From assembly GCA_020850595.1 (NCBI GenBank), contig JADZEK010000147.1:1-64000 (forward strand): a DNA stretch of 64,000 bases. The letters run 5' to 3'. The notes under the pieces are model-generated. The model did no database searches, was not told the origin of the DNA, and was given only the letters and a program-made list of their open reading frames with translations. The DNA comes from Anaerolineales bacterium (lineage in GTDB: Bacteria; Chloroflexota; Anaerolineae; Anaerolineales; UBA6663). A program made the position numbers and the translations under genes. Below, in pieces: positions 1 through 64,000 of the stretch (the first letter of the stretch is position 1; each line of letters opens with the position of its first letter).

Positions 1-43
1 CTTGCTGGGCAATCGCGGCAACACTTTCGGTGTTATAGTCCAT
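1..43 (-). CDS. start of an unidentified gene, cut by the window edge
   Basis: Only 14 codons are visible (MDYNTESVAAIAQQ). The start is supported by an ATG at 43-41 and a good Shine-Dalgarno GGGAGG (55-50) six bases upstream, and by a plausible promoter further upstream (TTGTCA at 110-105, TAGGAT at 86-81, 18-base spacer). Too short to assign to any family. Confidence 0.5.
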   Translation of the reverse strand, partial: MDYNTESVAAIAQQ

Positions 44-46
44 TGT

Positions 47-110
47 GAGCCTCCCGTAGGGTCGGATTTGACCGATCTCTATCCTACCGGAGGCTCAACT
101 TCCCTGACAA
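47..110 (-). promoter_or_regulatory. promoter with inverted repeat for the truncated gene
   Basis: Minus-strand elements TTGTCA (110-105) and TAGGAT (86-81) are 18 bases apart. A 14-base inverted repeat with one mismatch (arms 47-60 and 83-96, GAGCCTCC followed by GTAGG) brackets the expected transcription start; one arm overlaps the -10, the other the ribosome binding site. This arrangement suggests an operator for a dimeric repressor, by inference. Positions 111-349 hold small GC hairpins (for example around 159-178) but no gene that I can support. Confidence 0.35.
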
Positions 111-349
111 CCTTTGCGTGCACACCCGAAGGGCCAGGGCGTGTGAGGGGTTGGCTGAGACGCCCTGCGTCAGGGCAGCAAGGAGGAAAGCGATTCGGCG
201 GCCGGAGGAAGTGAATCGGCAACACGGGCGCGTGCGGCACACGCAGGCGGTCGAGGCCGAGGTACGCTCCACCGTTCGGGCAGGCGAACGCAGCGCGGCG
301 CGGCAGTTGGCTGCGCGGCTGGATGATAGGCAGGAAGCGGTGGCCCGCG

Positions 350-2200
350 CTAAGGCCAGCGATCCAAAACGGTATTGGTAGCCAGGTCGAAGCCCAGGAG
401 CGTGTTTTCATCAATCATCCACAGCACGTCGCCGCGCCAGGCGAGCCAACTGGGGGTCTGAAAAATGATGGTTGGCAGGCGCAGGATGGTACGCGTTGGG
501 CCGCCGCTGGAGCCGTCTTGCCAGTCGAGCAGTTCAATCGCGATGGCGTGGGACTTGTCGTCGGCGGCGGCTTCGAACCAGATTAGCTGTACGCCGGCAT
601 CAGTGGGCCGCGCCAGCCAGACGGGCGTGTCTGCGCTGATGATGTCATCCAGCTCAAACGGCTCGGCGTCGGCCAATACGCGCGTCCAGCGCACGGCGCC
701 GGTAGCCGGGTCTACCTCCCACAACTCCAACCGGCTGGTGCCGCGCGTGCGTTCGGCGCGCAGGAGTAAGTGGTCGCCGTAGACCGCCTCGATGGTGAAG
801 CGGTAATCCTCGTCGCTCAGCAGCGACACGGCGTCGCCGGAAGCCAGGCTGACGGCCAGCACTTGACTACCGTCGGCTCCGAACAATTGGCGCTCGCCCG
901 CCACCAGGGTCAGGTAATCCAAACCGCTGGAAAGTTGGTCGGACAACGGGCGGCTCCACTCCATGGTCAGTGTGCGCGCATCCCAGCGTTGCAAGCAGCT
1001 CGGGAAGAAGCCAAAGGCTAAATAGAAGCTTTGGCCGTCGGGGGTCACGCGCAGCGGCATGGTCCAGTCGGCGTACGATTGCTGCTCGGCGGCGGCGCAG
1101 GTGGGCTGCACCTGGGTTTCGGCGCCGCTGGCAAGGTCGTAGGCGCGCAGGTAGCCGTGGGCCGATTCGTCGCGGTCCATAAACGCCACGGCCTGGCCCA
1201 GGACATACAGCCCGCGGGGCGAGCTTTGCTGCGAAACATCTGACCAGAGTGGCGCACCGGTGGCGGCGTCGAAGGCCGCGATGGTGCCATCATCCGAGAG
1301 GGTGACCACGCGCCCGTCTACGAGTTGGAAGCAGCCCTGACAGATATTCAGCGCCACCGCGTCGGCCAGGGCTGCGGTCCAGGCCAGGGCGCCGTCGGAC
1401 CGCCGCACGGCGCGGATGGAGGGGCCGTCTAGCAGGTAAAGGTGGTCGGCATCATACAGCAGCGGCGCGCCGTACAGGTCGGAGCCAAGATTGGGGCTTT
1501 GCCATAGCAGGCGCAGGCCGCTCAGATCGAAGGCCAACAGGCGGTCTTGCGTGGGCTTGTCTGAGCCAAAGTATTGGTTGGAGAGCGCGATCACCTGATC
1601 CACGTGATCGGCGTCGGCGGGGATGAGGACCGCCGTGCCGGGGAGCAAGATGGAAGCGCCGAGCGTCTGGCTGGTGGCCAGGGCGTCGTCGAATTTCCCT
1701 GCCAGGACCTGTTGCACAATCAGCCCGGACTGTGGATTGGCGGTGAAGGCAATCGCGCCGATGAAAGCCGCCACGCCCACGAGGCCGGCCACGGTGATCA
1801 CGCAGCCCCAGGGCGAACTGCGCGCCGGCGAGGCAGCCTGACTGGCTCGCGCCGCGGCTCGGCGGGCGGTGGCAAGGCGGTTGGCCTGGTTGATGTCTTC
1901 CAGGGTCGGCGTGGGGAGCGGGCGCGACGACGCGGGCGGGCGGTCAATCTCAATCACGACCGGCTGACCGTTGCGCATCTTGAGCACAAAGCGCCGCGCC
2001 GGCCCGCCGGCGCTGCCGGCCAACTGGCCCGCCGCGTCTAGCTGAATAATATGTGCGTCATCGTCATCGGTCAGATCGGCCACTGAGCGCTCAATCGTGG
2101 AGTCGCAGAAGCGGCAGCGCACGGTGCTTTGGCCGTCCGGGAAGTCGAGCGGCGCGCCGCAGTTGGGGCAATTGAGCGAGCGCGGCGAGGCGTCTGGCAT
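350..2200 (-). CDS. zinc-ribbon, single-TM, PQQ-like beta-propeller protein
   Basis: About 616 residues from the ATG at 2200, chosen because AAGGA lies about 8 bases upstream and the zinc ribbon then starts the protein; an in-frame start 11 codons earlier has no such site. Residues 10-35 form a four-cysteine zinc ribbon (CPNC ... CRFC). A low-complexity Ala/Arg linker precedes one hydrophobic membrane segment (about residues 130-160, beginning WGCVITVAGLVGVAAF). The large C-terminal part shows repeated PQQ/quinoprotein-type blades (LYLLDGPSIRAV, GTIAAFDAATGAPLW, LWEVDPATGAVRWTR). Probably an extracytoplasmic propeller anchored to the membrane with a cytoplasmic zinc ribbon. No catalytic function can be assigned. 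A TATAAT (2265-2260) supports its own promoter. Confidence 0.75.
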   Translation of the reverse strand: MPDASPRSLNCPNCGAPLDFPDGQSTVRCRFCDSTIERSVADLTDDDDAHIIQLDAAGQLAGSAGGPARRFVLKMRNGQPVVIEIDRPPASSRPLPTPTLEDINQANRLATARRAAARASQAASPARSSPWGCVITVAGLVGVAAFIGAIAFTANPQSGLIVQQVLAGKFDDALATSQTLGASILLPGTAVLIPADADHVDQVIALSNQYFGSDKPTQDRLLAFDLSGLRLLWQSPNLGSDLYGAPLLYDADHLYLLDGPSIRAVRRSDGALAWTAALADAVALNICQGCFQLVDGRVVTLSDDGTIAAFDAATGAPLWSDVSQQSSPRGLYVLGQAVAFMDRDESAHGYLRAYDLASGAETQVQPTCAAAEQQSYADWTMPLRVTPDGQSFYLAFGFFPSCLQRWDARTLTMEWSRPLSDQLSSGLDYLTLVAGERQLFGADGSQVLAVSLASGDAVSLLSDEDYRFTIEAVYGDHLLLRAERTRGTSRLELWEVDPATGAVRWTRVLADAEPFELDDIISADTPVWLARPTDAGVQLIWFEAAADDKSHAIAIELLDWQDGSSGGPTRTILRLPTIIFQTPSWLAWRGDVLWMIDENTLLGFDLATNTVLDRWP

Positions 2201-2259
2201 GTTGAGTCCTTCGCAAGAGAAGTTAGCACCCACGACCGGCGCCGCCGGCGCGGGGGATG

Positions 2260-2265
2260 ATTATA
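2260..2265 (-). promoter_or_regulatory. -10 element for the PQQ-propeller gene
   Basis: A consensus TATAAT on the minus strand, about 60 bases upstream of the start codon at 2200. No convincing -35 element (TTCGTG at 2288-2283 is the best match). Confidence 0.4.
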
Positions 2266-2277
2266 GGCCCAAGGCGG

Positions 2278-2607
2278 TCAGCCACGAAGGGGGCTGGGGC
2301 GGCCGCGGCGCGCGGGGCCGCGCGGAGCGATAGTGAGCCGGAGGGTGACGAGATCGCCGGCGCCCACGTTCTCGGCGCGCTGCACACTCACGCGGATGGG
2401 CACGAGGTAACGGCCTTGCTTGGGGATGAGTGAGGTGGTCCATTCGGTGGCGCCGAGGCGGGCGATGACCGGGATGACGCCCCAGCCGTAAGTGACGAGG
2501 CCGGCGACCTCTTGGAGCTGGCGGCTCTGCTGGTCGGGCAGGGTGACGAACAGATAGGGCGAGGGGCCGCGCCAGACGAAGATGGTGTCGGTGAACTCAA
2601 AGTCCAT
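2278..2607 (-). CDS. DUF1905 family protein
   Basis: 109 residues. The pattern F...I..W.GP.PY.FVTLP followed by GWGVIPV.A..G.TEW.TSL.PK.GRYL.P and GD.V..RL is that of the DUF1905 beta-barrel domain, usually a stand-alone protein of about 90-100 residues; molecular function unknown. The C-terminal tail (GPARRGRPSPLRG) is poorly conserved-looking. Probable -10 TATACT at 2661-2656. It lies just upstream of the propeller gene on the same strand, but there is no sign that the two act together. Confidence 0.75.
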   Translation of the reverse strand: MDFEFTDTIFVWRGPSPYLFVTLPDQQSRQLQEVAGLVTYGWGVIPVIARLGATEWTTSLIPKQGRYLVPIRVSVQRAENVGAGDLVTLRLTIAPRGPARRGRPSPLRG

Positions 2608-2723
2608 GGGTTACACGTGGTGTTGGCTGCGGTCGCGCCGCGCTGCACGCCGGCGAGTATAGGGGCCGCGGGGGTCGGGCGCAAGGCTGGCGGACGGCTG
2701 AGGGCGGACCGGCGGCAGCGTGG

Positions 2724-2729
2724 TATGCT
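2724..2729 (+). promoter_or_regulatory. extended -10 of a leaderless promoter
   Basis: TGGTATGCT with the -10 hexamer at 2724-2729; the ATG at 2736 follows a six-base G tract, so transcription would begin at the start codon itself. The same six-base spacing is seen at 59170 and 59931. Confidence 0.45.
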
Positions 2730-2735
2730 GGGGGG

Positions 2736-3536
2736 ATGCTCAAAGTGATGACGTTCAACATTCGGTATGGCACGGCGGAGGATGGGCTTAACCACTGGCA
2801 GCGGCGGCGCGGGGCGGCCATGGCGCGAATACGCGCAGCGGACCCAGACCTGCTGGGCTTGCAAGAGTGCCGGGCGGACGAGCAGGCGGAGTATGTGAAA
2901 AGCGCCCTGCCCGACTATTCTTTTTGGGGATTACCGCGCGGAGGCGACGACGCAACCGGGCTGGAAATGGCCCCGACACTGTGGCGGACGAGCGCGTTTG
3001 AAGCGCTGCGGCGGGGCATGTTCTGGCTGAGTGAAACGCCGGACGTGCCAGCCAGCATCAGTTGGAACAGCACGTTTGCCCGCGTGGTGACCTGGGTGGA
3101 GCTACGCCATCGCGCCAGCAACCGGGCGCTGATGTTCGCGTGCACGCATTTTGACACGACCGCGACGGCGATTGCGGGCGCGGCCCACGTGCTGCGCGAG
3201 TGGGTCGAGGCGCAGGGTGATGCGCCGCTGATCGTCGTGGGCGACTTCAACGCCGGGCAGAACTCGGCGGCGTTTGCGCAACTGGCGGCCGGCGGGCGTC
3301 TGGCCGAGGCCTTTCGGCTGGCGCATCCGGGCAGCGCGGGGCCAGGGGCGACGTTTCATGGGTACGGGCAGGCGGGCGGGCACGAGGCGATTGACTGGAT
3401 CTTGATCAGCCCCCACCTGGCGGTCACAACGGCGGCGGTGGATCGGCACCAGGTGGAAGGGTTGTATCCATCAGACCATTACCCGGTGACGGCGAGCTTG
3501 CGCTGGGCAGAGACCCCAGGCTCCAGCGGCGCATGA
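2736..3536 (+). CDS. endonuclease/exonuclease/phosphatase family protein
   Basis: 266 residues, a full-length EEP domain. The catalytic landmarks appear in order: FNIRY near the N-terminus, LGLQE (metal-binding Glu), THFD, GDFNAG, IDWIL and SDHYPV near the C-terminus. Such proteins hydrolyse phosphodiester bonds in nucleic acids, phospholipids or small phosphate esters; substrate not predictable. There is no signal peptide, so it is probably cytoplasmic. The start is supported by a -10 exactly seven bases before the ATG, suggesting a leaderless mRNA. The last 113 bases overlap the 3' end of the convergent Lgt-like gene. Confidence 0.85.
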   Translation: MLKVMTFNIRYGTAEDGLNHWQRRRGAAMARIRAADPDLLGLQECRADEQAEYVKSALPDYSFWGLPRGGDDATGLEMAPTLWRTSAFEALRRGMFWLSETPDVPASISWNSTFARVVTWVELRHRASNRALMFACTHFDTTATAIAGAAHVLREWVEAQGDAPLIVVGDFNAGQNSAAFAQLAAGGRLAEAFRLAHPGSAGPGATFHGYGQAGGHEAIDWILISPHLAVTTAAVDRHQVEGLYPSDHYPVTASLRWAETPGSSGA

Positions 3537-4233
3537 GCGCCAGGCACACGGCCAGCACGAACAGCCCCCAGAGCTGAGCGACACGCCAGCCTCCCAGGAC
3601 CACGAGACTGTCGCCTCGGAAGGCTTCCAGCGCCAGGCGCGCGACCGCCAGCAGGGCCATGACCAGCAGAAAGACGAAGCCGGGGAACGCCGCGCGGCGC
3701 AGGGCCAGGCAGGCGACGGCGAGCACGGCCAGCGCCGCGAGCAGTTCGTAGATTTGCGTAGGGTGACGGTATTCGCCCCAGAGGAAGACGCGCCAGGGGA
3801 GGCCGGTCGGCGCGCCAAACGCGTCGCCGCTGGCCAGGTGGGCGAGGGCCAGGGCGACAGCCATGAGGGCGACGGCGGGGGCCAGCGCATCGAGCGTGGG
3901 GCGGAGCGGCAGGCGCCGGCGGGCGCCGTAGACGGCGGCGGCGACAACCGCGATGAGCGCTCCTTCTAGGGGCGCCAACGCCGCGCTGGTGAACGAGAAG
4001 AGGCCGAGCGGGTCGGCGGCGTAGGCGGACCAATGCTGGACGGCAAATACCAGGCGCGCGCCGGGCAGACCGGCGATGAGCGCCACGCCAATCAACCCCG
4101 AAAGGGCCTCTGGGTTCAGGCCCAGGCGACCGGCGGCGCGCTCGGCCAGCCACAGGGCGCCCCAGACTCCGAGGAGCAGGGTGAGAGCAGGCACGGGCAC
4201 GGCGAGCGGGCCAAGCTGAAGCACGGGCAACAT
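3424..4233 (-). CDS. prolipoprotein diacylglyceryl transferase-like membrane protein
   Basis: 269 residues with about seven hydrophobic segments. The best family clue is LPWRVF followed by YRHPTQIYE (about residues 143-164), equivalent to the conserved HPTQLYE block of Lgt. The hallmark GRxGNFxNxE motif with its essential Arg is not present (ALAHLASGDAFG instead), and the HGG block is replaced by LEGALIA, so activity as a normal Lgt is doubtful. The start codon overlaps the TGA of the upstream TlpA-like gene (TGATG), indicating translational coupling. The Pro-rich C-terminal tail overlaps the convergent EEP gene. Confidence 0.65.
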   Translation of the reverse strand: MLPVLQLGPLAVPVPALTLLLGVWGALWLAERAAGRLGLNPEALSGLIGVALIAGLPGARLVFAVQHWSAYAADPLGLFSFTSAALAPLEGALIAVVAAAVYGARRRLPLRPTLDALAPAVALMAVALALAHLASGDAFGAPTGLPWRVFLWGEYRHPTQIYELLAALAVLAVACLALRRAAFPGFVFLLVMALLAVARLALEAFRGDSLVVLGGWRVAQLWGLFVLAVCLALMRRWSLGSLPSASSPSPGNGLMDTTLPPGADPPPPL

Positions 4234-4796
4234 CAGGGCGCGGCCTCCAGCAGCGGGTCAAGGGTGGCTTGCAGGGTGGCGCGGCTGAGCGGCCCGCCGA
4301 AGACGACGCTGCGGATGATACCCTGACGGTCTATGAAGAAGGTGCTGGGCAGGCCGCGCACGAGGTAGCCGCGCGTGACCTCGCCGGCAGGATCGAGGAG
4401 GATCGGGAGGGTGAGGCTGAGGCTGGCAGCAAAAGACTGCGCGTCGGGGACGGTGTCTTGGACGGTGCTGTTGACGGCCAGCACGACCAACCCGCGGTGG
4501 CGGTTGGCGATATAGACGGCTTCCAGCGCGGGCATCTCGGCGCGGCAGGGGCCGCACCAACTGGCCCAGACGTTGACGATGACGACTTGGCCGCGCAGGT
4601 CGGTCAGGGTGGTGGCGGAACCATCGAGGGCGGCCAGGGTGAAGTCGGGCGCGGGGAAGCCGGCGCGTGGGCTGGGCAGTTGGCCGACGCCGGCGGCGGC
4701 CGGCGCGCGGGATTGCCAGGCCCAGGCGATGCCGAGCAGGAGCACGACGAGCGAAAAGGTCCACCAGCGGCGGCGGTCGGTTAGGAGCCAGTTCAT
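4233..4796 (-). CDS. TlpA/ResA-type membrane-anchored thioredoxin
   Basis: 187 residues. One N-terminal membrane anchor (about residues 12-28, WWTFSLVVLLLGIAWAW) is followed by a thioredoxin fold with the redox motif WCGPC (about residue 79), preceded by GQVVIVNVWAS and followed by the cis-Pro segment GLPSTFFID. The domain should face the outside and reduce or oxidise exported proteins or cytochromes. No clear Shine-Dalgarno site. It shares a TGATG junction with the Lgt-like gene, so the two are probably co-expressed. Confidence 0.85.
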   Translation of the reverse strand: MNWLLTDRRRWWTFSLVVLLLGIAWAWQSRAPAAAGVGQLPSPRAGFPAPDFTLAALDGSATTLTDLRGQVVIVNVWASWCGPCRAEMPALEAVYIANRHRGLVVLAVNSTVQDTVPDAQSFAASLSLTLPILLDPAGEVTRGYLVRGLPSTFFIDRQGIIRSVVFGGPLSRATLQATLDPLLEAAP

Positions 4797-5333
4797 GGAG
4801 AACGCGCCCGGCTGACTGGGGCATCAGGCGGGTGCAGTTTCGTTCTCACCCGTGGGCAGCCTGAAGATCGAGGCTTGGCCCAGAGTGTACCAGAGGCGCT
4901 GTGTCGGCGTTCACGCGAGCAGTGTAAAGCTCAAGGAGTCGCAGCGCAAGGACGCTCGAACGCATTTGGGCGGCGACCGGCGGCGCACGCACGCGGACGA
5001 ACAGACGGCGGTGCTATACTGCCCGCGGGCCAGCCGACGCCGTTAGCTTGCGAAAGACCAAGCGGCCGGCACCGCGCTGGCGAGGCGATGCGTCCCTGCG
5101 CCGTCAGGATTGGGCGCGCAGAACTCCAGACATGCCTGCTGCAAGCGGCGATGCGGGAGGCGTTTGCGCCGGCGCGCGATCGCACGGTGACGGAACGAGA
5201 GGATGCGGAGGAGGGCCGGGGGGATGGTGTTCCGGGCCGGCCCCTCGGTGGGGATGTGGACACCAGCGAGGCCAAGCGTCAGCCGGTGTGCGCCTAGATT
5301 TGAGGGCCAGCAACCAAGTAGAAAGTCTAGAGA
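4797..5333. other. intergenic region between divergent genes
   Basis: 537 bases without a supportable gene. A plus-strand TATACT at 5015-5020 could be a -10, which would leave a leader of about 310 bases before the amidohydrolase. The segment is GC-rich with short hairpins (around 5218-5245, GGGCCGG ... CCGGCCC) but matches no riboswitch or structured RNA that I can recognise. Confidence 0.4.
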
Positions 5334-6965
5334 ATGGAACTGTGGGATGTAAATTGCATGCTGGGCCGCTGGCCGAGCGCCGACCTGCTGTTTCACGACA
5401 TGCCCGGCCTGTTGGCGCGCATGGATCAGCTGGGCATCGCGCGCGCGGTCGTGAGCTACACGGAGGCGCTGCACCTCGACCCGGTGGCGGGCAACGCGCT
5501 GTTCAGGCAGGTGTGGGCGCAAGCCGAGCCGCGCTGGAAGGCCCGGCTGTGGCCGGCCTGGGTACTGGTTCCGCCCGCCACGCGCGAGCAGGGCACGCTG
5601 GCCGAGCTGGAGCAGGCGCTGGAGGTCAACGGCATTGGCATTGCCCGGCTTTATCCACGCGATCACAACTACAGCTTGAGCAGCCCAGACGCAGCGGAAC
5701 TGCTGGGCTTGTTGGCGCGGCGGCAGGCGCTGACGCTGCTGGATGTAGAGCAAAGCAGTTGGGAGGAGATTGACCGCCTGGCAGCGGCCTACCCGGCCCT
5801 GCCGCTGGTGGCCTGCAACGTCGGCTACCGCGGGCTGCGGCGCTTCGCCGGGGTGCTGGCGCGCCGGCCGAATGTGCACATTGACCTGTCCTATTTTGGC
5901 TCACATCAGGGGCTGGAATGGCTGGTAGGGCAAATTGGGGCCAGCCAGGTGCTGTTCGGCACCGGCGCGCCCGTGATTGACGGCGGCGGCGGGGTCACGC
6001 GGCTGTTGTTGTCCGAACTTTCGGCGGCCGACCAGGCGGCTGTGGCGGCGGGCAACCTGCAGCGGCTGCTAGCGGCCGCCGGGCTGACGGTGGCGGTGCC
6101 GGGCACTCAACCGCCCGCGCCACGCCCAGGTGGGCCGGCGCGGACTGAACTGCCCAGCGCGCACGTGCTGCGCGGCGAGGCGATTGACCCGAGCGCCTGG
6201 GAGGTGATAGATGCGCACGCGCACGTGGGACCATGGTTCAACTTCTACACACCGGAGCCGGAAGCTGAGTCGCTGCGCCACGTGATGGATCGCTGCGGGG
6301 TGCAGATGGCCGTGGTATCGGGCACGCGGGCGATCAGCGTCGAGCCGCTGGCCGGCAATGCCGAGATCAAGGCGCTGGTCAGTTGCCACCCCGACCGGTT
6401 CGCGGGCTATCTGGTCTTCAACCCGCATGTGCCCGGCAGTCTCGAAGAGGTAGAGGCCGGGCTGGCCGCGCCCGGCATTGTCGGCATCAAGATTCACCCG
6501 GACGTCCAGCTTTATTCGGCTACCGGCCCGCTGTATGCGCCGCTCTTCGACCTGGCCGTGCGCGGGAAGGTCCCCGTGCTAACGCATACGTTTGCGGACT
6601 CGGCTTTCTCGGACCCCCTGGACTTCGAGGCCGTGGCAGGCAACTGGCCGGACCTGGTGCTGATCCTGGGGCACTCGGGCGTCTCCGGGGAGGGCCACCG
6701 GCGGGCGATGCAGGTGGCACTTAAGCACCCCAACGTGTACCTGGAGTTGTGCGGCTCGTTGACGACGGGGCAGTGGATTAAGGAGATGGTCGCGGCGGTC
6801 GGCCCCGAGCGGGTGCTGTATGGGTCGGACTTTCCGGTGATTGAGATGCGCTATGCGTTGGGGCGGGTGGTGTTTGCGGGCCTGGCCGAGGCCGAGCTGC
6901 GGCTGGTGCTGGGCGGCAATGCCCGCCGGGTGCTGCGCCTGCCACCGGCCCAGGCGGCGCGGTAG
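5334..6965 (+). CDS. tandem amidohydrolase-2 protein, N-terminal half degenerate
   Basis: 543 residues containing two amidohydrolase (TIM-barrel) domains. The first, residues 1-250, begins WDVNCMLGRWP where a functional domain has DxHxH, and lacks obvious metal-binding histidines; it resembles a pseudoenzyme copy. The second, about residues 285-540, begins IDAHAHVGPW and has IKIHPD, LTHTF, LGHSG and YGSDFPV, the expected metal ligands and catalytic Asp of the amidohydrolase-2 family. It probably hydrolyses or decarboxylates a small substrate, not identifiable here. The ATG at 5334 has only a weak AGAAAG ribosome site. Apparently monocistronic. Confidence 0.75.
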   Translation: MELWDVNCMLGRWPSADLLFHDMPGLLARMDQLGIARAVVSYTEALHLDPVAGNALFRQVWAQAEPRWKARLWPAWVLVPPATREQGTLAELEQALEVNGIGIARLYPRDHNYSLSSPDAAELLGLLARRQALTLLDVEQSSWEEIDRLAAAYPALPLVACNVGYRGLRRFAGVLARRPNVHIDLSYFGSHQGLEWLVGQIGASQVLFGTGAPVIDGGGGVTRLLLSELSAADQAAVAAGNLQRLLAAAGLTVAVPGTQPPAPRPGGPARTELPSAHVLRGEAIDPSAWEVIDAHAHVGPWFNFYTPEPEAESLRHVMDRCGVQMAVVSGTRAISVEPLAGNAEIKALVSCHPDRFAGYLVFNPHVPGSLEEVEAGLAAPGIVGIKIHPDVQLYSATGPLYAPLFDLAVRGKVPVLTHTFADSAFSDPLDFEAVAGNWPDLVLILGHSGVSGEGHRRAMQVALKHPNVYLELCGSLTTGQWIKEMVAAVGPERVLYGSDFPVIEMRYALGRVVFAGLAEAELRLVLGGNARRVLRLPPAQAAR

Positions 6966-7041
6966 GCCGATGCGGCCCAGGCCGGCCTGGTCAACGAGGC
7001 TGCACGGCCTGCTTCCAGAGTGACGCGCAGGGCCGGGCCAG

Positions 7042-7063
7042 GTGTGAGGCGTCAACGTCACAC
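7042..7063. terminator. small hairpin between convergent genes
   Basis: Arms GTGTGA (7042-7047) and TCACAC (7058-7063) with an inner CGT/ACG pairing, lying between the convergent stops at 6965 and 7081. There is no T tract, so a terminator role is only suggested by position. Confidence 0.25.
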
Positions 7064-7080
7064 GGGGGATTCAGGATCGG

Positions 7081-8394
7081 TCAGGCAGCCGGCAGCGGAT
7101 GGGTCAGCGCGTCGGCGACGGCCAGCACGGTCTGATCAATGTCCGCTTCGGTGTGGGCCGTGGAGAGGAACCACAGGCCGCGCCCGACCATGTTGACTCC
7201 GCGGTCGAGCAGCGCCTGTTGGAGGCGCGCCATGGTGGACAAGTCGCACCGAGCATAGTCACGGTAGGTCGTGACAGCCGGCTGGTCGGTGAAGTAGCAG
7301 TTGAACACCGGGCCAGGCCCCTCCACCAACAGCGGCACGCCGGCCGCCTGCGCGGCCTGCCGAATGCCGGCCATGAGCCGTTGGCCCAAAGTGGTGAGGC
7401 GCGGGTAGAGTGTGGCGGCGTTGCTTTCCAGGTGGCGCAGCGTGGCGGCAGCGGCGGCCATGACGACTGGGTTGCTGTTGAAGGTACCAGCATGGCCCAC
7501 CTCGCCCCGGCTGATGAGGTCCATGACCTCGGCCGACCCGGCCAGGCATGAGAGTGGGAACCCGCCGGCGATGGCCTTGCCAAACACGGCCAAGTCCGGC
7601 GTCACGCCGAGATATTCCTGCGCGCCGCCTAAGGCCAGGCGAAACCCGGTAATCACCTCATCGAAGATCAACAGGCAGCCATGCCGGCGGCACAGGGCCT
7701 GGACGCCAGCCAGGTAGCCGGGCAACGGCGCAATGCAGCCGCTGTTGCACAACACTGGCTCCATGCAGATCGCGGCTATGTTTCCTTTGTGCTGGCTCAA
7801 GATGTGCTCCAGCGCATCGAGGTTGTTCCACGGCGCGATCACCAAGTCGCCGGCGGTGCTGCGCGCCTGCCCGCGCGTGCCGGGCACGGCCACCGGCGCT
7901 GCCTCCGGGCCGGCCGCTGCCAACCCAGGGGCGACGCTGTACAGGGCGGAGTCAAACCAGCCGTGATAGTGGCCCTCGAACTTGAGAATTATCTCGCGGC
8001 CGGTGTAGGCCCGCGCCAGCCGCCAGGCGGCGTGCACGGCCTCGGAGCCGACGCTGTTGAAGCGCAGGCGTTGGGCACAGGGCACCACGCGACAGACGGC
8101 GGCCGCTACCTCGACCTCTAGCGCGTGCTGCGCCGAGTAGACCTGGCCGCGGTCGAGTTGCGCCTTAACGGAGGCGAGGATGGCGGGGTGGCTGTGTCCC
8201 AGGATGAGCGGCCCCTGGCCGAGCACGTAGTCGAGGTACTCGTGCTCGTCCACGTCCCATAGGCGCGCGCCAGCGGCGTGGTCGACGTAGAGCGGCACGG
8301 CCTTGACCGACCGGCGGGCGTCACTGGAGACGCCGCCGGCGAGATATTGCGTGGCCTGGGCAAAGAGGGCTTGCGTGCGTTCAAGGTGGCGCAT
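7081..8394 (-). CDS. glutamate-1-semialdehyde 2,1-aminomutase-like class III aminotransferase
   Basis: 437 residues, normal length for the HemL/class III family. PLP-site landmarks: NSVGSEAVHAA (phosphate binding), GHYHGWFD, FDEVITGFR (Asp contacting the pyridine nitrogen) and FGKAIAGGFP (Schiff-base Lys, about residue 270). GHAGTFNSNPV matches the HemL-like subgroup. Similarity is to the broad aminomutase-like group and not clearly to true HemL; no other tetrapyrrole gene is nearby, so the substrate is uncertain. AGGAAA lies 9 bases before the ATG. Its promoter region contains a perfect 9-base inverted repeat around the -10 (8444-8475), suggesting repression by a dimeric regulator. Confidence 0.8.
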   Translation of the reverse strand: MRHLERTQALFAQATQYLAGGVSSDARRSVKAVPLYVDHAAGARLWDVDEHEYLDYVLGQGPLILGHSHPAILASVKAQLDRGQVYSAQHALEVEVAAAVCRVVPCAQRLRFNSVGSEAVHAAWRLARAYTGREIILKFEGHYHGWFDSALYSVAPGLAAAGPEAAPVAVPGTRGQARSTAGDLVIAPWNNLDALEHILSQHKGNIAAICMEPVLCNSGCIAPLPGYLAGVQALCRRHGCLLIFDEVITGFRLALGGAQEYLGVTPDLAVFGKAIAGGFPLSCLAGSAEVMDLISRGEVGHAGTFNSNPVVMAAAAATLRHLESNAATLYPRLTTLGQRLMAGIRQAAQAAGVPLLVEGPGPVFNCYFTDQPAVTTYRDYARCDLSTMARLQQALLDRGVNMVGRGLWFLSTAHTEADIDQTVLAVADALTHPLPAA

Positions 8395-8443
8395 GAAACG
8401 GGTTTCCTCGCTATGGCGACGGCTCAGGGGCAGGAGACCGGTG

Positions 8444-8475
8444 AGCGATGCAGGTTATTATAGGCGTGCATCGCT
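8444..8475 (-). promoter_or_regulatory. promoter with operator-like palindrome
   Basis: Minus-strand TATAAT at 8462-8457 lies between two perfect 9-base inverted arms, AGCGATGCA (8444-8452) and TGCATCGCT (8467-8475), spacer 14 bases. The geometry is that of an operator covering the -10 of the aminotransferase gene. Confidence 0.5.
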
Positions 8476-8636
8476 AAAGCTCGCGTTGGCGCCGGGAAGG
8501 GGCGCAGACGATGTAGATCAATGGCGGGCAATTGGCCGGCGGCCTGGCGGGTTATCGGAAGCGCGACGACGCGGCCAGCGGGCCGCTGCGCGTGAGCGCC
8601 GCGCGCGGGCGGGCGGGGGTGGTGAAAGGGTGGCGA

Positions 8637-8692
8637 TGGTCTAGTATGGTCTGGACGGAGAGCATTTCGAGGGCTATGGTCTGGCGTGGTCT
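8637..8692. repeat. four TGGTCT boxes phased at 10-base intervals
   Basis: TGGTCT starts at 8637, 8647, 8677 and 8687, so the copies are 10, 30 and 10 bases apart and lie on one face of the helix; the second to fourth extend to TGGTCTGG. The rest of 8476-8768 has no gene. Such phased direct repeats are typical of cooperative binding sites for response regulators, but the binding protein and target gene are unknown. Confidence 0.5.
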
Positions 8693-8768
8693 GGGCCGTT
8701 TCCTACCGCCTCCGCCGGGGGATATGGCCCTTGTGCGTCTTGTTCTATGCCGGCCCCTGCGCGTGTTC

Positions 8769-8812
8769 TTAAAAAACTCGAGGGGCCTGGTCATTGTGTC
8801 CCAGGCCCCTCG
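8769..8812 (-). terminator. Rho-independent terminator of tRNA-Met
   Basis: On the minus strand, an 11-13 base GC stem (CGAGGGGCCTGG pairing with CCAGGCCCCTCG) is followed by GAGTTTTTT. It lies 30 bases downstream of the tRNA 3' end. Confidence 0.85.
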
Positions 8813-8841
8813 TCGGGTTTCCCCTAGTTTTTTGCTTGGAG

Positions 8842-8913
8842 TGGCGAGGAATGGATTTGAACCATCAACCAAGGGCTTATGAGTCCCCTGCTCTGCCATT
8901 GAGCTACCTCGCC
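8842..8913 (-). tRNA. tRNA-Met (CAT)
   Basis: 72 bases. Acceptor GGCGAGG pairs with CCTCGCC, D arm GCTC/GAGC, anticodon loop CTCATAA (anticodon CAT), T loop TTCAAAT, discriminator A; CCA is not encoded. The anticodon CAT could also be an Ile tRNA modified by lysidine or the initiator; the A-rich D loop and paired first acceptor base (G1-C72) argue for elongator Met. The A31-G39 closing pair of the anticodon stem is a mismatch. It has its own -10 (8962-8957) and terminator. Confidence 0.85.
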
Positions 8914-8956
8914 ATGGTTCGGCACTGGCCAGTTCGGCAAGTCGGGCGCAGGCGAC

Positions 8957-8962
8957 ATTATA
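8957..8962 (-). promoter_or_regulatory. -10 element of tRNA-Met
   Basis: Minus-strand TATAAT, 44 bases upstream of the mature tRNA 5' end. No clear -35. Confidence 0.5.
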
Positions 8963-9181
8963 CCTTATTTCCGGGCGCGGGCCTGGACGAATTTGTCGCG
9001 CGGCCGAGTCGCGCCGACCGTGATTCGGTGTATAGTCGCGGCCGATCAGCACGCAGGCACCGGCTCGACACTCTTGACCGCGAGTTCGAGGCTTTCTGGA
9101 AGGCCTCGACTGCGCACAGGCGGCACGGCGCTCGCCAGCCAGCCCCCAGGCCGAACAGGGCGAACCCCAACAGGGAAGACT

Positions 9182-11461
9182 ATGACCGCCAGGAGGCCCC
9201 ACTGGGCGCGCTACGACGTCTGGGACGAGCGCCAGCTCGCCCGCGATCACTTTGCTGTTGACGATCCCGACAATGGCTTCTGCGCCGCAAACAGCCCCCA
9301 CGATCCACGCCCATCGCTCGTTATTGAGGCGGGCTGTGTGGTCGAACTGGACGGTGTGCGCGCCGCCGACTTTGATCTGATAGACGAGTTCATCGCCCGG
9401 CATTATTTCGATCTGAGCGTTGCGGCGGAGGCCATGGCGCTCGACAGCCGTGAGTTCGCGCGGCGGCTGGTGGACGTTAACCAGCCACGAGCGGAATTGG
9501 TGCGGCTCTCGGCCGGGATGACGCCGGCAAAACTGGCGGAGGTGGTGGGCTGCCTCAACACGCTGGAGTTGGCCTACGCGAACGCAAAGCTGCGCGCCCG
9601 CCGCCGGCCCAGCAACCAGGCGCACGTGACGAACGCCAAAGACGACCCGGCCCAGATGGCGGCGGACGCCGCTACCGCCGCGCTGTACGGCTTTGACGAG
9701 ATCGAGACGACCGTGCGGGTGGCACGCAACGGCCGAACCAACGCCATCGCTTGCGCTGTTGGGGCGGCTGTGGCGCGCGAGGGCGTGCTCATCCAATGCG
9801 CGTTGGAGGAGGCCGAGGAGCTGCGCATTGCGATGGCGGGCTTTACGTCGTATACCGAGACGATGTCGGTCTACGGCACCGAGGGCGCGTTTCTCGACGG
9901 CGACGATACGCCCTGGTCGAAGGCCTTGCTGACAGCGGCCTATGCTTCACGCGGGCTGAAGGCGCGCTGCACGTCCGGCTCGAGCGCCGAGCTATTGATG
10001 GGCTTTCATCAGGGCCAAAGTATGCTGTACTTGGAAGCGCGCTGCGTGTGTCTCCAGCGCGCGCTGGGCGTGCAGGGCACGCAGAACGGCGGCATAGACG
10101 GGGCGCCGCTCACGGCGTCGGTGGCGCGCGGCGGCTGGGCGCTGCTGGCGGAGAATGTGCTGGCCGCCTTGTGCGACCTGGAGTGCGCTGCGGGCAACGA
10201 CACGCGCCACAGCGAGTCGGAGATCCGCGTCGGGGCCAAGATCATGCCGGTCTTGATGGCGGGCACGGATTTCATTTGTTCGGGCTTTGGCTCGGTGGCG
10301 AAGTACGACAACTCATTCAACGCGTCGCTGTTCAACGCGGAGGAGCTGGAAGACTTCCTGGCTTTACAGCGCGAGTTCGCGGTGGAAGGCGGTCTCCAGC
10401 ACGTGCCGGAGGCGGAACTGCTGGCGGCGCGCGCCCGGGCGCTGGACGCGGTGACGGCCGTGCTGGAGGCGCTCGGCCTGGGGCGGCTGAGCGATGCGCA
10501 GAAACGCAGTGTGCTGGCGGCGCACGGCTCGGATGAGACCGACAGCTTCTCGCCGGGCGAGGTGGCCCGCATGAACGCCGTGCTGGCTGAGCAGCCGATT
10601 ACTTTTGTGGAAGTCGTGCAGGCCCTGGCAGCGCGCGGTTTCGTTGCGGAGGCCGAACGGCTGGTGGCGATGGCGCGCCAACGAGTCAGCGGCGATTACT
10701 TGCAGACGGCGGCCATCATCCAGGCAGGGCGGGTGGTGAGCGCGGTGAACGACCCAAACGACTACGCCGGCCCGGGCACGGGCTACGTCATGACGGACGA
10801 GCGGCGGCAGGCCATCAGCCGGATGCGGCGTGAGACGACGCGCGCGGGCGTACTGGCGGGTGAACAAGTCACTGCTGAACGCGAAGCCCGCCACTGGCGG
10901 CTGACGGCGGCCGGCCCGGCAACGGCTGGGAGCGACCCACGCGAGGTGGTCATCGGCCTGGGTCCGGGATTTGGGATACGGCTGCATAAGACTACCGGCG
11001 GTGTGCCGCTGCGCCAAGTGCTGGCAGCGCTGCTGGCGGGCGTGCGAGAGGGAGGCGGGGCGCCGCGGGTGGTGCGCGTGCATCACACCGCCGACACATC
11101 GTTCTTGGGGCTGACGGCGGCACGGCTGGCCGGGTCAGGCGTCGGCATCGGCATTCAGGGCAAGGGCACCACGGTGATCCACCGCGCCGACCAGGCGCCG
11201 CACATGAACCTGGAATTGTTTTCGCAGGCGCCGCTGCTGACGACCGACGACTATCGCGCCATCGGCCGCAACGCCGCCCGGCATGCACTGGGCCAAGCAC
11301 CCGCGCCGCATCTCGTGCCTTATCGCGGGCAAGCGCTGGGGGCGCAGTTCCACGTGCAGACCGCCCTGCTCTACGCGCTGGAGACGGCCCTGGTAGACCC
11401 GAGCCGCCCCCCGGAAGTGCTGGAGGTGGATTTCGATGAGCCAAACCGCGCCGCGCGCTGA
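9182..11461 (+). CDS. B12-dependent diol/glycerol dehydratase, fused large and medium subunits
   Basis: About 759 residues from the ATG at 9182 (AGGGAAG nine bases upstream; an upstream in-frame GTG at 8993 would add non-conserved sequence). Residues 1-550 match the large subunit (PduC/DhaB type: MAGFTSYTETMSVYGTE, KARCTSGSSAE, NGGIDGAPL, FICSGFGSVAKYDNSF). Residues 600-750 match the medium subunit (VVIGLGPGFGIRLHKTT, HTADTSFLGL, GIGIQGKGTTVIHR). In enterobacteria these are separate proteins. The enzyme dehydrates 1,2-diols or glycerol to aldehydes by an adenosylcobalamin radical mechanism. The small subunit follows with a 26-base overlap. No reactivase, aldehyde dehydrogenase or microcompartment shell gene is in the window, and I see no cobalamin riboswitch in 8993-9181. 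Confidence 0.9.
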   Translation: MTARRPHWARYDVWDERQLARDHFAVDDPDNGFCAANSPHDPRPSLVIEAGCVVELDGVRAADFDLIDEFIARHYFDLSVAAEAMALDSREFARRLVDVNQPRAELVRLSAGMTPAKLAEVVGCLNTLELAYANAKLRARRRPSNQAHVTNAKDDPAQMAADAATAALYGFDEIETTVRVARNGRTNAIACAVGAAVAREGVLIQCALEEAEELRIAMAGFTSYTETMSVYGTEGAFLDGDDTPWSKALLTAAYASRGLKARCTSGSSAELLMGFHQGQSMLYLEARCVCLQRALGVQGTQNGGIDGAPLTASVARGGWALLAENVLAALCDLECAAGNDTRHSESEIRVGAKIMPVLMAGTDFICSGFGSVAKYDNSFNASLFNAEELEDFLALQREFAVEGGLQHVPEAELLAARARALDAVTAVLEALGLGRLSDAQKRSVLAAHGSDETDSFSPGEVARMNAVLAEQPITFVEVVQALAARGFVAEAERLVAMARQRVSGDYLQTAAIIQAGRVVSAVNDPNDYAGPGTGYVMTDERRQAISRMRRETTRAGVLAGEQVTAEREARHWRLTAAGPATAGSDPREVVIGLGPGFGIRLHKTTGGVPLRQVLAALLAGVREGGGAPRVVRVHHTADTSFLGLTAARLAGSGVGIGIQGKGTTVIHRADQAPHMNLELFSQAPLLTTDDYRAIGRNAARHALGQAPAPHLVPYRGQALGAQFHVQTALLYALETALVDPSRPPEVLEVDFDEPNRAAR

Positions 11462-11873
11462 GCTGAATGAGATGTACCCGGTGGGCGAGAAGCAGCCCGA
11501 CCGGGTGCGCACGGTGACCGGCCGCCGACTCAGCGAGTTGACGCTGGAGCGAGTGCTGACGGGTGAGATCACGGCCGCTGACTTCGCGATCAGCGCCGAT
11601 GGACTGCGCTGGCAGGCCGAAATCGCCGAGCGCGCCGGGCGGCCGCGGCTGGCCGCCAATCTGCGGCGCGGCGCCGAGTTGGTGGGCATGCCCGAGGCCG
11701 AGGTGTTGGCGCTCTATGAGCAACTGCGGCCCGGCCGGGCGCGCCGCGCCGCCGATCTACGCGCGACGGCCGAGCGGCTGCGAGGCGAGTATGCGGCGGA
11801 AGCGGTGGCCGAGCTGTTTGAGGAGGCCGCCGCCGCTTACGAGCGCCGCGGCATCTTGTCACGCCAGGCATGA
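11436..11873 (+). CDS. diol/glycerol dehydratase small subunit
   Basis: 145 residues. Conserved small-subunit blocks: YPVGEKQPD, TVTGRRLSELTLE, DFAISADGLRWQAEIAE, GRPRLAANLRRGAEL, LYEQLRPGRA and YERRGIL at the C-terminus. It completes the dehydratase with the fused large/medium subunit. The ATG lies inside the 3' end of the upstream gene, after a strong GGAGGTGG site in that coding sequence, so the two are translationally coupled. Confidence 0.9.
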   Translation: MSQTAPRAELNEMYPVGEKQPDRVRTVTGRRLSELTLERVLTGEITAADFAISADGLRWQAEIAERAGRPRLAANLRRGAELVGMPEAEVLALYEQLRPGRARRAADLRATAERLRGEYAAEAVAELFEEAAAAYERRGILSRQA

Positions 11874-11902
11874 GCGCTAGGCCGGCAATGGGCGGCTGCG
11901 CT

Positions 11903-11908
11903 TATAAT
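11903..11908 (+). promoter_or_regulatory. -10 element for the FAH-family gene
   Basis: Consensus TATAAT 42 bases upstream of the ATG at 11950; the short leader ends with AGGAG (11939-11943). Confidence 0.45.
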
Positions 11909-11949
11909 GGCAGTCGGTTGGATTCAACTGAGCAAGCAGGAGTGTCGCC

Positions 11950-12765
11950 ATGGACTTGACCCATCATCAAACGGCCGCCGGGGGACGCTGGGCGTTGGAC
12001 GGCTGCTGGCTGCCGACCGGCGTAACCCTGGCCGGTTTGCTGGCCGCGCCAGCCGCTGAGCTGCTCGCCACGCTGACGAGTCTACGCACGGAAGAGACCG
12101 CCACGGGGCCGCTGCTGCCGCCCATCGAGGCGATGCAAGAAGTGTGGGCCAGCGGCGTGACCTACCTACGCAGTCGCGATGCCCGCAAGGCCGAGAGCCA
12201 GGTGGCGGATGTGTACGAACGGGTGTACACGGCCGAGCGCCCGGAGTTGTTCTTCAAGGCCGCCGGGTGGCGCGTGGTAGGCCCAGGCCGGCCAATTCGC
12301 GTTCGCCGCGACAGCACATGGAATGTGCCGGAGCCGGAACTGACGCTGGTAGCCAACCGCCGGGGTGAGATCGTCGGGTACACGGCCGGCAACGACGTGT
12401 CGTCGCGCGACATAGAGGGGGCGAATCCGCTTTATCTGCCGCAGGCCAAGGTATACAACGCGGCGTGCGCCCTGGGGCCGAGCATCCGCCTGGCCTCTGC
12501 GGCTGAGCAGACCGATCTGCCGATCCGGCTGGAGGTATGGCGCGGAGGCGTGGCGCAGTTCACCGGAGAGACACGCACGTCGCAAATTCGGCGCGGGTTG
12601 GATGAGTTGGTGGGCTTCCTGCAACGCGAGCTGGACTTTCCACAGGGTGTATTCCTGATGACGGGGACGGGCATCGTTCCGCCGGATGACACCTCGCTGC
12701 AAGCGGGCGACACCGTGCGGCTGGCGGTCGGCGAGCTATGGCTGGAGAATCCGGTGGAGGGCTGA
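11950..12765 (+). CDS. fumarylacetoacetate hydrolase family protein
   Basis: 271 residues. The FAH catalytic core is recognisable: WNVPEPEL (about residue 121), [18 protein letters not shown], and the C-terminal [18 protein letters not shown] with NPLYLPQAK resembles the branch that includes 2-keto-3-deoxyarabonate dehydratases more than true FAH, so it may dehydrate or hydrate a sugar-derived 2-keto acid; this subfamily call is tentative. AGGAG lies 7 bases before the ATG and a separate -10 sits upstream. It follows the dehydratase genes but seems separately transcribed. Confidence 0.75.
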
Positions 12766-12786
12766 AGCGGGCGGCAGAATTAGCAC

Positions 12787-12815
12787 TTTACACACCCTAC
12801 CGGAGATGTTATATT
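12787..12815 (+). promoter_or_regulatory. promoter of the hisS leader
   Basis: TTTACA (12787-12792) and TATATT (12810-12815) with an ideal 17-base spacer. Transcription is predicted at about 12822-12824, which coincides with the ATG of the leader peptide, so the transcript would be leaderless. Confidence 0.7.
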
Positions 12816-12823
12816 GATGGCCG

Positions 12824-12898
12824 ATGAGCGCGCCGCGGTGTGCCCATGCCCAGCATCACCACCACCATGACCGGTATGGTTGGTTTGGCTTGGGCTGA
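12824..12898 (+). CDS. histidine-rich leader peptide upstream of hisS
   Basis: 24 codons from ATG 12824 to TGA 12896-12898. The peptide starts MSAPRCAHAQ and continues HHHHHDRYGWFGLG: five consecutive His codons (12854-12868) plus one more at 12845, six of 24 residues. There is no ribosome binding site because the promoter places the transcription start at or next to the ATG. A strong terminator follows 23 bases after the stop codon and hisS begins right after it. This is the classical layout of ribosome-stalling attenuation (as in enterobacterial hisL): shortage of charged tRNA-His would stall the ribosome at the His run and let transcription continue. An overlapping ATG at 12817 in another frame yields a Pro-rich peptide and is less likely. 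Confidence 0.7.
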   Translation: MSAPRCAHAQHHHHHDRYGWFGLG

Positions 12899-12921
12899 GC
12901 GCGGCAGAGAGACAACACTGC

Positions 12922-12958
12922 AACGGCGCGGGTCGCAAGCCCCGCGCCGTTTTTGTTT
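12922..12958 (+). terminator. attenuator terminator of hisS
   Basis: Perfect 11-base stem (AACGGCGCGGG at 12922-12932 with CCCGCGCCGTT at 12941-12951), 8-base loop and TTTTTGTTT. Because it sits between the leader peptide and the hisS start, it is best read as an attenuator. Alternative pairings exist: GCGCGG at 12899-12904 with CCGCGC at 12942-12947, and GCCGCG at 12832-12837 with CGCGGC at 12900-12905. Confidence 0.85.
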
Positions 12959-12976
12959 GCACAGGAAGCATCGGCC

Positions 12977-14245
12977 ATGAAGAACAAGATCCAGAGCGTT
13001 AAAGGCACGCGGGACTTCTACCCGGAGCAGATGCTGCTGCGCAACTGGCTGTACGGCAACATGCGCACCGCCGCGCAGTTGTTCGGCTACCAGGAGTACG
13101 ACGGCCCGTTCATCGAGACCCTGGAGCTGTACGCCGCCAAGTCAGGCGAGGAGTTGGTCAAGGAGCAGTCGTTCGTCTTCAATGACCGCGGCGGCGACCA
13201 GGTGACGCTGCGGCCGGAGTTGACGCCGTCGCTGGCGCGCATGATCGCGGCGCGCCCGGCACAGCTGCCGCGGCCTATTCGATGGTGGAGTTTTGGCCCT
13301 TTCTGGCGCTACGAGCGCCCGCAGAAGGGCCGTTCGCGCGAGTTCTTTCAGTGGAACGTTGATCTGCTGGGCGTGGACAGCCCGGCGGCCGATGCCGAAC
13401 TGGCCGCTGTGGCGGCCACCTTCTTTCGGCTGATTGGCTTCTCGGCGACAGAAATCAAGCTCCAGTTTAACAATCGGCGACTGATGGATGACGAGTTGGC
13501 CGCGCTGGGCCTGAGCGAGAACAAGAAAGCCGTCTTTCGCCTGATTGATCGGCGGGACAAGATGCCGGCTGAGGCGTGGGACCGCTATGCCGGGGAGGCA
13601 GGCGTTCGCCCGGAGCAACTGGACAGGCTGAAGACGCTGCTGGCGAATGGACAACTGTGGGAGAAGTCGGCCGAGTGCCAGGCGTTCGTCGCCGCCGCTC
13701 AGGCGCTGGGCATCGGAGACTACCTAGAGTACGATCCGACTGTCATCCGCGGGCTGGACTACTACACCGGCACCGTGCTGGAGGCGCGCGACCGCGAAGG
13801 TGAGTTCCGCGCCATCCTGGGCGGCGGGCGGTACGACAACCTGGTGGGCGAGGTGGGGGGGGAGCGCCTGCCGGGAGTGGGCTTCGCCATGGGCGATGTG
13901 GTGATCGGCCTGGTGGCGCAGAAGTACGGCAAGACGCCGCCGCTGAGTCCGTCGCCGGCACAAGTGCTCGTGACCCAATTCGACGCCGCGACCGGCGCAG
14001 AGGCGCTGCGGCTGGCGGCAGAGCTGCGCGCCGCGGGCCTGCGGGCGGAGTGGTATCCGGAGCCAGCCAAACTCGACCGCCAACTCAAGTATGCCAACGC
14101 GACGGGCGTGCGGTTCGCCGCGCTGGCGGGGCCGGACGAACTGGCCCAGGGCGAGGTGACACTGCGGGACCTGGCGGCCCGGACGCAGGAGCGCCTGCCG
14201 CGCGCGGAGGTGGCGGCACGGGTGCGGGCGCGGCTGGGTATGTGA
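12977..14245 (+). CDS. hisS: histidyl-tRNA synthetase
   Basis: About 422 residues, usual bacterial length. Class II synthetase motifs: motif 1 region KGTRDFYPEQ, motif 2 SFGPFWRYERPQKGRSREFFQ, the histidine-specific loop GLDYYTGTVLEA, motif 3 GGGRYDNL and GVGFAMGD, then a C-terminal anticodon-binding domain (VLVTQFDAATG, YANATGVRFAALAG). The start at 12977 has AGGAAG nine bases upstream; an upstream in-frame TTG falls within the terminator tail and is unlikely. Expression is probably controlled by the histidine leader and attenuator directly upstream. tRNA-His lies 78 bases downstream. Confidence 0.95.
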   Translation: MKNKIQSVKGTRDFYPEQMLLRNWLYGNMRTAAQLFGYQEYDGPFIETLELYAAKSGEELVKEQSFVFNDRGGDQVTLRPELTPSLARMIAARPAQLPRPIRWWSFGPFWRYERPQKGRSREFFQWNVDLLGVDSPAADAELAAVAATFFRLIGFSATEIKLQFNNRRLMDDELAALGLSENKKAVFRLIDRRDKMPAEAWDRYAGEAGVRPEQLDRLKTLLANGQLWEKSAECQAFVAAAQALGIGDYLEYDPTVIRGLDYYTGTVLEARDREGEFRAILGGGRYDNLVGEVGGERLPGVGFAMGDVVIGLVAQKYGKTPPLSPSPAQVLVTQFDAATGAEALRLAAELRAAGLRAEWYPEPAKLDRQLKYANATGVRFAALAGPDELAQGEVTLRDLAARTQERLPRAEVAARVRARLGM

Positions 14246-14266
14246 GGCGCACAAGCGCAGAAAATC

Positions 14267-14296
14267 CTTGCTCCGCCCGGCAAGGCATGATAGAAT
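14267..14296 (+). promoter_or_regulatory. promoter of tRNA-His
   Basis: TTGCTC (14267-14272) and TAGAAT (14291-14296), 18-base spacer, 27 bases before the tRNA. Confidence 0.5.
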
Positions 14297-14322
14297 TCCG
14301 TTCGCCGTGAGGAACGGCGCAT

Positions 14323-14398
14323 GGTGCCTGTAGCTCAATGGCAGAGTGCTGCACTGTGGATGCAGTTGTTGCGGGTTCGAGCCCCGTCAGGCACCCCA
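14323..14398 (+). tRNA. tRNA-His (GTG)
   Basis: Includes the extra G-1 (14323) that identifies tRNA-His and pairs with C73 (14395). Acceptor GTGCCTG/CAGGCAC, anticodon loop CTGTGGA with GTG, T loop TTCGAGC. The 3' CCA is encoded (14396-14398), unlike the other two tRNAs here. It is placed directly after hisS and followed by its own terminator. Confidence 0.95.
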
Positions 14399-14410
14399 GC
14401 TCGGCAAAAG

Positions 14411-14440
14411 AGACCCCTGGACAGACAGGGGTCTTTTAAT
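14411..14440 (+). terminator. Rho-independent terminator after tRNA-His
   Basis: Nine-base stem AGACCCCTG / CAGGGGTCT with 6-base loop, followed by TTTAAT; an upstream A tract makes it symmetric and possibly bidirectional. Confidence 0.85.
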
Positions 14441-14580
14441 TCGGCACGGCAGCGGCCGGCGGGCTATCGCCCGCCGTGAGATCGCCTATACTGGACGCGA
14501 TAGGTAGACGGTAACCAGCGACAGGTGGGGGGTGCACCAACGGCGGGGCCGGTAGTGGCCACTGGCGGCCGGGTGGAACC

Positions 14581-17043
14581 ATGAGTCTGCGCACTAAAAC
14601 CCTGCTGGCCGTGGGGATAACCTTGGCGGGCCTGCTGGCCCTGCTGTACTTTGCCGCCGACGAGATCCTGCTGGCCGGTTTCACGCGGTTGGAAGCACAG
14701 GACATGATCCAGAACGTGCGCCGGGCGGAGGACGCCGTGGCCGCAGAACTGGAGGCGCTCGATTCGACGGCGACTGACTACGCAGCCTGGGACGACACCT
14801 ATTCATTCGCCGCCGGCGACAACCCGACCTACGCCGAGGCCAACCTCAATAGCCAGACCTTCGCTAATCTGGGCCTGAACATCTGGCTGATCTTCAACGA
14901 TCCGGGCGAACTGTTGTACGGTCGCGCGTTCGATCTGGAGCGCGGGGCGTTTGAGCCGGTGCCGGACGCCATGCAGCCGTATCTATCACCCGCTGGGCCG
15001 CTGCTGGTCAGCAACTCGCCGGCGCCGAATTACACCGGGTTGCTGCTGGTGGGCAAACAGGTGCTGCTGTTCGCCGCGCGCCCGATCCTCACCAGCGACT
15101 TCGCCGGACCCAGCCTGGGCACCTTGATCATTGGGCGCTATCTCGATGCCGACAAGCTGAGCACTCTGGCGGAGATGACGCATTTGGGCTTGACGCTGAG
15201 CCCGGCCGGCGACCCAGCCGCGGCGCCCGACTTCCGAGCGGCCGAAGGCGCGCTATCGGACACACAGGCCATCGTCGTGCAGCCCATCACGAGCGATACA
15301 GTCGCGGGGTATGTCTTTCTGCGCGACGTTTCCAGCCGCCCGATTGCCGTGCTGCGGGCCGAAACGCCGCGCGGCATCGTGCGGGAAGGACGGGAGACGG
15401 TGACGTTCTTCCTGCTGGCTCTGGTGGCGGCCGGGCTGATCTTCGGCGGCCTGGTGTGGGGGCTGCTGGAACGACTGGTCCTGGCGCGGCTGGGTCAGCT
15501 CAGCCGCAGTGTGACCGCCATTGGCAGCAGCGGCAACACGGAGGCGCGTGTGCCGGAAGGCGGACGAGATGAGCTGGCGCGCGTCGCGGCGGCAATTAAC
15601 GACATGCTCGAGCGGCTGAGCCGCGCCCATGCGGCTACCCGCGCCAGCGAGGAGAAGTTTCGCAAGCTGGCGGAGACCTCGGCTGCGGCGATCTTTATCA
15701 CCCAGGGGCCGCACCTGCGCTACGCCAATGCGCGCGCGGAGGCGCTGACGGCTTCGCCGGAAAGCGAACTGGTTAGCTGGCCGCTGCACCCCCCGGCCCC
15801 ACCGGCGGTGGACACTGCGACTCGGGCAGCCAACGCGGGCGAGACGAAGCGGGCAGGGCAGCAGGAGGTGCAGGTGGTCAGCCCGCAGGGCGGCGCGCGA
15901 TGGCTGGAGGTGACGGCCGGGCCAATTGAGTTTGAGGGCGCGCCCGCTACGATTGCGACCGCCTACGACATCACTGACCGCAAGCAAGCGCAGATGGAAC
16001 TGCTGGAACTCAACGACCAACTCTCACGCCTGGTGGGACAATTGGAACGGCGGAATGGCGAGAGCAGCCAACTCTCGCAACTGAGCGATCTGCTGCAAGC
16101 CTGTCCCACGGTCGAGGAGAGCTATGGCGTGATCGGCCAATTCTTGCCGCGGCTGCTGCCGGAGTTGGGCTGTGCACTGTACCTATACCGGGCGTCACGC
16201 GACCGGCTGGAGGCGGTGGCCACAGCGGGGACACTGACAAGCAACCCGCGAGATCAAGCGCTCGGACCCGACACGTGCTGGGGGCTGCGGCTGGGCCGCA
16301 CGCGCAGCACAGGCGATGGCGCGCCGGACTGTGGGCACGTGGCCGAGCCTCCGGCTGGGGGTTATCTGTGCGTCCCGATCACGGCGCGCGGCGACACGCT
16401 GGGGATGCTGCACATCCGGTACGCCGACGCGGCGGGTAACGGGCCAGACCCGTGGCTGGAGCGCAGACGCCTGGCGGAAACGGTGGGTGAACGGCTGGGG
16501 TTGGCGCTGGCGAATGTGAACCTGCGCGAGGCGCTGCGCCACCAGGCGATGCGCGACCCGCTGACGGGCCTGTTCAACCGCCGCTATATGCAGGAGACGC
16601 TCGAGCGGGAACTGAGCCGCGCGATCCGGAGCGGCAGCAGCGGCGCGGTGTTGTTCCTGGACCTGGACCACTTTAAGCAGTTCAACGACACACACGGGCA
16701 CAGCGCCGGCGACGCGCTGCTGCGGGAGATTGGATCGCTTTTCCGCACCCGGCTGCGAGCCGAGGACATTGCCTGCCGCTATGGCGGCGAGGAGTTCCTG
16801 CTGATCATGCCCGAGACGCCGGTGAGCGTCGCGGTGCAGCGGGCCGAGACGCTGCGGGCGGAGGTCGCGGGGCTGCATATCAAGCATTTCGATCAACTGC
16901 TGAACGCGGTGACGCTGTCGGTCGGGGTGGCGGTCTTCCCGCATCACGAAGACAGTGGGGAGTTGATTGTCCGCGCGGCGGACGAGGCGCTGTACCAGGC
17001 CAAACAAGCGGGGCGCAACCGCGTGTGCGTGGCGGACGGCTAA
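14581..17043 (+). CDS. membrane diguanylate cyclase: CHASE4-HAMP-PAS-GAF-GGDEF
   Basis: 820 residues. N-terminal membrane segment (about 8-27) and a second one (about 270-298, FFLLALVAAGLIFGGLVWGLL) enclose a CHASE4-type sensor (YAAWDDTYSF, NIWLIF). A HAMP linker follows, then a PAS region (FRKLAETSAAAIFI), a coiled coil (LNDQLSRLVGQLE), a GAF-like domain (about 500-645) and a C-terminal GGDEF domain. The cyclase signature is GGEEF with the substrate motif DPLTGLFNRR and DLDHFKQFND, and RAED five residues before GGEEF is an intact inhibitory I-site. It should make cyclic di-GMP in response to an extracytoplasmic signal. Weak ribosome site GGTGGA. A TATACT near 14486 may be its promoter. Confidence 0.9.
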   Translation: MSLRTKTLLAVGITLAGLLALLYFAADEILLAGFTRLEAQDMIQNVRRAEDAVAAELEALDSTATDYAAWDDTYSFAAGDNPTYAEANLNSQTFANLGLNIWLIFNDPGELLYGRAFDLERGAFEPVPDAMQPYLSPAGPLLVSNSPAPNYTGLLLVGKQVLLFAARPILTSDFAGPSLGTLIIGRYLDADKLSTLAEMTHLGLTLSPAGDPAAAPDFRAAEGALSDTQAIVVQPITSDTVAGYVFLRDVSSRPIAVLRAETPRGIVREGRETVTFFLLALVAAGLIFGGLVWGLLERLVLARLGQLSRSVTAIGSSGNTEARVPEGGRDELARVAAAINDMLERLSRAHAATRASEEKFRKLAETSAAAIFITQGPHLRYANARAEALTASPESELVSWPLHPPAPPAVDTATRAANAGETKRAGQQEVQVVSPQGGARWLEVTAGPIEFEGAPATIATAYDITDRKQAQMELLELNDQLSRLVGQLERRNGESSQLSQLSDLLQACPTVEESYGVIGQFLPRLLPELGCALYLYRASRDRLEAVATAGTLTSNPRDQALGPDTCWGLRLGRTRSTGDGAPDCGHVAEPPAGGYLCVPITARGDTLGMLHIRYADAAGNGPDPWLERRRLAETVGERLGLALANVNLREALRHQAMRDPLTGLFNRRYMQETLERELSRAIRSGSSGAVLFLDLDHFKQFNDTHGHSAGDALLREIGSLFRTRLRAEDIACRYGGEEFLLIMPETPVSVAVQRAETLRAEVAGLHIKHFDQLLNAVTLSVGVAVFPHHEDSGELIVRAADEALYQAKQAGRNRVCVADG

Positions 17044-17047
17044 GCCG

Positions 17048-17893
17048 TCACCGGGCGGCCGCGCGCGCGAGAGCCGCGGCCAGGGCCGCCTGCATGTCGG
17101 CCGGGCTGTTCAACGGCGTTGCAGGGTTCGCGATAGGGCGCACCGCGCCGGTCTCCAGGTCCACCTCGACTGGGCCGTAGCGACCGGGCTGCGGGCGGCC
17201 ATGCAGCACCGCGACGTGGACATCACCCTGGTTGTAGTGCCAAAACTCCCAGGGATAGGCCATGAAGCCGTGGCGTTCCATCACGGCGGTAATGGCGGCG
17301 CGGTTGGCCTGGGCCGCGGCCGAGATGAAGGGCGTGACTAGAGGCGTTAGCTCGGACATCTCAAGATAGGGCGCGCCCCGGTCAAGCTCGCGGCCGGTGG
17401 CCCGGTCGAGCACGGAGAGGTCGAGGGCGCTGCCGGCCAAGTGGGTGCCGATCTTGGCCGAGGCGGCGATGAGGGCGCCGACGCGGCGGGTGAGGAACTC
17501 AACCGAGAGGGGTGATCCGTTCAACTCCCAACGCGCCCGCTCGAGGATGCGGTCAAAGGTGTAGGGTTGCAGGGCTAACTCGCGCTGCATGGCAGGGGTG
17601 CGCAGCCCGTCTTCGACGCGCATGACCCAGCCGCGAGCGTTGAATTCGCGGGCAGCGCCGAGGAAGGCGGCGATGAGACCAGCGCGCAGCCAGAACAGGC
17701 GCGGCCGCCCGCCGACGTGGGCGCGCTGGGAAAACTCAACCTGGAGGCCCGCGGCGGCGGCGGCCGGCTGCAAGGGGCGCAGAGGCTCGCCACATTCAAC
17801 AACAGGGTGCGCGCTAACCCGGTCCATGAAGGCCGCGGCCAGGTCCATCTGCTCGGCCCAAAACGCCCGGCGGTGTTCGGCTCCGTCACGCAT
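17048..17893 (-). CDS. D-Ala-D-Ala dipeptidase (VanX, M15D) family protein
   Basis: 281 residues. The zinc-peptidase motifs are present: GTHLAGSALDLSV (SxHxxGxAxD type) and the catalytic Glu with the last zinc ligand in WEFWHY. Some members cleave D-Ala-D-Ala for glycopeptide resistance or wall recycling; no VanH/VanA partners are near, so a recycling or other dipeptidase role is more likely. No signal peptide. The stop is only 4 bases from the stop of the convergent cyclase gene. The selD gene lies 46 bases upstream on the same strand. Confidence 0.8.
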   Translation of the reverse strand: MRDGAEHRRAFWAEQMDLAAAFMDRVSAHPVVECGEPLRPLQPAAAAAGLQVEFSQRAHVGGRPRLFWLRAGLIAAFLGAAREFNARGWVMRVEDGLRTPAMQRELALQPYTFDRILERARWELNGSPLSVEFLTRRVGALIAASAKIGTHLAGSALDLSVLDRATGRELDRGAPYLEMSELTPLVTPFISAAAQANRAAITAVMERHGFMAYPWEFWHYNQGDVHVAVLHGRPQPGRYGPVEVDLETGAVRPIANPATPLNSPADMQAALAAALARAAAR

Positions 17894-17939
17894 GCGCTGC
17901 GGCTCCGGCAGCTAGATTGATCGCGCGCCAACCCGCGGC

Positions 17940-19001
17940 TCAGCGCACCCAGACTTCGCCGTGGCCGGTTTCGACCGCGCCGATAATATAGGCTGGTTCG
18001 CCCGCGGCGTGCAGGCGCTCGACCAACTCGGGCAAGTGCGCCGCGGCCACGGCGATGAGCAAACCGCCGGAGGTTTGCGGGTCGTAGAGTTGACGCTCCT
18101 GCCAGGGGGTGAGGCCGAGGGCGGGCGCGGGCCGGGCCCATTTGGAGTAGAAGCGCTGGTTGCGTTCGGCCCCGCCGGGGAAGTGGCCGGCCTCGGCGTA
18201 GGGGCGCGCTCCCGGCAGCCATGGCAGGGCGGCATACTCTAGGATGAAGGCCACATCGGCCAGGTGAGCCATCTCGTGGGCGTGGCCCAGGAGGCCAAAG
18301 CCGGTGACGTCGGTGACGGCGCGCACGCCGGTAACGGCCTGGGCGGCCTCGCTGGCGCGACGGTTGAGGTGCACCATGCCGGCGATGGCCTCGGCGAGGT
18401 CGGCAGGGGCCGCGTGACCGCCTTTGGCGGCGGTGATGATGACGCCGGTACCGAGGCGTTTGGTGAAGATCAGCCGGTCACCCGGCCGGGCGCCGCCCTT
18501 GGTGAAGAGGCGATCGGGATGAACGAGGCCAGTGACGGCCAACCCATATTTAGGCTCCGAATCGGTGATGGTGTGGCCGCCGGCGATGGCGGCTCCGGCC
18601 TCGCGCACTTTGTCGGCGCCGCCGCGCAGGATGGCGCTGATGACGCCAGCGGGCATGTCTTCGGGGAAGGCGGCCAGATTGAGGGCGAAAATGGGCCGGC
18701 CGCCCATGGCGTAAATGTCGGATAAGGCGTTGGCCGCCACGATAGCGCCGTAGGTGTAGGCGTCATCCACGACAGGCGGGAAGAAGTCGGCGGTCGCGAT
18801 GATAGCCTGATCGGGCGACAGGCGATAGACCGCCGCGTCGTCGGGCTGGGCCAGGCCGACGATGAGGTGAGGATAGTCCGCAGGTGTGAACTGGCCGGCG
18901 AGCGGCTGAAGGACCTGGGCGAGCGCGGCCGGGCCGAGCTTGGCGGCGCAACCGGCGCACGCGGCGAGGCTGGTAAGCTTGAGGGTAGGTTCGACCGACA
19001 T
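17940..19001 (-). CDS. selD: selenide, water dikinase
   Basis: 353 residues, full length. The N-terminal catalytic segment ACAGCAAKLGP supplies the Cys and Lys equivalent to the essential Cys17 and Lys20 of the E. coli enzyme (Cys form, no Sec codon); the second Cys of GCGCK is Ala here. Further AIRS-type ATP-binding features: PDDAAVYRL, IATADFFPPVVDD, AMGGRPIFALNLAAFP and GGHTITDSEPKYG. The enzyme makes selenophosphate from selenide and ATP. No selA/selB or selenocysteine tRNA is in the window; the divergent neighbours xdhC and yqeB point to delivery of labile selenium to molybdenum hydroxylases. GGAG lies 7 bases before the ATG; TATAAT at 19039-19034. Confidence 0.93.
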   Translation of the reverse strand: MSVEPTLKLTSLAACAGCAAKLGPAALAQVLQPLAGQFTPADYPHLIVGLAQPDDAAVYRLSPDQAIIATADFFPPVVDDAYTYGAIVAANALSDIYAMGGRPIFALNLAAFPEDMPAGVISAILRGGADKVREAGAAIAGGHTITDSEPKYGLAVTGLVHPDRLFTKGGARPGDRLIFTKRLGTGVIITAAKGGHAAPADLAEAIAGMVHLNRRASEAAQAVTGVRAVTDVTGFGLLGHAHEMAHLADVAFILEYAALPWLPGARPYAEAGHFPGGAERNQRFYSKWARPAPALGLTPWQERQLYDPQTSGGLLIAVAAAHLPELVERLHAAGEPAYIIGAVETGHGEVWVR

Positions 19002-19333
19002 GATTATCTCCGCCCCCTAAATGGCGCGAGTTCATTATAAGCGGGCTGAAGGCCGGGCGCATTGGGCGCAGCCGCGTTTTGGAAAGACGTCGGCGACGGC
19101 AGAACGGAGAAACGGGGGGGCGGGCGGACGCAGATAGAAGCGTATGCGTCGGCACAGCCGGAGGCACCAACGCCGCATTGGCCAGAGGCAGTGGGCGCCG
19201 CCAGCGTGACTAAGCCGAGCGGAAACGGCCGGTAAATGCCAGAATGGAGGAGTGTTCTGGGCTATAATCCGCCTGGTTAACCCCTGCGCCACCAGCCGGA
19301 GGCCGGCCGGCGCAGCACCCAGTGGAGGTACGT
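19002..19333. promoter_or_regulatory. divergent selD / xdhC promoter region
   Basis: Minus-strand TATAAT at 19039-19034 serves selD; plus-strand TATAAT at 19263-19268 serves xdhC. The 220 bases between them contain no supportable gene and no riboswitch that I recognise. Confidence 0.5.
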
Positions 19334-20503
19334 TTGCAGGAATTTCTGAGCGTCGCGCAAGCGGCGGCAGAGGCCGCCGCCCGGGGCGAGCCAGCCGTGC
19401 TGGCGTCACTGGTGCGGGTACGCGGCTCATCGCCGCGACACGGCAGCGCGCGAATGCTCGTCTGGCCGGACGGCCGGATCGCCGGCACGATCGGCGGCGG
19501 CACGCTGGAGTGGCGCGTCATGGAGCACGCCCGCCAGGTGCTGGCGGAGGGACGCCCTCGCTATAGCAACTATGTGTTTGATACGCACGGCCGGCCCGAC
19601 AGCGTGGGTCTGTGCGGCGGCAGCGTGGATGTGCACCTTGACCTGCACGTAGCCGAGTTCGCGCGCCTGGCAAGGGCGGCGGGCGAGGCGGTGGAGGCGG
19701 GTGAACGCGTGGCGCTGGCGACGGTGGTGCGCGAGGGCGAGGCCGCGCCGGCGCGCGCCGAGACTCGGCTGCTGGCTTATGCCGACGGCCGCGTCCTGGG
19801 CCGCGTGGGACCGGAGGCGCTTCAGGCGCAGGTCACGGTTGAGGCACGCAACGCGCTGGCAGACAACCAGTCGCGGCTAGCGACGATCGCGGGCGAGGCG
19901 GCGGCGCAGCCCACGCTGGTGCACTGCGATGTGCTGCGGCCCGAACCAACGCTGTTGATCGTGGGCGCGGGACATGTGGCGCGGCCGCTGGCGAGCATGG
20001 GCGCGCAACTGGGGCTGCGCGTGCAGGTGGTGGACGACCGGCCCGAGTGGGCGAGCCGCGAGCGGTTTCCGGAACCCATTGAACTCGGGTTGACAACCTA
20101 CCAACCGGAGGGCGAAATCTTGGGGCCGATCCCGTTTAAGATGACGCCTTCAACCTACGTGATCGTGGCAACGTGGGGCTACGACCTGCCGGCGATGGCA
20201 CAGGCATTGGAGCAGGCGCCGGCTTTGATTGGGCTGGTAGGCAGTCCGACGAAGTCGCGCTTGTTGTTCCAACGGCTGCTGCAAGCGGGCTACCCCCGCG
20301 ACCGGGTGCAGGCGATCCGCGCGCCGATGGGGCTGGACGTGGGCGCGGAAAGCCCGGCGGAGATTGCCGTCTCGATCCTGGCGGAGGTGTTGAGCACGCG
20401 ACGCCACGGCTCGGGCCGGCCGCTGCGCGAGGTGCGCGGGGCGCGGATTGACAGCCTCTTCACGGAGGCGAAGCCGGCCAACGCGGCAGCGCCCACGCCC
20501 TAG
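19334..20503 (+). CDS. xdhC: XdhC/CoxI family molybdenum hydroxylase maturation protein
   Basis: About 389 residues. The N-terminal XdhC_CoxI domain is seen in GSSPRHGSARMLV, IAGTIGGGTLEW and VGLCGGSVDV; the C-terminal Rossmann domain contains LLIVGAGHVARPLASMGAQ, VVDDRPEWA, YVIVATWGYD and GLDVGAESPAEIAVSILAE. XdhC proteins bind molybdenum cofactor, promote sulfuration (or selenation) and insertion into xanthine dehydrogenase-type enzymes. I prefer the TTG start at 19334 because GGAGG lies 5 bases before it; the GTG at 19322 overlaps that site. First gene of an operon with yqeB and an SsnA-like gene. Confidence 0.9.
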   Translation: MQEFLSVAQAAAEAAARGEPAVLASLVRVRGSSPRHGSARMLVWPDGRIAGTIGGGTLEWRVMEHARQVLAEGRPRYSNYVFDTHGRPDSVGLCGGSVDVHLDLHVAEFARLARAAGEAVEAGERVALATVVREGEAAPARAETRLLAYADGRVLGRVGPEALQAQVTVEARNALADNQSRLATIAGEAAAQPTLVHCDVLRPEPTLLIVGAGHVARPLASMGAQLGLRVQVVDDRPEWASRERFPEPIELGLTTYQPEGEILGPIPFKMTPSTYVIVATWGYDLPAMAQALEQAPALIGLVGSPTKSRLLFQRLLQAGYPRDRVQAIRAPMGLDVGAESPAEIAVSILAEVLSTRRHGSGRPLREVRGARIDSLFTEAKPANAAAPTP

Positions 20504-20558
20504 GGGCCGGGTTGGGCGGCCATGATCCCCTGACCATCACCGAAAGGCGTTCGGAAGG

Positions 20559-21371
20559 ATGTCTGTTCTGATTCGCGGGGGCGGCGATCTGGCTAGCGGG
20601 GTGGCGCTGAGGCTGCGCCGCGCCGGGATGCCGGTGATCGTGACTGAACTGCCCAATCCGCTGGCGGTGCGGCGGGCGGTGGCGTTCTCAGAGGCGATCC
20701 GCGCCGGGACAGTGACGATTGAGGGCCAGGTGGGCACGCTGATCGCCGAAGCGGGCGACACGGCGCAAATACGCGCGACGCTGACGGCGGGCCAGATCGC
20801 GGTGCTGATTGACCCAGAGGCGCACACCATCCGGCGGCTGAAACCGGCCGCGGTGGTAGATGCGCGGCTGTTGAAACAGGTGGTGAGCCGGCCGGCCGAC
20901 CCGGTGGCTTTGCTGATCGGCCTGGGTCCGGGCTTCACGCCGGGTGTGAACTGCCAAGCGGCGGTGGAGACGGCGCGCGGCCCGGCGCTGGGGCGGGTGT
21001 ATTGGGATCAGCCCGCGTCGGCTGACACGGGCCAGCCAGACCCGGTGATGGCCCAGACCGGCACGCGGGTGCTGCGAGCGCCCGCGACGGGCGTGCTGAC
21101 GAGCCGGGCCAGGATTGGGGCAGTGGTGGAGGCGGGCGAGTTGATCGCGGAGGTGGCGGGCCGGCCGCTGCACGCGGCGTTTCGCGGGGCGCTGCGCGGG
21201 CTGCTGCCGACCGGCATGCCCGTGACGGCGGGCCTGAAGATCGGCGATTTGGACCCACGCGCCGAGGCCGGCCTGTGTTTCCAGGTGTCGGACAAGGCGC
21301 TGGCGATGGGCGGGGCCGTGCTGGAGGCCCTGCTGACGCGAGCAGAGGTGCGCGCGCACCTCTGGGATTGA
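20559..21371 (+). CDS. yqeB: selenium-dependent molybdenum hydroxylase system protein YqeB
   Basis: 270 residues. The family signature is at the N-terminus: LIRGGGDLASGVALRLRRAG, followed by TELPNPLAVRRAVAFSEAI; later DARLLK, GLGPGFTPGVNC and a biotinyl/lipoyl-like barrel (VLRAPATGVL ... IGAVVEAGELIAEV). YqeB (EF2563 family) was defined by co-occurrence with orphan SelD and selenium-dependent molybdenum hydroxylases; it is thought to take part in selenium incorporation into the cofactor. GGAAGG lies just upstream of the ATG. It sits between xdhC and an amidohydrolase. Confidence 0.88.
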   Translation: MSVLIRGGGDLASGVALRLRRAGMPVIVTELPNPLAVRRAVAFSEAIRAGTVTIEGQVGTLIAEAGDTAQIRATLTAGQIAVLIDPEAHTIRRLKPAAVVDARLLKQVVSRPADPVALLIGLGPGFTPGVNCQAAVETARGPALGRVYWDQPASADTGQPDPVMAQTGTRVLRAPATGVLTSRARIGAVVEAGELIAEVAGRPLHAAFRGALRGLLPTGMPVTAGLKIGDLDPRAEAGLCFQVSDKALAMGGAVLEALLTRAEVRAHLWD

Positions 21372-21402
21372 GGCGGCCCAGGACGGGGGAGGCCAGGCAC
21401 CG

Positions 21403-22743
21403 ATGTCCATCCTCATTCGTCAGGCGCGCTACTTGATTCGCAGCGCCGACCGGGTTGAGCGCGACGTGGATGTGCTGATCCATGGCCGCCGCATTGCGGC
21501 GATCGGGCCGAACCTGGAAGCGGAGCTGACGACGGCCGGGAAAATGACCGTGCTGGACGGCCGAGCGCGGGCGGTGATGCCGGGGCTGATCAACGCGCAC
21601 ACGCACTTGTACCAGTGCGTGCTGCGCGGCCTGCACAGCGACCTGCCCCTGGAGCCGTGGCTGCAGGCGGTGGTGTTCCCTTACCGCCGCCAGGCGCGGC
21701 TCGCGTACCCCGACGAGGCGATGATGGTGGCGGCCAGCCGCGCCGGGTGCGCGGAGATGTTGAAGAACGGCACCACGGCCTTTATTGACATGGACTCGAC
21801 GATCGGCGCGGCGTGGCGGGCGTGGCAGGAAATGGGCATTCGCGGCGCGGCGGCGTTTAACGTGGCCAACGCCCAGATACCGCCTGAGCTAGTGGCGCCG
21901 CTGGCGGATATACAGCGGCGGGTGCTGGAGCAGCTGGCGGAGTGCCGCGCGCTGGCAGCCGAAACGCCGACGCTGAGTTTTATGATCGCCGCCGCGTCGC
22001 CGCAGATGTGCTCGCGGCCGCTGTTGGAGTGGATCGCCGCTACAGCCGAGGCGGAGGGGATCATGATCCACGGGCACTGCGCGGAGACGGCGGTGGAGTT
22101 CCGCGAGACGGTAGACGAGACCGGGTTCACGCCGGTCGGCTGGCTGGCGGAGGCGGGGATGCTCACGCCGCACACTTCGCTGGCGCATTGCGTGCACGTC
22201 ACGCCCGCCGACCGAGCGCTGTTGGCCGAGCACGAAACCATCCCGGTGCATTGCCCGAAGAGCAACATGAAGCTGGCCAGCGGTGTGTCGCCGGCGCCGG
22301 CGATGCTGGGCGCGGGCATCGCCGTGGCGCTGGCGAACGATGGGCCGGCGTCGAATGATCTACAGGATATGTTCGAGGAGATGCGCTTCGCGGCGCTGCT
22401 GCATAAGGTGGAGGGCCAGGCCGACGCGCTGACGGCGCAGGACGCGTTCCGCATGGCGACGGAGCACAGCGCGCGGGCGGCCGGGATTGACGCGGGCGTG
22501 CTGGACCCCGGCCGGCTGGCAGACGTGGTGCTGCTGAACCTCGAGCAGCCGCACCTGGCGGCCCCGGGCGAGATCGTGCCGCTGCTGGTGTACTGCGCCC
22601 AGGGGCGCGATGTGGATACGGTGATTGTGGACGGCCGGATTGTGGTGGCCGGCGGGCGGCTGACGCTGGCGGACGAGGCAGAGATTGTGGAGCGGGCGCG
22701 GAGGCTGGGGGCCGAGCGTTACCGAGCGATGACGGCCGGCTAA
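21403..22743 (+). CDS. SsnA/ATZ-TRZ-type aminohydrolase (first paralogue)
   Basis: 446 residues. A complete cytosine-deaminase-like amidohydrolase: NAHTHLYQ (metal HxH), NGTTAFIDMD, HGHCAET (metal His and catalytic Glu), SLAHCVHVTP (catalytic His), HCPKSNMKL and ALANDGPAS (metal Asp). This set supports hydrolytic deamination of a purine, triazine or similar heterocycle. Its genomic place after xdhC and yqeB parallels ssnA in enterobacterial selenium-linked clusters, though by sequence the gene at 56439 is closer to SsnA. A close paralogue at 48528 has lost two catalytic residues. The stop codon is inside the first copy of a 16-base tandem repeat. Confidence 0.85.
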   Translation: MSILIRQARYLIRSADRVERDVDVLIHGRRIAAIGPNLEAELTTAGKMTVLDGRARAVMPGLINAHTHLYQCVLRGLHSDLPLEPWLQAVVFPYRRQARLAYPDEAMMVAASRAGCAEMLKNGTTAFIDMDSTIGAAWRAWQEMGIRGAAAFNVANAQIPPELVAPLADIQRRVLEQLAECRALAAETPTLSFMIAAASPQMCSRPLLEWIAATAEAEGIMIHGHCAETAVEFRETVDETGFTPVGWLAEAGMLTPHTSLAHCVHVTPADRALLAEHETIPVHCPKSNMKLASGVSPAPAMLGAGIAVALANDGPASNDLQDMFEEMRFAALLHKVEGQADALTAQDAFRMATEHSARAAGIDAGVLDPGRLADVVLLNLEQPHLAAPGEIVPLLVYCAQGRDVDTVIVDGRIVVAGGRLTLADEAEIVERARRLGAERYRAMTAG

Positions 22744-22788
22744 AAGAGCGGCCGGCTAAAAGAGCGACCGGCTAGGGGAGCGGCCGGC
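22734..22788. repeat. 16-base tandem repeat, about 3.4 copies
   Basis: Units at 22734-22749, 22750-22765 and 22766-22781 plus a partial unit to 22788; consensus GGCCGGCTAAAAGAGC. The first two are identical, the third has four changes. The first unit contains the stop codon of the amidohydrolase. Looks like a local slippage product; no function evident. Confidence 0.8.
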
Positions 22789-22826
22789 GGGCAGGTTGGC
22801 GTAAGAAACTCAGCCCGAATATGCCA

Positions 22827-22868
22827 AGCGGCCCGCCGTGGGACCCGAGTGTCTCACGGCGGGCCGCT
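22827..22868. terminator. long GC hairpin between convergent genes
   Basis: A 14-base perfect stem (AGCGGCCCGCCGTG with CACGGCGGGCCGCT), extendable by four inner pairs including one wobble, with a CCGAGT loop. No T tract. Located between convergent stop codons at 22743 and 22891, so a bidirectional terminator or 3'-end protection is likely. Its apex shares GAGTGTCTCA with the hairpin at 62720-62750. Confidence 0.55.
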
Positions 22869-22890
22869 AGCAGTGCGGACGGCACTGAGG

Positions 22891-23481
22891 CTAGATTTCC
22901 TGATAGCCCTTCAGGCCGATGCGTGAGACGACGCCGGTGCGCTGGAGCGCCAGGACGAGCAGCCAGGCGACGAGGCCGCCGAGCACAGCGCCGCTGATGA
23001 GGGCGGTGATGCCGCCGACGATCAGGTTGCCGGGCGTGGCCAGCCCGTAGACGAAGAGGTAGATAACATCGGCGACCAGGTTGCCGATCGCGCCACCGAG
23101 AAGGGCGGCCGGGAGGGTCGGCTTGTAGCGGAAGACTGCCAGGGAGGCGTCAACGCTGAGGCCCTGGAGGCCGGCGTAGACGATGGACAGGGCGCCGGCG
23201 GGGTTGCCGAGCAGCATTTCGAGGAAGCCCTGGATGAGGCCGTAGATGGTGGCGGCGCCCATGCGGCCGATCAGCAAACCGACCAGCACCGGGGCGATCA
23301 TGTAGACGCCCGAGGCGCCAATCCAGCCGACTGGCCCCAAGAACGCGAAGAGGGGCGTAGCCACATTCATCACGGCGAACCAAACGTACGAGTTCAACAG
23401 CGCGGCGACGACCGCAATGACGGCCATGGTGAGCAAGTCTACGGTCGAGAACATTCTGGGCTTGGCGGTTGCCTGGGTCAT
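22891..23481 (-). CDS. ECF transporter substrate-binding (S) component, YkoE-like
   Basis: About 196 residues from the ATG at 23481 (AGAGGAGA eight bases upstream). Five or six membrane segments fill the protein (VDLLTMAVIAVVAALLNSYV, YMIAPVLVGLLIG, LPAALLGGAIGNLVADVIYL, ALISGAVLGGLVAWLLVLAL), and the pattern LLGNPAG resembles YkoE. With the downstream-encoded T and fused ATPase genes it forms a dedicated ECF importer like YkoEDC of Bacillus, which takes up thiamine or hydroxymethylpyrimidine. No TPP riboswitch is visible upstream of the operon, so the substrate is open; a pterin or pyrimidine precursor is possible. Confidence 0.8.
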   Translation of the reverse strand: MTQATAKPRMFSTVDLLTMAVIAVVAALLNSYVWFAVMNVATPLFAFLGPVGWIGASGVYMIAPVLVGLLIGRMGAATIYGLIQGFLEMLLGNPAGALSIVYAGLQGLSVDASLAVFRYKPTLPAALLGGAIGNLVADVIYLFVYGLATPGNLIVGGITALISGAVLGGLVAWLLVLALQRTGVVSRIGLKGYQEI

Positions 23482-23578
23482 GGTGCGTTCTCCTCTGTAG
23501 GATGAGTGCCGGCGCAACCCCCCTGGGAGTGAGCGTGAGGAAAGTGGGTCAGGCAACCTCCTCTCAGGCGGCCGGCGG

Positions 23579-24376
23579 TCAGTGGTAAACCACCCCGTGC
23601 CCCAAGACAAAGAAGTAGATGAACGACGCCAGACCGACGGCCAGGTGGGCGAGCACAAACCACAGTGCGGCAGGCGTCGCCTGCTGAGGATGGAGCACAG
23701 TGCGCCGGTCGTACGCGCCGAAGCAGCGGCTATCCATGGCGATGGCGGCCGACCGAGCGCGGCGGATGCCGCTGACCAGGAGGGGCACGACGAGGCTGCT
23801 GGTCAGGCGGAGGCGCGAGAGCGGGTCGCGCCCGGTTTCGCCAACGCCGCGGATGAGGTGGGCGTTGTTGATGACCTGGGCCTCATTCTCAAAAAGGGGG
23901 ATGAAGCGCAGGGCGGCGTACATGGCGAAGCCGATGCGGTAGGGCACGCGGGCGATTTGGACGAGGCTCTCGACCATGCGGCCCGGATCGGTAGTCAGCG
24001 TGAAGATCGTGGTGACGGTGGCGAGCACCAGAAAGCGAAAGAAGATGGCGACGCCTTCGGTGATGCCCTCGCGGGTGACGTCAATCGGCCCCCACGACCA
24101 GAGCACGGTGCCTTCAAAGGGGCTGTAGAGGACGCGCCAAACCAGGATAAACAGGGCGATGCCCAGGAAGTAGCTGATCGAACGCAGGTATTGGCGGGGC
24201 GTGATGTCGGCCAGGAAGAGGGCGAGGCAGGCGGTGTAGACAAACCAGGCAACGGCGTAAGGGACCTGGAAGTTGAAGAGGAGCGACAGGAGCACCACGA
24301 CGTTCCAGATGAGCTTCCAGGTCGGGTCCATCCGATGGAAGAAGGAGGTCCCGTGCATGTACCTAAAGCGCCGCAT
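23579..24376 (-). CDS. ECF transporter transmembrane (T) component, YkoC-like
   Basis: 265 residues with four to six membrane segments. The coupling region includes ARVPYRIGFAMYAALRFIP and GIRRARSAAIAMDSRCFGA; the latter carries the ARS-type coupling motif that contacts the ATPases. The start overlaps the end of the ATPase gene by 14 bases. The S component follows about 100 bases downstream with its own strong ribosome site. Confidence 0.88.
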   Translation of the reverse strand: MRRFRYMHGTSFFHRMDPTWKLIWNVVVLLSLLFNFQVPYAVAWFVYTACLALFLADITPRQYLRSISYFLGIALFILVWRVLYSPFEGTVLWSWGPIDVTREGITEGVAIFFRFLVLATVTTIFTLTTDPGRMVESLVQIARVPYRIGFAMYAALRFIPLFENEAQVINNAHLIRGVGETGRDPLSRLRLTSSLVVPLLVSGIRRARSAAIAMDSRCFGAYDRRTVLHPQQATPAALWFVLAHLAVGLASFIYFFVLGHGVVYH

Positions 24377-26093
24377 GGGTCACCTTGAGGCTCGCCAGCA
24401 GTTCGTCGGCGGTCAACACTTCGGGAACCGGCAGGCCACGGAGGCGCAAGGCGCGGCCCACGGCGTAGACGTCGGGCAGGACGAGCGCGTCGGAGCGGAT
24501 GGAGTCGAAGGCGGCGCCGTACTCACGCGGCGTGCCCTGGAAGACCATCTCGCCATGGTCCATGACGAGGAGGCGGGTGCAGTAGCGCGCCACGAGGTTC
24601 AGGTCGTGAGTGACCAGGACAATGGTCGTGCCCTGCTGATTGATGCGCAGCAGGATGTCCATGATGTTGTCAATGTTCTTCTTGTCTTGACCGGTGGTCG
24701 GCTCGTCGAGGATGAGCACGGCCGGGTCGAGCACCAGCATGGTGGCGACGCTGAGGCGGCGCTTCTGGCCCATGCTGAGGCGCAACGGGTGTTTGTGGCG
24801 CTGTTTTTCGAGGCCGAAGAGCGCCAGCATGTTCTGGACGCGTTCTTCGACTTCGGCGGCGGGGCGCTTCTTGGCTTTGAGGCTGAAGGCCACTTCGGCG
24901 CCGACGGCTTCGGTGACGAACTGGTGCTCGGGGTATTGGAAGACGTAGCCGACCTGGGCGGCAAGGGCCTGGGTGGTGGTCTGGCCCAAGGAGCAGCCCG
25001 CGACGCGCCCCTGGCCGGAGGAGGGCTGGTTGAGGCCCATCCACAGCGAGGTGAGGGTGGACTTGCCGGAGCCGTTCTTGCCGACGAGGCCGATGACTTC
25101 GCCGGGGTAGATTTGGAGCGAGACGGCGCGGACGGCGTGGGTGCCATCGGGATAGTCGAAGGTGAGGTGCTGCGTTTCGATGATGGGCGCGGCGGCGACC
25201 GGGGCGGGCGACGGCGGCAGCGGGGCGAACTTGAGGCGGCCGGCCAGGCGCTGCAGGGCGTCGGCGGCTTCGGCGACGGTGAGGGGAAAGGGGTCGAGCA
25301 CGATCTGCTGGTCGGCGAGGCGCAGGGCCAACTCGGAGATCTGGGGGATGCGCAGGCCAAGCTGGCTGGTGATGCGCCGGCCCTCGCGCTGGATGACCGC
25401 GCGCGTCGGGCCGCTGGAGATGACGGAGCCGCCGTCCATGAGCACCAGGCGACTGGCCAGGCTCATGACGGAATCAACGTTATGCTCGATGACGATGACG
25501 GTGAAGCCGAGGTCTTGATTGAGGCGGCGCATCAACTCAAAGACCTTGACCGCGCCGAGGGGGTCGAGGTTGGCGGTCGGCTCATCGAACAAGAGGATGC
25601 GCGGCTCCATGGCGAGGATGGAGGCGATAGCCACGCGCTGTTTCTGGCCGCCGGAGATTTCGTAGATGAGCTTGCGGCGGATGCCGCTCTCGCCGACGGC
25701 CTCGAGGCTGTGGGTGACGCGCCCCATGATCTCGGCCGGCGCCATCATGAGGTTGGCGGGGCCAAAGGCGACCTCATCTTCGACGTAGAGGCTGCACAAC
25801 TGGGAGTCGGGGTCTTGGAAGACGATGCCGATGCTGGTGGCCAGCGCGTAGACCGTGCTCTGGCGAGTGTCTTGGCCGTTGATGTAGACGTGGCCGCCAA
25901 TGCGGCCTTCCATCTCGTGCGGGATGATGCCGTTGAGGGCCAGGGCCAGGGTGCTCTTGCCGCACCCGCTGGCGCCGATGATGAGCACGAACTCGCCGGG
26001 CAGGACTTCGAGGTTGACGTCGCGGAGCGCTGGTTCGCTCTCGCCGGGGTAGTAATACGTCAGTCCGGTGACCTTGACGACCGGTTCAGTCAT
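24363..26093 (-). CDS. ECF transporter ATPase with two fused ABC domains, YkoD-like
   Basis: 576 residues in two ABC modules. N-terminal domain: Walker A GASGCGKST, signature ISGGQKQRVAIA, Walker B ILLFDEPTANLD. C-terminal domain: Walker A GKNGSGKST, signature LSMGQKRRLSVAT (SMGQ is unusual), Walker B VLILDEPTTGQD. Both H-loops are present (VIEHNVDS, LVTHDLN). The fused architecture is that of YkoD, replacing separate EcfA and EcfA'. First gene of the transporter operon, under a strong promoter at 26144-26172. Confidence 0.92.
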   Translation of the reverse strand: MTEPVVKVTGLTYYYPGESEPALRDVNLEVLPGEFVLIIGASGCGKSTLALALNGIIPHEMEGRIGGHVYINGQDTRQSTVYALATSIGIVFQDPDSQLCSLYVEDEVAFGPANLMMAPAEIMGRVTHSLEAVGESGIRRKLIYEISGGQKQRVAIASILAMEPRILLFDEPTANLDPLGAVKVFELMRRLNQDLGFTVIVIEHNVDSVMSLASRLVLMDGGSVISSGPTRAVIQREGRRITSQLGLRIPQISELALRLADQQIVLDPFPLTVAEAADALQRLAGRLKFAPLPPSPAPVAAAPIIETQHLTFDYPDGTHAVRAVSLQIYPGEVIGLVGKNGSGKSTLTSLWMGLNQPSSGQGRVAGCSLGQTTTQALAAQVGYVFQYPEHQFVTEAVGAEVAFSLKAKKRPAAEVEERVQNMLALFGLEKQRHKHPLRLSMGQKRRLSVATMLVLDPAVLILDEPTTGQDKKNIDNIMDILLRINQQGTTIVLVTHDLNLVARYCTRLLVMDHGEMVFQGTPREYGAAFDSIRSDALVLPDVYAVGRALRLRGLPVPEVLTADELLASLKVTHAAL

Positions 26094-26143
26094 GGCAGGG
26101 CAGACCCAGAGATGATCTGTGATTGTCGGGGAACAATGCGATC

Positions 26144-26172
26144 AGATTAGCACGGTGAAATAGGCGTGTCAA
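26144..26172 (-). promoter_or_regulatory. promoter of the ECF transporter operon
   Basis: Minus strand TTGACA (26172-26167), exact 17-base spacer, TAATCT (26149-26144); leader of about 45 bases containing a small ATTGT/ACAAT hairpin. No riboswitch core motifs. Confidence 0.75.
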
Positions 26173-26211
26173 GCACTGCTTCATGATGTTGAGTAATACT
26201 TAATTTCCGGC

Positions 26212-26240
26212 TTGACTTTCGACCGAGCCGGCCCTACAGT
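26212..26240 (+). promoter_or_regulatory. promoter of the fhc-mch operon
   Basis: TTGACT (26212-26217), 17-base spacer, TACAGT (26235-26240). The ATG at 26244 is only 4 bases beyond the -10, so either the mRNA is leaderless or the protein starts later. Back-to-back with the ECF promoter, about 40 bases between -35 elements. Confidence 0.6.
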
Positions 26241-26243
26241 CTT

Positions 26244-27419
26244 ATGTACCGGAGAACACCGTCTACGCCTGATGGACACGCACCAATCCTGGTGATTGGC
26301 TACTCGGCGCGCCTGCTGGCTGAGCTGGCCCTGGCGGCGGGACAGGCCGTGGTGGCGCTGGACTACTTCGGCGACGTGGATCTGCGCGCCATGTGTCCGA
26401 GCCGATCGCTGCGACACGACTTCGGCGGACGGGCCTATAGCGCCCCAGCCTTAGCCGCCGCGGCCAGGGAGATACCGGCCGCGGCCGTGGTGTACGGCGC
26501 CAGTTTTGAAAACCACCCTGATCTCGTGGCCGCGTTGGCCAAGGGGCGCCGCCTGCTGGGCAACACACCCGCGACACTGCGGCAGACACGCGATCCGCTG
26601 CGACTGGCGGCGGCGCTGCGAGACGGCGGTTTTGCTTTCCCTGCGACCTACCCAATAGAGACCCCCCCAGAACCGGGGCAGCGGCAGTGGCTGTATAAGC
26701 CGCTGCACAGCGGCGGCGGCCATGGCGTGCGGCGCTGGCGGGGGGGGCCGACGGGGGCGCCCGGCATCATCCAGGAGCGGCGGCCGGGAATGGTAGGGTC
26801 GGCCGCGTTTGTGGCAGACGGGCGGCGAGCGGCGGTATTGGGCCTGACCGAGCAGTTGGTCGGGCGGCGAGCGTTTGGAGCGGCAGGGTTTCGGTATGCC
26901 GGAAATCTCACGCCTCCGCGGCTGCCGGCCCGCGCGCGGGCGGAGCTGGCTCGGCAGGCACAGGCCGTGGTGGCGCACCTGACGGCGGCGTTCGGGCTGC
27001 GCGGTGTCAACGGCCTCGATTTTGTCTGGCACGCAGGCCGGTTGTGGACGCTGGAAGTGAACGCGCGCCCATCGGCGTCACTGGAGTTGTTTGACGCGGC
27101 GCAACCGGGCTGGGTGTTTGCCGCACATCGGGCGGGCTGCCGGGGCCGACTGGCCACGCCACCATCCCCGGCCAGCAATGAACCCGCCCGTGGCAAGGCG
27201 GTGCTGTTTGCTGCCGAAGATGTGGTCGTGGGCGACACCGCTGGGTGGGCGGCGCGCGGCCGGCGCGACATACCACATCCGGGAGAAGTCATCCAAAAGG
27301 GACACCCGATCTGCACGGTGCTGGCGACGGCGCGCACGGCCGAGGCCTGCCTGGCGGCGCTGCGCAGGCAGGCGGCGGCGGTGCGGCGCGAACTAACGGC
27401 ATTAGGGGTATCCGCGTGA
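26244..27419 (+). CDS. ATP-grasp protein of the H4MPT/Fhc cluster
   Basis: 391 residues. An N-terminal nucleotide-binding-like segment (PILVIGYSARLLAEL) is followed by an ATP-grasp fold: WLYKPLHSGGGHGVRRW (ATP-binding Lys and glycine loop), a GRPGM-like segment, GVNGLDFVW and LEVNARPSASLE (metal-binding Glu and Asn). ATP-grasp proteins of this type accompany H4MPT genes in methylotrophs and are suspected of making part of the cofactor or the methanofuran analogue; the reaction is not established. The stop overlaps the GTG start of fhcB. Confidence 0.75.
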   Translation: MYRRTPSTPDGHAPILVIGYSARLLAELALAAGQAVVALDYFGDVDLRAMCPSRSLRHDFGGRAYSAPALAAAAREIPAAAVVYGASFENHPDLVAALAKGRRLLGNTPATLRQTRDPLRLAAALRDGGFAFPATYPIETPPEPGQRQWLYKPLHSGGGHGVRRWRGGPTGAPGIIQERRPGMVGSAAFVADGRRAAVLGLTEQLVGRRAFGAAGFRYAGNLTPPRLPARARAELARQAQAVVAHLTAAFGLRGVNGLDFVWHAGRLWTLEVNARPSASLELFDAAQPGWVFAAHRAGCRGRLATPPSPASNEPARGKAVLFAAEDVVVGDTAGWAARGRRDIPHPGEVIQKGHPICTVLATARTAEACLAALRRQAAAVRRELTALGVSA

Positions 27420-28690
27420 CAGCCCGGCGCTTCGAAGATGTGGTGTGCCCGTTCTGCGGGTGCCTGTGCGACGACCTGGCGGTGACGGTGGAAGCGGGCC
27501 AGGCCAGGCAGGTGGAGAACGCTTGCTGGTTGGCGAAAGAAGGGTATGCGCGTTTTCCGCGCCGCGGGCAGCCCGCAGCGCTGATGGACGGGCAGGCGAC
27601 CAACCTGGAGACGGCCGTGGACGCGGCGGCGGCACTGCTAAGGGCGGCGCGCAGCCCACTGGTGTATGGGCTGAACGGCGTCTCGACGGAGGCGCAGCGC
27701 GCGGCGGTGGCGGCGGCTGACCTGCTCCGGGCGCACCTGGACACGGCAGCCGGGGAAGTACACGGGGCAACTGCCTACGCCCTGGCGAGTGGCTATGCGC
27801 AAACGGCAACGCTGGGCGAGGTGCGAAATCTGGCGGACCTGGTGGTGTATTGGGGCATAGACCCACTGGAGACGCACCCGCGCCACGCAGCGCGCTACAC
27901 TGCGCCGGATGACCGCCGCCAGGGACGGACACTGGTGGTGATTGACGGGGCGCGGACGGGCGTGGCAGCGACCGCAGATGTTTTCGTCGCCAGTGCGCCG
28001 GAACGGGCTTTCGAGGTGGTGGGTGCGCTGCGCGGCCTGCTGCGCGGGCTGCCAAATGGACAGGAACTGGCGGAGGCGGCGGGACTTCCTCTGACGGCGC
28101 TCAGCGATTTGGCGGGACGATTGAAGGGGTGCCGGTATGGGGTGATCTACTATGGACCGCAGCTAGGAGCCGGACGCGCGGGACCGCAGACGGTGGCGGC
28201 GCTGACAAACCTGGTGACGGAACTAAACACACATGCGCGGGTATTTGCGCAAGGGATGGGCGGGCACGCTAACGCGGCCGGGGCGGACAACGTGCTGGCG
28301 TGGCAGAGTGGCTATCCGCAGGGCGCGAGCTACAACCGAGGCTATCCACGCGCAAACGCCGTTGAGTTTAGGGCATCGGAGCTGCTCACACGCGGCGAGG
28401 TGGATGCCGTGCTGGTGGTGGCGGCCGAGGCTACGCAAGGGCTGACGCCGGAGGCGGCGGCGCGGTTGAAGCGGCTGCCGGTGGTGGTGATTGGCCCGAA
28501 CGCGGCGGAGGCGGCTTGGGCTAAGGTCGCGATCGGCACGGCAGTGCCGGGGGTCGAGGCGGGCGGCACGCTGTATCGGATGGACGAGGTAGCGCTGACG
28601 GCAAGCGCGATTTTGCCAGCGCCCTACCCGACCGCCGAAGCCGTGCTGGGTGAACTGCTGGCACGCTGGCGGGGAGGCCGGGGTGGCTGA
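27416..28690 (+). CDS. fhcB: formyltransferase/hydrolase complex subunit B (FwdB/FmdB-like)
   Basis: About 424 residues from the GTG at 27416, overlapping the upstream stop (GTGA). The N-terminus VVCPFCGCLCDDLAV is the FwdB/FhcB hallmark; later GLNGVSTEAQRAAV, LVVYWGIDPLETHPRH and ANAVEFRASELL resemble the molybdopterin-dehydrogenase fold. In the bacterial Fhc complex this subunit is a structural relic without redox cofactor, and the complex hydrolyses formyl-methanofuran analogue to formate. Whether this one binds a metal cofactor cannot be judged by eye. Confidence 0.88.
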   Translation: MTARRFEDVVCPFCGCLCDDLAVTVEAGQARQVENACWLAKEGYARFPRRGQPAALMDGQATNLETAVDAAAALLRAARSPLVYGLNGVSTEAQRAAVAAADLLRAHLDTAAGEVHGATAYALASGYAQTATLGEVRNLADLVVYWGIDPLETHPRHAARYTAPDDRRQGRTLVVIDGARTGVAATADVFVASAPERAFEVVGALRGLLRGLPNGQELAEAAGLPLTALSDLAGRLKGCRYGVIYYGPQLGAGRAGPQTVAALTNLVTELNTHARVFAQGMGGHANAAGADNVLAWQSGYPQGASYNRGYPRANAVEFRASELLTRGEVDAVLVVAAEATQGLTPEAAARLKRLPVVVIGPNAAEAAWAKVAIGTAVPGVEAGGTLYRMDEVALTASAILPAPYPTAEAVLGELLARWRGGRGG

Positions 28691-30323
28691 GGAAACGGGG
28701 CTGCGCATTGCGGGGGCCAGGGTGTATGACCCGGCGAACGGCGTGGACGGCGCGGCGCAGGAGGTGTGCATCCGCAACGGCCGAATCGTGGCCGCGCTGC
28801 CGCCGGAGGCGGCAACGCTGGACGCACGGGGCCTGGTGCTGATGCCGGGCGGCGTGGACCTGCACAGCCACATCGCGGGACACACCATCAACCTGGCACG
28901 GCGGATGATGCCACAGGAGCACCGGCGCGACCCACAGCCGGGCCGCGGAGACGGCCGTTCGGGCACGGGCGGCAGCGCGCCGAGCACTTTTGCGACCGGC
29001 CAGCGCTACGCCGCCCTGGGGTACACGACCGTGATGGACGCGGCGATTGCCCCGCTGCGGGCGCGGCAGGCGGTGGCCGAGTTGGAAGACACGCCGATTG
29101 TGGACAAGGGCTTCTTTGCGCTGCTGGGCAACAACCGGCTGTTGTTTGATCTGTTGGCGGCGGGCCGCACCGAGGAAGTGCGCGAGGCGGTAGCGTGGTG
29201 GCTGGCGGCGACGCGGGCCTATGCGGTGAAGCTGGCTAACCCGGGCGGCGTGGAACAGTGGAAGCGCAGCCGGCAGAACGTGACCGAGCTGGATGAGGCG
29301 ATTGGCGGGCTGGCCCTGACCCCGCGCCAGGTGATTGACGAGCTGGCACAGGCCGCGAACGCGCTGGGCCTGCCGCACCCCATCCACCTGCACGGCCTGA
29401 ACCTGGGCCAACCGGGCAACGCGGCAGTGACGCTGCAAACGCTGCAAACGCTGGCGGGGCAGCGCGCGCACGTCTGTCATATTCAGTTTCACTGCTATGG
29501 CGCGACGGACGACGGCCGCCCCACCTCGCGAGCACGGGAAATAGTGGAGTACCTGGGCGCGCATCCAGAGCTAAGCGCCGACGTGGGACAGGTGCTGTTC
29601 GGACCGGCGATGACGACCACGGCTGACATTCCGGTGTCGGCGTGGCTGCACCACCTGACACGCGGCCCATGGGTCAGCGGCGACGTGGAGTGCGAGACGG
29701 GCTGCGGCTTGCAGCCGCTGACATATCGGGAGGCCAGCTACGCGCACGCACTGCAGTGGGCGCTGGGGCTGGAGCTGTTCCTGCTTAGCCCAGACCCCTG
29801 GCGACTGGTGTTCTCGACCGACCACCCGAACGGGGCGCTGTTCACCAGTTACCCCCGGTTGATCCGCCTGCTAATGGACAAGACTTTCCGGGCAGAGCAG
29901 ATGGCGCGCGCCAACCCGGCGGCGGTGCGGCAGACGGCGCTGGCGGACGGACTGACGCGGGAATACACACTGGGCGAGATCGCCATCATCACGCGCGCGG
30001 GGCCGGCCAAACTGCTGGGGCTGACCAACAAAGGTCATTTAGGCCCGGGCGCGGACGCCGACCTGGCTCTGTATGAGGATCAGCCGGACAAAGAGGCGAT
30101 GTTTTCCGCGCCACGCTACGTGTTCAAGGCGGGGCAGAGGGTGGTCGGCGAGGGCGAGCTGCGGGCCGAGCCGCAGGGCCAACTGCTGAGCGTGACGCCG
30201 GGCTACGACCCGGCGATTGAGCGCACGCTGCGGCCATGGTTCGCCGACAATTACAGCGTGAGTTTTGATAACTATGCCGTACCGGGATCACCCGCCCGCC
30301 GCAGGCCGGATGAGGCGCCATGA
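28683..30323 (+). CDS. fhcA: formyltransferase/hydrolase complex subunit A (FwdA-like hydrolase)
   Basis: About 546 residues from the GTG at 28683 (GGGGAGG upstream; overlaps fhcB by 8 bases). Amidohydrolase fold with the dinuclear metal motif DLHSHIAGH, a probable carboxylated Lys in YAVKLANPGG, further ligands in HLHGLN and HVCHIQFHCYG, and FSTDHPNGA near the C-terminus. It is the formyl-methanofuran hydrolase that releases formate, the last step of H4MPT-linked formaldehyde oxidation. Confidence 0.92.
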   Translation: MAEETGLRIAGARVYDPANGVDGAAQEVCIRNGRIVAALPPEAATLDARGLVLMPGGVDLHSHIAGHTINLARRMMPQEHRRDPQPGRGDGRSGTGGSAPSTFATGQRYAALGYTTVMDAAIAPLRARQAVAELEDTPIVDKGFFALLGNNRLLFDLLAAGRTEEVREAVAWWLAATRAYAVKLANPGGVEQWKRSRQNVTELDEAIGGLALTPRQVIDELAQAANALGLPHPIHLHGLNLGQPGNAAVTLQTLQTLAGQRAHVCHIQFHCYGATDDGRPTSRAREIVEYLGAHPELSADVGQVLFGPAMTTTADIPVSAWLHHLTRGPWVSGDVECETGCGLQPLTYREASYAHALQWALGLELFLLSPDPWRLVFSTDHPNGALFTSYPRLIRLLMDKTFRAEQMARANPAAVRQTALADGLTREYTLGEIAIITRAGPAKLLGLTNKGHLGPGADADLALYEDQPDKEAMFSAPRYVFKAGQRVVGEGELRAEPQGQLLSVTPGYDPAIERTLRPWFADNYSVSFDNYAVPGSPARRRPDEAP

Positions 30324-31228
30324 CGCATACGCTGCCAAACGGAACGCGCGTGGACGACACGTTTGCCGAAGCGTTCGGCATGTGGGGCGCGCGGGCCATC
30401 ATCACGGCCGAGACAGCGGAGTGGGCCAGCGCCGCCGCGCAGACGGTGACGGGGTTTGCCACGTCCATCATCGGCTGCCGGGTGGAGGCGGGCGTGGAGG
30501 CAGACCTAGCGGCCACAGCCACGCCGGACGGGCGGCCGGGGGTGAGCGTCCTGTTCTTCACGGTGCGGCAAGAAGACTTGCGCGACCGGCTGGTGGAGCG
30601 AATTGGGCAGTGCGTGTTGACCACGGCCACTACGGCGTGCTACGACGGGCTGCCCGACGCAAGCGAGCGGCTGAACATCGGCGGGCCGCTGCGGTACTTC
30701 GGGGACGGCTACCAGATCAGCAAGCAGTTGGCGGGGCGGCGGTATTGGCGCATCCCGGTGATGGAAGGTGAGTTCGTGGTCGAGGAGCACTTTGGGGCGC
30801 AGCGGGCGGTGGGGGGCGGCAACCTGCTGCTGATGGCCGGGGACGCGGCGACGACGCGGCGCGCGGCAGAGGCGGCGGTGGCGGCGATGCGAACAGTGCC
30901 GAAGGTGATCACGTCCTTTACGCGCGGCATCGTGCGGAGCGGCAGCCAGGTGGGGTCGCGCTATCGGTTCTTGCGCGCCTCGACCAATTCGGCCTTTTGC
31001 CCGACTCTGCGCGGCGTGGCCCCTAACAGCCAGGTGCCGGAGGGCGTGGGCAGCGTGCTGGAGATTGTGCTCGACGGGCTGGACCTGGCCGCCGTGACGG
31101 AGGGGATGCGGCGGGGGCTGCGGGCCGCCGCCGCGAACGGGGCTACTCACATCTCGGCAGGCAACTACGGCGGGCGGCTGGGACAGTTTCAGGTGCGGCT
31201 GCATAGTTTGTTGGAAGAAACGGCGTGA
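30320..31228 (+). CDS. fhcD: formylmethanofuran:H4MPT formyltransferase
   Basis: 302 residues, normal for Ftr/FhcD. Blocks: TFAEAFGMWGARAIITAE, ATGFATSIIGC-like segment, LNIGGPLRYFGDGYQ, VMEGEFVVEE, FCPTLRGVAPNSQVPEGV and NYGGRLGQFQVRLH. Transfers the formyl group from formyl-H4MPT to the methanofuran-type carrier. The ATGA overlap with fhcA shows translational coupling. Confidence 0.93.
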   Translation: MTHTLPNGTRVDDTFAEAFGMWGARAIITAETAEWASAAAQTVTGFATSIIGCRVEAGVEADLAATATPDGRPGVSVLFFTVRQEDLRDRLVERIGQCVLTTATTACYDGLPDASERLNIGGPLRYFGDGYQISKQLAGRRYWRIPVMEGEFVVEEHFGAQRAVGGGNLLLMAGDAATTRRAAEAAVAAMRTVPKVITSFTRGIVRSGSQVGSRYRFLRASTNSAFCPTLRGVAPNSQVPEGVGSVLEIVLDGLDLAAVTEGMRRGLRAAAANGATHISAGNYGGRLGQFQVRLHSLLEETA

Positions 31229-32037
31229 CGCTGACACTGAGGCTGCACACCAAGCCCGAAGCGCCGGTGGAGGCGGCTTGTCTCCGGCCCGACAGGCTGG
31301 CGACCCTCAGCCGGGAGGCGATTGGGGCGCTGCCGCTGCTGCACGGCAACCGGCCGGCCAGCGTGGATGACTTCTTTGACGTGAGCGGCGAGCCGGGACC
31401 GGAGGTGACGCTCGACGGCGACTTGCGGGCCTTCAAGTGGCTGGGGCACGAGATGGCCGGCGGCACGCTGCGCGTTACGGGAGCAGTAGGCCGCCACGCG
31501 GGCGCGGGCATGACCGGGGGGCGGCTGGAGGTGGCAGGCGACGCGGATGATTGGGCGGGGGCCGAGATGGCGGGGGGACGGCTGGTCATCCACGGCAACG
31601 CGGGACAGGCCCTGGGCGGCGGCTATGTGGGCAGCCGGCAGGGCATGACGGGCGGCGAGATCATTGTGCACGGCCGCGCGGGCGACGAGGCGGGCCGCGC
31701 CATGCGCCGCGGGTTGATCGCCATCGGCGGCGATTGCGGCGATTTTGCGGGCGCGGGGATGCTGGCGGGCACGTTGGTGGTGCTGGGCCAATTGGGCGGG
31801 AGGGCGGCGGCGGGGATGCGGCGCGGCACGCTGGTGAGCCTCAGGCCGGCGCGGCTGCTGCCGACCTTTCGTTTCGCCTGCGTCTACCGCCCAACTTTCC
31901 TGCGGCTGTATCTGCGCTACCTGCGCGACCTGGGCTTGCCCCTGACGGAAGGACAGGTCGCCGGGGCGTACGCGCGCTACAGCGGCGACCACCTGGAGTT
32001 GGGCCGCGGCGAAATCCTACTGTGGGAGGGAGTTTGA
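31225..32037 (+). CDS. fhcC: formyltransferase/hydrolase complex subunit C (FwdC-like)
   Basis: 270 residues. A right-handed beta-helix made of GxGM-type repeats (HAGAGMTGG, WAGAEMAGG, RQGMTGG, DFAGAGMLAG, RAAAGMRRG), as in FwdC and the GltS C-terminal domain. Structural subunit of the Fhc complex. Starts at GTG overlapping the fhcD stop (GTGA). Confidence 0.9.
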   Translation: MTLTLRLHTKPEAPVEAACLRPDRLATLSREAIGALPLLHGNRPASVDDFFDVSGEPGPEVTLDGDLRAFKWLGHEMAGGTLRVTGAVGRHAGAGMTGGRLEVAGDADDWAGAEMAGGRLVIHGNAGQALGGGYVGSRQGMTGGEIIVHGRAGDEAGRAMRRGLIAIGGDCGDFAGAGMLAGTLVVLGQLGGRAAAGMRRGTLVSLRPARLLPTFRFACVYRPTFLRLYLRYLRDLGLPLTEGQVAGAYARYSGDHLELGRGEILLWEGV

Positions 32038-32040
32038 GCC

Positions 32041-33009
32041 ATGACCACAATACTCAACCTCAACGAGCGCGCGTTGGCCCTGGTGGACCGCCTGACGGCC
32101 GACCGAGAGGCGTACGGCATCAGCGTCAATCGGTTGGAGAACGGGGTGCGTTGGCTGGACATGGGCATCAGGGCGCCCGGGAGCCTGGAAGCCGGGCGGC
32201 TGTTTGCGGAGGTGAGCCTGGGCGGGTTGGGCACGGTGAGCTTCGCGCCGGTGACGGTGGGCGGGCGGACGCTGCCGGGGCTGTGCGCGCGAACTGACCA
32301 TCCGGCGGTGGCGTGCCTGGCGTCGCAGGCCGGGGGGCGGACGCTGCGCCAGCCGGACTATGACGTGATCTTGAGCGGACCGGGCCGGGCGTTGGCCGCC
32401 GCACAAGATGCGATCAGCGTGGCGCTGGGGTACGGCGAGAGAGCACAGGCCGCGGTGCTGTGCGTGGAAGGGCGGGAGCCGCCGTCGGCGGGCATCGCGG
32501 CACGGCTGGCGGCGACGCTGGGGATAGCGCCGGAGGCCCTGACGCTGCTGATCGCGCCGACGGCCAGCCTGGTGGGCAGTGTGCAGGTGGCCGCGCGCAT
32601 TATCGAGGTGCCGCTCCTGAAGCTGCACAACCTGGGCTTTGACACGCGACAGGTGCTGCATGGCTGGGGGACGTGCCCGCTGCCGCCGGTGGCTGCCGAT
32701 GACCTGCACGCGATGGGCGTGACTAACGACGCAATCATGTACGGGGGGCAAACACACTTCATTGTGCGGGGCGATGACGGAGTGCTGGCCGAGTACCTGC
32801 CGCGCGTGCCGGCGTCGGCCGGGGCGAACTACGGCGCGCCGTTTTACGATCTGATGCGGGCCGTGAATTTCCAGTTTTACGAGCTGGACCCGTTGATCTT
32901 TGGGCCGGCGCAGGCAGCGTTCAACAACATCATCAGCGGGCGCACGATGCAGGCGGGGCAAGTGGCGCCCGAGGTGCTGTGGCGGTCATTCGGTTTGGAG
33001 GGCGAGTAG
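32041..33009 (+). CDS. mch: methenyl-H4MPT cyclohydrolase
   Basis: 322 residues, full length. Family blocks: LNERALALVDRL, TASLVGSVQVAARIIE (with the catalytic-region Glu), GTCPLPPVAADD, NDAIMYGGQ, LIFGPAQAAFNNIISG and VLWRSFG. Converts methenyl-H4MPT to formyl-H4MPT, feeding the FhcD reaction. GGAGGGAG lies upstream of the ATG. Last gene of the operon. A second, divergent Mch is encoded at 46538-47512. Confidence 0.92.
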   Translation: MTTILNLNERALALVDRLTADREAYGISVNRLENGVRWLDMGIRAPGSLEAGRLFAEVSLGGLGTVSFAPVTVGGRTLPGLCARTDHPAVACLASQAGGRTLRQPDYDVILSGPGRALAAAQDAISVALGYGERAQAAVLCVEGREPPSAGIAARLAATLGIAPEALTLLIAPTASLVGSVQVAARIIEVPLLKLHNLGFDTRQVLHGWGTCPLPPVAADDLHAMGVTNDAIMYGGQTHFIVRGDDGVLAEYLPRVPASAGANYGAPFYDLMRAVNFQFYELDPLIFGPAQAAFNNIISGRTMQAGQVAPEVLWRSFGLEGE

Positions 33010-33021
33010 CGGGCCGGCGCG

Positions 33022-33870
33022 CTATGGCTCGGGTGTATTGTCGTAGGCGCCCGGGCCGATGTCGGCGTAGGTAAGCGTGAAGCCGGGGCCGAACCACTTG
33101 GCGGCCAACCGGTCGAGCGTGCCGTCGGCGCGCAGAGCGGCGAGGGCGGCGTTGAAGGGGGCCACCAGCGGCGAGCCTTTGGGGAAGATCAGGCCAAGTT
33201 CCTGGCTGACCAGCACGCCGGGGAGCAGCTTGAGGTCGTCGGCGTTGACGCCGACGTAGCCTTGCCCGGCCACATCATCAATGAGCACGGCGTCCACATC
33301 GCCGACGATGAGGGCCTGCACGGCCTCGCCCCAGTCCTCAAAGGTGTGGACACGGTCTGCGCCGACGAGGTCCACGGCGGTGACGTAGTTGGTGGTGCCA
33401 AGCATGGTGCCGACACGCAGGGCGGCGTTGGCTTGCACTGCGGCGGGGCTGTCCACGCGGGTTTCGTCGCGGCGGACGATGAGGCGCTGATCCACGCGCA
33501 TGTAGCTGTCGGAGAAGTCCACCAACTCGGCGCGCTCAGGCGTGATGGTGATGCCCTCGGCGGCGACGTCGTACTGGCCCGCGCCGACGGCCGCGACCAT
33601 CGCATCCCAGGTGACCTCGTAATAGGTGAGCGCGCAGTTAAGGCGGGCGCAGATGGCGCTGAGCGCGTCGTAGTCCCAGCCTTCGGGCTGAGCGCTGCCA
33701 AGGCGCACGAAGCTGAACGGCAGATAGGCGTTGCCCACGGCGACGGCCACCTCGCGCCCGCCGAGGTCGGCGGCGGGGGACGACGCGGGGTCGGACGGCG
33801 TGGGGGCGGCGGAGGGCGCGGCACAGGCAGCCAGCGCGGTGGAGACGATGAGCAGTAACAAGCGTTTCAT
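33022..33870 (-). CDS. amino-acid-type ABC solute-binding lipoprotein
   Basis: 282 residues. Signal peptide with lipobox LAAC (lipidated Cys16), then a family 3 solute-binding fold: [58 protein letters not shown] and the hinge-crossing VDAVLIDD. It should bind a polar amino acid or similar compound outside the cell. No permease or ATPase gene is adjacent. The ATG overlaps the stop of the RimK-like gene. Confidence 0.85.
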
Positions 33871-34733
33871 GCGGACTCCAGGTGCGCGACGAGGCGGGCG
33901 GCGATGTCTACAGGAGTGACCTGCCGCAAGCCCTGCCAGCCAGGGATGCCATTGACCTCAAGCACGTAGAGCGAGCCGTCGGCGGCGGGCAAGAGGTCTA
34001 CGCCGGCGTAGTCGGCGCCTACCGCGGCGGCGGCGCGGAGGCAGAGATCGGTCTGCTCGGGCGTCAGGTTCACCGGCTCGGGACGGGCGCCCTGGGCGAG
34101 GTTGGTGCGCCAGCCCGGGGCGACACGGGCCATGGCGGCGACGACCTGCCCGCCGATGACGAAGGCGCGCAGGTCGCGACCGGGATGCGGGATGGTCTCC
34201 TGGACGTAGTAAACGGCGCGCTCCAACTCCAGGGCTTGAAAGACGCGGTAGGCGACGGCCTCATCTTGAAGGCGGGCGAGGCCGAGGCCCATGGACCCAA
34301 ACAGCGGCTTGACGATGACATCGCGCCCTAGCTCGGCAAACGCGGCGAGGGCCGCGGCCCGGGACTCGCACACCAGGGTGCGGGGCGTGGGCAGGCCGGC
34401 TTGCGCCAGCAGACCCGAAGTGTAGTACTTATCTACCGTGCGCTCGAGGGCGGTGGGCGAGTTCACGACGCGCACGGCGCGAGCGGCCAGCAGGTGCAGG
34501 GCATCGAGCCGAAAGATGAGCTGTTCGAGCGAGCCGCGCGGGATGAGGCGCACGAGCACGACGTCGAAGTCGTCGAGCGATTGGCCGGCGCTATCGAGTT
34601 GAGAGGCCGGGCCGAGGCGGCCGGCCAGGTGCGTGATGGGCAGCAGGACGCCGACATGACCGCGGGCCGCGAGCGCGCGCTGGAGGTCATCGGTATGCCA
34701 GCCGCGCCCACGACTGAGGAGCGCGACTCTCAC
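33867..34733 (-). CDS. RimK/MptN-like ATP-grasp ligase
   Basis: About 288 residues from the GTG at 34733; a TTG at 34766 would add 11 residues without a ribosome site. ATP-grasp features: [34 protein letters not shown] (ATP-binding Lys), [21 protein letters not shown], and metal ligands in [24 protein letters not shown]. This is the RimK family of glutamate ligases, which includes the H4MPT:glutamate ligase MptN. Its neighbourhood with an H4MPT operon and a pteridine-reductase-like gene makes a role in H4MPT maturation plausible; substrate inferred only. Confidence 0.78.
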
Positions 34734-34771
34734 CGTGCCACCCGTTTCATGGCGCGGCCTCGCCAACGGCC

Positions 34772-35500
34772 CTAGACCAGGGCCGAGCCGCCATCCACAT
34801 GATAGACGCCGCCGGTGAGAAAGTCATTCTCGATCAAGAATACCATTAAGCGGGCGGCATCCTGCGGCGTGCCCATGCGATCCATGATGATCATGGCCAT
34901 GGCTTTGTCGGTCTCGGCCGGCGACGAACCATCGGGCGGCAAGATGGGGCCGGGCGCGATGGCATTGACGCGAATGCGCGGGCCAAGCTCTTTGGCCATG
35001 TAGCGGGTGAGCTGAATGACCCCGGCCTTGCCGACGGCATGGTGGGCAAAGCCCGGCCAGACCTTGAAGGCGGAGAGGTCGGTGACGTTGACGATGACGC
35101 CGCCGCCCTGCGCCAGCATGGTGGGCGCGACGGCCTGGGAACAGAGGAAAACGCCCTTGACGTTGACGTCCACGCTGGAGTCCCAATCGGCCTCGGTCAT
35201 TTCGAGGAAGGGGCGGCGGGTAATGACGGAGGCGTTGTTGATGAGCACATCAATTCGGCCGAACTGGGCCTTGGTGGCCGCCACCCAGGCGCGGATGCCG
35301 GCGGGGTCACGCACGTCGAGCGGGGTGGCGAGGCAGCGAACGCCGAGGGCCTCGACTTCGGCCTGCGTCTTGGGGCCAGGCTCGCCCGGCAGATAGGAGA
35401 ACGAGAGGTGGGCGCCCAGGCCGGCCAGGTGCAGGGCGACCTGCCGACCAACGCGGATGGCTCCACCGGTGAGCATGACGACCGAGTCTTTGATTGGCAT
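34772..35500 (-). CDS. SDR-family oxidoreductase, pteridine-reductase-like
   Basis: 242 residues. The NAD(P)-binding motif is TGGAIRVG, i.e. TGxxxRxG with Arg in place of Gly, as in the pteridine reductase (PTR1) subgroup. NNAS, the catalytic Ser region VNVTDLSA, and the HHAVGKAG segment (His where most SDRs have Tyr; standard motif YxxxK) follow, then a C-terminal DGGSALV. PTR1-type enzymes reduce dihydropterins, so a dihydromethanopterin reductase role is an attractive inference beside the H4MPT genes. The Tyr-to-His change is unusual. Strong GGAGG upstream. Confidence 0.75.
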   Translation of the reverse strand: MPIKDSVVMLTGGAIRVGRQVALHLAGLGAHLSFSYLPGEPGPKTQAEVEALGVRCLATPLDVRDPAGIRAWVAATKAQFGRIDVLINNASVITRRPFLEMTEADWDSSVDVNVKGVFLCSQAVAPTMLAQGGGVIVNVTDLSAFKVWPGFAHHAVGKAGVIQLTRYMAKELGPRIRVNAIAPGPILPPDGSSPAETDKAMAMIIMDRMGTPQDAARLMVFLIENDFLTGGVYHVDGGSALV

Positions 35501-35568
35501 GGTTTCGTTCCTCCAGGCCCGGGCCGTGCCGGGCGCTTGCCCGAATAAGTCAGATTGGGTCGTTTCTA

Positions 35569-35616
35569 TTGACAGCCCGCAGCTTCTTGCGTATTGTTGT
35601 ATACATATTATAAACA
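35569..35616 (+). promoter_or_regulatory. promoter and AT-rich operator of the first XRE-cupin regulator
   Basis: TTGACA (35569-35574), 17-base spacer, TATTGT (35592-35597), followed by the 8-base palindrome TGTATACA (35598-35605) within a strikingly AT-rich stretch. The palindrome next to the -10 suggests autoregulation. Confidence 0.5.
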
Positions 35617-35711
35617 GAGTTTAGAGCAGCTACACTTCCCCAGAGCAAATGCCGCCGCGCAGCTGGGGGCGAGTAGCAATTGGCGGCGGCCCAAGGGGTT
35701 TCCAGCAGACT

Positions 35712-36248
35712 ATGGTCGGAGAACGCATTCGAGTCCGCCGGAAGGAATTACGCTTGAGCCTGCGCGAGTTGGGCGCGCGGACTGATTTGACGGCCGGCTT
35801 TCTCAGCCAGGTGGAAAACGACAAGGTCGCGCCCTCGCTCAACTCGCTGCAACGCATCGCCGCGGCGCTCGACGTGCCGATGTTCCGCTTTCTGGATGGA
35901 GCGCAGACGGCGAGTCCCATTATCCGCGCCGGCGAACGGACGCCGTTTCTGCTGCACGGGTGGAATACCAGCTACGATGTGCTCACCGCGCCAACGGTGC
36001 GCGCCTTCATGGTGGTGCTGGTCCACTTGCAGCCGGGCACACCGGTGACGGCCCAGAAGCTGGTCCGCCCGACGGAAGAGTGGATGATGGCGCTGGAGGG
36101 GCAAGTGGAAGTCCGGCTTGAGGACGCGACGTACACGCTCCAGCGCGGCGACACGCTCAGCTATCAGGGGACGGCGCTGCGGCAGTTCGCCGCCGTGGGC
36201 GGCCAACCAGCGGCGGTGGTTTGCTGCATCGCCCCGCCCGTCTTGTAG
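35712..36248 (+). CDS. XRE-family regulator with C-terminal cupin domain
   Basis: About 178 residues from the ATG at 35712. The helix-turn-helix (residues 3-57) has GERIRVRRKELRLSLRELG and AGFLSQVENDKVAPSLNSLQ. A cupin domain follows (VLVHLQPGTPV, PTEEWMMALEGQVEVRLED, RGDTLSYQGTALRQF) and should bind a small effector. A second regulator of the same build lies at 49885. Divergent from the SDR-RimK-lipoprotein genes, so it may control them or the large minus-strand cluster. Confidence 0.85.
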   Translation: MVGERIRVRRKELRLSLRELGARTDLTAGFLSQVENDKVAPSLNSLQRIAAALDVPMFRFLDGAQTASPIIRAGERTPFLLHGWNTSYDVLTAPTVRAFMVVLVHLQPGTPVTAQKLVRPTEEWMMALEGQVEVRLEDATYTLQRGDTLSYQGTALRQFAAVGGQPAAVVCCIAPPVL

Positions 36249-36461
36249 CATCCCCGCAAGTACCACGAAAACTGAGCCGCGATACCGTCCGATCTCGCCA
36301 GGAGCGGCCGGGAGAGTTGGCGCGGGCGGCGGCACGGCCCCCCCGGGCGCGCTCAGCAGCGCCGACCATCACGCGGAGGGCGCCGCCGGCGATGAGGAGG
36401 GCCGGCGCAACGTTCGGCCGAGAGGTCTTGCTGGGCATTCCAGGCGGGTACGGGGAGGCCA

Positions 36462-37823
36462 TCAGCTGCCCAAGTATTGACTCAGGTCAACGGGGTGATA
36501 GCGCACGCGCTCGCCGTATTCACGGCGGCCCTTGTCAAAGGTGGCGTCTATCCCCAGCTTGGTGCCAATGCCGCGGGCATCGTTGGCCGGGTCCATCTCG
36601 TGGCCTTGCGCGCCCGGAACCATGAAGACATCGCGGCCCCAATCCACGCGGCTGACCATGGCCCACTGGACGTCGGCGGGGTCGTAGATGTTCACGTCGG
36701 GGTCTACGACCAGACAGATGCGGATATTGACATGCGCCGTGAAGGCCGCCAGGGCGACGTTGCGCGGCTCGCCGGGGTTGCGCTTGTCGAGTTGGATGAT
36801 GACCATAAAGCCGTTGCCGTAGGGCGGGATGTGCAGGGCCTTCACGTTCGGGCTGGCGTGGCGCACGAAGCGCAGCAACAGCGGTTCGCGCGGCAGCACG
36901 TTGCCGAGGTAGATGTGCTCAGTCCAGCCGGGGATGGTGGTCTGGAAGATGGGCGCATGGCGAAAGGAAACGGCGGTGACTTCCAATACCGGGCTGTGCC
37001 ATAGCTCGCCGTAGTAGCCGTGGAACTCGGCTAGCGGGCCTTCGTCGGCGCGCGCGCCCGGGAGCAGGCGGCCTTCGATGACGATTTCGGCTTCGGCCGG
37101 GATGAGCAGCGGCACGGTGACGCCCCGCGCCACGGCGATGCCCTGGCCGCGGATCGCTCCGGCCAGCTCCATTTCGTCGCCGTCGTACTTGCAGCCGGCC
37201 GCGATCATGAGCGCGGGGTCCACGCCAATGGCGACGGCAACCGGCAGCGGCTGGTTATGGCCTTCGGCCTTGGCCAGGAACCGGCGCAGGTCGCGCCATT
37301 CGTTGATATTGCAGCCGAAAGTGCGCGGGCCGAGCACCTGCAGGCGGTTGTAGGAAAGATTGCCGCGCCCGCCATCGGGGTCATGGCTGATGACGACGCC
37401 GGCGGTGATGAACGGCCCGCCGTCATTCTGGGCGTGGATGGGGATGGGCAGCTTGCGCAGATCAATGGCTTCGCCCAACAGGACGTTATCTTGCCATTCG
37501 GCGCGCTCGACGACGCGCGGCGGCAGGGCGGCGGCCGGGTCGAGCGCGCGGCCCATGGCGGCGGTAACGGCTTCCGGGGGGCAGCCCAGGGCCAAGGCGA
37601 CGCGCGTTTGGTGCGCCAGCCCGCTGGAGAAGATCGGCCAGTCAAAGACATCGGCCGCGGGCGCAAAGGCGCTGAAGAGCGGGGCCGGGCCGCCGCTACG
37701 CTCGAGGGCGGCGGCGACGTCGGCCAGCTCGTGCGTGCGGCTGACAGGGCGGCGGATGCGGGCCAACTGCCCCGCCGCCTCCAGGGTGGCAATGAAGGAT
37801 CGCAGATCGTGGATGCCGCTCAT
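36462..37823 (-). CDS. UbiD-family (prFMN-dependent) decarboxylase
   Basis: 453 residues. UbiD blocks: DLRSFIATLEAAGQL, GLAHQTRVALALG, GGPFITAGVVISHDPDGG, NLSYNRLQVLGPRT, AGAIRGQGI, EGPLAEFHGYYG and GHEMDPANDARG. Enzymes of this family reversibly decarboxylate aromatic, heteroaromatic or alpha,beta-unsaturated acids using prenylated FMN made by UbiX, which is not in the window. Last gene of the minus-strand cluster; acting on a heterocyclic carboxylate would fit the molybdenum hydroxylase upstream. Its TGA overlaps the ATG of a weak 101-codon frame that I do not accept as a gene. Confidence 0.88.
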   Translation of the reverse strand: MSGIHDLRSFIATLEAAGQLARIRRPVSRTHELADVAAALERSGGPAPLFSAFAPAADVFDWPIFSSGLAHQTRVALALGCPPEAVTAAMGRALDPAAALPPRVVERAEWQDNVLLGEAIDLRKLPIPIHAQNDGGPFITAGVVISHDPDGGRGNLSYNRLQVLGPRTFGCNINEWRDLRRFLAKAEGHNQPLPVAVAIGVDPALMIAAGCKYDGDEMELAGAIRGQGIAVARGVTVPLLIPAEAEIVIEGRLLPGARADEGPLAEFHGYYGELWHSPVLEVTAVSFRHAPIFQTTIPGWTEHIYLGNVLPREPLLLRFVRHASPNVKALHIPPYGNGFMVIIQLDKRNPGEPRNVALAAFTAHVNIRICLVVDPDVNIYDPADVQWAMVSRVDWGRDVFMVPGAQGHEMDPANDARGIGTKLGIDATFDKGRREYGERVRYHPVDLSQYLGS

Positions 37824-37859
37824 GGGCTTGCTTGCCTGCCTGCCACGGAGGCCCGCCGC

Positions 37860-39017
37860 CTAGCGCGCCGCCGCGACCTGTTCGACTTGTTCGTGGATGG
37901 ACAGCCCCTGCGCCTGGACCAGTTTGAGAAAGGCTTCGGCGGGCAGAAAGGCCTCCGGCGCGTCTACGCCGACGCCTTGCTGGGCGCCCTGCGCCAGCAG
38001 AAGCGCCCCGGCGACGAACGGCCCGGCCACGCAGCGCGCCCAGGCCGCCGGGCCAGACCAGCCGGGCGTTTCGGGCGAGGGCTGCTCGGTCCACAGCCGG
38101 CGACGAATGCGCCGGCCATCTCGCCAGCCCGTGACCTCAACGTGCAGGCCATAGCCCCAAACCGGCTCGTGACGCGCTTCGGGCACCTGGGCAAGATAGG
38201 CCGCCAGCAACTCGCGGCGCTCGACAGGCTGACCAGCCACCTGCACCGTGCCGGGCGCGAAGACGCCGTAGTCAGTCAGGGCTTGCATGAGGCGCATGGC
38301 CTGGGGCGTGAATGTGCCCCGGACGGCCACGGAATGCGCGCCCAGGTTGCGCGGCAGGCTTTCGACCTCACTGTGCGGCACATAGTAGACCGTCTGCGCG
38401 CCAATGGGCGGAGCGAACTCGACCTGGCGCGCGCCCTCGAACCAGCCGGCAGACTGGTAGGCTCCGTCGGCGTAATAGCCGCGGGGGGTGTCAGGCCCGA
38501 ACTCCCAGAACACGCCGCGAATGGAAGCAGGCGAGAGGGCGATGGCCCGAAAAGAGGCGAAGGCAATGTCAACCGCCTCGACACGCTCCAGGCCGCGCGC
38601 GCCGTGCTTGGCCAGCATGTTGGTCAAGCCGGAGCTTGACCCGCAGCCCGCGACATAGAGCGCACCCACGGCCTGGGCGTCGGCATGGAGGGCGCGCAGC
38701 GCCGGGCTGAGGCTGCTGAGGTCAATCGTCGGCACGCGGGTGGCGAGGGCGGCGCGGGCTACCGGCAGAACGAACGGCTTGGGCAGCGCGTTTACCACGA
38801 CGCCGGCGCCGGCCATCAGACGAACGAGCGCCGCGTCGTCACCGGCATCGAGTGCGACCACGCTTGTGGGCGGCAGATGCCAGGCGGCCGCCTGGGCGCG
38901 GGCCTTGGCGACATCTATGTCGGCCACTACCACTTCGGTGAACAGCCCGCTCGCCAGCAGCGCCGGAGTGGTGTGGATGCCCATCGCGCCGACGCCGCCC
39001 AAGACGACCGTTTTCAT
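37860..39017 (-). CDS. saccharopine dehydrogenase-like NAD(P)-binding protein
   Basis: About 385 residues from the ATG at 39017, where the dinucleotide-binding motif VVLGGVGAMGIHTTPAL begins; a longer frame adds Pro/Ala-rich sequence without support. VVVADIDVAKA, VVVNALPKP and AGCGSSSGLTNMLA fit the saccharopine dehydrogenase family, which includes carboxynorspermidine dehydrogenases and several uncharacterised groups. Substrate unknown. Located between the molybdenum hydroxylase and UbiD genes and probably co-transcribed. Confidence 0.75.
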   Translation of the reverse strand: MKTVVLGGVGAMGIHTTPALLASGLFTEVVVADIDVAKARAQAAAWHLPPTSVVALDAGDDAALVRLMAGAGVVVNALPKPFVLPVARAALATRVPTIDLSSLSPALRALHADAQAVGALYVAGCGSSSGLTNMLAKHGARGLERVEAVDIAFASFRAIALSPASIRGVFWEFGPDTPRGYYADGAYQSAGWFEGARQVEFAPPIGAQTVYYVPHSEVESLPRNLGAHSVAVRGTFTPQAMRLMQALTDYGVFAPGTVQVAGQPVERRELLAAYLAQVPEARHEPVWGYGLHVEVTGWRDGRRIRRRLWTEQPSPETPGWSGPAAWARCVAGPFVAGALLLAQGAQQGVGVDAPEAFLPAEAFLKLVQAQGLSIHEQVEQVAAAR

Positions 39018-39171
39018 AGCGACCCCAGGCGGGGCACTAGGCGGCGGAGCGCGCCGGCACGAGGGCAAGCCCGGGGAGAGCGCCGGGGCCACGACCCACC
39101 GCCGAGCGCACGCCGGGCGGGCCAGGCGACTAAAGCGACGATGGCGCGGTGGGGAGGGTTAATCAGGGGGG

Positions 39172-42141
39172 TCATGCCGACTCGCCCGCCGCGGCTGGGT
39201 GGGCCTCAGCCGCGCGCAGCGCCCGCCAGACGCGCTCGGGCGTGAGCGGGATCTGACGGATGCGCACGCCGGTGGCGTCTTTGACGGCATTGGCCAGGGC
39301 GGCCGCCGCGCCGTCGAGCGGGATTTCGGCAACGGCCTTCGCACCGAACGGGCCGCTGGGTTCTTCGGTTTCGACCAGAATGACCTGCACCTCAGGCATC
39401 TCGTCCGCGGCGAAGATGCGGTAATCGCCGAAGCGGGTGGTTAGCAGGCGGCCGTGCTCGTCATAGGCCATTTCTTCGCAGAGGCCGTAGCCGAGCGCCT
39501 GGATCATGCCGCCTTCGACCTGGCCGCTGGCCGTGGCCGGGTTCACCGCGACGCCGCAATCTACGGCCATGACGACCTGCTTGACTTCGACGACGCCGGT
39601 CTCGGTATCCACCTCGACTTCGGCGAACTGGGCCGCGAACGGCGGCGGACATTCGGGGGAGACGTAGGAGGCCGAAGCCATGATTTGATGCTGATTGTGC
39701 GTGTGCGTGGCGTGCAGGCCCACGCGCTCCAGGCTGACGGCCTGGCCGTCAGCGGTCCACACCTGGCGACCTCCGAGGCGCAGACCAGCCGGGCTGGGAA
39801 GCTTGAAGATTTCAGCGGCGACGGCGAAGATCTGGTCGCGCACCTGCTCGGCGGCTTTCTTGACAGCCGTGCCGGAGATGTAGGTGGTGCTGGAGGCATA
39901 GGCGCCGGTGTCGAACGGGGTGAGGTCGGTATCGGACGAGTAGATGTTGATGTCGTCGAGCGCGACGCCGAGCACTTCGGCCGCGATTTGTGAGAGGACC
40001 GTATCGGAACCAGTGCCGAGGTCGGTGGCGCCGACGAGCAGGTTGAAGCTGCCGTCGTCGTTGAGCTTGAGGCTGGCCGCGCCCATGTCGAGGCCGGGGA
40101 TGGCGGTGCCGTGCATGCAGATGGCGACGCCCAAACCGCGCTTCCGATGCGGGCGGCCGGGGACAGTGCGCCAGGCGGGGTCGAACTTGCGGCTCCACCC
40201 GATGGCGGCCATACCCTGTTCGACACATTGTTCCAAACCGGAGGACAACACGGTGGGGATGTTGCTTTCGCTGGCGCTTTCACCCAACTGACCACCGACG
40301 GGCAGCGGATCGCCGACCTTGACCCAGTTCTTGCGGCGAAACTCCAGGTTGTCCAGGTTCAGGGCTTCGGCAATCTCGTCCATCAGGCTTTCGAGCGCGA
40401 AGTGAGCCTGAGGCGCGCCGTAGCCGCGGTAGGCGCCGGGCACCGGCAGGTTGGTGTAGGCCACATCACAGTCAAAGCGCCGGGTGAGGCAGTTGTAGGT
40501 GCTCAGCCCGCGCAGGCCGGTGCAGTTCTGCACGGTAAGGCCGTGGGTGCCATAGGCGCCGGTGTTGGCGACGACGCGCATGTCCAGGGCGGTCAGCGTG
40601 CCGTCGTTCTTGACGCCGGCCTTATAGCGGATGACTTGCGGGTGCCGGCTGCGGCTGGAGCGAAACTCCTCGGCCCGCGTGAACTCCAGCAGCACTGGGC
40701 GGCCCGTGGCGAGGGTGAGATGCGCGGCGATGTCTTCGATGAGCATCTCCTGCTTGACGCCAAAGCCGCCGCCAATGCGGGGCTTAATGACGCGAATGCG
40801 CTTGGCCGGCAACCCTACCAACGGGGCCAACATGCGGCGCACATGGAAGGGGACCTGGGTGGAGGTAAGCACGTTGAGGCGTTCGTCGTTATCCCACCAG
40901 GTCATGACGACATGCGGCTCAATGGGCGCCTGCTGGACTTGGTGGACGCGGTACTCGCGCTCGAAGATGTGGTCGGCGGCCGCAAAGCCCTCCGCCATGT
41001 CACCAAGCAGCGCGCCGATGTGCGCCACCAGGTTGCGCTGGGCATCGGGGATGCCAATGGCATCCGCCTCGGCGTGGACGATGGGCGCGCCGACTTGCAG
41101 GGCCGCTTCTGGGTCGAACACCGCCGGGAGCACTTCGTATTCCACTTCGATCAGCCGGAGGGCCTGCTCGGCGATCTCGAGCGTCTCGGCCGCCACAGCC
41201 GCGACGCGGTCGCCGACGTAGCGGACGGTGTGGTCAAAGCTCACCTGATCCCAGGGCTTGGGGTTGGGGTAGGACTGGCCGCCGGAGGCATAGTGGACGC
41301 GCGGGACGTTGAGGTGCGAGATGACGGCGTGAACGCCGGGCAGGGCCTCGGCCCGGCGGGTATCGAGGCGCTTGAGGCGGGCGTGGGCGTGGGGGCTGGT
41401 CAGCAGTTTGCCATGCAGCAGGCCGCGATGCTCCATGTCGGCGGTGAAGCTGGGCGTGCCCTTGACCAACTTGAGGGCATCCTTTTTCTTCTCGGCCTGC
41501 CCGACGGTTTTGCGCCCGGCGGCCCGAATGAGGGTGTCGGGTATGACTTTGGCCAACAAGGCGCTGGAACCAGCGCCGCTGCCCGATCGCGGGACATCAT
41601 CGGGTTCGGCCGGGCGGCCTTCGAACAAGCCCGCGGGCGGGGAATGCCCCTGACCAAAATCCACGGGCGGCAGGGTCTGGCCGCGCAGCGCCGCGGCGGC
41701 GCGCAGCACGGCCAGGACGGGCTTGACATAGCCGGTGCAGCGGCACAACACACCGGAGAGAGTCTCACGCGCCTCGGCCTCGGTGGGGTTGGGGTTGCGC
41801 CGGAGCAGTGACAAAGCGGCCATCACCATGGCGGGGGTGCAATAGCCACACTGGATGGCGCCGGTATCCACGAACGCTTGCTGGATGAGGTGTAGCGGCT
41901 GGCCGGGCCGCGACAGCGACTCGACGGTCTCGAGCCGGTGGCCGTCGGCCTGGGCCGCGAGCTGCGTGCAGGTAACCACCGGCCGGCCGTCGAGTAGGAC
42001 GGAACACGCCCCGCATTCGCCCGTCTCGCAACCATGCTTGACGCTGTACAGACCTTCGCGGCGCAGCACGTCCAGGAGGCGTTCGCGTGGGCCGACCGAC
42101 CAGGTCTGGCGCTCGCCGTTTACCCACAGGTGGATATCCAT
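39172..42141 (-). CDS. xanthine dehydrogenase-type molybdenum hydroxylase, fused iron-sulfur and Mo subunits
   Basis: 989 residues. Residues 1-150 hold two [2Fe-2S] centres: CETGECGACSVLLDG plus a following Cys, and CGYCTPAMVM with LCRCTGY. After a linker (150-210) comes the Mo-binding subunit (GKLLTSPHAHARL, GGGFGVKQEM, GAYRGYGAPQAHFALE, VGATDLGTGSDT, GAKAVAEIP with the catalytic-base Glu). The fused layout resembles XdhD and the Se-dependent XDH group more than three-subunit enzymes, and selD, xdhC and yqeB are in the window. It probably hydroxylates a purine or other N-heterocycle; electrons go through the adjacent FAD subunit. Selenium dependence is inference. Confidence 0.88.
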   Translation of the reverse strand: MDIHLWVNGERQTWSVGPRERLLDVLRREGLYSVKHGCETGECGACSVLLDGRPVVTCTQLAAQADGHRLETVESLSRPGQPLHLIQQAFVDTGAIQCGYCTPAMVMAALSLLRRNPNPTEAEARETLSGVLCRCTGYVKPVLAVLRAAAALRGQTLPPVDFGQGHSPPAGLFEGRPAEPDDVPRSGSGAGSSALLAKVIPDTLIRAAGRKTVGQAEKKKDALKLVKGTPSFTADMEHRGLLHGKLLTSPHAHARLKRLDTRRAEALPGVHAVISHLNVPRVHYASGGQSYPNPKPWDQVSFDHTVRYVGDRVAAVAAETLEIAEQALRLIEVEYEVLPAVFDPEAALQVGAPIVHAEADAIGIPDAQRNLVAHIGALLGDMAEGFAAADHIFEREYRVHQVQQAPIEPHVVMTWWDNDERLNVLTSTQVPFHVRRMLAPLVGLPAKRIRVIKPRIGGGFGVKQEMLIEDIAAHLTLATGRPVLLEFTRAEEFRSSRSRHPQVIRYKAGVKNDGTLTALDMRVVANTGAYGTHGLTVQNCTGLRGLSTYNCLTRRFDCDVAYTNLPVPGAYRGYGAPQAHFALESLMDEIAEALNLDNLEFRRKNWVKVGDPLPVGGQLGESASESNIPTVLSSGLEQCVEQGMAAIGWSRKFDPAWRTVPGRPHRKRGLGVAICMHGTAIPGLDMGAASLKLNDDGSFNLLVGATDLGTGSDTVLSQIAAEVLGVALDDINIYSSDTDLTPFDTGAYASSTTYISGTAVKKAAEQVRDQIFAVAAEIFKLPSPAGLRLGGRQVWTADGQAVSLERVGLHATHTHNQHQIMASASYVSPECPPPFAAQFAEVEVDTETGVVEVKQVVMAVDCGVAVNPATASGQVEGGMIQALGYGLCEEMAYDEHGRLLTTRFGDYRIFAADEMPEVQVILVETEEPSGPFGAKAVAEIPLDGAAAALANAVKDATGVRIRQIPLTPERVWRALRAAEAHPAAAGESA

Positions 42142-42144
42142 TGG

Positions 42145-42942
42145 CTAGGCCTCCAGCCCGGCGGCCGCGGCCAAAACGCGCCGCACCAGCACGCTGATCA
42201 TCGCCCGCCGGTACTCGGTGCTGCCGCGAAAGTCGGCGGGCGGTTCCAGGACGGCAGCGGCGGCAGCGGCGGTGGCCTGGTCGCCGGGGGCGAGCGCCAA
42301 GGCGGTCTCGACCGCGGCCAGGCGGGTGACATGCCGACCCACGCCGCCCGCGGCCAGGCGCGCGCCGCCGGGGCCGACCCAGGCGGCGACATGCACGATG
42401 GGCGCATCGGCCGGGGTGCGGCCGATGGCCTCGGCCGCGCCACTGCCGGCGCCGGGCCAGGGCACAAGGAGAGCGCAGAGCAGGCCGCCGGGCGCCTGGC
42501 TGAGGTAGTCTTCCAGCGGCACGACCGAGGCCGACGGCCCAGCTAGTTCCACCTGGGCGCCCAGGACCAGGAGCGCGGCCAGCAATTCGGACACGGCCGG
42601 GCGGCCGGCGACAAGCCCGCCGAGGGTGGCCACATTGCGGTGCGTGTTCGGACCAGCGTGGCGCGCGGCCTGGCGCAGCAGATCGCCTGCTGCGCCCATG
42701 ACGACTGGGGAGGTTTCCAGGTCGGTCAGGGTGACCAGGCTGCCGAGCCGCAGGCGGCCGGGCTGCGCCTGGATGGCACGCCAACCGAGGGCCTGCAGGT
42801 CTACGACGCTGCGCACATCATCGTCAGGCGTCGCCAGCAGGCTGGTTCCGCCGGCCAGGGCCGCGGCTCCCGCCTGACGCAGCAAGTCCAGCGCCGCTTC
42901 GGGCGTCTCGGGCCGGTGGTAGTCACTGAGATTGGGCAGCAT
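42145..42942 (-). CDS. FAD-binding subunit of the molybdenum hydroxylase
   Basis: 265 residues, CoxM/XdhB family. The FAD-binding segments are YHRPETPEAALDLL, AGGTSLLA and the second loop ATLGGLVAGRPAVSELLAALL; the C-terminal domain has STEYRRAMISVLVRRVLAAA. Stop and start are separated by three bases from the fused Mo subunit gene, which follows, so the two form one enzyme passing electrons from Mo through two [2Fe-2S] clusters to FAD. Confidence 0.88.
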   Translation of the reverse strand: MLPNLSDYHRPETPEAALDLLRQAGAAALAGGTSLLATPDDDVRSVVDLQALGWRAIQAQPGRLRLGSLVTLTDLETSPVVMGAAGDLLRQAARHAGPNTHRNVATLGGLVAGRPAVSELLAALLVLGAQVELAGPSASVVPLEDYLSQAPGGLLCALLVPWPGAGSGAAEAIGRTPADAPIVHVAAWVGPGGARLAAGGVGRHVTRLAAVETALALAPGDQATAAAAAAVLEPPADFRGSTEYRRAMISVLVRRVLAAAAGLEA

Positions 42943-42945
42943 CGC

Positions 42946-43965
42946 TCACCATCCTGCGAAGGCATCCACCACGGGGCGGATGTCGTCCATGAGCGGGTAG
43001 AGGATCGGACAGGTCACACCCGCGTCTATATATTGTTGCACTTTTTCCTGACATTGGCGCGTAGTGCCGGCAGCCATCACGTGATGTACCACCTCGTCGG
43101 GGATGAGCCGCATGGCGGCGTCGTAGCCCGCGCGCGTGGGCGGGTAGGAAAGCACCTGCTGCACCGCGTCTATCAGGCTCTGGTCTACTCCGCTGGCCTT
43201 CATGATGTGCGGCTCCATGGCCAGGTAGTTGGCGACCAGGCGCCGGCCTTCATCCACGGCAGCGGCGGGGTCGGTGTCGGAGAGGGAGCACACCAGCAGT
43301 TCGGGCCGATCTACCTGCTCCAGGGTCTTGCCGGCGCGCTCGGCTCCGCGCCGCACCAGTTCGACGGCGCGGCGGATGTAGTCTACCGAGACGATGTAGT
43401 TTAGGACGACTCCGTCGCAGATCTCGCCGGTGAGTTCGAGCATCTTGTCGCCGGTGGCGCCAATGTAGATGGGAATATCACGCGGGCCGGTCTCGCCGAA
43501 GACTACATCGAGCCGCACGCGGTCGAGCTGGACGAACTCGCCCTGGTAGGTGACTTCTTCCAGGGTGAAGAGGCGGCGGCAGGCTTCGACATACTCGCGC
43601 ATGGCCTGGAGGGGCTTGCGGCGCTGCTCGCCGACGCGCGAGGCGATGGGTTCCCACCACGCGCCCAAACCGAGCATCACCCGGCCACGGCCATCGGCCA
43701 ACCGCCCGCCAAGCTCCCACAGGGTGGACCAGGAGGCCGCGATCACGGCGGCGTTGCGGGTCCAGATGGGCAGCACGCCTGAACCCAGCCGCAGTCTTTT
43801 GGTGTAGGTCAGGAAGGCCGACATCATGACAATGCAGTCACGGGCCAGGCGCGTGTCGGCCTGCCAAATCTCGCTAAAGCCGCGGTCTTCGGCGTACTGG
43901 GCCATCTCAAGCTCGTAGCGGAGGTCGTGTTTGTCCTGCATGTAGAGGGCGAAGCGCGTCTTCAT
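42946..43965 (-). CDS. LLM-class (F420- or FMN-dependent) oxidoreductase, Mer-like
   Basis: About 339 residues from the ATG at 43965. Luciferase-like monooxygenase fold: [91 protein letters not shown]. The class includes methylene-H4MPT reductase (Mer), F420-dependent dehydrogenases and FMN monooxygenases. Given two Mch genes here, a Mer-like role is tempting, but a heterocycle-attacking monooxygenase is also possible. A promoter at 44076-44104 precedes it. Confidence 0.8.
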
Positions 43966-44075
43966 CGGTGTGTCTTGGCCTCTTGTCGGGATCAGCGCGC
44001 GGCGGTGCAGCGCCCTGCGCAGAAGGGGCACAGGCGGCTTTGGGCGGCCGCGCGCGACCGAGGGTGCGGACCTAA

Positions 44076-44104
44076 CTTATACGGCCTTTCGCCTATCCGC
44101 ACAA
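44076..44104 (-). promoter_or_regulatory. internal promoter of the minus-strand cluster
   Basis: TTGTGC (44104-44099), 17-base spacer, TATAAG (44081-44076) in the 244-base gap before the LLM gene; it could drive the LLM-hydroxylase-UbiD half separately. Confidence 0.45.
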
Positions 44105-44209
44105 CTCGCCGACAGGTGTCGTGCCGGCACAGCCTGGGTCTCGAGGACGCAGGCGCCAGACGGCTGAGGCGGTGGAGCCGGCCTGCGCAGGCTCGACCGC
44201 AGCGCGTAG

Positions 44210-44449
44210 TCAGGCCGGCTCGATCACCGCCAACTCAGCGCCCACGTCCACGGTGCCGCCGGCCGGCACGCGGATTTCCTTGAGCACGCCGGAGGCCGGC
44301 GCGGGCAAAACGTTAAGCACCTTCTCGGTTTCCACTTCCACCAGGTCGTCGCCCTGGTTTATGTGGTCACCGACTTGTTTGAGCCAGGTAAGCACCGTAC
44401 CTTCGGTCATAGTCAGGCCCCACTTGGGCAGATAGACGATCTCAGACAT
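44210..44449 (-). CDS. free-standing lipoyl-domain protein
   Basis: 79 residues, a single complete biotinyl/lipoyl domain: [22 protein letters not shown], then the modified Lys in [10 protein letters not shown], and [17 protein letters not shown]. Starting at the ATG 44449, which overlaps the E1 beta stop by 8 bases, the protein is only the domain; the usual E2 peripheral-binding and acyltransferase domains are absent, and no E2 or E3 gene is near. It should be the lipoylated carrier for the E1 encoded upstream. Confidence 0.88.
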
Positions 44450-45440
44450 GGGCGGCCTCCGACGCGCCAAGCATGACGGCCCGCAGCGCCGCGGCGAGGT
44501 GCGAGCGGCCGGGCAACAGCGCCTGCTCTAGCACCGGGGCCATGGGGATGGGGGCATCGAGCGCGCCGAGGCGCTGTACGGGCGCGAGCAATTGACCAAA
44601 CAAGGCCTCGGAGAGCGTGGCGCTGATTTCGGCGGCCGGCCCGCCGAGGCGCGGCCCTTCCATGGCCACGACCGCGCGGCCGGTCTTCGCCACGGAGGCC
44701 AGGACGGTCTGGTGATCCCAAGGCCGGAGGGTACGCAGGTCAATGACCTCGACCTCCAGGCCTTCCGGCGCGAGTTCGGCGGCGACGGCCAGGGCGTCAA
44801 CGACCATGCGCATCGTCGCGATGACGGTCGCGTCGCGGCCGACGCGCGCCACGTGGGCGCGGCCGAGGGGCACGGTGTAGAGTTCCTCGGGCACTTCGCC
44901 TTTGAGACCGTAAAGGGCCTTGTGTTCGAGGAAGAGCACAGGGTTGTCACTGAGGATGGCGGCGGCCAACAGGCCCTTGGCGTCGGCCGGGTTGGACGGC
45001 GCGACGATGACCAGGCCGGGCACATTCATGAACCAGCCTTCAATGCTTTGGGAGTGGTGGGGGCCGCCGCCAAAGCCGCCGCCGGTGGCAGTGCGGATGA
45101 CGATGGGGGCCTTGAACTGGCCGTTGAACATGTAATGCAGCTTGGCGGCGTTGTTCACGATCTGGTCGTAGCAAGTGGTGATGTGATCGGCGATCATGAT
45201 CTCGGCCACCGGGCGCATCCCGACCATGCCCGCGCCGACGGCCGCGCCGATGATGGCGGCCTCGGAGAGGGGGGTGTCGCGGACGCGCTCGGGGCCAAAG
45301 CGCTCCCATAGCCCCCGGGTCACGCCAAAGTCGCCGCCCATCCGGCCGATGTCCTCGCCAAGACAGAAGACTTCGGGATGGGCAGCCATGATCTGGTGCA
45401 GGGCCTCGTTCAGGGCCTGGATCATCGAACGGCGCGTCAC
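44442..45440 (-). CDS. 2-oxoacid dehydrogenase E1 component, beta subunit
   Basis: About 332 residues from the GTG at 45440, which overlaps the E1 alpha stop (GTGA). Conserved blocks: MIQALNEALHQIMAAHPEVFCLGEDIG, RVRDTPLSEAAIIGAAVGAGMVG, GGGPHHSQSIEGWFMNVPGL, VLFLEHKALYG and EVIDLRTLRPWD. Closest in appearance to acetoin or branched-chain type E1. With E1 alpha it decarboxylates a 2-oxoacid on thiamine diphosphate and loads the acyl group on lipoyl-Lys. Confidence 0.9.
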   Translation of the reverse strand: MTRRSMIQALNEALHQIMAAHPEVFCLGEDIGRMGGDFGVTRGLWERFGPERVRDTPLSEAAIIGAAVGAGMVGMRPVAEIMIADHITTCYDQIVNNAAKLHYMFNGQFKAPIVIRTATGGGFGGGPHHSQSIEGWFMNVPGLVIVAPSNPADAKGLLAAAILSDNPVLFLEHKALYGLKGEVPEELYTVPLGRAHVARVGRDATVIATMRMVVDALAVAAELAPEGLEVEVIDLRTLRPWDHQTVLASVAKTGRAVVAMEGPRLGGPAAEISATLSEALFGQLLAPVQRLGALDAPIPMAPVLEQALLPGRSHLAAALRAVMLGASEAAHV

Positions 45441-46414
45441 AGCGTCAACACCTCCGGATCGGCGTAAACGAAGTCGAGCGCGGTGGCCGGGTCGGGCAGC
45501 GGGCTTTCGTGGGCGAACCTGGCCCAACCCGCCACGGTCTCCCGCACTTCAGTCGCTATAGCGTCTAACTCAGCAGCGCTCGCCGCGCCACGCAGGAGCA
45601 GATCAGCGCGCGCCCGGCGCAGCGGCTCGCGGTCTTCCTTCCACAGCCGCACTTCGTCAGGCGAGCGCATCTCGCCAGAGAAGATGCCTTGCCAGCGCCA
45701 GGTGTGGAATTCCAGAAAGTATGGCCCGCGGCCCGCGCGCACATAGGCGGCGGCCAACCGGGCGGCTTCGGCCGCGGCCACGATGTCGTTGCCGTCTACC
45801 ATGGCTGTGGGGAGCTGGTAGCCGGCGGCCAGATCGCTCATGTTGGCGCTGGGGTGCGCGGCGGTGACGTGGGTGGAGATGGCGTATTGGTTGTTAATGC
45901 AGCAATACAGCACCGGCAGTTTCCAGACGCTGGCGAGGTTGAGGCTTTCGTTGAACTCGCCGCGGCCCACCGTGCCGTCGCCGAGGATGACGGCCGAGAT
46001 GTGGCGCTCGCCACGCATCTGCCAGGCCAGCGCCGGGCCGAGGGCGGTGGCGAGCATGGAACCTTCGACGACGTTGCCGCCGAAGTTGCCGACGGAACGG
46101 TCGGCGAGGTGCATGCTGCCGCCGCGCCCGCCACACACGCCGGCGGCCTTGCCGAGGATTTCGGCCATGAGCCGATCGCCGGGCGAGCCGGCCAACAGAC
46201 ACAGCCCGTGGCAGCGATGATCGGGGAAAAAGGCGTCGGCCGGATCGAGCACATGGGCGATGGCCGCCAGGGTGGCCTCTTGCCCCACGCCGGTGTGCAG
46301 CAGGCCGGGGACACGCCCACGCTTTTGATCGTTCTCAAGCTGCTGCTCAAACTCGCGCACCAGCAGCATGTCGCGATACAGCTTCAGCAGCACGGCGTCA
46401 GTCAGGCCTGTCAC
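45437..46414 (-). CDS. 2-oxoacid dehydrogenase E1 component, alpha subunit
   Basis: 325 residues from a GTG at 46414 with GGAGG seven bases upstream. The thiamine diphosphate motif runs from GDGTVGRGEFNESLN to CINNQYAIS (GDG ... NN). Other landmarks: FPDHRCHGLCLLAG, GGRGGSMH, GNFGGNVVEG. Co-translated with E1 beta and the lipoyl domain. The 2-oxoacid is unknown; the neighbouring Mch and LLM genes raise the possibility of a C1-yielding substrate such as glyoxylate, which is speculation. Confidence 0.9.
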   Translation of the reverse strand: MTGLTDAVLLKLYRDMLLVREFEQQLENDQKRGRVPGLLHTGVGQEATLAAIAHVLDPADAFFPDHRCHGLCLLAGSPGDRLMAEILGKAAGVCGGRGGSMHLADRSVGNFGGNVVEGSMLATALGPALAWQMRGERHISAVILGDGTVGRGEFNESLNLASVWKLPVLYCCINNQYAISTHVTAAHPSANMSDLAAGYQLPTAMVDGNDIVAAAEAARLAAAYVRAGRGPYFLEFHTWRWQGIFSGEMRSPDEVRLWKEDREPLRRARADLLLRGAASAAELDAIATEVRETVAGWARFAHESPLPDPATALDFVYADPEVLTL

Positions 46415-46537
46415 GGCATACCTCCAACGGGCGGAGCGCGGCGCGCAACCCGCCGGCCGGCGCGGGCATCAGGCCAGGGGGTGTGGCGGCCCACCGCGCG
46501 GTAAGGCAGGCGAAGGCGGGTGTCAACAGACATGAGC

Positions 46538-47512
46538 CTAGCTCACAGTCGTTTGGGTGAACGAACGGAAGAGCACGTCTTCGTCAACCCGGCCGGCGGT
46601 CGTGACTGTGCCGGTGCGAATGTTGGTCATGGTCACATGAGCGGGCGAGTCGAGCCGGGCGGGGATGTTGAACAGGCTGCGACCGTAGGTGTTGTAGATT
46701 TCGGCATAGCCCTTGCCGTAGTCAGGGCCGGCCTGAGCCGAGAAGGGCAGGTTGAGCGCGGTTTGCCGGACGGCTTCATCATTGGGGTGCGAGACCCACA
46801 GGCCGCTGCTGCCGCCGTAGACGAGCGCGTCGTTGATGCGGCCCATGGCGAGGACTTCGTCCTTGATCACGGGGGGAATGGGCGCGCGGCCGTAGCCGTA
46901 GACGATGCTGGTGATGTCGAAGTCGGTGTTGCGGCCGAGGGAGATGATGGCCTGCTCAAAAGACCGGCTGGCGACCTGGACCCCGCCGACCAGGGAAGCG
47001 CTGGGCGCGACCATGACCACGAGGCCGCTGACGGGGATCGCGCAGGCGTTGGCGACGAATTGCAGCGTCTCGTCGCCGGGCATACGGTTCATTTGCAGTT
47101 GAAGCACGACATTGGGCGAGGGATCGCTGTACTCTACCCGCTGGGAGAAGCGGTCGGCCCGAGCTTTGGCGCGCGCCGGGCCGGAGCCGATGGGCACGAA
47201 CTCGCCCTCGCCCAACTTCCATGCGCCGGATTCGCAGGCGATGACCGAGAGCATGGGGTCGTCCATGATGACCTCGGCGGTGGGCACCTCCAGGTCTTTG
47301 ATGCGCATGCGGCCGTAGTTGAAGACGGCCATGCCGCCGTGCGCGGCTTCGACCCACAGCTTGGCCGCCAGCCAGCCGCCGGGCGCTGCCAGGCCCAGGT
47401 CTACCAAGGTGGCGCCATCGGCGGATCGGCTGAGGAAGGCGCCATAGCGCGCTGGGTCGTCCAGCAGCGGGCTGATGATCTCCATGGCGGCCTCGTTAAG
47501 GCTCTTAGGCAT
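46538..47512 (-). CDS. second methenyl-H4MPT cyclohydrolase homologue
   Basis: 324 residues. Same family as the mch gene at 32041 but clearly divergent: SASLVGGVQVASRSFE, YGRAPIPPVIKDE, NDALVYGGSSGLW, FNIPARLDSPAHVTMTN, GTVTTAGRVDEDVLFRSF. The Glu in the VQV...R..E segment and the NDA.YGG block are kept, so it may be active. Its start overlaps the LLM gene by 8 bases and AGGAGG precedes the ATG. Located between an LLM oxidoreductase and the E1-lipoyl genes, not with fhc genes, which suggests a specialised substrate or an extra C1 entry point. Confidence 0.85.
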   Translation of the reverse strand: MPKSLNEAAMEIISPLLDDPARYGAFLSRSADGATLVDLGLAAPGGWLAAKLWVEAAHGGMAVFNYGRMRIKDLEVPTAEVIMDDPMLSVIACESGAWKLGEGEFVPIGSGPARAKARADRFSQRVEYSDPSPNVVLQLQMNRMPGDETLQFVANACAIPVSGLVVMVAPSASLVGGVQVASRSFEQAIISLGRNTDFDITSIVYGYGRAPIPPVIKDEVLAMGRINDALVYGGSSGLWVSHPNDEAVRQTALNLPFSAQAGPDYGKGYAEIYNTYGRSLFNIPARLDSPAHVTMTNIRTGTVTTAGRVDEDVLFRSFTQTTVS

Positions 47513-48500
47513 TCGGCTCCTCCTGAGCTAGGCGGCGGGCGCGCCCATAGATTTCGCCGGCCCGCCGAATGAGCGGCAGGGCGTATTCCGGCTCGAGCGA
47601 CATGACGGGAAAGATGAAGTGGCGGTAGTGCTCAAGCTGGGCCAGGCGCACGAGGTCGGCCACACACTCGTCGGGCGTGCCGGCGACGGTCAGGCGCCGC
47701 AGCAGGTCGTCGCCGATCAGCCGGGCCGCAGCGTCGGTGCCCTGGGTCTCGCGGGTGCGCTTGAGCGCAGCGACCCACTCGGCCGAGAGGCCCAGGCGGT
47801 GCAGCACCGGCGTGGGGGTGTCGGGCAAAACGTAGGCGTAGTGTGGGCGCATCTGGTCAATCATCTGTGGGTCGAAGGCCAGGCTGCCGAGGTAAGCCAG
47901 AGCTAGCGGCCGGGCACTCAGGGCGGCGCCCGCCTGGGCCTCGGTCAGGGCCGTGGGACCGCCCAGTTTGCCGGTTATCACGGTGACGTCGGCGCACTCG
48001 CCTGAGAGCCGGATCATCTTCGGCCCGCGGCCCATGCCCCAGATGGACACCGGCTCGGCGTGGACGTGGATTTGGGCGTCGTCAAGGCCAAACTGGGCGC
48101 CGGTGTGGGACTGCTTTTCGCCGGTACTCAGAGCGCGCACGATGGTGATGAGGTCGCGGCAGGCGGTCAGCGGCTTCGCGCCAGGCAGGCGCATGGGCTT
48201 GAGCACCAGCGAGCCGCCCGGAACAACGGTGAGGAAGGCGCGGCCGGGAGCCAGGGTGTTGAGCGTGGCCAGGCCCACCGCAGTGACAGCCGGGTGGCGC
48301 GTGAAGGGGTTGGTGATCGGGGCCACGCGCAAGCGCTGAGTGTTGGCCAGAACCAGGGCCATCACCGCGTAAACGTCGTAGAGAAACCCCTCATCCGCGA
48401 TGAGGCAGAAATCAAAGCCGCCGGCCTCGGCCGCTTGCGCCGCGCCAATCACGTCACTGAGCGGCCCTTTGGGCACGAGCATGATCCCGGACGTGAACAT
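47505..48500 (-). CDS. LLM-class flavin-dependent oxidoreductase (second)
   Basis: 331 residues. Luciferase-like fold: VIGAAQAAEAGGFDFCLIADE, RLRVAPITNPFTRHPAVTA, LATLNTLAPGRAFLTVVPGG, WGMGRGPKMIRLSGECAD, VAGTPDECVADLVRLAQL. Not a close copy of the gene at 42946. May use F420 or FMN; the Mch directly downstream suggests a C1 folate/H4MPT role, but this is inference. GGGAG upstream of the ATG. Confidence 0.78.
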   Translation of the reverse strand: MFTSGIMLVPKGPLSDVIGAAQAAEAGGFDFCLIADEGFLYDVYAVMALVLANTQRLRVAPITNPFTRHPAVTAVGLATLNTLAPGRAFLTVVPGGSLVLKPMRLPGAKPLTACRDLITIVRALSTGEKQSHTGAQFGLDDAQIHVHAEPVSIWGMGRGPKMIRLSGECADVTVITGKLGGPTALTEAQAGAALSARPLALAYLGSLAFDPQMIDQMRPHYAYVLPDTPTPVLHRLGLSAEWVAALKRTRETQGTDAAARLIGDDLLRRLTVAGTPDECVADLVRLAQLEHYRHFIFPVMSLEPEYALPLIRRAGEIYGRARRLAQEEPNA

Positions 48501-48527
48501 GCAGAACTCCCAGCGGCGACGCGCCGG

Positions 48528-49847
48528 TCAGGTGAATATCGGCTGCGGCAGCCAGGCGGCGGCCGTGGCGCGGGCCTCGCGCAGGACTTCGGCTTCATCC
48601 ACGCGCGTGGGGCGGCCGCGGGCCACAACGACTTGCCCGTCTACGATGACCGTGTCCACATCGCTGCCGTGGGCGCAGTAGACGAGCAGCGGCACGATGT
48701 CATGGTCGGGAACCAGGTGCGGCCGGTTGAGATCAATGAGGGCCAGATCGGCCAGACGCCCCGGATCGAGCGTGCCGGCGTTCAGGCCGGCGGCGCGCGC
48801 GCCGTGTTCGGTGGCCATGACGAAGGCAGCCTGGGCGGTGAGGGTCTCGGCGTCGCCGCGCACTTTGTGCAGCAGCGCCGCCGCGCGCATCTCCTCAAAC
48901 ATGTCGAGCAGGTCACCGGAGGCCGGGCCGTCGTTGGCGAGCGCCACCGGCGCGCCCCGCGCCCGCAGCCACGGCACTGGGGCGATGCCCTGGCCGAGCT
49001 TCATGTCGCTTTTGGGGCAGTGGATGACGGTGGCGCCGCTGTCCACAATTAGGTCCAGGTCGGCGGGAGACAAATGGGTGCACTGCGCCAGCGAGGTACG
49101 CTCGTTGAGGAGCGCGGCCTGGGCCAGCCAGGACAGGGGCGATGGCTCACCGGGCAGCGGCGGGCCGGCAGCGTGGGTCTGTACGCGCAGGTCGAGGCGC
49201 TCGGCGAGGTCGGCGGCCCAGGTGAGGAACGCCTGACTGCACAGGCGGGGCGCGGCCGGGGCCAACAGCACGCCAAGGCGGCCGGTGCGCACGGCGGCGG
49301 CGCGGGCCGCTTCCGCCAGATCGAGCAGGCGCGCCTGGCACTCGGCCAGCGCCACCGGCAAGGCGGGCGGCAAGTGCTCATCCGCAAAGGTCAGGGCGAC
49401 GGCGCCGCGAATGCCAAGCTCTTCCCAGGCGCGCCAAGCTTCGGGCGGGGAGGCCTGCATGTCAATGAAACTGGTGGTGCCGTTCTTGAGCATCTCCAGG
49501 CCGGCCAGGCGCCCGGCGCTGTAGCCGATCGCCGCCGCGGCCGGTGGGTGGTGGAGCGTCGGGCGGAAGGGATAGATGACTTCGCGCAGCCAACCCTCCC
49601 GGTCGAGGGTGTCGGAGCGACCACGCAGAAAGGCCTGGTAGAGGTGCGTGTGGGCGTTGATGAGGCCGGGGATGACGGCATGGTTGCGGCCATCAATCAT
49701 GACCGGCGCGCAGCCCGGGGCCGACTCCGCTTGCAGGTTGGGCGCGATGGCGCGAATGTGCCGGCCCTCGATCAGGAGGTCTACATCGCGTTCGATGCGA
49801 TGGGCGTCGCGAATGACGTAGCGCGCTTGGCGGATGAGCAACGACAT
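48528..49847 (-). CDS. SsnA/ATZ-TRZ-type amidohydrolase (second paralogue, altered active site)
   Basis: 439 residues, strongly similar along its length to the gene at 21403 (both begin MS.LIRQARY.IR and share NAHTHLYQ, NGTT.FIDM, HCPKS.MKL and ALANDGPAS). The first metal motif and the Asp remain, but the HGHCAET segment of the paralogue is QTHAAGP here, so the catalytic Glu is missing, and SLAHCVH is SLAQCTH, so the catalytic His is Gln. It may have a different reaction or only bind substrate. First structural gene of the minus-strand cluster, directly after the XRE-cupin regulator. Confidence 0.82.
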   Translation of the reverse strand: MSLLIRQARYVIRDAHRIERDVDLLIEGRHIRAIAPNLQAESAPGCAPVMIDGRNHAVIPGLINAHTHLYQAFLRGRSDTLDREGWLREVIYPFRPTLHHPPAAAAIGYSAGRLAGLEMLKNGTTSFIDMQASPPEAWRAWEELGIRGAVALTFADEHLPPALPVALAECQARLLDLAEAARAAAVRTGRLGVLLAPAAPRLCSQAFLTWAADLAERLDLRVQTHAAGPPLPGEPSPLSWLAQAALLNERTSLAQCTHLSPADLDLIVDSGATVIHCPKSDMKLGQGIAPVPWLRARGAPVALANDGPASGDLLDMFEEMRAAALLHKVRGDAETLTAQAAFVMATEHGARAAGLNAGTLDPGRLADLALIDLNRPHLVPDHDIVPLLVYCAHGSDVDTVIVDGQVVVARGRPTRVDEAEVLREARATAAAWLPQPIFT

Positions 49848-49884
49848 GGCAACCAGAGACTCTGACAGGGCGCAGCGCCACCGG

Positions 49885-50460
49885 CTAGAAGGCGGGCGGT
49901 GTCATGCCCCCAACCAACACAACTTCCTCGGTTCCGAGCGCGGTCACCCCCTCCAGCTCCCAGCCTTCGTAAGCAATTGAGTCACCCAAGGCCAACTCGT
50001 AGGTTTCGCCGGCGACGCGGATCTGCACGCGGCCGGCAACCACCAACAGCCACTCCTCAGTGGGTTCGGACAGGCGGATCGGGTGGATGTGATCACCAGC
50101 GCCAAGCCGGATGAGGAGGCCCAAGCTTTTATGACTGAGCGTGGGGTGCAGCAGTTCATAGGTGATGTGGGAATCGGGGAGGCGAAGCTGTTTGCGACCG
50201 TCGGCGCGCACCACCCGTTCGGGCGCGCGCTCTTCGGTGAAGAAATAGAAGATGGGGACTTTGAGGACAGCGGCGATTTGCTGGAGGGACTCGATGGACG
50301 GGTTCGCCAACGAGCGCTCCACCTGGGCGAGAAAACTGGCGCTCAGGCCCACCTGGGCCCCCAAGGCGCGCAGAGTCAAGCCCAGGGCCTCACGGCGCGC
50401 CCGGAGGCGCTCGCCCAGGCCGTTCACTGTCTTCCGTTCAGGCACAACTGTTGAAGCCAT
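49885..50460 (-). CDS. XRE-family regulator with C-terminal cupin domain (second)
   Basis: About 191 residues from the ATG at 50460 (AAGGGA upstream; a longer frame would cover the promoter). The HTH has LGERLRARREALGLTLRALG and LSASFLAQVERSLANPSIESLQQI; the cupin has LIRLGAGDHIHPI, PTEEWLLVVAGRVQIRVAG and LGDSIAYEGWELEG. Same architecture as the regulator at 35712. Located at the head of the minus-strand cluster and divergent from the plus-strand operon, so it is the obvious candidate to control either or both. Confidence 0.87.
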   Translation of the reverse strand: MASTVVPERKTVNGLGERLRARREALGLTLRALGAQVGLSASFLAQVERSLANPSIESLQQIAAVLKVPIFYFFTEERAPERVVRADGRKQLRLPDSHITYELLHPTLSHKSLGLLIRLGAGDHIHPIRLSEPTEEWLLVVAGRVQIRVAGETYELALGDSIAYEGWELEGVTALGTEEVVLVGGMTPPAF

Positions 50461-50512
50461 CGTCCCTTCCGAAAGCCAACGACTACAGGTTAGTTGTTGC
50501 AGTGTGAGCGAA

Positions 50513-50541
50513 AGTCTATTACCATGTGACCAGGATGTCAA
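50513..50541 (-). promoter_or_regulatory. promoter of the second XRE-cupin regulator
   Basis: TTGACA (50541-50536), exact 17-base spacer, TAGACT (50518-50513); 5' leader of about 45 bases. Confidence 0.7.
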
Positions 50542-50549
50542 GTAAGCAG

Positions 50550-50570
50550 ACACAAAGAGTCTATTTGTGT
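50550..50570. promoter_or_regulatory. 21-base operator-like palindrome
   Basis: Perfect 7-base arms ACACAAA (50550-50556) and TTTGTGT (50564-50570) around GAGTCTA. It lies 8 bases upstream of the -35 of the XRE-cupin gene and 140 bases before the divergent dehydrogenase gene; probably a binding site for the adjacent regulator. Confidence 0.5.
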
Positions 50571-50641
50571 ATCAGGGGTTCACAGAATTGCGACTTCTAC
50601 CCTGCACGAAGTGAAGAATGGCCAAACGGCTGGTTCCAGCA

Positions 50642-50688
50642 GGGGGCGGGGTGTATAAACAGTCGTAAGCGCGAGGACACCCGCCCCG
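50642..50688 (+). promoter_or_regulatory. -10 and inverted repeat before the dehydrogenase operon
   Basis: GC-rich arms GGGGCGGGGTGT (50643-50654) and ACACCCGCCCC (50677-50687), one base bulged, enclose a TATAAA (50654-50659) that is the likely -10 of the plus-strand operon. AAGGAG follows before the ATG at 50712. The repeat could be an operator or a hairpin on read-through transcripts. Confidence 0.4.
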
Positions 50689-50711
50689 CTCTGTCACTCA
50701 AGGAGTAGCGA

Positions 50712-51755
50712 ATGAAGGGCGTTACGGTCGGCCGGCCGGGTGAGGTGATCTGGTTAGACTATCCTGATCCCGCGCTCGGCCCCGGCGAGGCACTGTTGGG
50801 ACCACTGGCCTGCGGCATCTGCACGACGGACGTGAAGCTGGTGAAAGCCGGGAGCGATGGGAAGAACCACTATGCCCTCGGCCATGAACTAGTTGGCCGC
50901 ATCGTCGCGGTGGAAGGCCCCAGCCGGTGGGCGGTCGGTCAGCGCGTGGTGGCGGCGCCGTACGTCAACTGCGGCGCGTGCTACTACTGCCAACACAACC
51001 AGCCCACCCTGTGCACGCACCTATTCGAGAACAGCCTGAACCCGGGCGGCCTGGCGCAACAAGTGCGCCTGCCGCGCGGCCTGGCCGAGCGCGGCCTGAT
51101 GGCTGTGCCCGACCAGGTGAGCGACGAAGCGGCGGCCTTGTCGGAGCCGGTAGGCTGCGCCGTCAAGGGCGTGGAGGACTCGGGCGTGCAGCCGGGTGAC
51201 GCGGTGCTGATTGTCGGTGACGGCCCCATGGGGTTGATCTGCGCGGCCGTCGCGCGCGCGTATGGCGCGGCGCCGCTGATCGTGGCTGGCCTGACGCCGC
51301 ACCGCCTGACCGCGGCAACCCGGATAGCCGAGGCCGTGATTGACGTAAGCCAGCAGGATTTGCGCACGGCGGCGCAGGCGCTGACGGGCGGCCGCGGGGC
51401 GGACGTGGTGATGGCCGTGGTGTCGGAGGGCCAGCCGCTGGAGGCGGCGATGGCGGCAGTGCGGCCGGGGGGGACGGTCAATGCGTTCGCGGGCGTCCCC
51501 AAAGGCACCACCATCCCGCTGGATGTGCGCCGCCTACACTACGAGCAGATCCACCTGACCGGCTCGTTCGGTGTCGGCCCGGAGCACCTGGCTAGGGCGC
51601 TGCACTTGCTGGCCACCGGCCGCGTTGACGCATCTCTGCTGATCTCGGCGCGCTTTCCGTTCGCCCAAACCCCGGCGGCGGTGGCCTACGCCGCCGACCG
51701 GGTGGGCCTGAAGGCCATGGTCATTTTTGACGGTCAGCCGGTTGAGGAGCAGTAA
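50712..51755 (+). CDS. zinc-dependent medium-chain alcohol dehydrogenase
   Basis: 347 residues. Catalytic zinc site CGICTTDVKL and GHELVGRIV; structural zinc lobe CGACYYCQHNQPTLC; Rossmann motif VLIVGDGPMGLICAAVARA. Similar in type to sorbitol/threonine/polyol dehydrogenases. With the following aldolase and sugar kinase genes it probably oxidises a polyol or sugar alcohol. AAGGAG eight bases upstream of the ATG; first gene of an operon of at least three genes. Confidence 0.87.
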   Translation: MKGVTVGRPGEVIWLDYPDPALGPGEALLGPLACGICTTDVKLVKAGSDGKNHYALGHELVGRIVAVEGPSRWAVGQRVVAAPYVNCGACYYCQHNQPTLCTHLFENSLNPGGLAQQVRLPRGLAERGLMAVPDQVSDEAAALSEPVGCAVKGVEDSGVQPGDAVLIVGDGPMGLICAAVARAYGAAPLIVAGLTPHRLTAATRIAEAVIDVSQQDLRTAAQALTGGRGADVVMAVVSEGQPLEAAMAAVRPGGTVNAFAGVPKGTTIPLDVRRLHYEQIHLTGSFGVGPEHLARALHLLATGRVDASLLISARFPFAQTPAAVAYAADRVGLKAMVIFDGQPVEEQ

Positions 51756-51757
51756 CG

Positions 51758-52540
51758 ATGGCGACCAATCGCACACGGCGGCTTTTCGGCCCCGACGGCC
51801 GCAGCGTGATCGTAGCCATGGATCATGCCATGTTCATGGGCCCCAAGGCCGGATTGGAGGATCCCGGCCGGCTGATTGAGTCCGTGGCCGCGGCGGGCGC
51901 GGACGCTGTGCTCACGTCCTATGGGGTGGCGCGCACATTCGGTGAGCGGCTTGGCCGCATGGGGCTGATCTTGCGAGCCGACGGCGGCGGCACCACCCGC
52001 AACCCCACGCCCGGCGACCTGCGCCGCGTGTTCGGGGCGGCCGACGCCCTGCGGGTGGGGGCCGATGCCGTCATCGGCATGGGCATGGTCGGGTTCAATG
52101 AGGAGGCCGCGTCGCTGCGCGTGCTGACGGACCTGGTGGCGGAGTGCGCGCCGTGGAACCTGCCGGTCATCGCCGAGATGCTGGTGGCGGGGGCGGACGG
52201 CAAGGCCGCTACCGCCGCCGATATCGGCTATGCCATGCGGATCGGGGCAGAACTCGGGGCGGATTATATAAAGACCGCGTATGCCGGGCCGCCGGCCGAG
52301 TATCGAGAGGCGCTGCGGCACTGCTACCGGCCCGTCGTCGTGCTCGGCGGCGGCAAGGCCGACAGCGACCAGACGCTGCTGGAGTCGGTTGCAGAGGCGC
52401 TAGACGCAGGCGCGGCGGGTGTGGCCATGGGTCGCAACGTTTGGGGCCACCGCAACCCCGCCGGCATCACGCAGGCCCTGGTGGCGCTTGTGCACGGCGG
52501 CGCCAGCGTAACCCAGGCGCTTTCGATCGCGGCCGCGTGA
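51758..52540 (+). CDS. class I aldolase of the DhnA/FbaB/LsrF type
   Basis: 260 residues. TIM-barrel with VIVAMDHAMFMGPKAGLE near the N-terminus, the Schiff-base Lys in GADYIKTAYAG and the phosphate-binding end VVLGGGKAD and AGVAMGRNVWG. It cleaves or transfers a phosphorylated ketose or autoinducer-like compound. The ATG is two bases after the dehydrogenase stop; the stop overlaps the kinase start (GTGA). Confidence 0.87.
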   Translation: MATNRTRRLFGPDGRSVIVAMDHAMFMGPKAGLEDPGRLIESVAAAGADAVLTSYGVARTFGERLGRMGLILRADGGGTTRNPTPGDLRRVFGAADALRVGADAVIGMGMVGFNEEAASLRVLTDLVAECAPWNLPVIAEMLVAGADGKAATAADIGYAMRIGAELGADYIKTAYAGPPAEYREALRHCYRPVVVLGGGKADSDQTLLESVAEALDAGAAGVAMGRNVWGHRNPAGITQALVALVHGGASVTQALSIAAA

Positions 52541-54042
52541 AACCGCTGCTGGCCGGCGTAGACCTGGGCACGTCGTCGCTGAAAGCGGGCCTGTATTCGC
52601 CGAACGGCGAACGGCTGGCCCTGCAGCGCGTGCCGTACCCCTTGCACGCGCCGCAGCCCGGCTGGGCCGAGCAAGACCCCGCGGATTGGTGGGCGGCGGC
52701 AGTGCAGGCCCTGCGAGTCGTGGCCGCCGCGGCTGAGGGCGCGGGGGGCGCGATCGCGGCTTTGGGGTTAGCCGGCCAGTGCCCAGGCCATGTGCTGCTC
52801 GGCCGGGAGAGTGAGGCGCTGGGCCGGGCTATCATCTGGCGCGACCAGCGAGCCACGGCTGAAGCTGCCTGGCTGGGAGAGCATATTTCTGGCGAGGACG
52901 CCGCGCGTTGGACCGGCTTGAACCAACTGGCCCAGGCCACGCTGCCCCCTGCCCGGCTGCTGTGGCTCAAGGCTCACCGGGCTGATGACTGGGCGGCGAC
53001 ACAGGTGGTTTTGCAGCCGAAGGACTACTTGGCCTTCAAGCTGACCGGGGCGGTGCTCACCGACATCAACAGCGCGTATGCCCTGGCACATCCTTCGCCG
53101 CCGCACTACGCAGCAGACTACCTCGCGGCCCTGGGTATCGCGCCAGGCAGCTTGCCGCCGCTCAGCCCCGCACACGGGGTGGCGGGGCGGGTGACGCCCG
53201 AGGCGGCGCGAGCCACCGGCCTGCCCGCCGGGCTGCCCGTCATCATCGGCACGATTGACGCTTTTTGCGATTTGCTGGGCAGCGGCGCCGTGGAGCCAGG
53301 ACTGGCGGTGGATGTGGCCGGCACGTCGGAGATGATTGGGCTGGCCGTGGGCGCGGCCACGGCCGGGGAGGGTGTTTTCGCCGCCAGCCTGGACGGCAGG
53401 CTGAATTTCCTGTGCGGGCCGACCCAGGCGGGCGGGGATGCGCTGCGGTGGCTGGCGCAGGGCTTCTTTCCGGAGCTCAATTGGGCGACCGGCCACCCGG
53501 CGCTGGAGCAGGCGGCGGCGAGCTGCCCGCCCGGCAGCGCGGGGCTGCTGTTTCTACCCTACCTGGACGGCGAACGCGCGCCGATTTGGGACCCGCAGGC
53601 GCGGGCCGCGTTCATCGGATTGACGCTGGCGCACGGCCGCGCCCATTGCGCCCGAGCAGTATACGAGGGGGTTGCGTTCGCAGCGCGGCATGTGCTAGAA
53701 AGGTGTGAGACCACCAGCGGGCAGCCGGCGCGGCAGGTGCACGTGTGCGGGGGCGGCGCACGCAGCGAATTTTGGAACCAGTTGAAGGCGGATGTGTTCA
53801 ACCGCCCGGTCGTGGCGGCCGATATCGAGGCGGCCTGCCTGGGCGCGGCGGCGCTGGCGGCGGCCGGGATCGGTCTGCAACCCACCACAGCGGCGGCGGC
53901 GCGCAAACTCGCCGCGGCGCGGCAGACGTACCGGCCCCGGCCGGAGGCCGCCACCGTCTATGAACAGGCCTTTGGGCTATATCGTGAGTTGTACCCGGCC
54001 CTGCGGCCGGCGTATGGACGGCTGGCCGCCCTGACGGCCTAA
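52537..54042 (+). CDS. FGGY-family carbohydrate kinase, xylulokinase-like
   Basis: About 501 residues from the GTG at 52537, overlapping the aldolase stop. N-terminal LLAGVDLGTSSLKAGLYS (phosphate-1 loop), IIWRDQRA, catalytic region GTIDAFCDLLGSG, DVAGTSEM, and the C-terminal ATPase signature VHVCGGGARSEFWNQLKADV. Phosphorylates a ketose or polyol; together with the dehydrogenase and aldolase this gives an oxidation, phosphorylation and cleavage route. The true sugar is unknown. Confidence 0.88.
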   Translation: MKPLLAGVDLGTSSLKAGLYSPNGERLALQRVPYPLHAPQPGWAEQDPADWWAAAVQALRVVAAAAEGAGGAIAALGLAGQCPGHVLLGRESEALGRAIIWRDQRATAEAAWLGEHISGEDAARWTGLNQLAQATLPPARLLWLKAHRADDWAATQVVLQPKDYLAFKLTGAVLTDINSAYALAHPSPPHYAADYLAALGIAPGSLPPLSPAHGVAGRVTPEAARATGLPAGLPVIIGTIDAFCDLLGSGAVEPGLAVDVAGTSEMIGLAVGAATAGEGVFAASLDGRLNFLCGPTQAGGDALRWLAQGFFPELNWATGHPALEQAAASCPPGSAGLLFLPYLDGERAPIWDPQARAAFIGLTLAHGRAHCARAVYEGVAFAARHVLERCETTSGQPARQVHVCGGGARSEFWNQLKADVFNRPVVAADIEAACLGAAALAAAGIGLQPTTAAAARKLAAARQTYRPRPEAATVYEQAFGLYRELYPALRPAYGRLAALTA

Positions 54043-54080
54043 GACGGCGACGACACTGCTGCCGGCGAGGAAACGGGGAC

Positions 54081-55040
54081 ATGCGGCGACGTGACAAGAT
54101 CGAGCAAATGCTCCAGGCGGCCCGGATGTACTACCAGGACGACTTGGGCCAACAAGAGGTCGCCGCTAACCTGAATGTCTCGCGGCAGACAGTCTCGCGC
54201 CTATTGAGGGAGGCGCGGGCGCAGGGCATCGTGCAGGTGCGGATCAGTGACCCCTTCGCGACCGACCCCGACCTGGAGGCGCGGTTTCAGGCGGCGTTCA
54301 GCCTGCGGCAACTGGTGCTGACGCCCGGCGCGGGGCTGTCGGCGAGCGCGCTGCGGCTGCGGCTGGGCGTGGCCGGAGCCGAGTACCTGGCGCAGACTGT
54401 TCAGGACGACTGGCTGGTCGGCCTGGGCTGGGGCCGCACGCTGCACGAGGTCATCACGGCCCTGAACACCGAACGCCAGGTGAACGTGCAGACCATTCCT
54501 TTGATCGGCGGCATCGGGCAACTGGCCCCGTCGTTTCAGGTGAACGACCTGGCGCGGCGACTGGCCGAAGCCTTTGGGGGTTCCTGGCGCGCGCTGTATG
54601 CTCCCGCCTTCATGGACGACCGCGCAGCCTGGGGAACGCTGGTCGCACTGAAGGACGTGCAGCAGGTGGCCCGCCTGTGGCCGCAGATGCAAATGGCGCT
54701 GGTGGGCATCGGCCAGTTTGAGCTGCAACGCTTCGCCGGCATGTTTCTGGCCAACAGCCTGTCACAAAGCTCGCTGGCTCAGTTCGAAGCCGCCGACGCG
54801 GTCGGGGACATTTGCGGGCGCTTCTACGACAGCAACGGCCGCCCGGTTGACGAGATCGGCGGCGTCATCGGCATCGGCCTGGAGCAATTGCGAAAGCTGG
54901 ATAACGTGGTGGGCATTGCCGGCGGGGCCGACAAGGCGGCGGCCATCCTGGGCGCCCTGCGCGGCGGCTATCTCAAGACGCTGATTACTGACACGGTGGC
55001 GGCCGAGCAAGTGCTGGAACTGCACGGGGCGGCCCGCTAG
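54081..55040 (+). CDS. SorC-family transcriptional regulator
   Basis: 319 residues. The N-terminal HTH is QQEVAANLNVSRQTVSRLL; the rest is the sugar-phosphate-binding domain (DWLVGLGWGRTLHEV, TIPLIGGIGQ, GVIGIGLEQLRKL, IAGGADKAAAILGALRGG). Such regulators sense phosphorylated sugars and usually control the adjacent kinase and aldolase genes, which fits here. Confidence 0.9.
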   Translation: MRRRDKIEQMLQAARMYYQDDLGQQEVAANLNVSRQTVSRLLREARAQGIVQVRISDPFATDPDLEARFQAAFSLRQLVLTPGAGLSASALRLRLGVAGAEYLAQTVQDDWLVGLGWGRTLHEVITALNTERQVNVQTIPLIGGIGQLAPSFQVNDLARRLAEAFGGSWRALYAPAFMDDRAAWGTLVALKDVQQVARLWPQMQMALVGIGQFELQRFAGMFLANSLSQSSLAQFEAADAVGDICGRFYDSNGRPVDEIGGVIGIGLEQLRKLDNVVGIAGGADKAAAILGALRGGYLKTLITDTVAAEQVLELHGAAR

Positions 55041-55054
55041 CCGGGGATAAAGCC

Positions 55055-56419
55055 ATGCACGCTCTCGTCGTCCGCGGCGGCACGCTGGTGACCCCCACGG
55101 ACATCTTCGTCGCGGATATCGGTATTGATGACGGCGTGATCACGGCGTGGGGAGGCAGGCTCGCCGGGCGGCGCACGCTGGACGCCGACGGACTGCTGGT
55201 CATTCCCGGCGCAGTGGACCCGCACGTCCACCTGGAAATGCCGGTCGGCCCAACGCAGAGCAGCGACGATTGGGCAACGGGCACCCGCGCCGCGGCCGTG
55301 GGCGGCACGACCACGCTGATTGACTTCGTCGAGGCCGACCTGGGCGCAGCGCTCCTGGGGGCGCTGGCCGCCCGCCGCGCCCAAGCCGACGGCCGGGCGG
55401 TCATTGACTATGGCCTGCACATGACGCTGCGCGAGATGACGCCGGCCACGCTGGCGGAGATCCCGGCCGTGGTGGCCGCGGGGTGTCCGTCGTTCAAGAC
55501 CTATCTGACGTATGCGGGGTTTTACCTGGACGACTCGACCTTTATCCAAGCCCTGGAGGCGGTCGGTAAGGCGGGCGGACTGGTGCTGGTGCACGCCGAG
55601 AACCACGGCCTGGTGGAGCATTTGCGCCGGCGCCTTCCGGCGGAGGGGCACACCGGCCCGCGCTACCACGCGCTATCGCGGCCAGTAGCGGCCGAAGCGG
55701 AGGCGATTGAACGCGCCACGGCGCTGGCCGAAGCGACCGGCTGCCCGTTGTACGTCGTCCACGTCTCGACGGCGCGCGGCGCGGCGGCAGTAGCGCGAGC
55801 GCGGGCGCGCGGGCAAACGGTGTACGGCGAGACTTGCCCGCAGTATCTGCTGCTCACCGAGGCCGAGCTCGACCGGCCGGGGTTCGAGGGCGCCAAGTTT
55901 GTCTGCTCGCCGCCGCTGCGCCCAGCCGGCAACGGCGAGGCGCTGTGGGCGGGGCTGGCGGCAAGCAGCCTGCAAACGGTTGGCACAGACCATTGCCCGT
56001 TCTTCTACCAGGGCCAGAAGGAACTGGGGCGCGAGGTGTTCACGGGGATCCCAAACGGTCTGCCGGGGATCGAGACGCGGTTGGCGCTGCTACACACTTT
56101 CGGCGTTGGCGCGGGCCGGCTGTCGCTCAACCAGTGGGTGCAGGTATGCTGCGCCAACCCGGCGCGCATCTTCGGGCTGTATCCGCGCAAGGGCACGCTG
56201 GTGCCCGGCGCAGACGCAGACATTGTCTTATTTGACCCGCAGGCGACGGTGACGCTGACCAAAGACCGGCTGCATGAAAACGTGGATTACACCCCCTATG
56301 CCGGGCTGACGCTGCGCGGCTACCCGCACCTGACGCTGGCACGGGGCGAGGTGATCGCCGCCGAGGGTAACTACGTCGGCCCGGCGGGCGGCGGCCGGTT
56401 CCTGGCCCGCCCGCTCTAG
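55055..56419 (+). CDS. dihydropyrimidinase/hydantoinase-type amidohydrolase
   Basis: 454 residues. Cyclic amidohydrolase motifs: GAVDPHVHLEMPVG (metal HxH), SFKTYLTYAG (carboxylated Lys), VHAENHG, YVVHVST and the metal Asp in VGTDHCPF. Hydrolyses a cyclic amide such as a hydantoin, dihydropyrimidine or allantoin; it parallels HyuA (YgeZ) of the E. coli selenium-linked cluster. It follows the SorC gene by 14 bases and heads a run with an SsnA-like and a YgeY-like gene. Confidence 0.87.
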   Translation: MHALVVRGGTLVTPTDIFVADIGIDDGVITAWGGRLAGRRTLDADGLLVIPGAVDPHVHLEMPVGPTQSSDDWATGTRAAAVGGTTTLIDFVEADLGAALLGALAARRAQADGRAVIDYGLHMTLREMTPATLAEIPAVVAAGCPSFKTYLTYAGFYLDDSTFIQALEAVGKAGGLVLVHAENHGLVEHLRRRLPAEGHTGPRYHALSRPVAAEAEAIERATALAEATGCPLYVVHVSTARGAAAVARARARGQTVYGETCPQYLLLTEAELDRPGFEGAKFVCSPPLRPAGNGEALWAGLAASSLQTVGTDHCPFFYQGQKELGREVFTGIPNGLPGIETRLALLHTFGVGAGRLSLNQWVQVCCANPARIFGLYPRKGTLVPGADADIVLFDPQATVTLTKDRLHENVDYTPYAGLTLRGYPHLTLARGEVIAAEGNYVGPAGGGRFLARPL

Positions 56420-56438
56420 CTGAAAAGGACACGCCAAC

Positions 56439-57773
56439 GTGGAGAACACACGCCAGGGGATGCTGATCTTGCCACAGTTCCTCATCGCCCAACCGGGGCA
56501 GCCCCCTCTCCACGATTGGGGCGTGCGCGTGGCGGGGGCGGTGGTTACCGACGCGGCACCGAACGCCGACCTGCGCGCGCGTTACCCGGGCGACACGGTG
56601 TGGGAAGCTCCGCGGCAGGTGCTGGCCCCCGGCTTTGTCAACGCTCACGCGCACCTCTACGGCGTGCTGGCGCATGGCCTGCCGCTGGAGCACGCGCCCG
56701 CGGGCTTCTGGCCGTTCTTGAAGGACTTCTGGTGGCCGCTGGTGGAGGACCGGCTGGACGAAGAGATGATCTGCGCCGCGACCGATACGCTGCTGGTGGA
56801 AATGCTGCGCAGCGGCATCACCACAGTCTACGACTGCCTGGAGGCCCCGCATAGCCTGCCGGGCTGCCTGGCGGCGCAGGCCGAGGTGGCGAGGCAGCGC
56901 GGCCTGCGCACGATCCTGTCGTTCGAGGCGACGGAGCGCGTCAGCGCCGCGAACGGCCAACTGGGACTGCGCGAGAACGCGGACTTCGTGACCGCCATGC
57001 GGCGCGAGGGCAGCCTGGTATCGGGGCTGATGTGTTTTCACACCACGTTCTCGTGTTCGGCGCCATTCATCCAGCAGGCGTTTGGGCTGGCGCAGGAGTT
57101 GGGCAGCCTGGTACACTTCCATTGCGCCGAGGGGGTGCACGAGCCAGAGTACGCCCAGCGGCATTTCGGCTGCGGCCCGCTAGAGTATTATGACCGATTG
57201 GGGGTGGCCGGCGCGAACGCCCTGGCCTCGCAGTGCGTGCAGATCAGCCCGGCAGAGATCGGGTTGATGGCGGCACGCGGGATGCGCATGACGCACATGC
57301 CGCTGAGCAACTGCGAGGTGGGCGGCGGCGTGGCGCCGGTGCCCGATTTGATAAGCGCGGGAGTCACGGTGGGCCTGGGCAGCGATGGGTATGTGAACGA
57401 TTTCTTTGAGGTGATGCGCGGGGCGTTCCTCATCCACAAAGCCTACCGGCAAGACCCGCAAGTGATGCCGGCGGCGCTGGTGTGGCAGCTCGCCACGGAG
57501 GGCGGCGCGCGGGCGCTGAACCTGGACAAGGTGGGCCAACTGGCGCCCGGTTGGCAAGCCGACTTGCAGCTCATTGACGCGAACTTTCAGACGCCGGCAA
57601 CCCGGCACAACCTGTATGATCAACTGCTGCTGTATCGCAATCACACGCATGTGCGCGCGGTGATGGTGGCGGGACAGGTGCGCGTGCGCGAGGGCGAAGT
57701 GCTGGGGGTTGAGCACGACGCGCTTCGCGCCCGCACGCACGCCGCCGCCGAGCGCCTGTGGAGCCAAGTATGA
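56439..57773 (+). CDS. SsnA-like amidohydrolase
   Basis: 444 residues from a GTG at 56439 (AAAGGA upstream). Of the three ATZ/TRZ-type proteins here this is the most like E. coli SsnA: NAHAHLYGVL, DFWWPLVEDRLDEE, RTILSFEATERVS, HFHCAEG and GLGSDGYVNDFFEVM. The metal-binding and Glu residues are kept, but the position of the catalytic His (AHC in active relatives) reads SQC. SsnA is a putative aminohydrolase in selenium-dependent molybdenum hydroxylase clusters. Stop overlaps the next start (ATGA). Confidence 0.85.
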   Translation: MENTRQGMLILPQFLIAQPGQPPLHDWGVRVAGAVVTDAAPNADLRARYPGDTVWEAPRQVLAPGFVNAHAHLYGVLAHGLPLEHAPAGFWPFLKDFWWPLVEDRLDEEMICAATDTLLVEMLRSGITTVYDCLEAPHSLPGCLAAQAEVARQRGLRTILSFEATERVSAANGQLGLRENADFVTAMRREGSLVSGLMCFHTTFSCSAPFIQQAFGLAQELGSLVHFHCAEGVHEPEYAQRHFGCGPLEYYDRLGVAGANALASQCVQISPAEIGLMAARGMRMTHMPLSNCEVGGGVAPVPDLISAGVTVGLGSDGYVNDFFEVMRGAFLIHKAYRQDPQVMPAALVWQLATEGGARALNLDKVGQLAPGWQADLQLIDANFQTPATRHNLYDQLLLYRNHTHVRAVMVAGQVRVREGEVLGVEHDALRARTHAAAERLWSQV

Positions 57774-58915
57774 ACACAGAGCGTTTGTTGGCCTTCACAC
57801 AATCACTGGTCCGCCAGCGCAGCCTGAGCGGCGAAGAGGGGGCGGTCATTCAGCTGGTCGTGGCCGAGATGCGCGCCCTGGGTTTCGACCACGTGTGGGT
57901 TGACGCGAACGGCAGCGCCATCGGCGTGGTGGAGGGCGCGCAGGCCGGCCCGACGCTGCTGCTGGACGCGCACTGTGACACAGTGGGCATCGCGGCGGGC
58001 GTGCCCTGGCAGGATGACCCATTCGGCGCGCAAGTGGCAGGCACGCGGCTGTATGGGCGCGGCACGTCCGACATGAAGGGGGCGCTGGCGGGCATGGTGC
58101 AGGCCGCGGGCAGCGTCAACCGCGCAACCCTGGCCGGCCGCGTGGCCGTCAGCGCGACGGTGATGGAAGAGGTGTTGGAGGGCGTCGCGCTCCGAACGGT
58201 GATGGACGCCGTGCGGCCCGCAATGGTCATCATCGGTGAAGCGACCGAGCTGAGGGTAAACCACGGGGGGCGGGGCCGCGCCGAAATTCACCTGGAGGCG
58301 ATCGGCCGCCCAGCGCACTCGTCTACGCCGCACCTGGGCGTGAACGCGGTGCACTTGATGCTGGCGGCGGTGCAGGCGGTGGAGGCGACGCCGCTGCCCA
58401 GCGACCCGCTGCTCGGCCCGGCGCTGCTGGCCCTGACCGACATCATCTCTGACCCCTACCCGGCTTACTCGGTCACGCCCAGCCGCTGCCGGGTGACGTA
58501 CGACCGGCGCTTGCTGCCGGGAGAAACCAGCACGGGCGTGCTCGCGGCGCTGCAGGCCCTGCCGGCGCTCAAGCAGGTCAACGCCAAGCTGGCGGAGGGC
58601 GCGCACGACAGCTACACCGGCGTGACGCTGCGAAGCGAGAAGTTCTTCCCGGCCTGGAAGCTGGCGGCTGACCACCCGCTGGTGGCGGGGGCTATGGCCG
58701 GGCTGCGCGCGACGGGCCAAGACCCGCAACTGGGCGCATACCGCTTCTGCACCAACGCCGCCTACAGCGCCGGGAGCGCCGGGGTGCCGACCATCGGTTA
58801 CGGGCCGTCGGCGGAGGGCATGGCCCACATCATTGACGAGTATATTGAGCTGGACCAGCTGAACGGCGCGGCGCTGGGTTACGCCGCGATCATCGCGGGC
58901 CTGCTGACGCGCTGA
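57770..58915 (+). CDS. M20 metallohydrolase, YgeY-like
   Basis: About 381 residues from the ATG at 57770 (GGAG upstream, overlapping the previous stop). M20 motifs: LLLDAHCDTVG (metal His/Asp), GRGTSDMKGALAGM (metal Asp), VMEEVLEG (catalytic Glu), GEATELRVNHGGRG and the lid-domain AHSSTPHLGVNAVH. YgeY is the selenium-metabolism-linked amidohydrolase/dipeptidase of the E. coli xdh-ssnA region, and the three-gene order here mirrors part of that set. Likely hydrolyses a linear amide or carbamoyl intermediate. Confidence 0.87.
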   Translation: MNTERLLAFTQSLVRQRSLSGEEGAVIQLVVAEMRALGFDHVWVDANGSAIGVVEGAQAGPTLLLDAHCDTVGIAAGVPWQDDPFGAQVAGTRLYGRGTSDMKGALAGMVQAAGSVNRATLAGRVAVSATVMEEVLEGVALRTVMDAVRPAMVIIGEATELRVNHGGRGRAEIHLEAIGRPAHSSTPHLGVNAVHLMLAAVQAVEATPLPSDPLLGPALLALTDIISDPYPAYSVTPSRCRVTYDRRLLPGETSTGVLAALQALPALKQVNAKLAEGAHDSYTGVTLRSEKFFPAWKLAADHPLVAGAMAGLRATGQDPQLGAYRFCTNAAYSAGSAGVPTIGYGPSAEGMAHIIDEYIELDQLNGAALGYAAIIAGLLTR

Positions 58916-58970
58916 GGCTGCCAGCGCGGCCGGGGGCTGGGCATCCGCGAACTTTGGCGCGGTGGTTTGG

Positions 58971-58976
58971 TATAAT
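58971..58976 (+). promoter_or_regulatory. extended -10 of tRNA-Arg
   Basis: TGGTATAAT, 41 bases before the tRNA; no good -35, consistent with an extended -10. Confidence 0.55.
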
Positions 58977-59017
58977 GGGCGTTATCTGAGCTGCCAGCCG
59001 CGCTCGGCTGCCAGGCC

Positions 59018-59091
59018 GCCCTCGTAGCTCAACTGGACAGAGCACTTGACTTCGGATCAAGTTGTTGTGGGTTCAAATCCTGCCGAGGGCA
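59018..59091 (+). tRNA. tRNA-Arg (TCG)
   Basis: 74 bases. Acceptor GCCCTCG/CGAGGGC, D arm GCTC/GAGC, anticodon stem CTTGA/TCAAG with loop CTTCGGA (anticodon TCG, reading CGA codons), T loop TTCAAAT, discriminator A; CCA not encoded. Confidence 0.93.
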
Positions 59092-59094
59092 CAG

Positions 59095-59127
59095 AAATCA
59101 CCTGACGCGATGGGTGATTTTTGTTTG
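59095..59127 (+). terminator. Rho-independent terminator after tRNA-Arg
   Basis: Eight-base stem AAATCACC / GGTGATTT with a ten-base loop, followed by TTGTTTGG. Confidence 0.75.
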
Positions 59128-59169
59128 GCCCCGGGCAGCGGGGAAGTGGCGCGATGGGCCTGAGGCTTG

Positions 59170-59175
59170 TACAAT
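59170..59175 (+). promoter_or_regulatory. -10 of a leaderless promoter (response regulator)
   Basis: TACAAT, then six bases, then the ATG at 59182. Same spacing as at 2724 and 59931. Confidence 0.5.
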
Positions 59176-59181
59176 CTAGAT

Positions 59182-59835
59182 ATGACTCGACAACGCATAA
59201 TGCTAGTAGACGATCATGAGGTGGTGCGCCTGGGCTTGAAGGCGCTGATTGACCGCCACCCGGAAATGGAAGTCATTGCCGAAGCCGATTCGGCCGAAGA
59301 GGCCGTGACCAAGGCGTTGGCTTTTCAACCCGATGTGATCGTGATGGATATTCGGCTGGGCAGCAGCAGCGGCGTGGACGCCTGCCGCGAGATCGTCAGC
59401 CAACTCCCCAACATCAAGGTCATCATGCTGACCAGCTACGCCGAGGACGACGTGCTCTTCGCCGCCATCCGCGCGGGCGCGGCCGGTTATGTCTTGAAGC
59501 AGGCCGGCGGGCAAGATGTCGTGCGGGCCTTGCAAGCCGTGGCGCAGGGCCAAGCGCTGCTCGACCCGGCGCTCACGGAGCGGGTCTTCGCGCAGGTGCG
59601 TCGCGCCGCCCACGACCAGCAGTCGGCCGCCTTTGCCATGCTCAGCGAACAGGAACGGCGCGTGCTGGCGCTGGTGGCGGAGGGCCAGACCAATCGCGAG
59701 ATCGCGCTCGGGCTGCACCTGGGGGAGGGCACGGTGCGCAACTACGTCAGCAATATCCTCGGCAAGCTGAATGTGGCCAATCGGGCAGAAGCCGCCGCCT
59801 ACGCTACCAAACACAACCTAAAGATAGCTAAATAG
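59182..59835 (+). CDS. NarL/FixJ-family response regulator
   Basis: About 217 residues from the ATG at 59182. Receiver domain with acidic pair VDDHEVV, phosphorylated Asp in VIVMDIRLG, Thr/Ser switch VIMLTSYAED and Lys in YVLKQAG. The C-terminal LuxR-type HTH is LSEQERRVLALVAEGQTNREIA with GTVRNYVSNILGKL. Similar to DevR/DosR-like regulators. The kinase gene follows 107 bases downstream with its own promoter. The start is set by the leaderless promoter; no Shine-Dalgarno. Confidence 0.92.
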   Translation: MTRQRIMLVDDHEVVRLGLKALIDRHPEMEVIAEADSAEEAVTKALAFQPDVIVMDIRLGSSSGVDACREIVSQLPNIKVIMLTSYAEDDVLFAAIRAGAAGYVLKQAGGQDVVRALQAVAQGQALLDPALTERVFAQVRRAAHDQQSAAFAMLSEQERRVLALVAEGQTNREIALGLHLGEGTVRNYVSNILGKLNVANRAEAAAYATKHNLKIAK

Positions 59836-59930
59836 CGCGCCGGCCGACACCCGGTGGTGGTCGGGGGCGAACGGCGGGACGACTTCGAGCGCGGATGAGC
59901 GGCTGCCTTTGCGCGCACCGCCGTTTCCGT

Positions 59931-59936
59931 TACAAT
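59931..59936 (+). promoter_or_regulatory. -10 of a leaderless promoter (histidine kinase)
   Basis: TACAAT with a six-base discriminator before the ATG at 59943. Confidence 0.5.
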
Positions 59937-59942
59937 TCAGAC

Positions 59943-61118
59943 ATGGCTGACCAAATAGTCAAGGGCGAGGGGGAGGCGCTGCGCGCCGAGGAGATGGCGC
60001 GGCAGCTGTGGGCCTTGCGCGAGGCGGCCCTGGCCGTCGCCGGCGACCTGTCGCTGGCCGATACGCTGCGCCGGATTGTGATGGCGGCGGGGCAACTGGC
60101 CAACGCGCGGTATGCCGCGCTGGGCGTGCCCGACGAAACCGGCGAATACCTGGCCGAGTTTGTCACGATGGGTATGACGCCGGAAGCCGAAGCCCGGGTG
60201 GGCCACCGCCCACGGGGCCACGGCATCTTGGGCATCATCTTGCGCGAAGGCCAGAGCCTGCGCCTCAAGGAATTGCGGAACCACCCCCGCTCGGTCGGCT
60301 TCCCGCCAAATCACCCGCCGATGAAGAGCTTCTTGGGCGTGCCAATCACCCGCAAAGGGGCGCGCCTGGGCAACCTCTATCTCACCGATAAGCGCGATGC
60401 GGATGAGTTCAGTGCCGACGACCAGCACCTGATTGAGATGCTGGCCGTGCACGCGGGCGCAGCGATTGAAAACGCCCGCCTCTACTCACGGGTACAGCAC
60501 CTGAGCGTGGTGGAGGAGCGCCAGCGCATCGGCATGGATTTGCACGACGGCGTCATCCAGTCTATTTACGCGGTCGGCCTGATGCTGGAATTTGTGCGCG
60601 CGCAACTGGATGACGGCGAGGTCGCTTCGGCGCAGGAACGCCTGGGCGGCGCAGTGGAAGCCTTGAATGCGACCATTCGGGATATTCGCGCCTACATCCT
60701 CGATCTGCGGCCGCGCCGGTTCGAAGGCGATAACCTCGTGGTTGGGCTGGAACGGCTGCTGACAGAATTTAAGGCCAATACGCTGATCAGCGTGACGTTC
60801 GCGGCGGACAGCGAGGTAGATGCGGACTTGCGCCCAGAGGCGCGCCTGGCTTTGTTTCACATTGCCCAGGAGGCCCTCAGCAATGCCGCCAAGCACAGCC
60901 GCGCGGTGCAGGTCATGGTGACTCTGAAGACTCAGCCAGACGGCGTCGCCCTGACCGTCAGGGATAATGGGCGTGGATTCGTACTGTCGCGCGAACAGCA
61001 GCGCGTGGGCCACGGCCTGATGAACATGCGGGACCGCGCCCAGGCGCTGCACGGCGAACTGACGGTCGGCCCCGCGGAGGGCGGGGGCACCGAAGTGCGC
61101 GTGTTCATGCCCAAGTAG
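59943..61118 (+). CDS. GAF-domain sensor histidine kinase, NarL-type (DevS-like)
   Basis: About 391 residues from the ATG at 59943. A GAF domain (residues 35-185: LANARYAALGVPDE, FLGVPITRKGARLGNLYLTDK) is followed by a HisKA_3 dimerisation helix with the phospho-acceptor in ERQRIGMDLHDGVIQSIYAVG and an HATPase domain (FHIAQEALSNAAKHSRA, LTVRDNGRGF, HGLMNMRDRAQAL). No membrane segment, so it senses a cytoplasmic signal (redox, gas or ligand). Presumed partner of the response regulator just upstream. Confidence 0.9.
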   Translation: MADQIVKGEGEALRAEEMARQLWALREAALAVAGDLSLADTLRRIVMAAGQLANARYAALGVPDETGEYLAEFVTMGMTPEAEARVGHRPRGHGILGIILREGQSLRLKELRNHPRSVGFPPNHPPMKSFLGVPITRKGARLGNLYLTDKRDADEFSADDQHLIEMLAVHAGAAIENARLYSRVQHLSVVEERQRIGMDLHDGVIQSIYAVGLMLEFVRAQLDDGEVASAQERLGGAVEALNATIRDIRAYILDLRPRRFEGDNLVVGLERLLTEFKANTLISVTFAADSEVDADLRPEARLALFHIAQEALSNAAKHSRAVQVMVTLKTQPDGVALTVRDNGRGFVLSREQQRVGHGLMNMRDRAQALHGELTVGPAEGGGTEVRVFMPK

Positions 61119-61601
61119 CGCATCCTGCGCTCCGGCTGCCCCGCCACTCCTCCATGGGCCGCTACCGACCCCGTCGCTTACTCCGACACTCGCCAAAACT
61201 GGATATCGCAACTTGCGAAGCGGCGACCGACGCCAGGGGCATGGCCGTCCGCGGCGCTAGCAGCAGCTCGGCCGGCAGGTGGCACGGGCAGCGTTATGTC
61301 AAGTGAAATGGGCTATTTTCCGGCCGAATCCGGCGGGTTTTGAGCAGGTTAGACTTTCTGAGGGAACCCCGTCGGCGCACCAAAACCGGCCTGGGGGCTG
61401 GTATAATCGGGGAACGAAGCAGGGGCGGGCAACGACAGATCACTCGGCGGCAGCCGCCCGACGGCGGCGGGCAGCACCCACCCTGTTCAGCGCTTTCCTC
61501 GAGCGCGACTGAATCGAACACGACAGAATACAACCCGATACGGCGCCTGCGGCTCGTGAGCAGGCAGGCCACCGACCCTCGGCTAGGATGGTTGACTGAC
61601 G
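61119..61601. other. intergenic region with promoter and long leader
   Basis: 483 bases with no supportable gene. An extended -10, TGGTATAAT (hexamer 61402-61407), gives a leader of about 185 bases before the metallopeptidase gene; the leader has GC-rich hairpins (around 61450-61475) but no recognised RNA family. Confidence 0.45.
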
Positions 61602-62684
61602 ATGCGTCGCTCACGCGAGTTGTTGTTCAATCGCGACACGCAGAAGCTCGAACTGCTGTTGACCCCGCTAAATCGGCTGGGCGTCACGCTGGAGGGCTGC
61701 GAGTTGGCCGAGGCGATCCGCCTGGCGCGCACCGACATGAAACGCGCGGGCCTGACCAAGCTTCAGCCGCAGTTTTATCTCTCCACCGGCTACGGCACCA
61801 TCACCGGGTCTACCAGCATCGCGCTGGGTTTCTACGATTGCGCCCCGCTGCTGAAAGACCTGAACGAGGAGTTCCGCGGCTTCCGTTACAGCTTTGAGGA
61901 CGTGGTCAACATCGTGCGCCACGAGGTCGGGCACGCCTTCGCGTATGCCTATAAGCTCTACCGGCGCAAAGACTTCCGCGAGATGTTCAAGGTGCGCGGC
62001 AACTATTTCACCACTTACCCGGTGACTAACCGGTACGTGGAGCGCGCCAACCCGTGGAGCCGCGACTATGTGAATCCGAACGGCGACCACTACGCCCAAA
62101 AGCATCCCGACGACGACTTTGCGGAGACGTTCAGCGTGTGGCTCCAGCCGGACTACGACTGGCGCGAGGTGTATAAGCTTTACCCGGGGGCGCTGCGCAA
62201 GCTGGAGTTTGTGGAACAGCTCGTTAAGGAGCTGCGCCGCGAGGAGCCGCTGATTGACCAGCGGCTGGTGGCCTGGGAGCCGCTGGAGGAGTTCAAGCTG
62301 CCGCTGGCAAAGTTTCTGTCGGCGCGCACCTCGGCGTACCGGCGCAAAGCCACCGGCTACATTGACCCGGAACTGAAGGAACTGTTCTGGAAGTCGCCGA
62401 CGCCGCGCAACGGCCGCCGCCGCGAGCGCGACTACGCCCTCGCGGATAACTTCATCCGCAACCACAAGCGCAATATCGTGCAGCAGGTGAGCCGCTGGGT
62501 GGGCACCGGCGATACCGTCGTGAAGGACCTGCTCGACAAGTGCAGCGCCCGGGCGCGCGCGCTGGATTTGTGGGTGCGCAAGGACGCGCGCGAGAAGAAG
62601 CTGGTGGAACTGACCTCCTTCGTGTCGTATCGGTGCGCGCTGTTCGCGCTCAACGACAGCTACGTGAACGGCCACCACAAGTAG
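61602..62684 (+). CDS. putative zinc-binding metallopeptidase
   Basis: 360 residues. The zincin motif is VRHEVGHAFAYAY (HExxH, about residue 104) and a downstream DDDFAETFSVWL could give the third ligand (Glu). The rest is basic and Arg/Lys-rich, without signal peptide or membrane segment. Resembles uncharacterised putative zinc-binding metallopeptidases sometimes found near ATP-grasp genes. The ATG at 61602 has AGGAT upstream. Function unknown. Confidence 0.75.
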   Translation: MRRSRELLFNRDTQKLELLLTPLNRLGVTLEGCELAEAIRLARTDMKRAGLTKLQPQFYLSTGYGTITGSTSIALGFYDCAPLLKDLNEEFRGFRYSFEDVVNIVRHEVGHAFAYAYKLYRRKDFREMFKVRGNYFTTYPVTNRYVERANPWSRDYVNPNGDHYAQKHPDDDFAETFSVWLQPDYDWREVYKLYPGALRKLEFVEQLVKELRREEPLIDQRLVAWEPLEEFKLPLAKFLSARTSAYRRKATGYIDPELKELFWKSPTPRNGRRRERDYALADNFIRNHKRNIVQQVSRWVGTGDTVVKDLLDKCSARARALDLWVRKDAREKKLVELTSFVSYRCALFALNDSYVNGHHK

Positions 62685-62719
62685 GGCCGGCGCCCTGCCC
62701 CATCCACGGTCAGAACGAC

Positions 62720-62750
62720 GCGAGCCGGCTGAGTGTCTCAGCCGGCTCGC
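62720..62750. terminator. perfect GC hairpin at convergent gene ends
   Basis: 14-base perfect stem GCGAGCCGGCTGAG / CTCAGCCGGCTCGC with a 3-base loop, no T tract. It overlaps the last codons of the glycosyltransferase and lies 36 bases after the metallopeptidase stop. Likely a bidirectional terminator. Confidence 0.55.
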
Positions 62751-64000
62751 TGCATGGCGGGGGCACGTGAGCGACGGGCGGCGGACTCCAACACGGCGGT
62801 GTACACGACCAAGAGGCGCTCGGCGATGAGCTGCCAGGAATAGGCCTGGGCATGGCGGGCGGCCTGCTCACCAAACTGCCTCCGCCGAGCCGGGTTGGAA
62901 AGCAGGCGGCAGATGCGGTCGGCCAGGATTTCGGGATCGCGATCGGGCACGTGGAAGCCGGTCTGGCCGTCGCGGACGAGATAGGCCAGGCCGCCGACTT
63001 CGGAGGCGATGACGGGCGTGCCGCAGGCCATGGCCTCGAGCGCGACCATGCCGAAGGACTCGTAGTGCGAGGGCATGATGACCATCTCGGCGGCGGCGTA
63101 GTAGTCGGGGAGGGCGTCTTGATCTTGCGCGCCGATGAAGGTGACCAGCTCGGACAGGTTGAGCTGCTCGCGCAGCGTTTTCAGGCGGGCCAACTCGGCG
63201 TTGTAGTCGCCCGCGGCCTCGGGCGCGGCGGGGTTGCCGCCCACAAGCGCGACGCTGGTGCGGCGGACGTCGCACATGCCTTCGTCGCGCAGGCGGGCGA
63301 CAGCCTGGAAGAGGGTCTCGATGCCTTTGAGAGGCTCGATGCGGCCGACGAACAGGATGAGGTGGGCGTCGGGGTCGAGGCCGAGACGGGCGCGGGCGGC
63401 GGCGGCAGGGCGCGGGTAGAAGTGGGTGAGGTCAACACCGGGCGGGATGACGGTGACGCGGCGGATGTCGGCGCGGTATAGCCATTGGAGCTGGGCCAGT
63501 TCGGCGGGGGTGGCGGCGATGATGCGGTCGGCCTCGCGCAACAACTCGGTTTCGACGCGAATGCGCAGGTCGCCTTCGCGTTCACCGGGGGTCTGGGCGA
63601 CGCGGTTCTTCATGATGCCGAGGGTGTGGAACATGTGCACGAAGGGCGCGCCCCAGGCGGCCCGCAGGCTGCGGGCGGCGACGCCGGAGAGCCAGTAGTG
63701 GCTGTGGAGGAGGTCGTAGGCGATCCCCTGGGAGCGGGCGAACTCACGCACGCCGCCGACAAACTCGGGGACGTGGGTGAAGAGGATGTCTTTGGGCAGG
63801 GGCACCTCGGGGCCGGCGGGGATGTGGATGACGCGGTTGCCGTAGCCGAGGTCTTCTTTGACGTGGGGCTGGTGCTGATCTTGGGAGCGGGTGAAGACGT
63901 CGAGTTGGACGCCACGGCGGCCAAGCTCGCGCGAGAGGTCGCGCACGTAGACGTTCATGCCGCCGGTGTCTTTGCCGCCGAGCGTGGCGAGGGGGCAGGT
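62738..64000 (-). CDS. GT4-family glycosyltransferase, 5' end beyond the window
   Basis: At least 420 residues; the frame is open to the right edge, and the segment LATLGGKDTGGMNVYV before the first internal Met is the family's N-terminal sugar-nucleotide-binding loop, so the real start lies outside. Landmarks: LLHSHYWLSG, VIPPGVDLTHFYP, ILFVGRIEPLKGIE and MPSHYESFGMVALEAMACGTPVIA (EX7E motif). Similar to MshA/sucrose-phosphate-synthase-like transferases using UDP- or GDP-sugars. Acceptor unknown. Confidence 0.9.
   Translation of the reverse strand, partial: TCPLATLGGKDTGGMNVYVRDLSRELGRRGVQLDVFTRSQDQHQPHVKEDLGYGNRVIHIPAGPEVPLPKDILFTHVPEFVGGVREFARSQGIAYDLLHSHYWLSGVAARSLRAAWGAPFVHMFHTLGIMKNRVAQTPGEREGDLRIRVETELLREADRIIAATPAELAQLQWLYRADIRRVTVIPPGVDLTHFYPRPAAAARARLGLDPDAHLILFVGRIEPLKGIETLFQAVARLRDEGMCDVRRTSVALVGGNPAAPEAAGDYNAELARLKTLREQLNLSELVTFIGAQDQDALPDYYAAAEMVIMPSHYESFGMVALEAMACGTPVIASEVGGLAYLVRDGQTGFHVPDRDPEILADRICRLLSNPARRRQFGEQAARHAQAYSWQLIAERLLVVYTAVLESAARRSRAPAMQRAG

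Follow-up and report, generated by a model that had tools for sequence, protein, structure and literature searches.

A leaderless histidine leader-peptide attenuator predicted upstream of hisS in Anaerolineae, with similar leaders before hisG and hisD

The histidine--tRNA ligase gene (hisS) of this Anaerolineales bacterium is very probably controlled by a ribosome-mediated transcription attenuator carried on a leaderless leader mRNA, through which the level of charged tRNA-His would set hisS expression. This reading was drawn from the 64,000-nucleotide stretch of DNA analysed here (the window, to which all positions refer) and from comparison with related genomes. An initial annotation had proposed that histidyl-tRNA charging controls hisS through a ribosome that initiates without a binding site, a proposal that the conservation and RNA pairings described below support. 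All of the sequence features of a leader-peptide attenuator that were checked, namely an open reading frame (ORF) with control codons, a terminator, an antiterminator and a 1:2 hairpin, could be assigned at this candidate locus. The source genome is a draft of 194 contigs with an estimated contamination of 9.6%, and the locus is backed by close relatives.

The elements of the locus lie in close succession on the forward strand. The promoter was assigned by sequence match and consists of a -35 element TTTACA (12787-12792) and, after 17 nt, a -10 element TATATT (12810-12815) with a TGn at 12807-12809; it agrees with the consensus at 10 of 12 positions, and one such promoter was seen versus 0.1 expected in shuffled sequence. 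The leader ORF of 24 codons runs from ATG 12824 to TGA 12896-12898, is without a Shine-Dalgarno sequence and encodes the peptide MSAPRCAHAQHHHHHDRYGWFGLG. It carries five consecutive histidine control codons (CAT CAC CAC CAC CAT, 12854-12868), a run that relatives retain with synonymous codon changes, and a sixth histidine codon at 12845-12847. The intrinsic terminator (12922-12951, regions 3 and 4) begins 23 nt past the leader stop and has a stem of 11 pairs (12922-12932/12941-12951), a loop of 8 nt and a T-rich tail to 12958. The hisS gene (12977-14245, start ATG 12977) was identified by TIGR00442 with 357 bits (cutoff 287). In all of these elements the initial annotation, which had listed the promoter, the 24-codon ORF with its histidine run, the 11-bp terminator and hisS as the downstream gene, proved exact. 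A Shine-Dalgarno sequence for hisS, AGGAAG, was recognised by sequence match at 12963-12968, eight bases before the hisS ATG, indicating that hisS itself is leadered, unlike the leader ORF.

The leader ATG lies 8 nt past the -10 box, a gap that is kept in relatives. From this spacing we infer a 5' UTR of 0 to approximately 3 nt, so that the leader mRNA would be leaderless or near-leaderless; there is no room for a Shine-Dalgarno sequence before the ORF because the -10 box fills that place. The earlier placement of the ORF at the transcription start is thus retained in this slightly wider form, with the 5' end deduced from the promoter.

The arrangement is not due to chance. When the intergenic region was dinucleotide-shuffled 20,000 times, no ATG-initiated ORF containing HHHHH arose, and a scan of both strands found a single run of at least five consecutive histidine codons in the window. 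The combination of a promoter, an ATG at 5-10 nt, a short ORF and a terminator likewise occurred at one place only in the 64 kb when both strands were searched. The leader RNA folded with a z-score of -2.45 relative to shuffles.

Directly downstream of hisS lies a gene for tRNA-His (GTG) (14324-14398, forward strand), and the same order is found in relatives (L003, L004, L006-L010, L012, L013, L054 and L056). Several relatives, from families f1, f3 and f4, have tRNA-Arg (TCG) next after tRNA-His. If hisS and tRNA-His are co-transcribed, the attenuator would control the synthetase together with its tRNA. Upstream of hisS, at 8993-11873, a small subunit resembling that of a diol or glycerol dehydratase is encoded (11436-11873) after a long ORF that may represent the larger subunit or subunits.

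Conservation was assessed in a set of 111 distinct regions upstream of hisS in Anaerolineae genomes, with hisS located by tblastn. Alignment of related hisS upstream regions had been suggested in the initial annotation as a check, and the short ORF, the histidine runs, a 6-10-nt gap and the terminator do recur, with 96 of the 111 hisS genes in the order being without such a leader. A short ORF with a histidine run or histidine-rich stretch was present in the other 15, its ATG lying 6-10 nt (mode 7) past a TAnnnT box in 13 of them; in 13/111 regions hisS is thus preceded by the leader, a near-zero 5' UTR and the terminator together. These 13 short-gap leaders include two from the family of the window (L004, L005), two other close relatives (L035, L036), loci of families f3 and f4 in which as many as seven histidines follow one another, and the distant loci L054 and L056. 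One genome from the family of the window (G001) has hisS and lacks the leader. Third positions vary synonymously (CAT/CAC) within the histidine runs, the -35 element stands approximately 17 nt from the -10 element in several relatives, and several promoters in relatives have 9-11 nt between -10 box and ATG, from which a 5' UTR a few nucleotides long would result. The leader elements are kept in the same and neighbouring families, the surrounding sequence having diverged. A motif around the leader stop codon (TTTGGGCTGAGCGCGG) is conserved among the hisS leaders and sits past the stop codon in L004, indicating that it is conserved as RNA and not as peptide. A search with the leader sequence profile R1 returned matches with E < 1e-7 that were exclusively hisS leaders from families f1, f3 and f4, with a clear gap before the next match; weaker matches outside these families (e.g. 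L161, L182) were mostly terminator-only or chance and were rejected. A separate, leadered His-leader type before hisS (L026, L117) has approximately 31 nt between -10 box and ATG, and a GCCGGG/CCCGGC pairing flanks its leader ORF. Upstream of its hisS, L010 (G175) carries a leaderless short ORF (TATAAT-7-ATG, MRCWTCPCPDFLYHAPADHRRGRAA) followed by a terminator-like hairpin; there is no histidine run, and this may be an attenuator that has degenerated or been re-specified.

An intrinsic terminator was found after 39/39 leaders, with energies of -7.5 to -25.5 kcal/mol and a stem beginning 20-45 nt past the stop codon. In the alignment of the hisS leaders 93% of the terminator pair cells are kept, with compensatory changes. 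According to the initial annotation, four complementary segments could form competing structures and no strong antiterminator could be fixed. Alternative pairings do exist, and two of those segments (12829-12838 and 12899-12905) belong to the predicted 1:2 hairpin and not to an antiterminator. For the latter, comparative pairing tests identified a candidate helix in which a 5' strand UGGCUUG-G-GCUG (12886-12897) pairs with the 5' arm and loop of the terminator (12924-12935), by 12886-12892 with 12929-12935 and 12894-12897 with 12924-12927, which revises the earlier view. An alternative in which GGCUUG pairs with a CAAGCC of the terminator loop was dropped, the helix with the 5' arm having the better support.

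The antiterminator was assessed in the RNA left free downstream of a ribosome at the second histidine codon, by pairing the pre-terminator stretch with the terminator 5' arm and loop. The pairing exceeded that of dinucleotide shuffles both in 26 his-operon leaders (Fisher 5e-16) and in 13 hisS leaders (Fisher 5e-4), relatedness among the sequences making both p values optimistic. In 11 hisS leaders 88% of the pair cells of the helix are kept, versus 32-39% when the register is shifted by 1-3 columns. A pair-shuffle control gave a modest result (8/500 for paired cells, 97/500 for covariation), its significance being inflated by related sequences. Taken alone, the antiterminator of the window, which contains several G-U pairs, was no better than shuffles (p = 0.40). 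Sequence support for the antiterminator is strong in the his-operon leaders and moderate in the hisS leaders when these are taken together. The 1:2 hairpin, a putative protector or pause structure, joins region 1 within the leader ORF (12832-12866) to region 2 (12873-12905), which contains the conserved motif TTTGGCTTGGGCTGAGCGCGG and, at 12886-12897, the antiterminator strand; the duplex is predicted at -40.8 kcal/mol (p = 0.01 versus shuffles). Pairing of the ORF start with region 2 also exceeded shuffles among the leaders before hisG (Fisher 4e-10) and hisS (Fisher 4e-3). When the RNA of the window was folded to the middle of the terminator 3' arm, the antiterminator formed with a ribosome stalled on the histidine codons (-27.7 kcal/mol), and the hairpin alone remained with a ribosome at the stop codon. 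In the window the terminator, once fully made, exceeds the antiterminator in stability, so that the switch must be kinetic. Taken together, the predicted 1:2, 2:3 and 3:4 pairings follow classical attenuator logic.

In the proposed switch, RNA polymerase would start at approximately 12822-12824, giving a leader mRNA that opens with, or within approximately 3 nt of, the AUG, at which a ribosome would initiate without a Shine-Dalgarno sequence. With ample His-tRNA the ribosome would reach the UGA at 12896-12898 and cover the antiterminator part of region 2 (12886-12897); since this strand spans the last codons and the stop, a ribosome finishing the ORF would mask it, the terminator at 12922-12951 would form and transcription would end before hisS. 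With scarce His-tRNA the ribosome would stall on codons 11-15 and leave region 2 free to pair with 12924-12935, allowing transcription into hisS, and the read-through mRNA would be translated from the Shine-Dalgarno sequence of hisS itself. If no ribosome were loaded, the 1:2 hairpin would sequester region 2 and the terminator would prevail.

Leaders of the same kind were found before genes of histidine biosynthesis. One weak match of the sequence profile (L179) proved on inspection to be a leaderless six-histidine leader with a terminator before hisG- and hisD-like genes. Searching for a -10 box followed after 5-10 nt by an ATG and a histidine run, with inspection of the flanks, gave approximately 25 further loci, nearly all of which precede hisG and two of which precede hisD (hisG/hisD loci overall: L261, L179, L210, L213, L215, L216, L228 and L240-L258). 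We take these genes to be hisG and hisD on the basis of their similarity to one another and to HisG and HisD and, for hisG, also of a HisG search. The genome from which the window derives has one such leader itself (L261, G000:C16:74668), in which TATCCT-8-ATG is followed by MNAITLFCAHHHHLSSQPDRKSG, a terminator and hisG. Because the pattern search presupposes the promoter spacing, 30 hisG upstream regions were also picked by HisG similarity alone. A His leader was present in 24 of these, with the ATG at 6-11 nt from the -10 box in 21 by automatic call and, after inspection of L272 and L273 (TATAGT-6-ATG), in 23/24; L294 is a leadered His leader with a 5' UTR of approximately 20-27 nt. Control scans of the hisG regions found a His leader in 4/2820 dinucleotide shuffles and in 0/141 antisense sequences. 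Leaderless His leaders before hisG or hisD are apparently more widespread in Anaerolineae than those before hisS. A tryptophan counterpart (-10 box, ATG, TGG run) was sought in 31 genomes and was not clearly above a reversed-pattern control, the two best candidates being rejected as one lay inside an ordinary gene and the other opens a longer protein.

These results make it likely that Anaerolineae possess a histidine regulon in which the same leaderless His leaders switch the hisG (sometimes hisD) operon and, in some lineages, hisS separately, so that supply and charging within one cell would respond to charged tRNA-His through ribosomes initiating without a Shine-Dalgarno sequence. A genome survey that detected leaderless genes in four Chloroflexi genomes put their share there at approximately 5% (PMC3160421), which makes the leaderless share among the His leaders (13/15 before hisS, 23/24 before hisG) notable.

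Other explanations of the locus were weighed against the leaderless attenuator. The locus could instead be a leadered histidine attenuator, with transcription starting further upstream, TATATT being fortuitous and the ORF reached by 70S scanning or through a non-canonical site. Such leaders occur, as illustrated by L026 and L117 before hisS, with 5' UTRs of approximately 25-31 nt, and by L294 before hisG. However, the 6-11-nt distance between -10 box and ATG in 13/15 hisS and 23/24 hisG leaders, the -35 element at approximately 17 nt in several of them and the -10 box occupying the site at which a Shine-Dalgarno sequence would be visible make this arrangement improbable for the window. Histidine-rich tails can bind metals, and the ORF might accordingly encode a functional histidine-rich small protein with its own terminator, unrelated to the control of hisS; two pattern matches away from his genes (L231, L259) resemble such proteins. 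However, the peptide is poorly conserved outside the histidine run, the ORF of L004 does not include the conserved TTTGGCCTGAG motif, and the partner genes, hisS, hisG and hisD, are all histidine genes, which renders a small protein very improbable.

An incidental short ORF within a T-box or another tRNA- or metabolite-sensing riboswitch would be in keeping with the T-boxes that precede hisS in many Gram-positive bacteria (PMC2965389), and is scarcely credible here: neither in the window nor in 20 related loci did a T-box covariance model match or any other riboswitch score above threshold, and the histidine run is kept as codons while the flanking RNA varies. The Rfam His_leader model gave no match either, the best leader model being Thr_leader with 19.2 bits against a threshold of 55.

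If the leaderless attenuator reading is correct, classical amino-acid attenuation extends to Chloroflexota, and leaderless mRNAs can routinely serve as its basis. When initiation is leaderless, a ribosome can load once the 5' end of the RNA emerges, which bears on transcription-translation coupling in attenuators. With hisS and his operons among their targets, the 39 natural leaders provide a ready test bed.

The literature on Chloroflexi and Anaerolineae that was searched yielded no such system; most subscription journals lay outside the search, so a prior description is possible. Leaderless leaders before synthetase genes and His leaders before a hisS paralogue have already been described. 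In Streptomyces lividans, leaderless leader peptides precede leuS, trpS, thrS, trpE and ilvB (PMC8079986), and these share with the present locus, besides the leaderless ORF that is predicted here, codons for the cognate amino acid, aminoacyl-tRNA synthetase targets and, for leuS, trpE and ilvB, a Rho-independent terminator; in contrast to the present case, the set belongs to Actinomycetota and no histidine member is listed (PMC8079986). A His leader attenuator is predicted in Bacillus before the hisS paralogue hisS* and hisZ (Naville and Gautheret 2010, PMC2965389), similarly in front of a hisS-family gene, although in Bacillota and in a report that is silent on a leaderless state; His leaders are also predicted before the his operons of other Bacillota (PMC9413887). 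The trpL leader peptide of Sinorhizobium meliloti is leaderless, its AUG being the 5' end (PMC7298713), and the ilvBNC leader of C. glutamicum is cited as lacking such a binding site for the ribosome (Morbach 2000, cited in PMC4046766). Going by these accounts, both resemble the arrangement proposed here in combining attenuation with a 5'-terminal AUG or a missing binding site, and differ from it in serving other amino acids and biosynthetic operons. The poly-Cys short ORFs of mycobacteria (Canestrari 2020) are leaderless with a single-amino-acid run as sensor, as is proposed here, whereas, according to the papers citing that work, they act on downstream translation and not by way of an intrinsic terminator. 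A close classical parallel is the enterobacterial hisL, with seven consecutive histidines in the leader of E. coli and Salmonella (PMC3896937): both systems have a run of histidine codons in a short ORF, alternative 1:2, 2:3 and 3:4 hairpins (predicted here) and an intrinsic terminator, but the leader ORF described here, unlike hisL, is without a ribosome binding site, lies at the probable start of the transcript and would control hisS.
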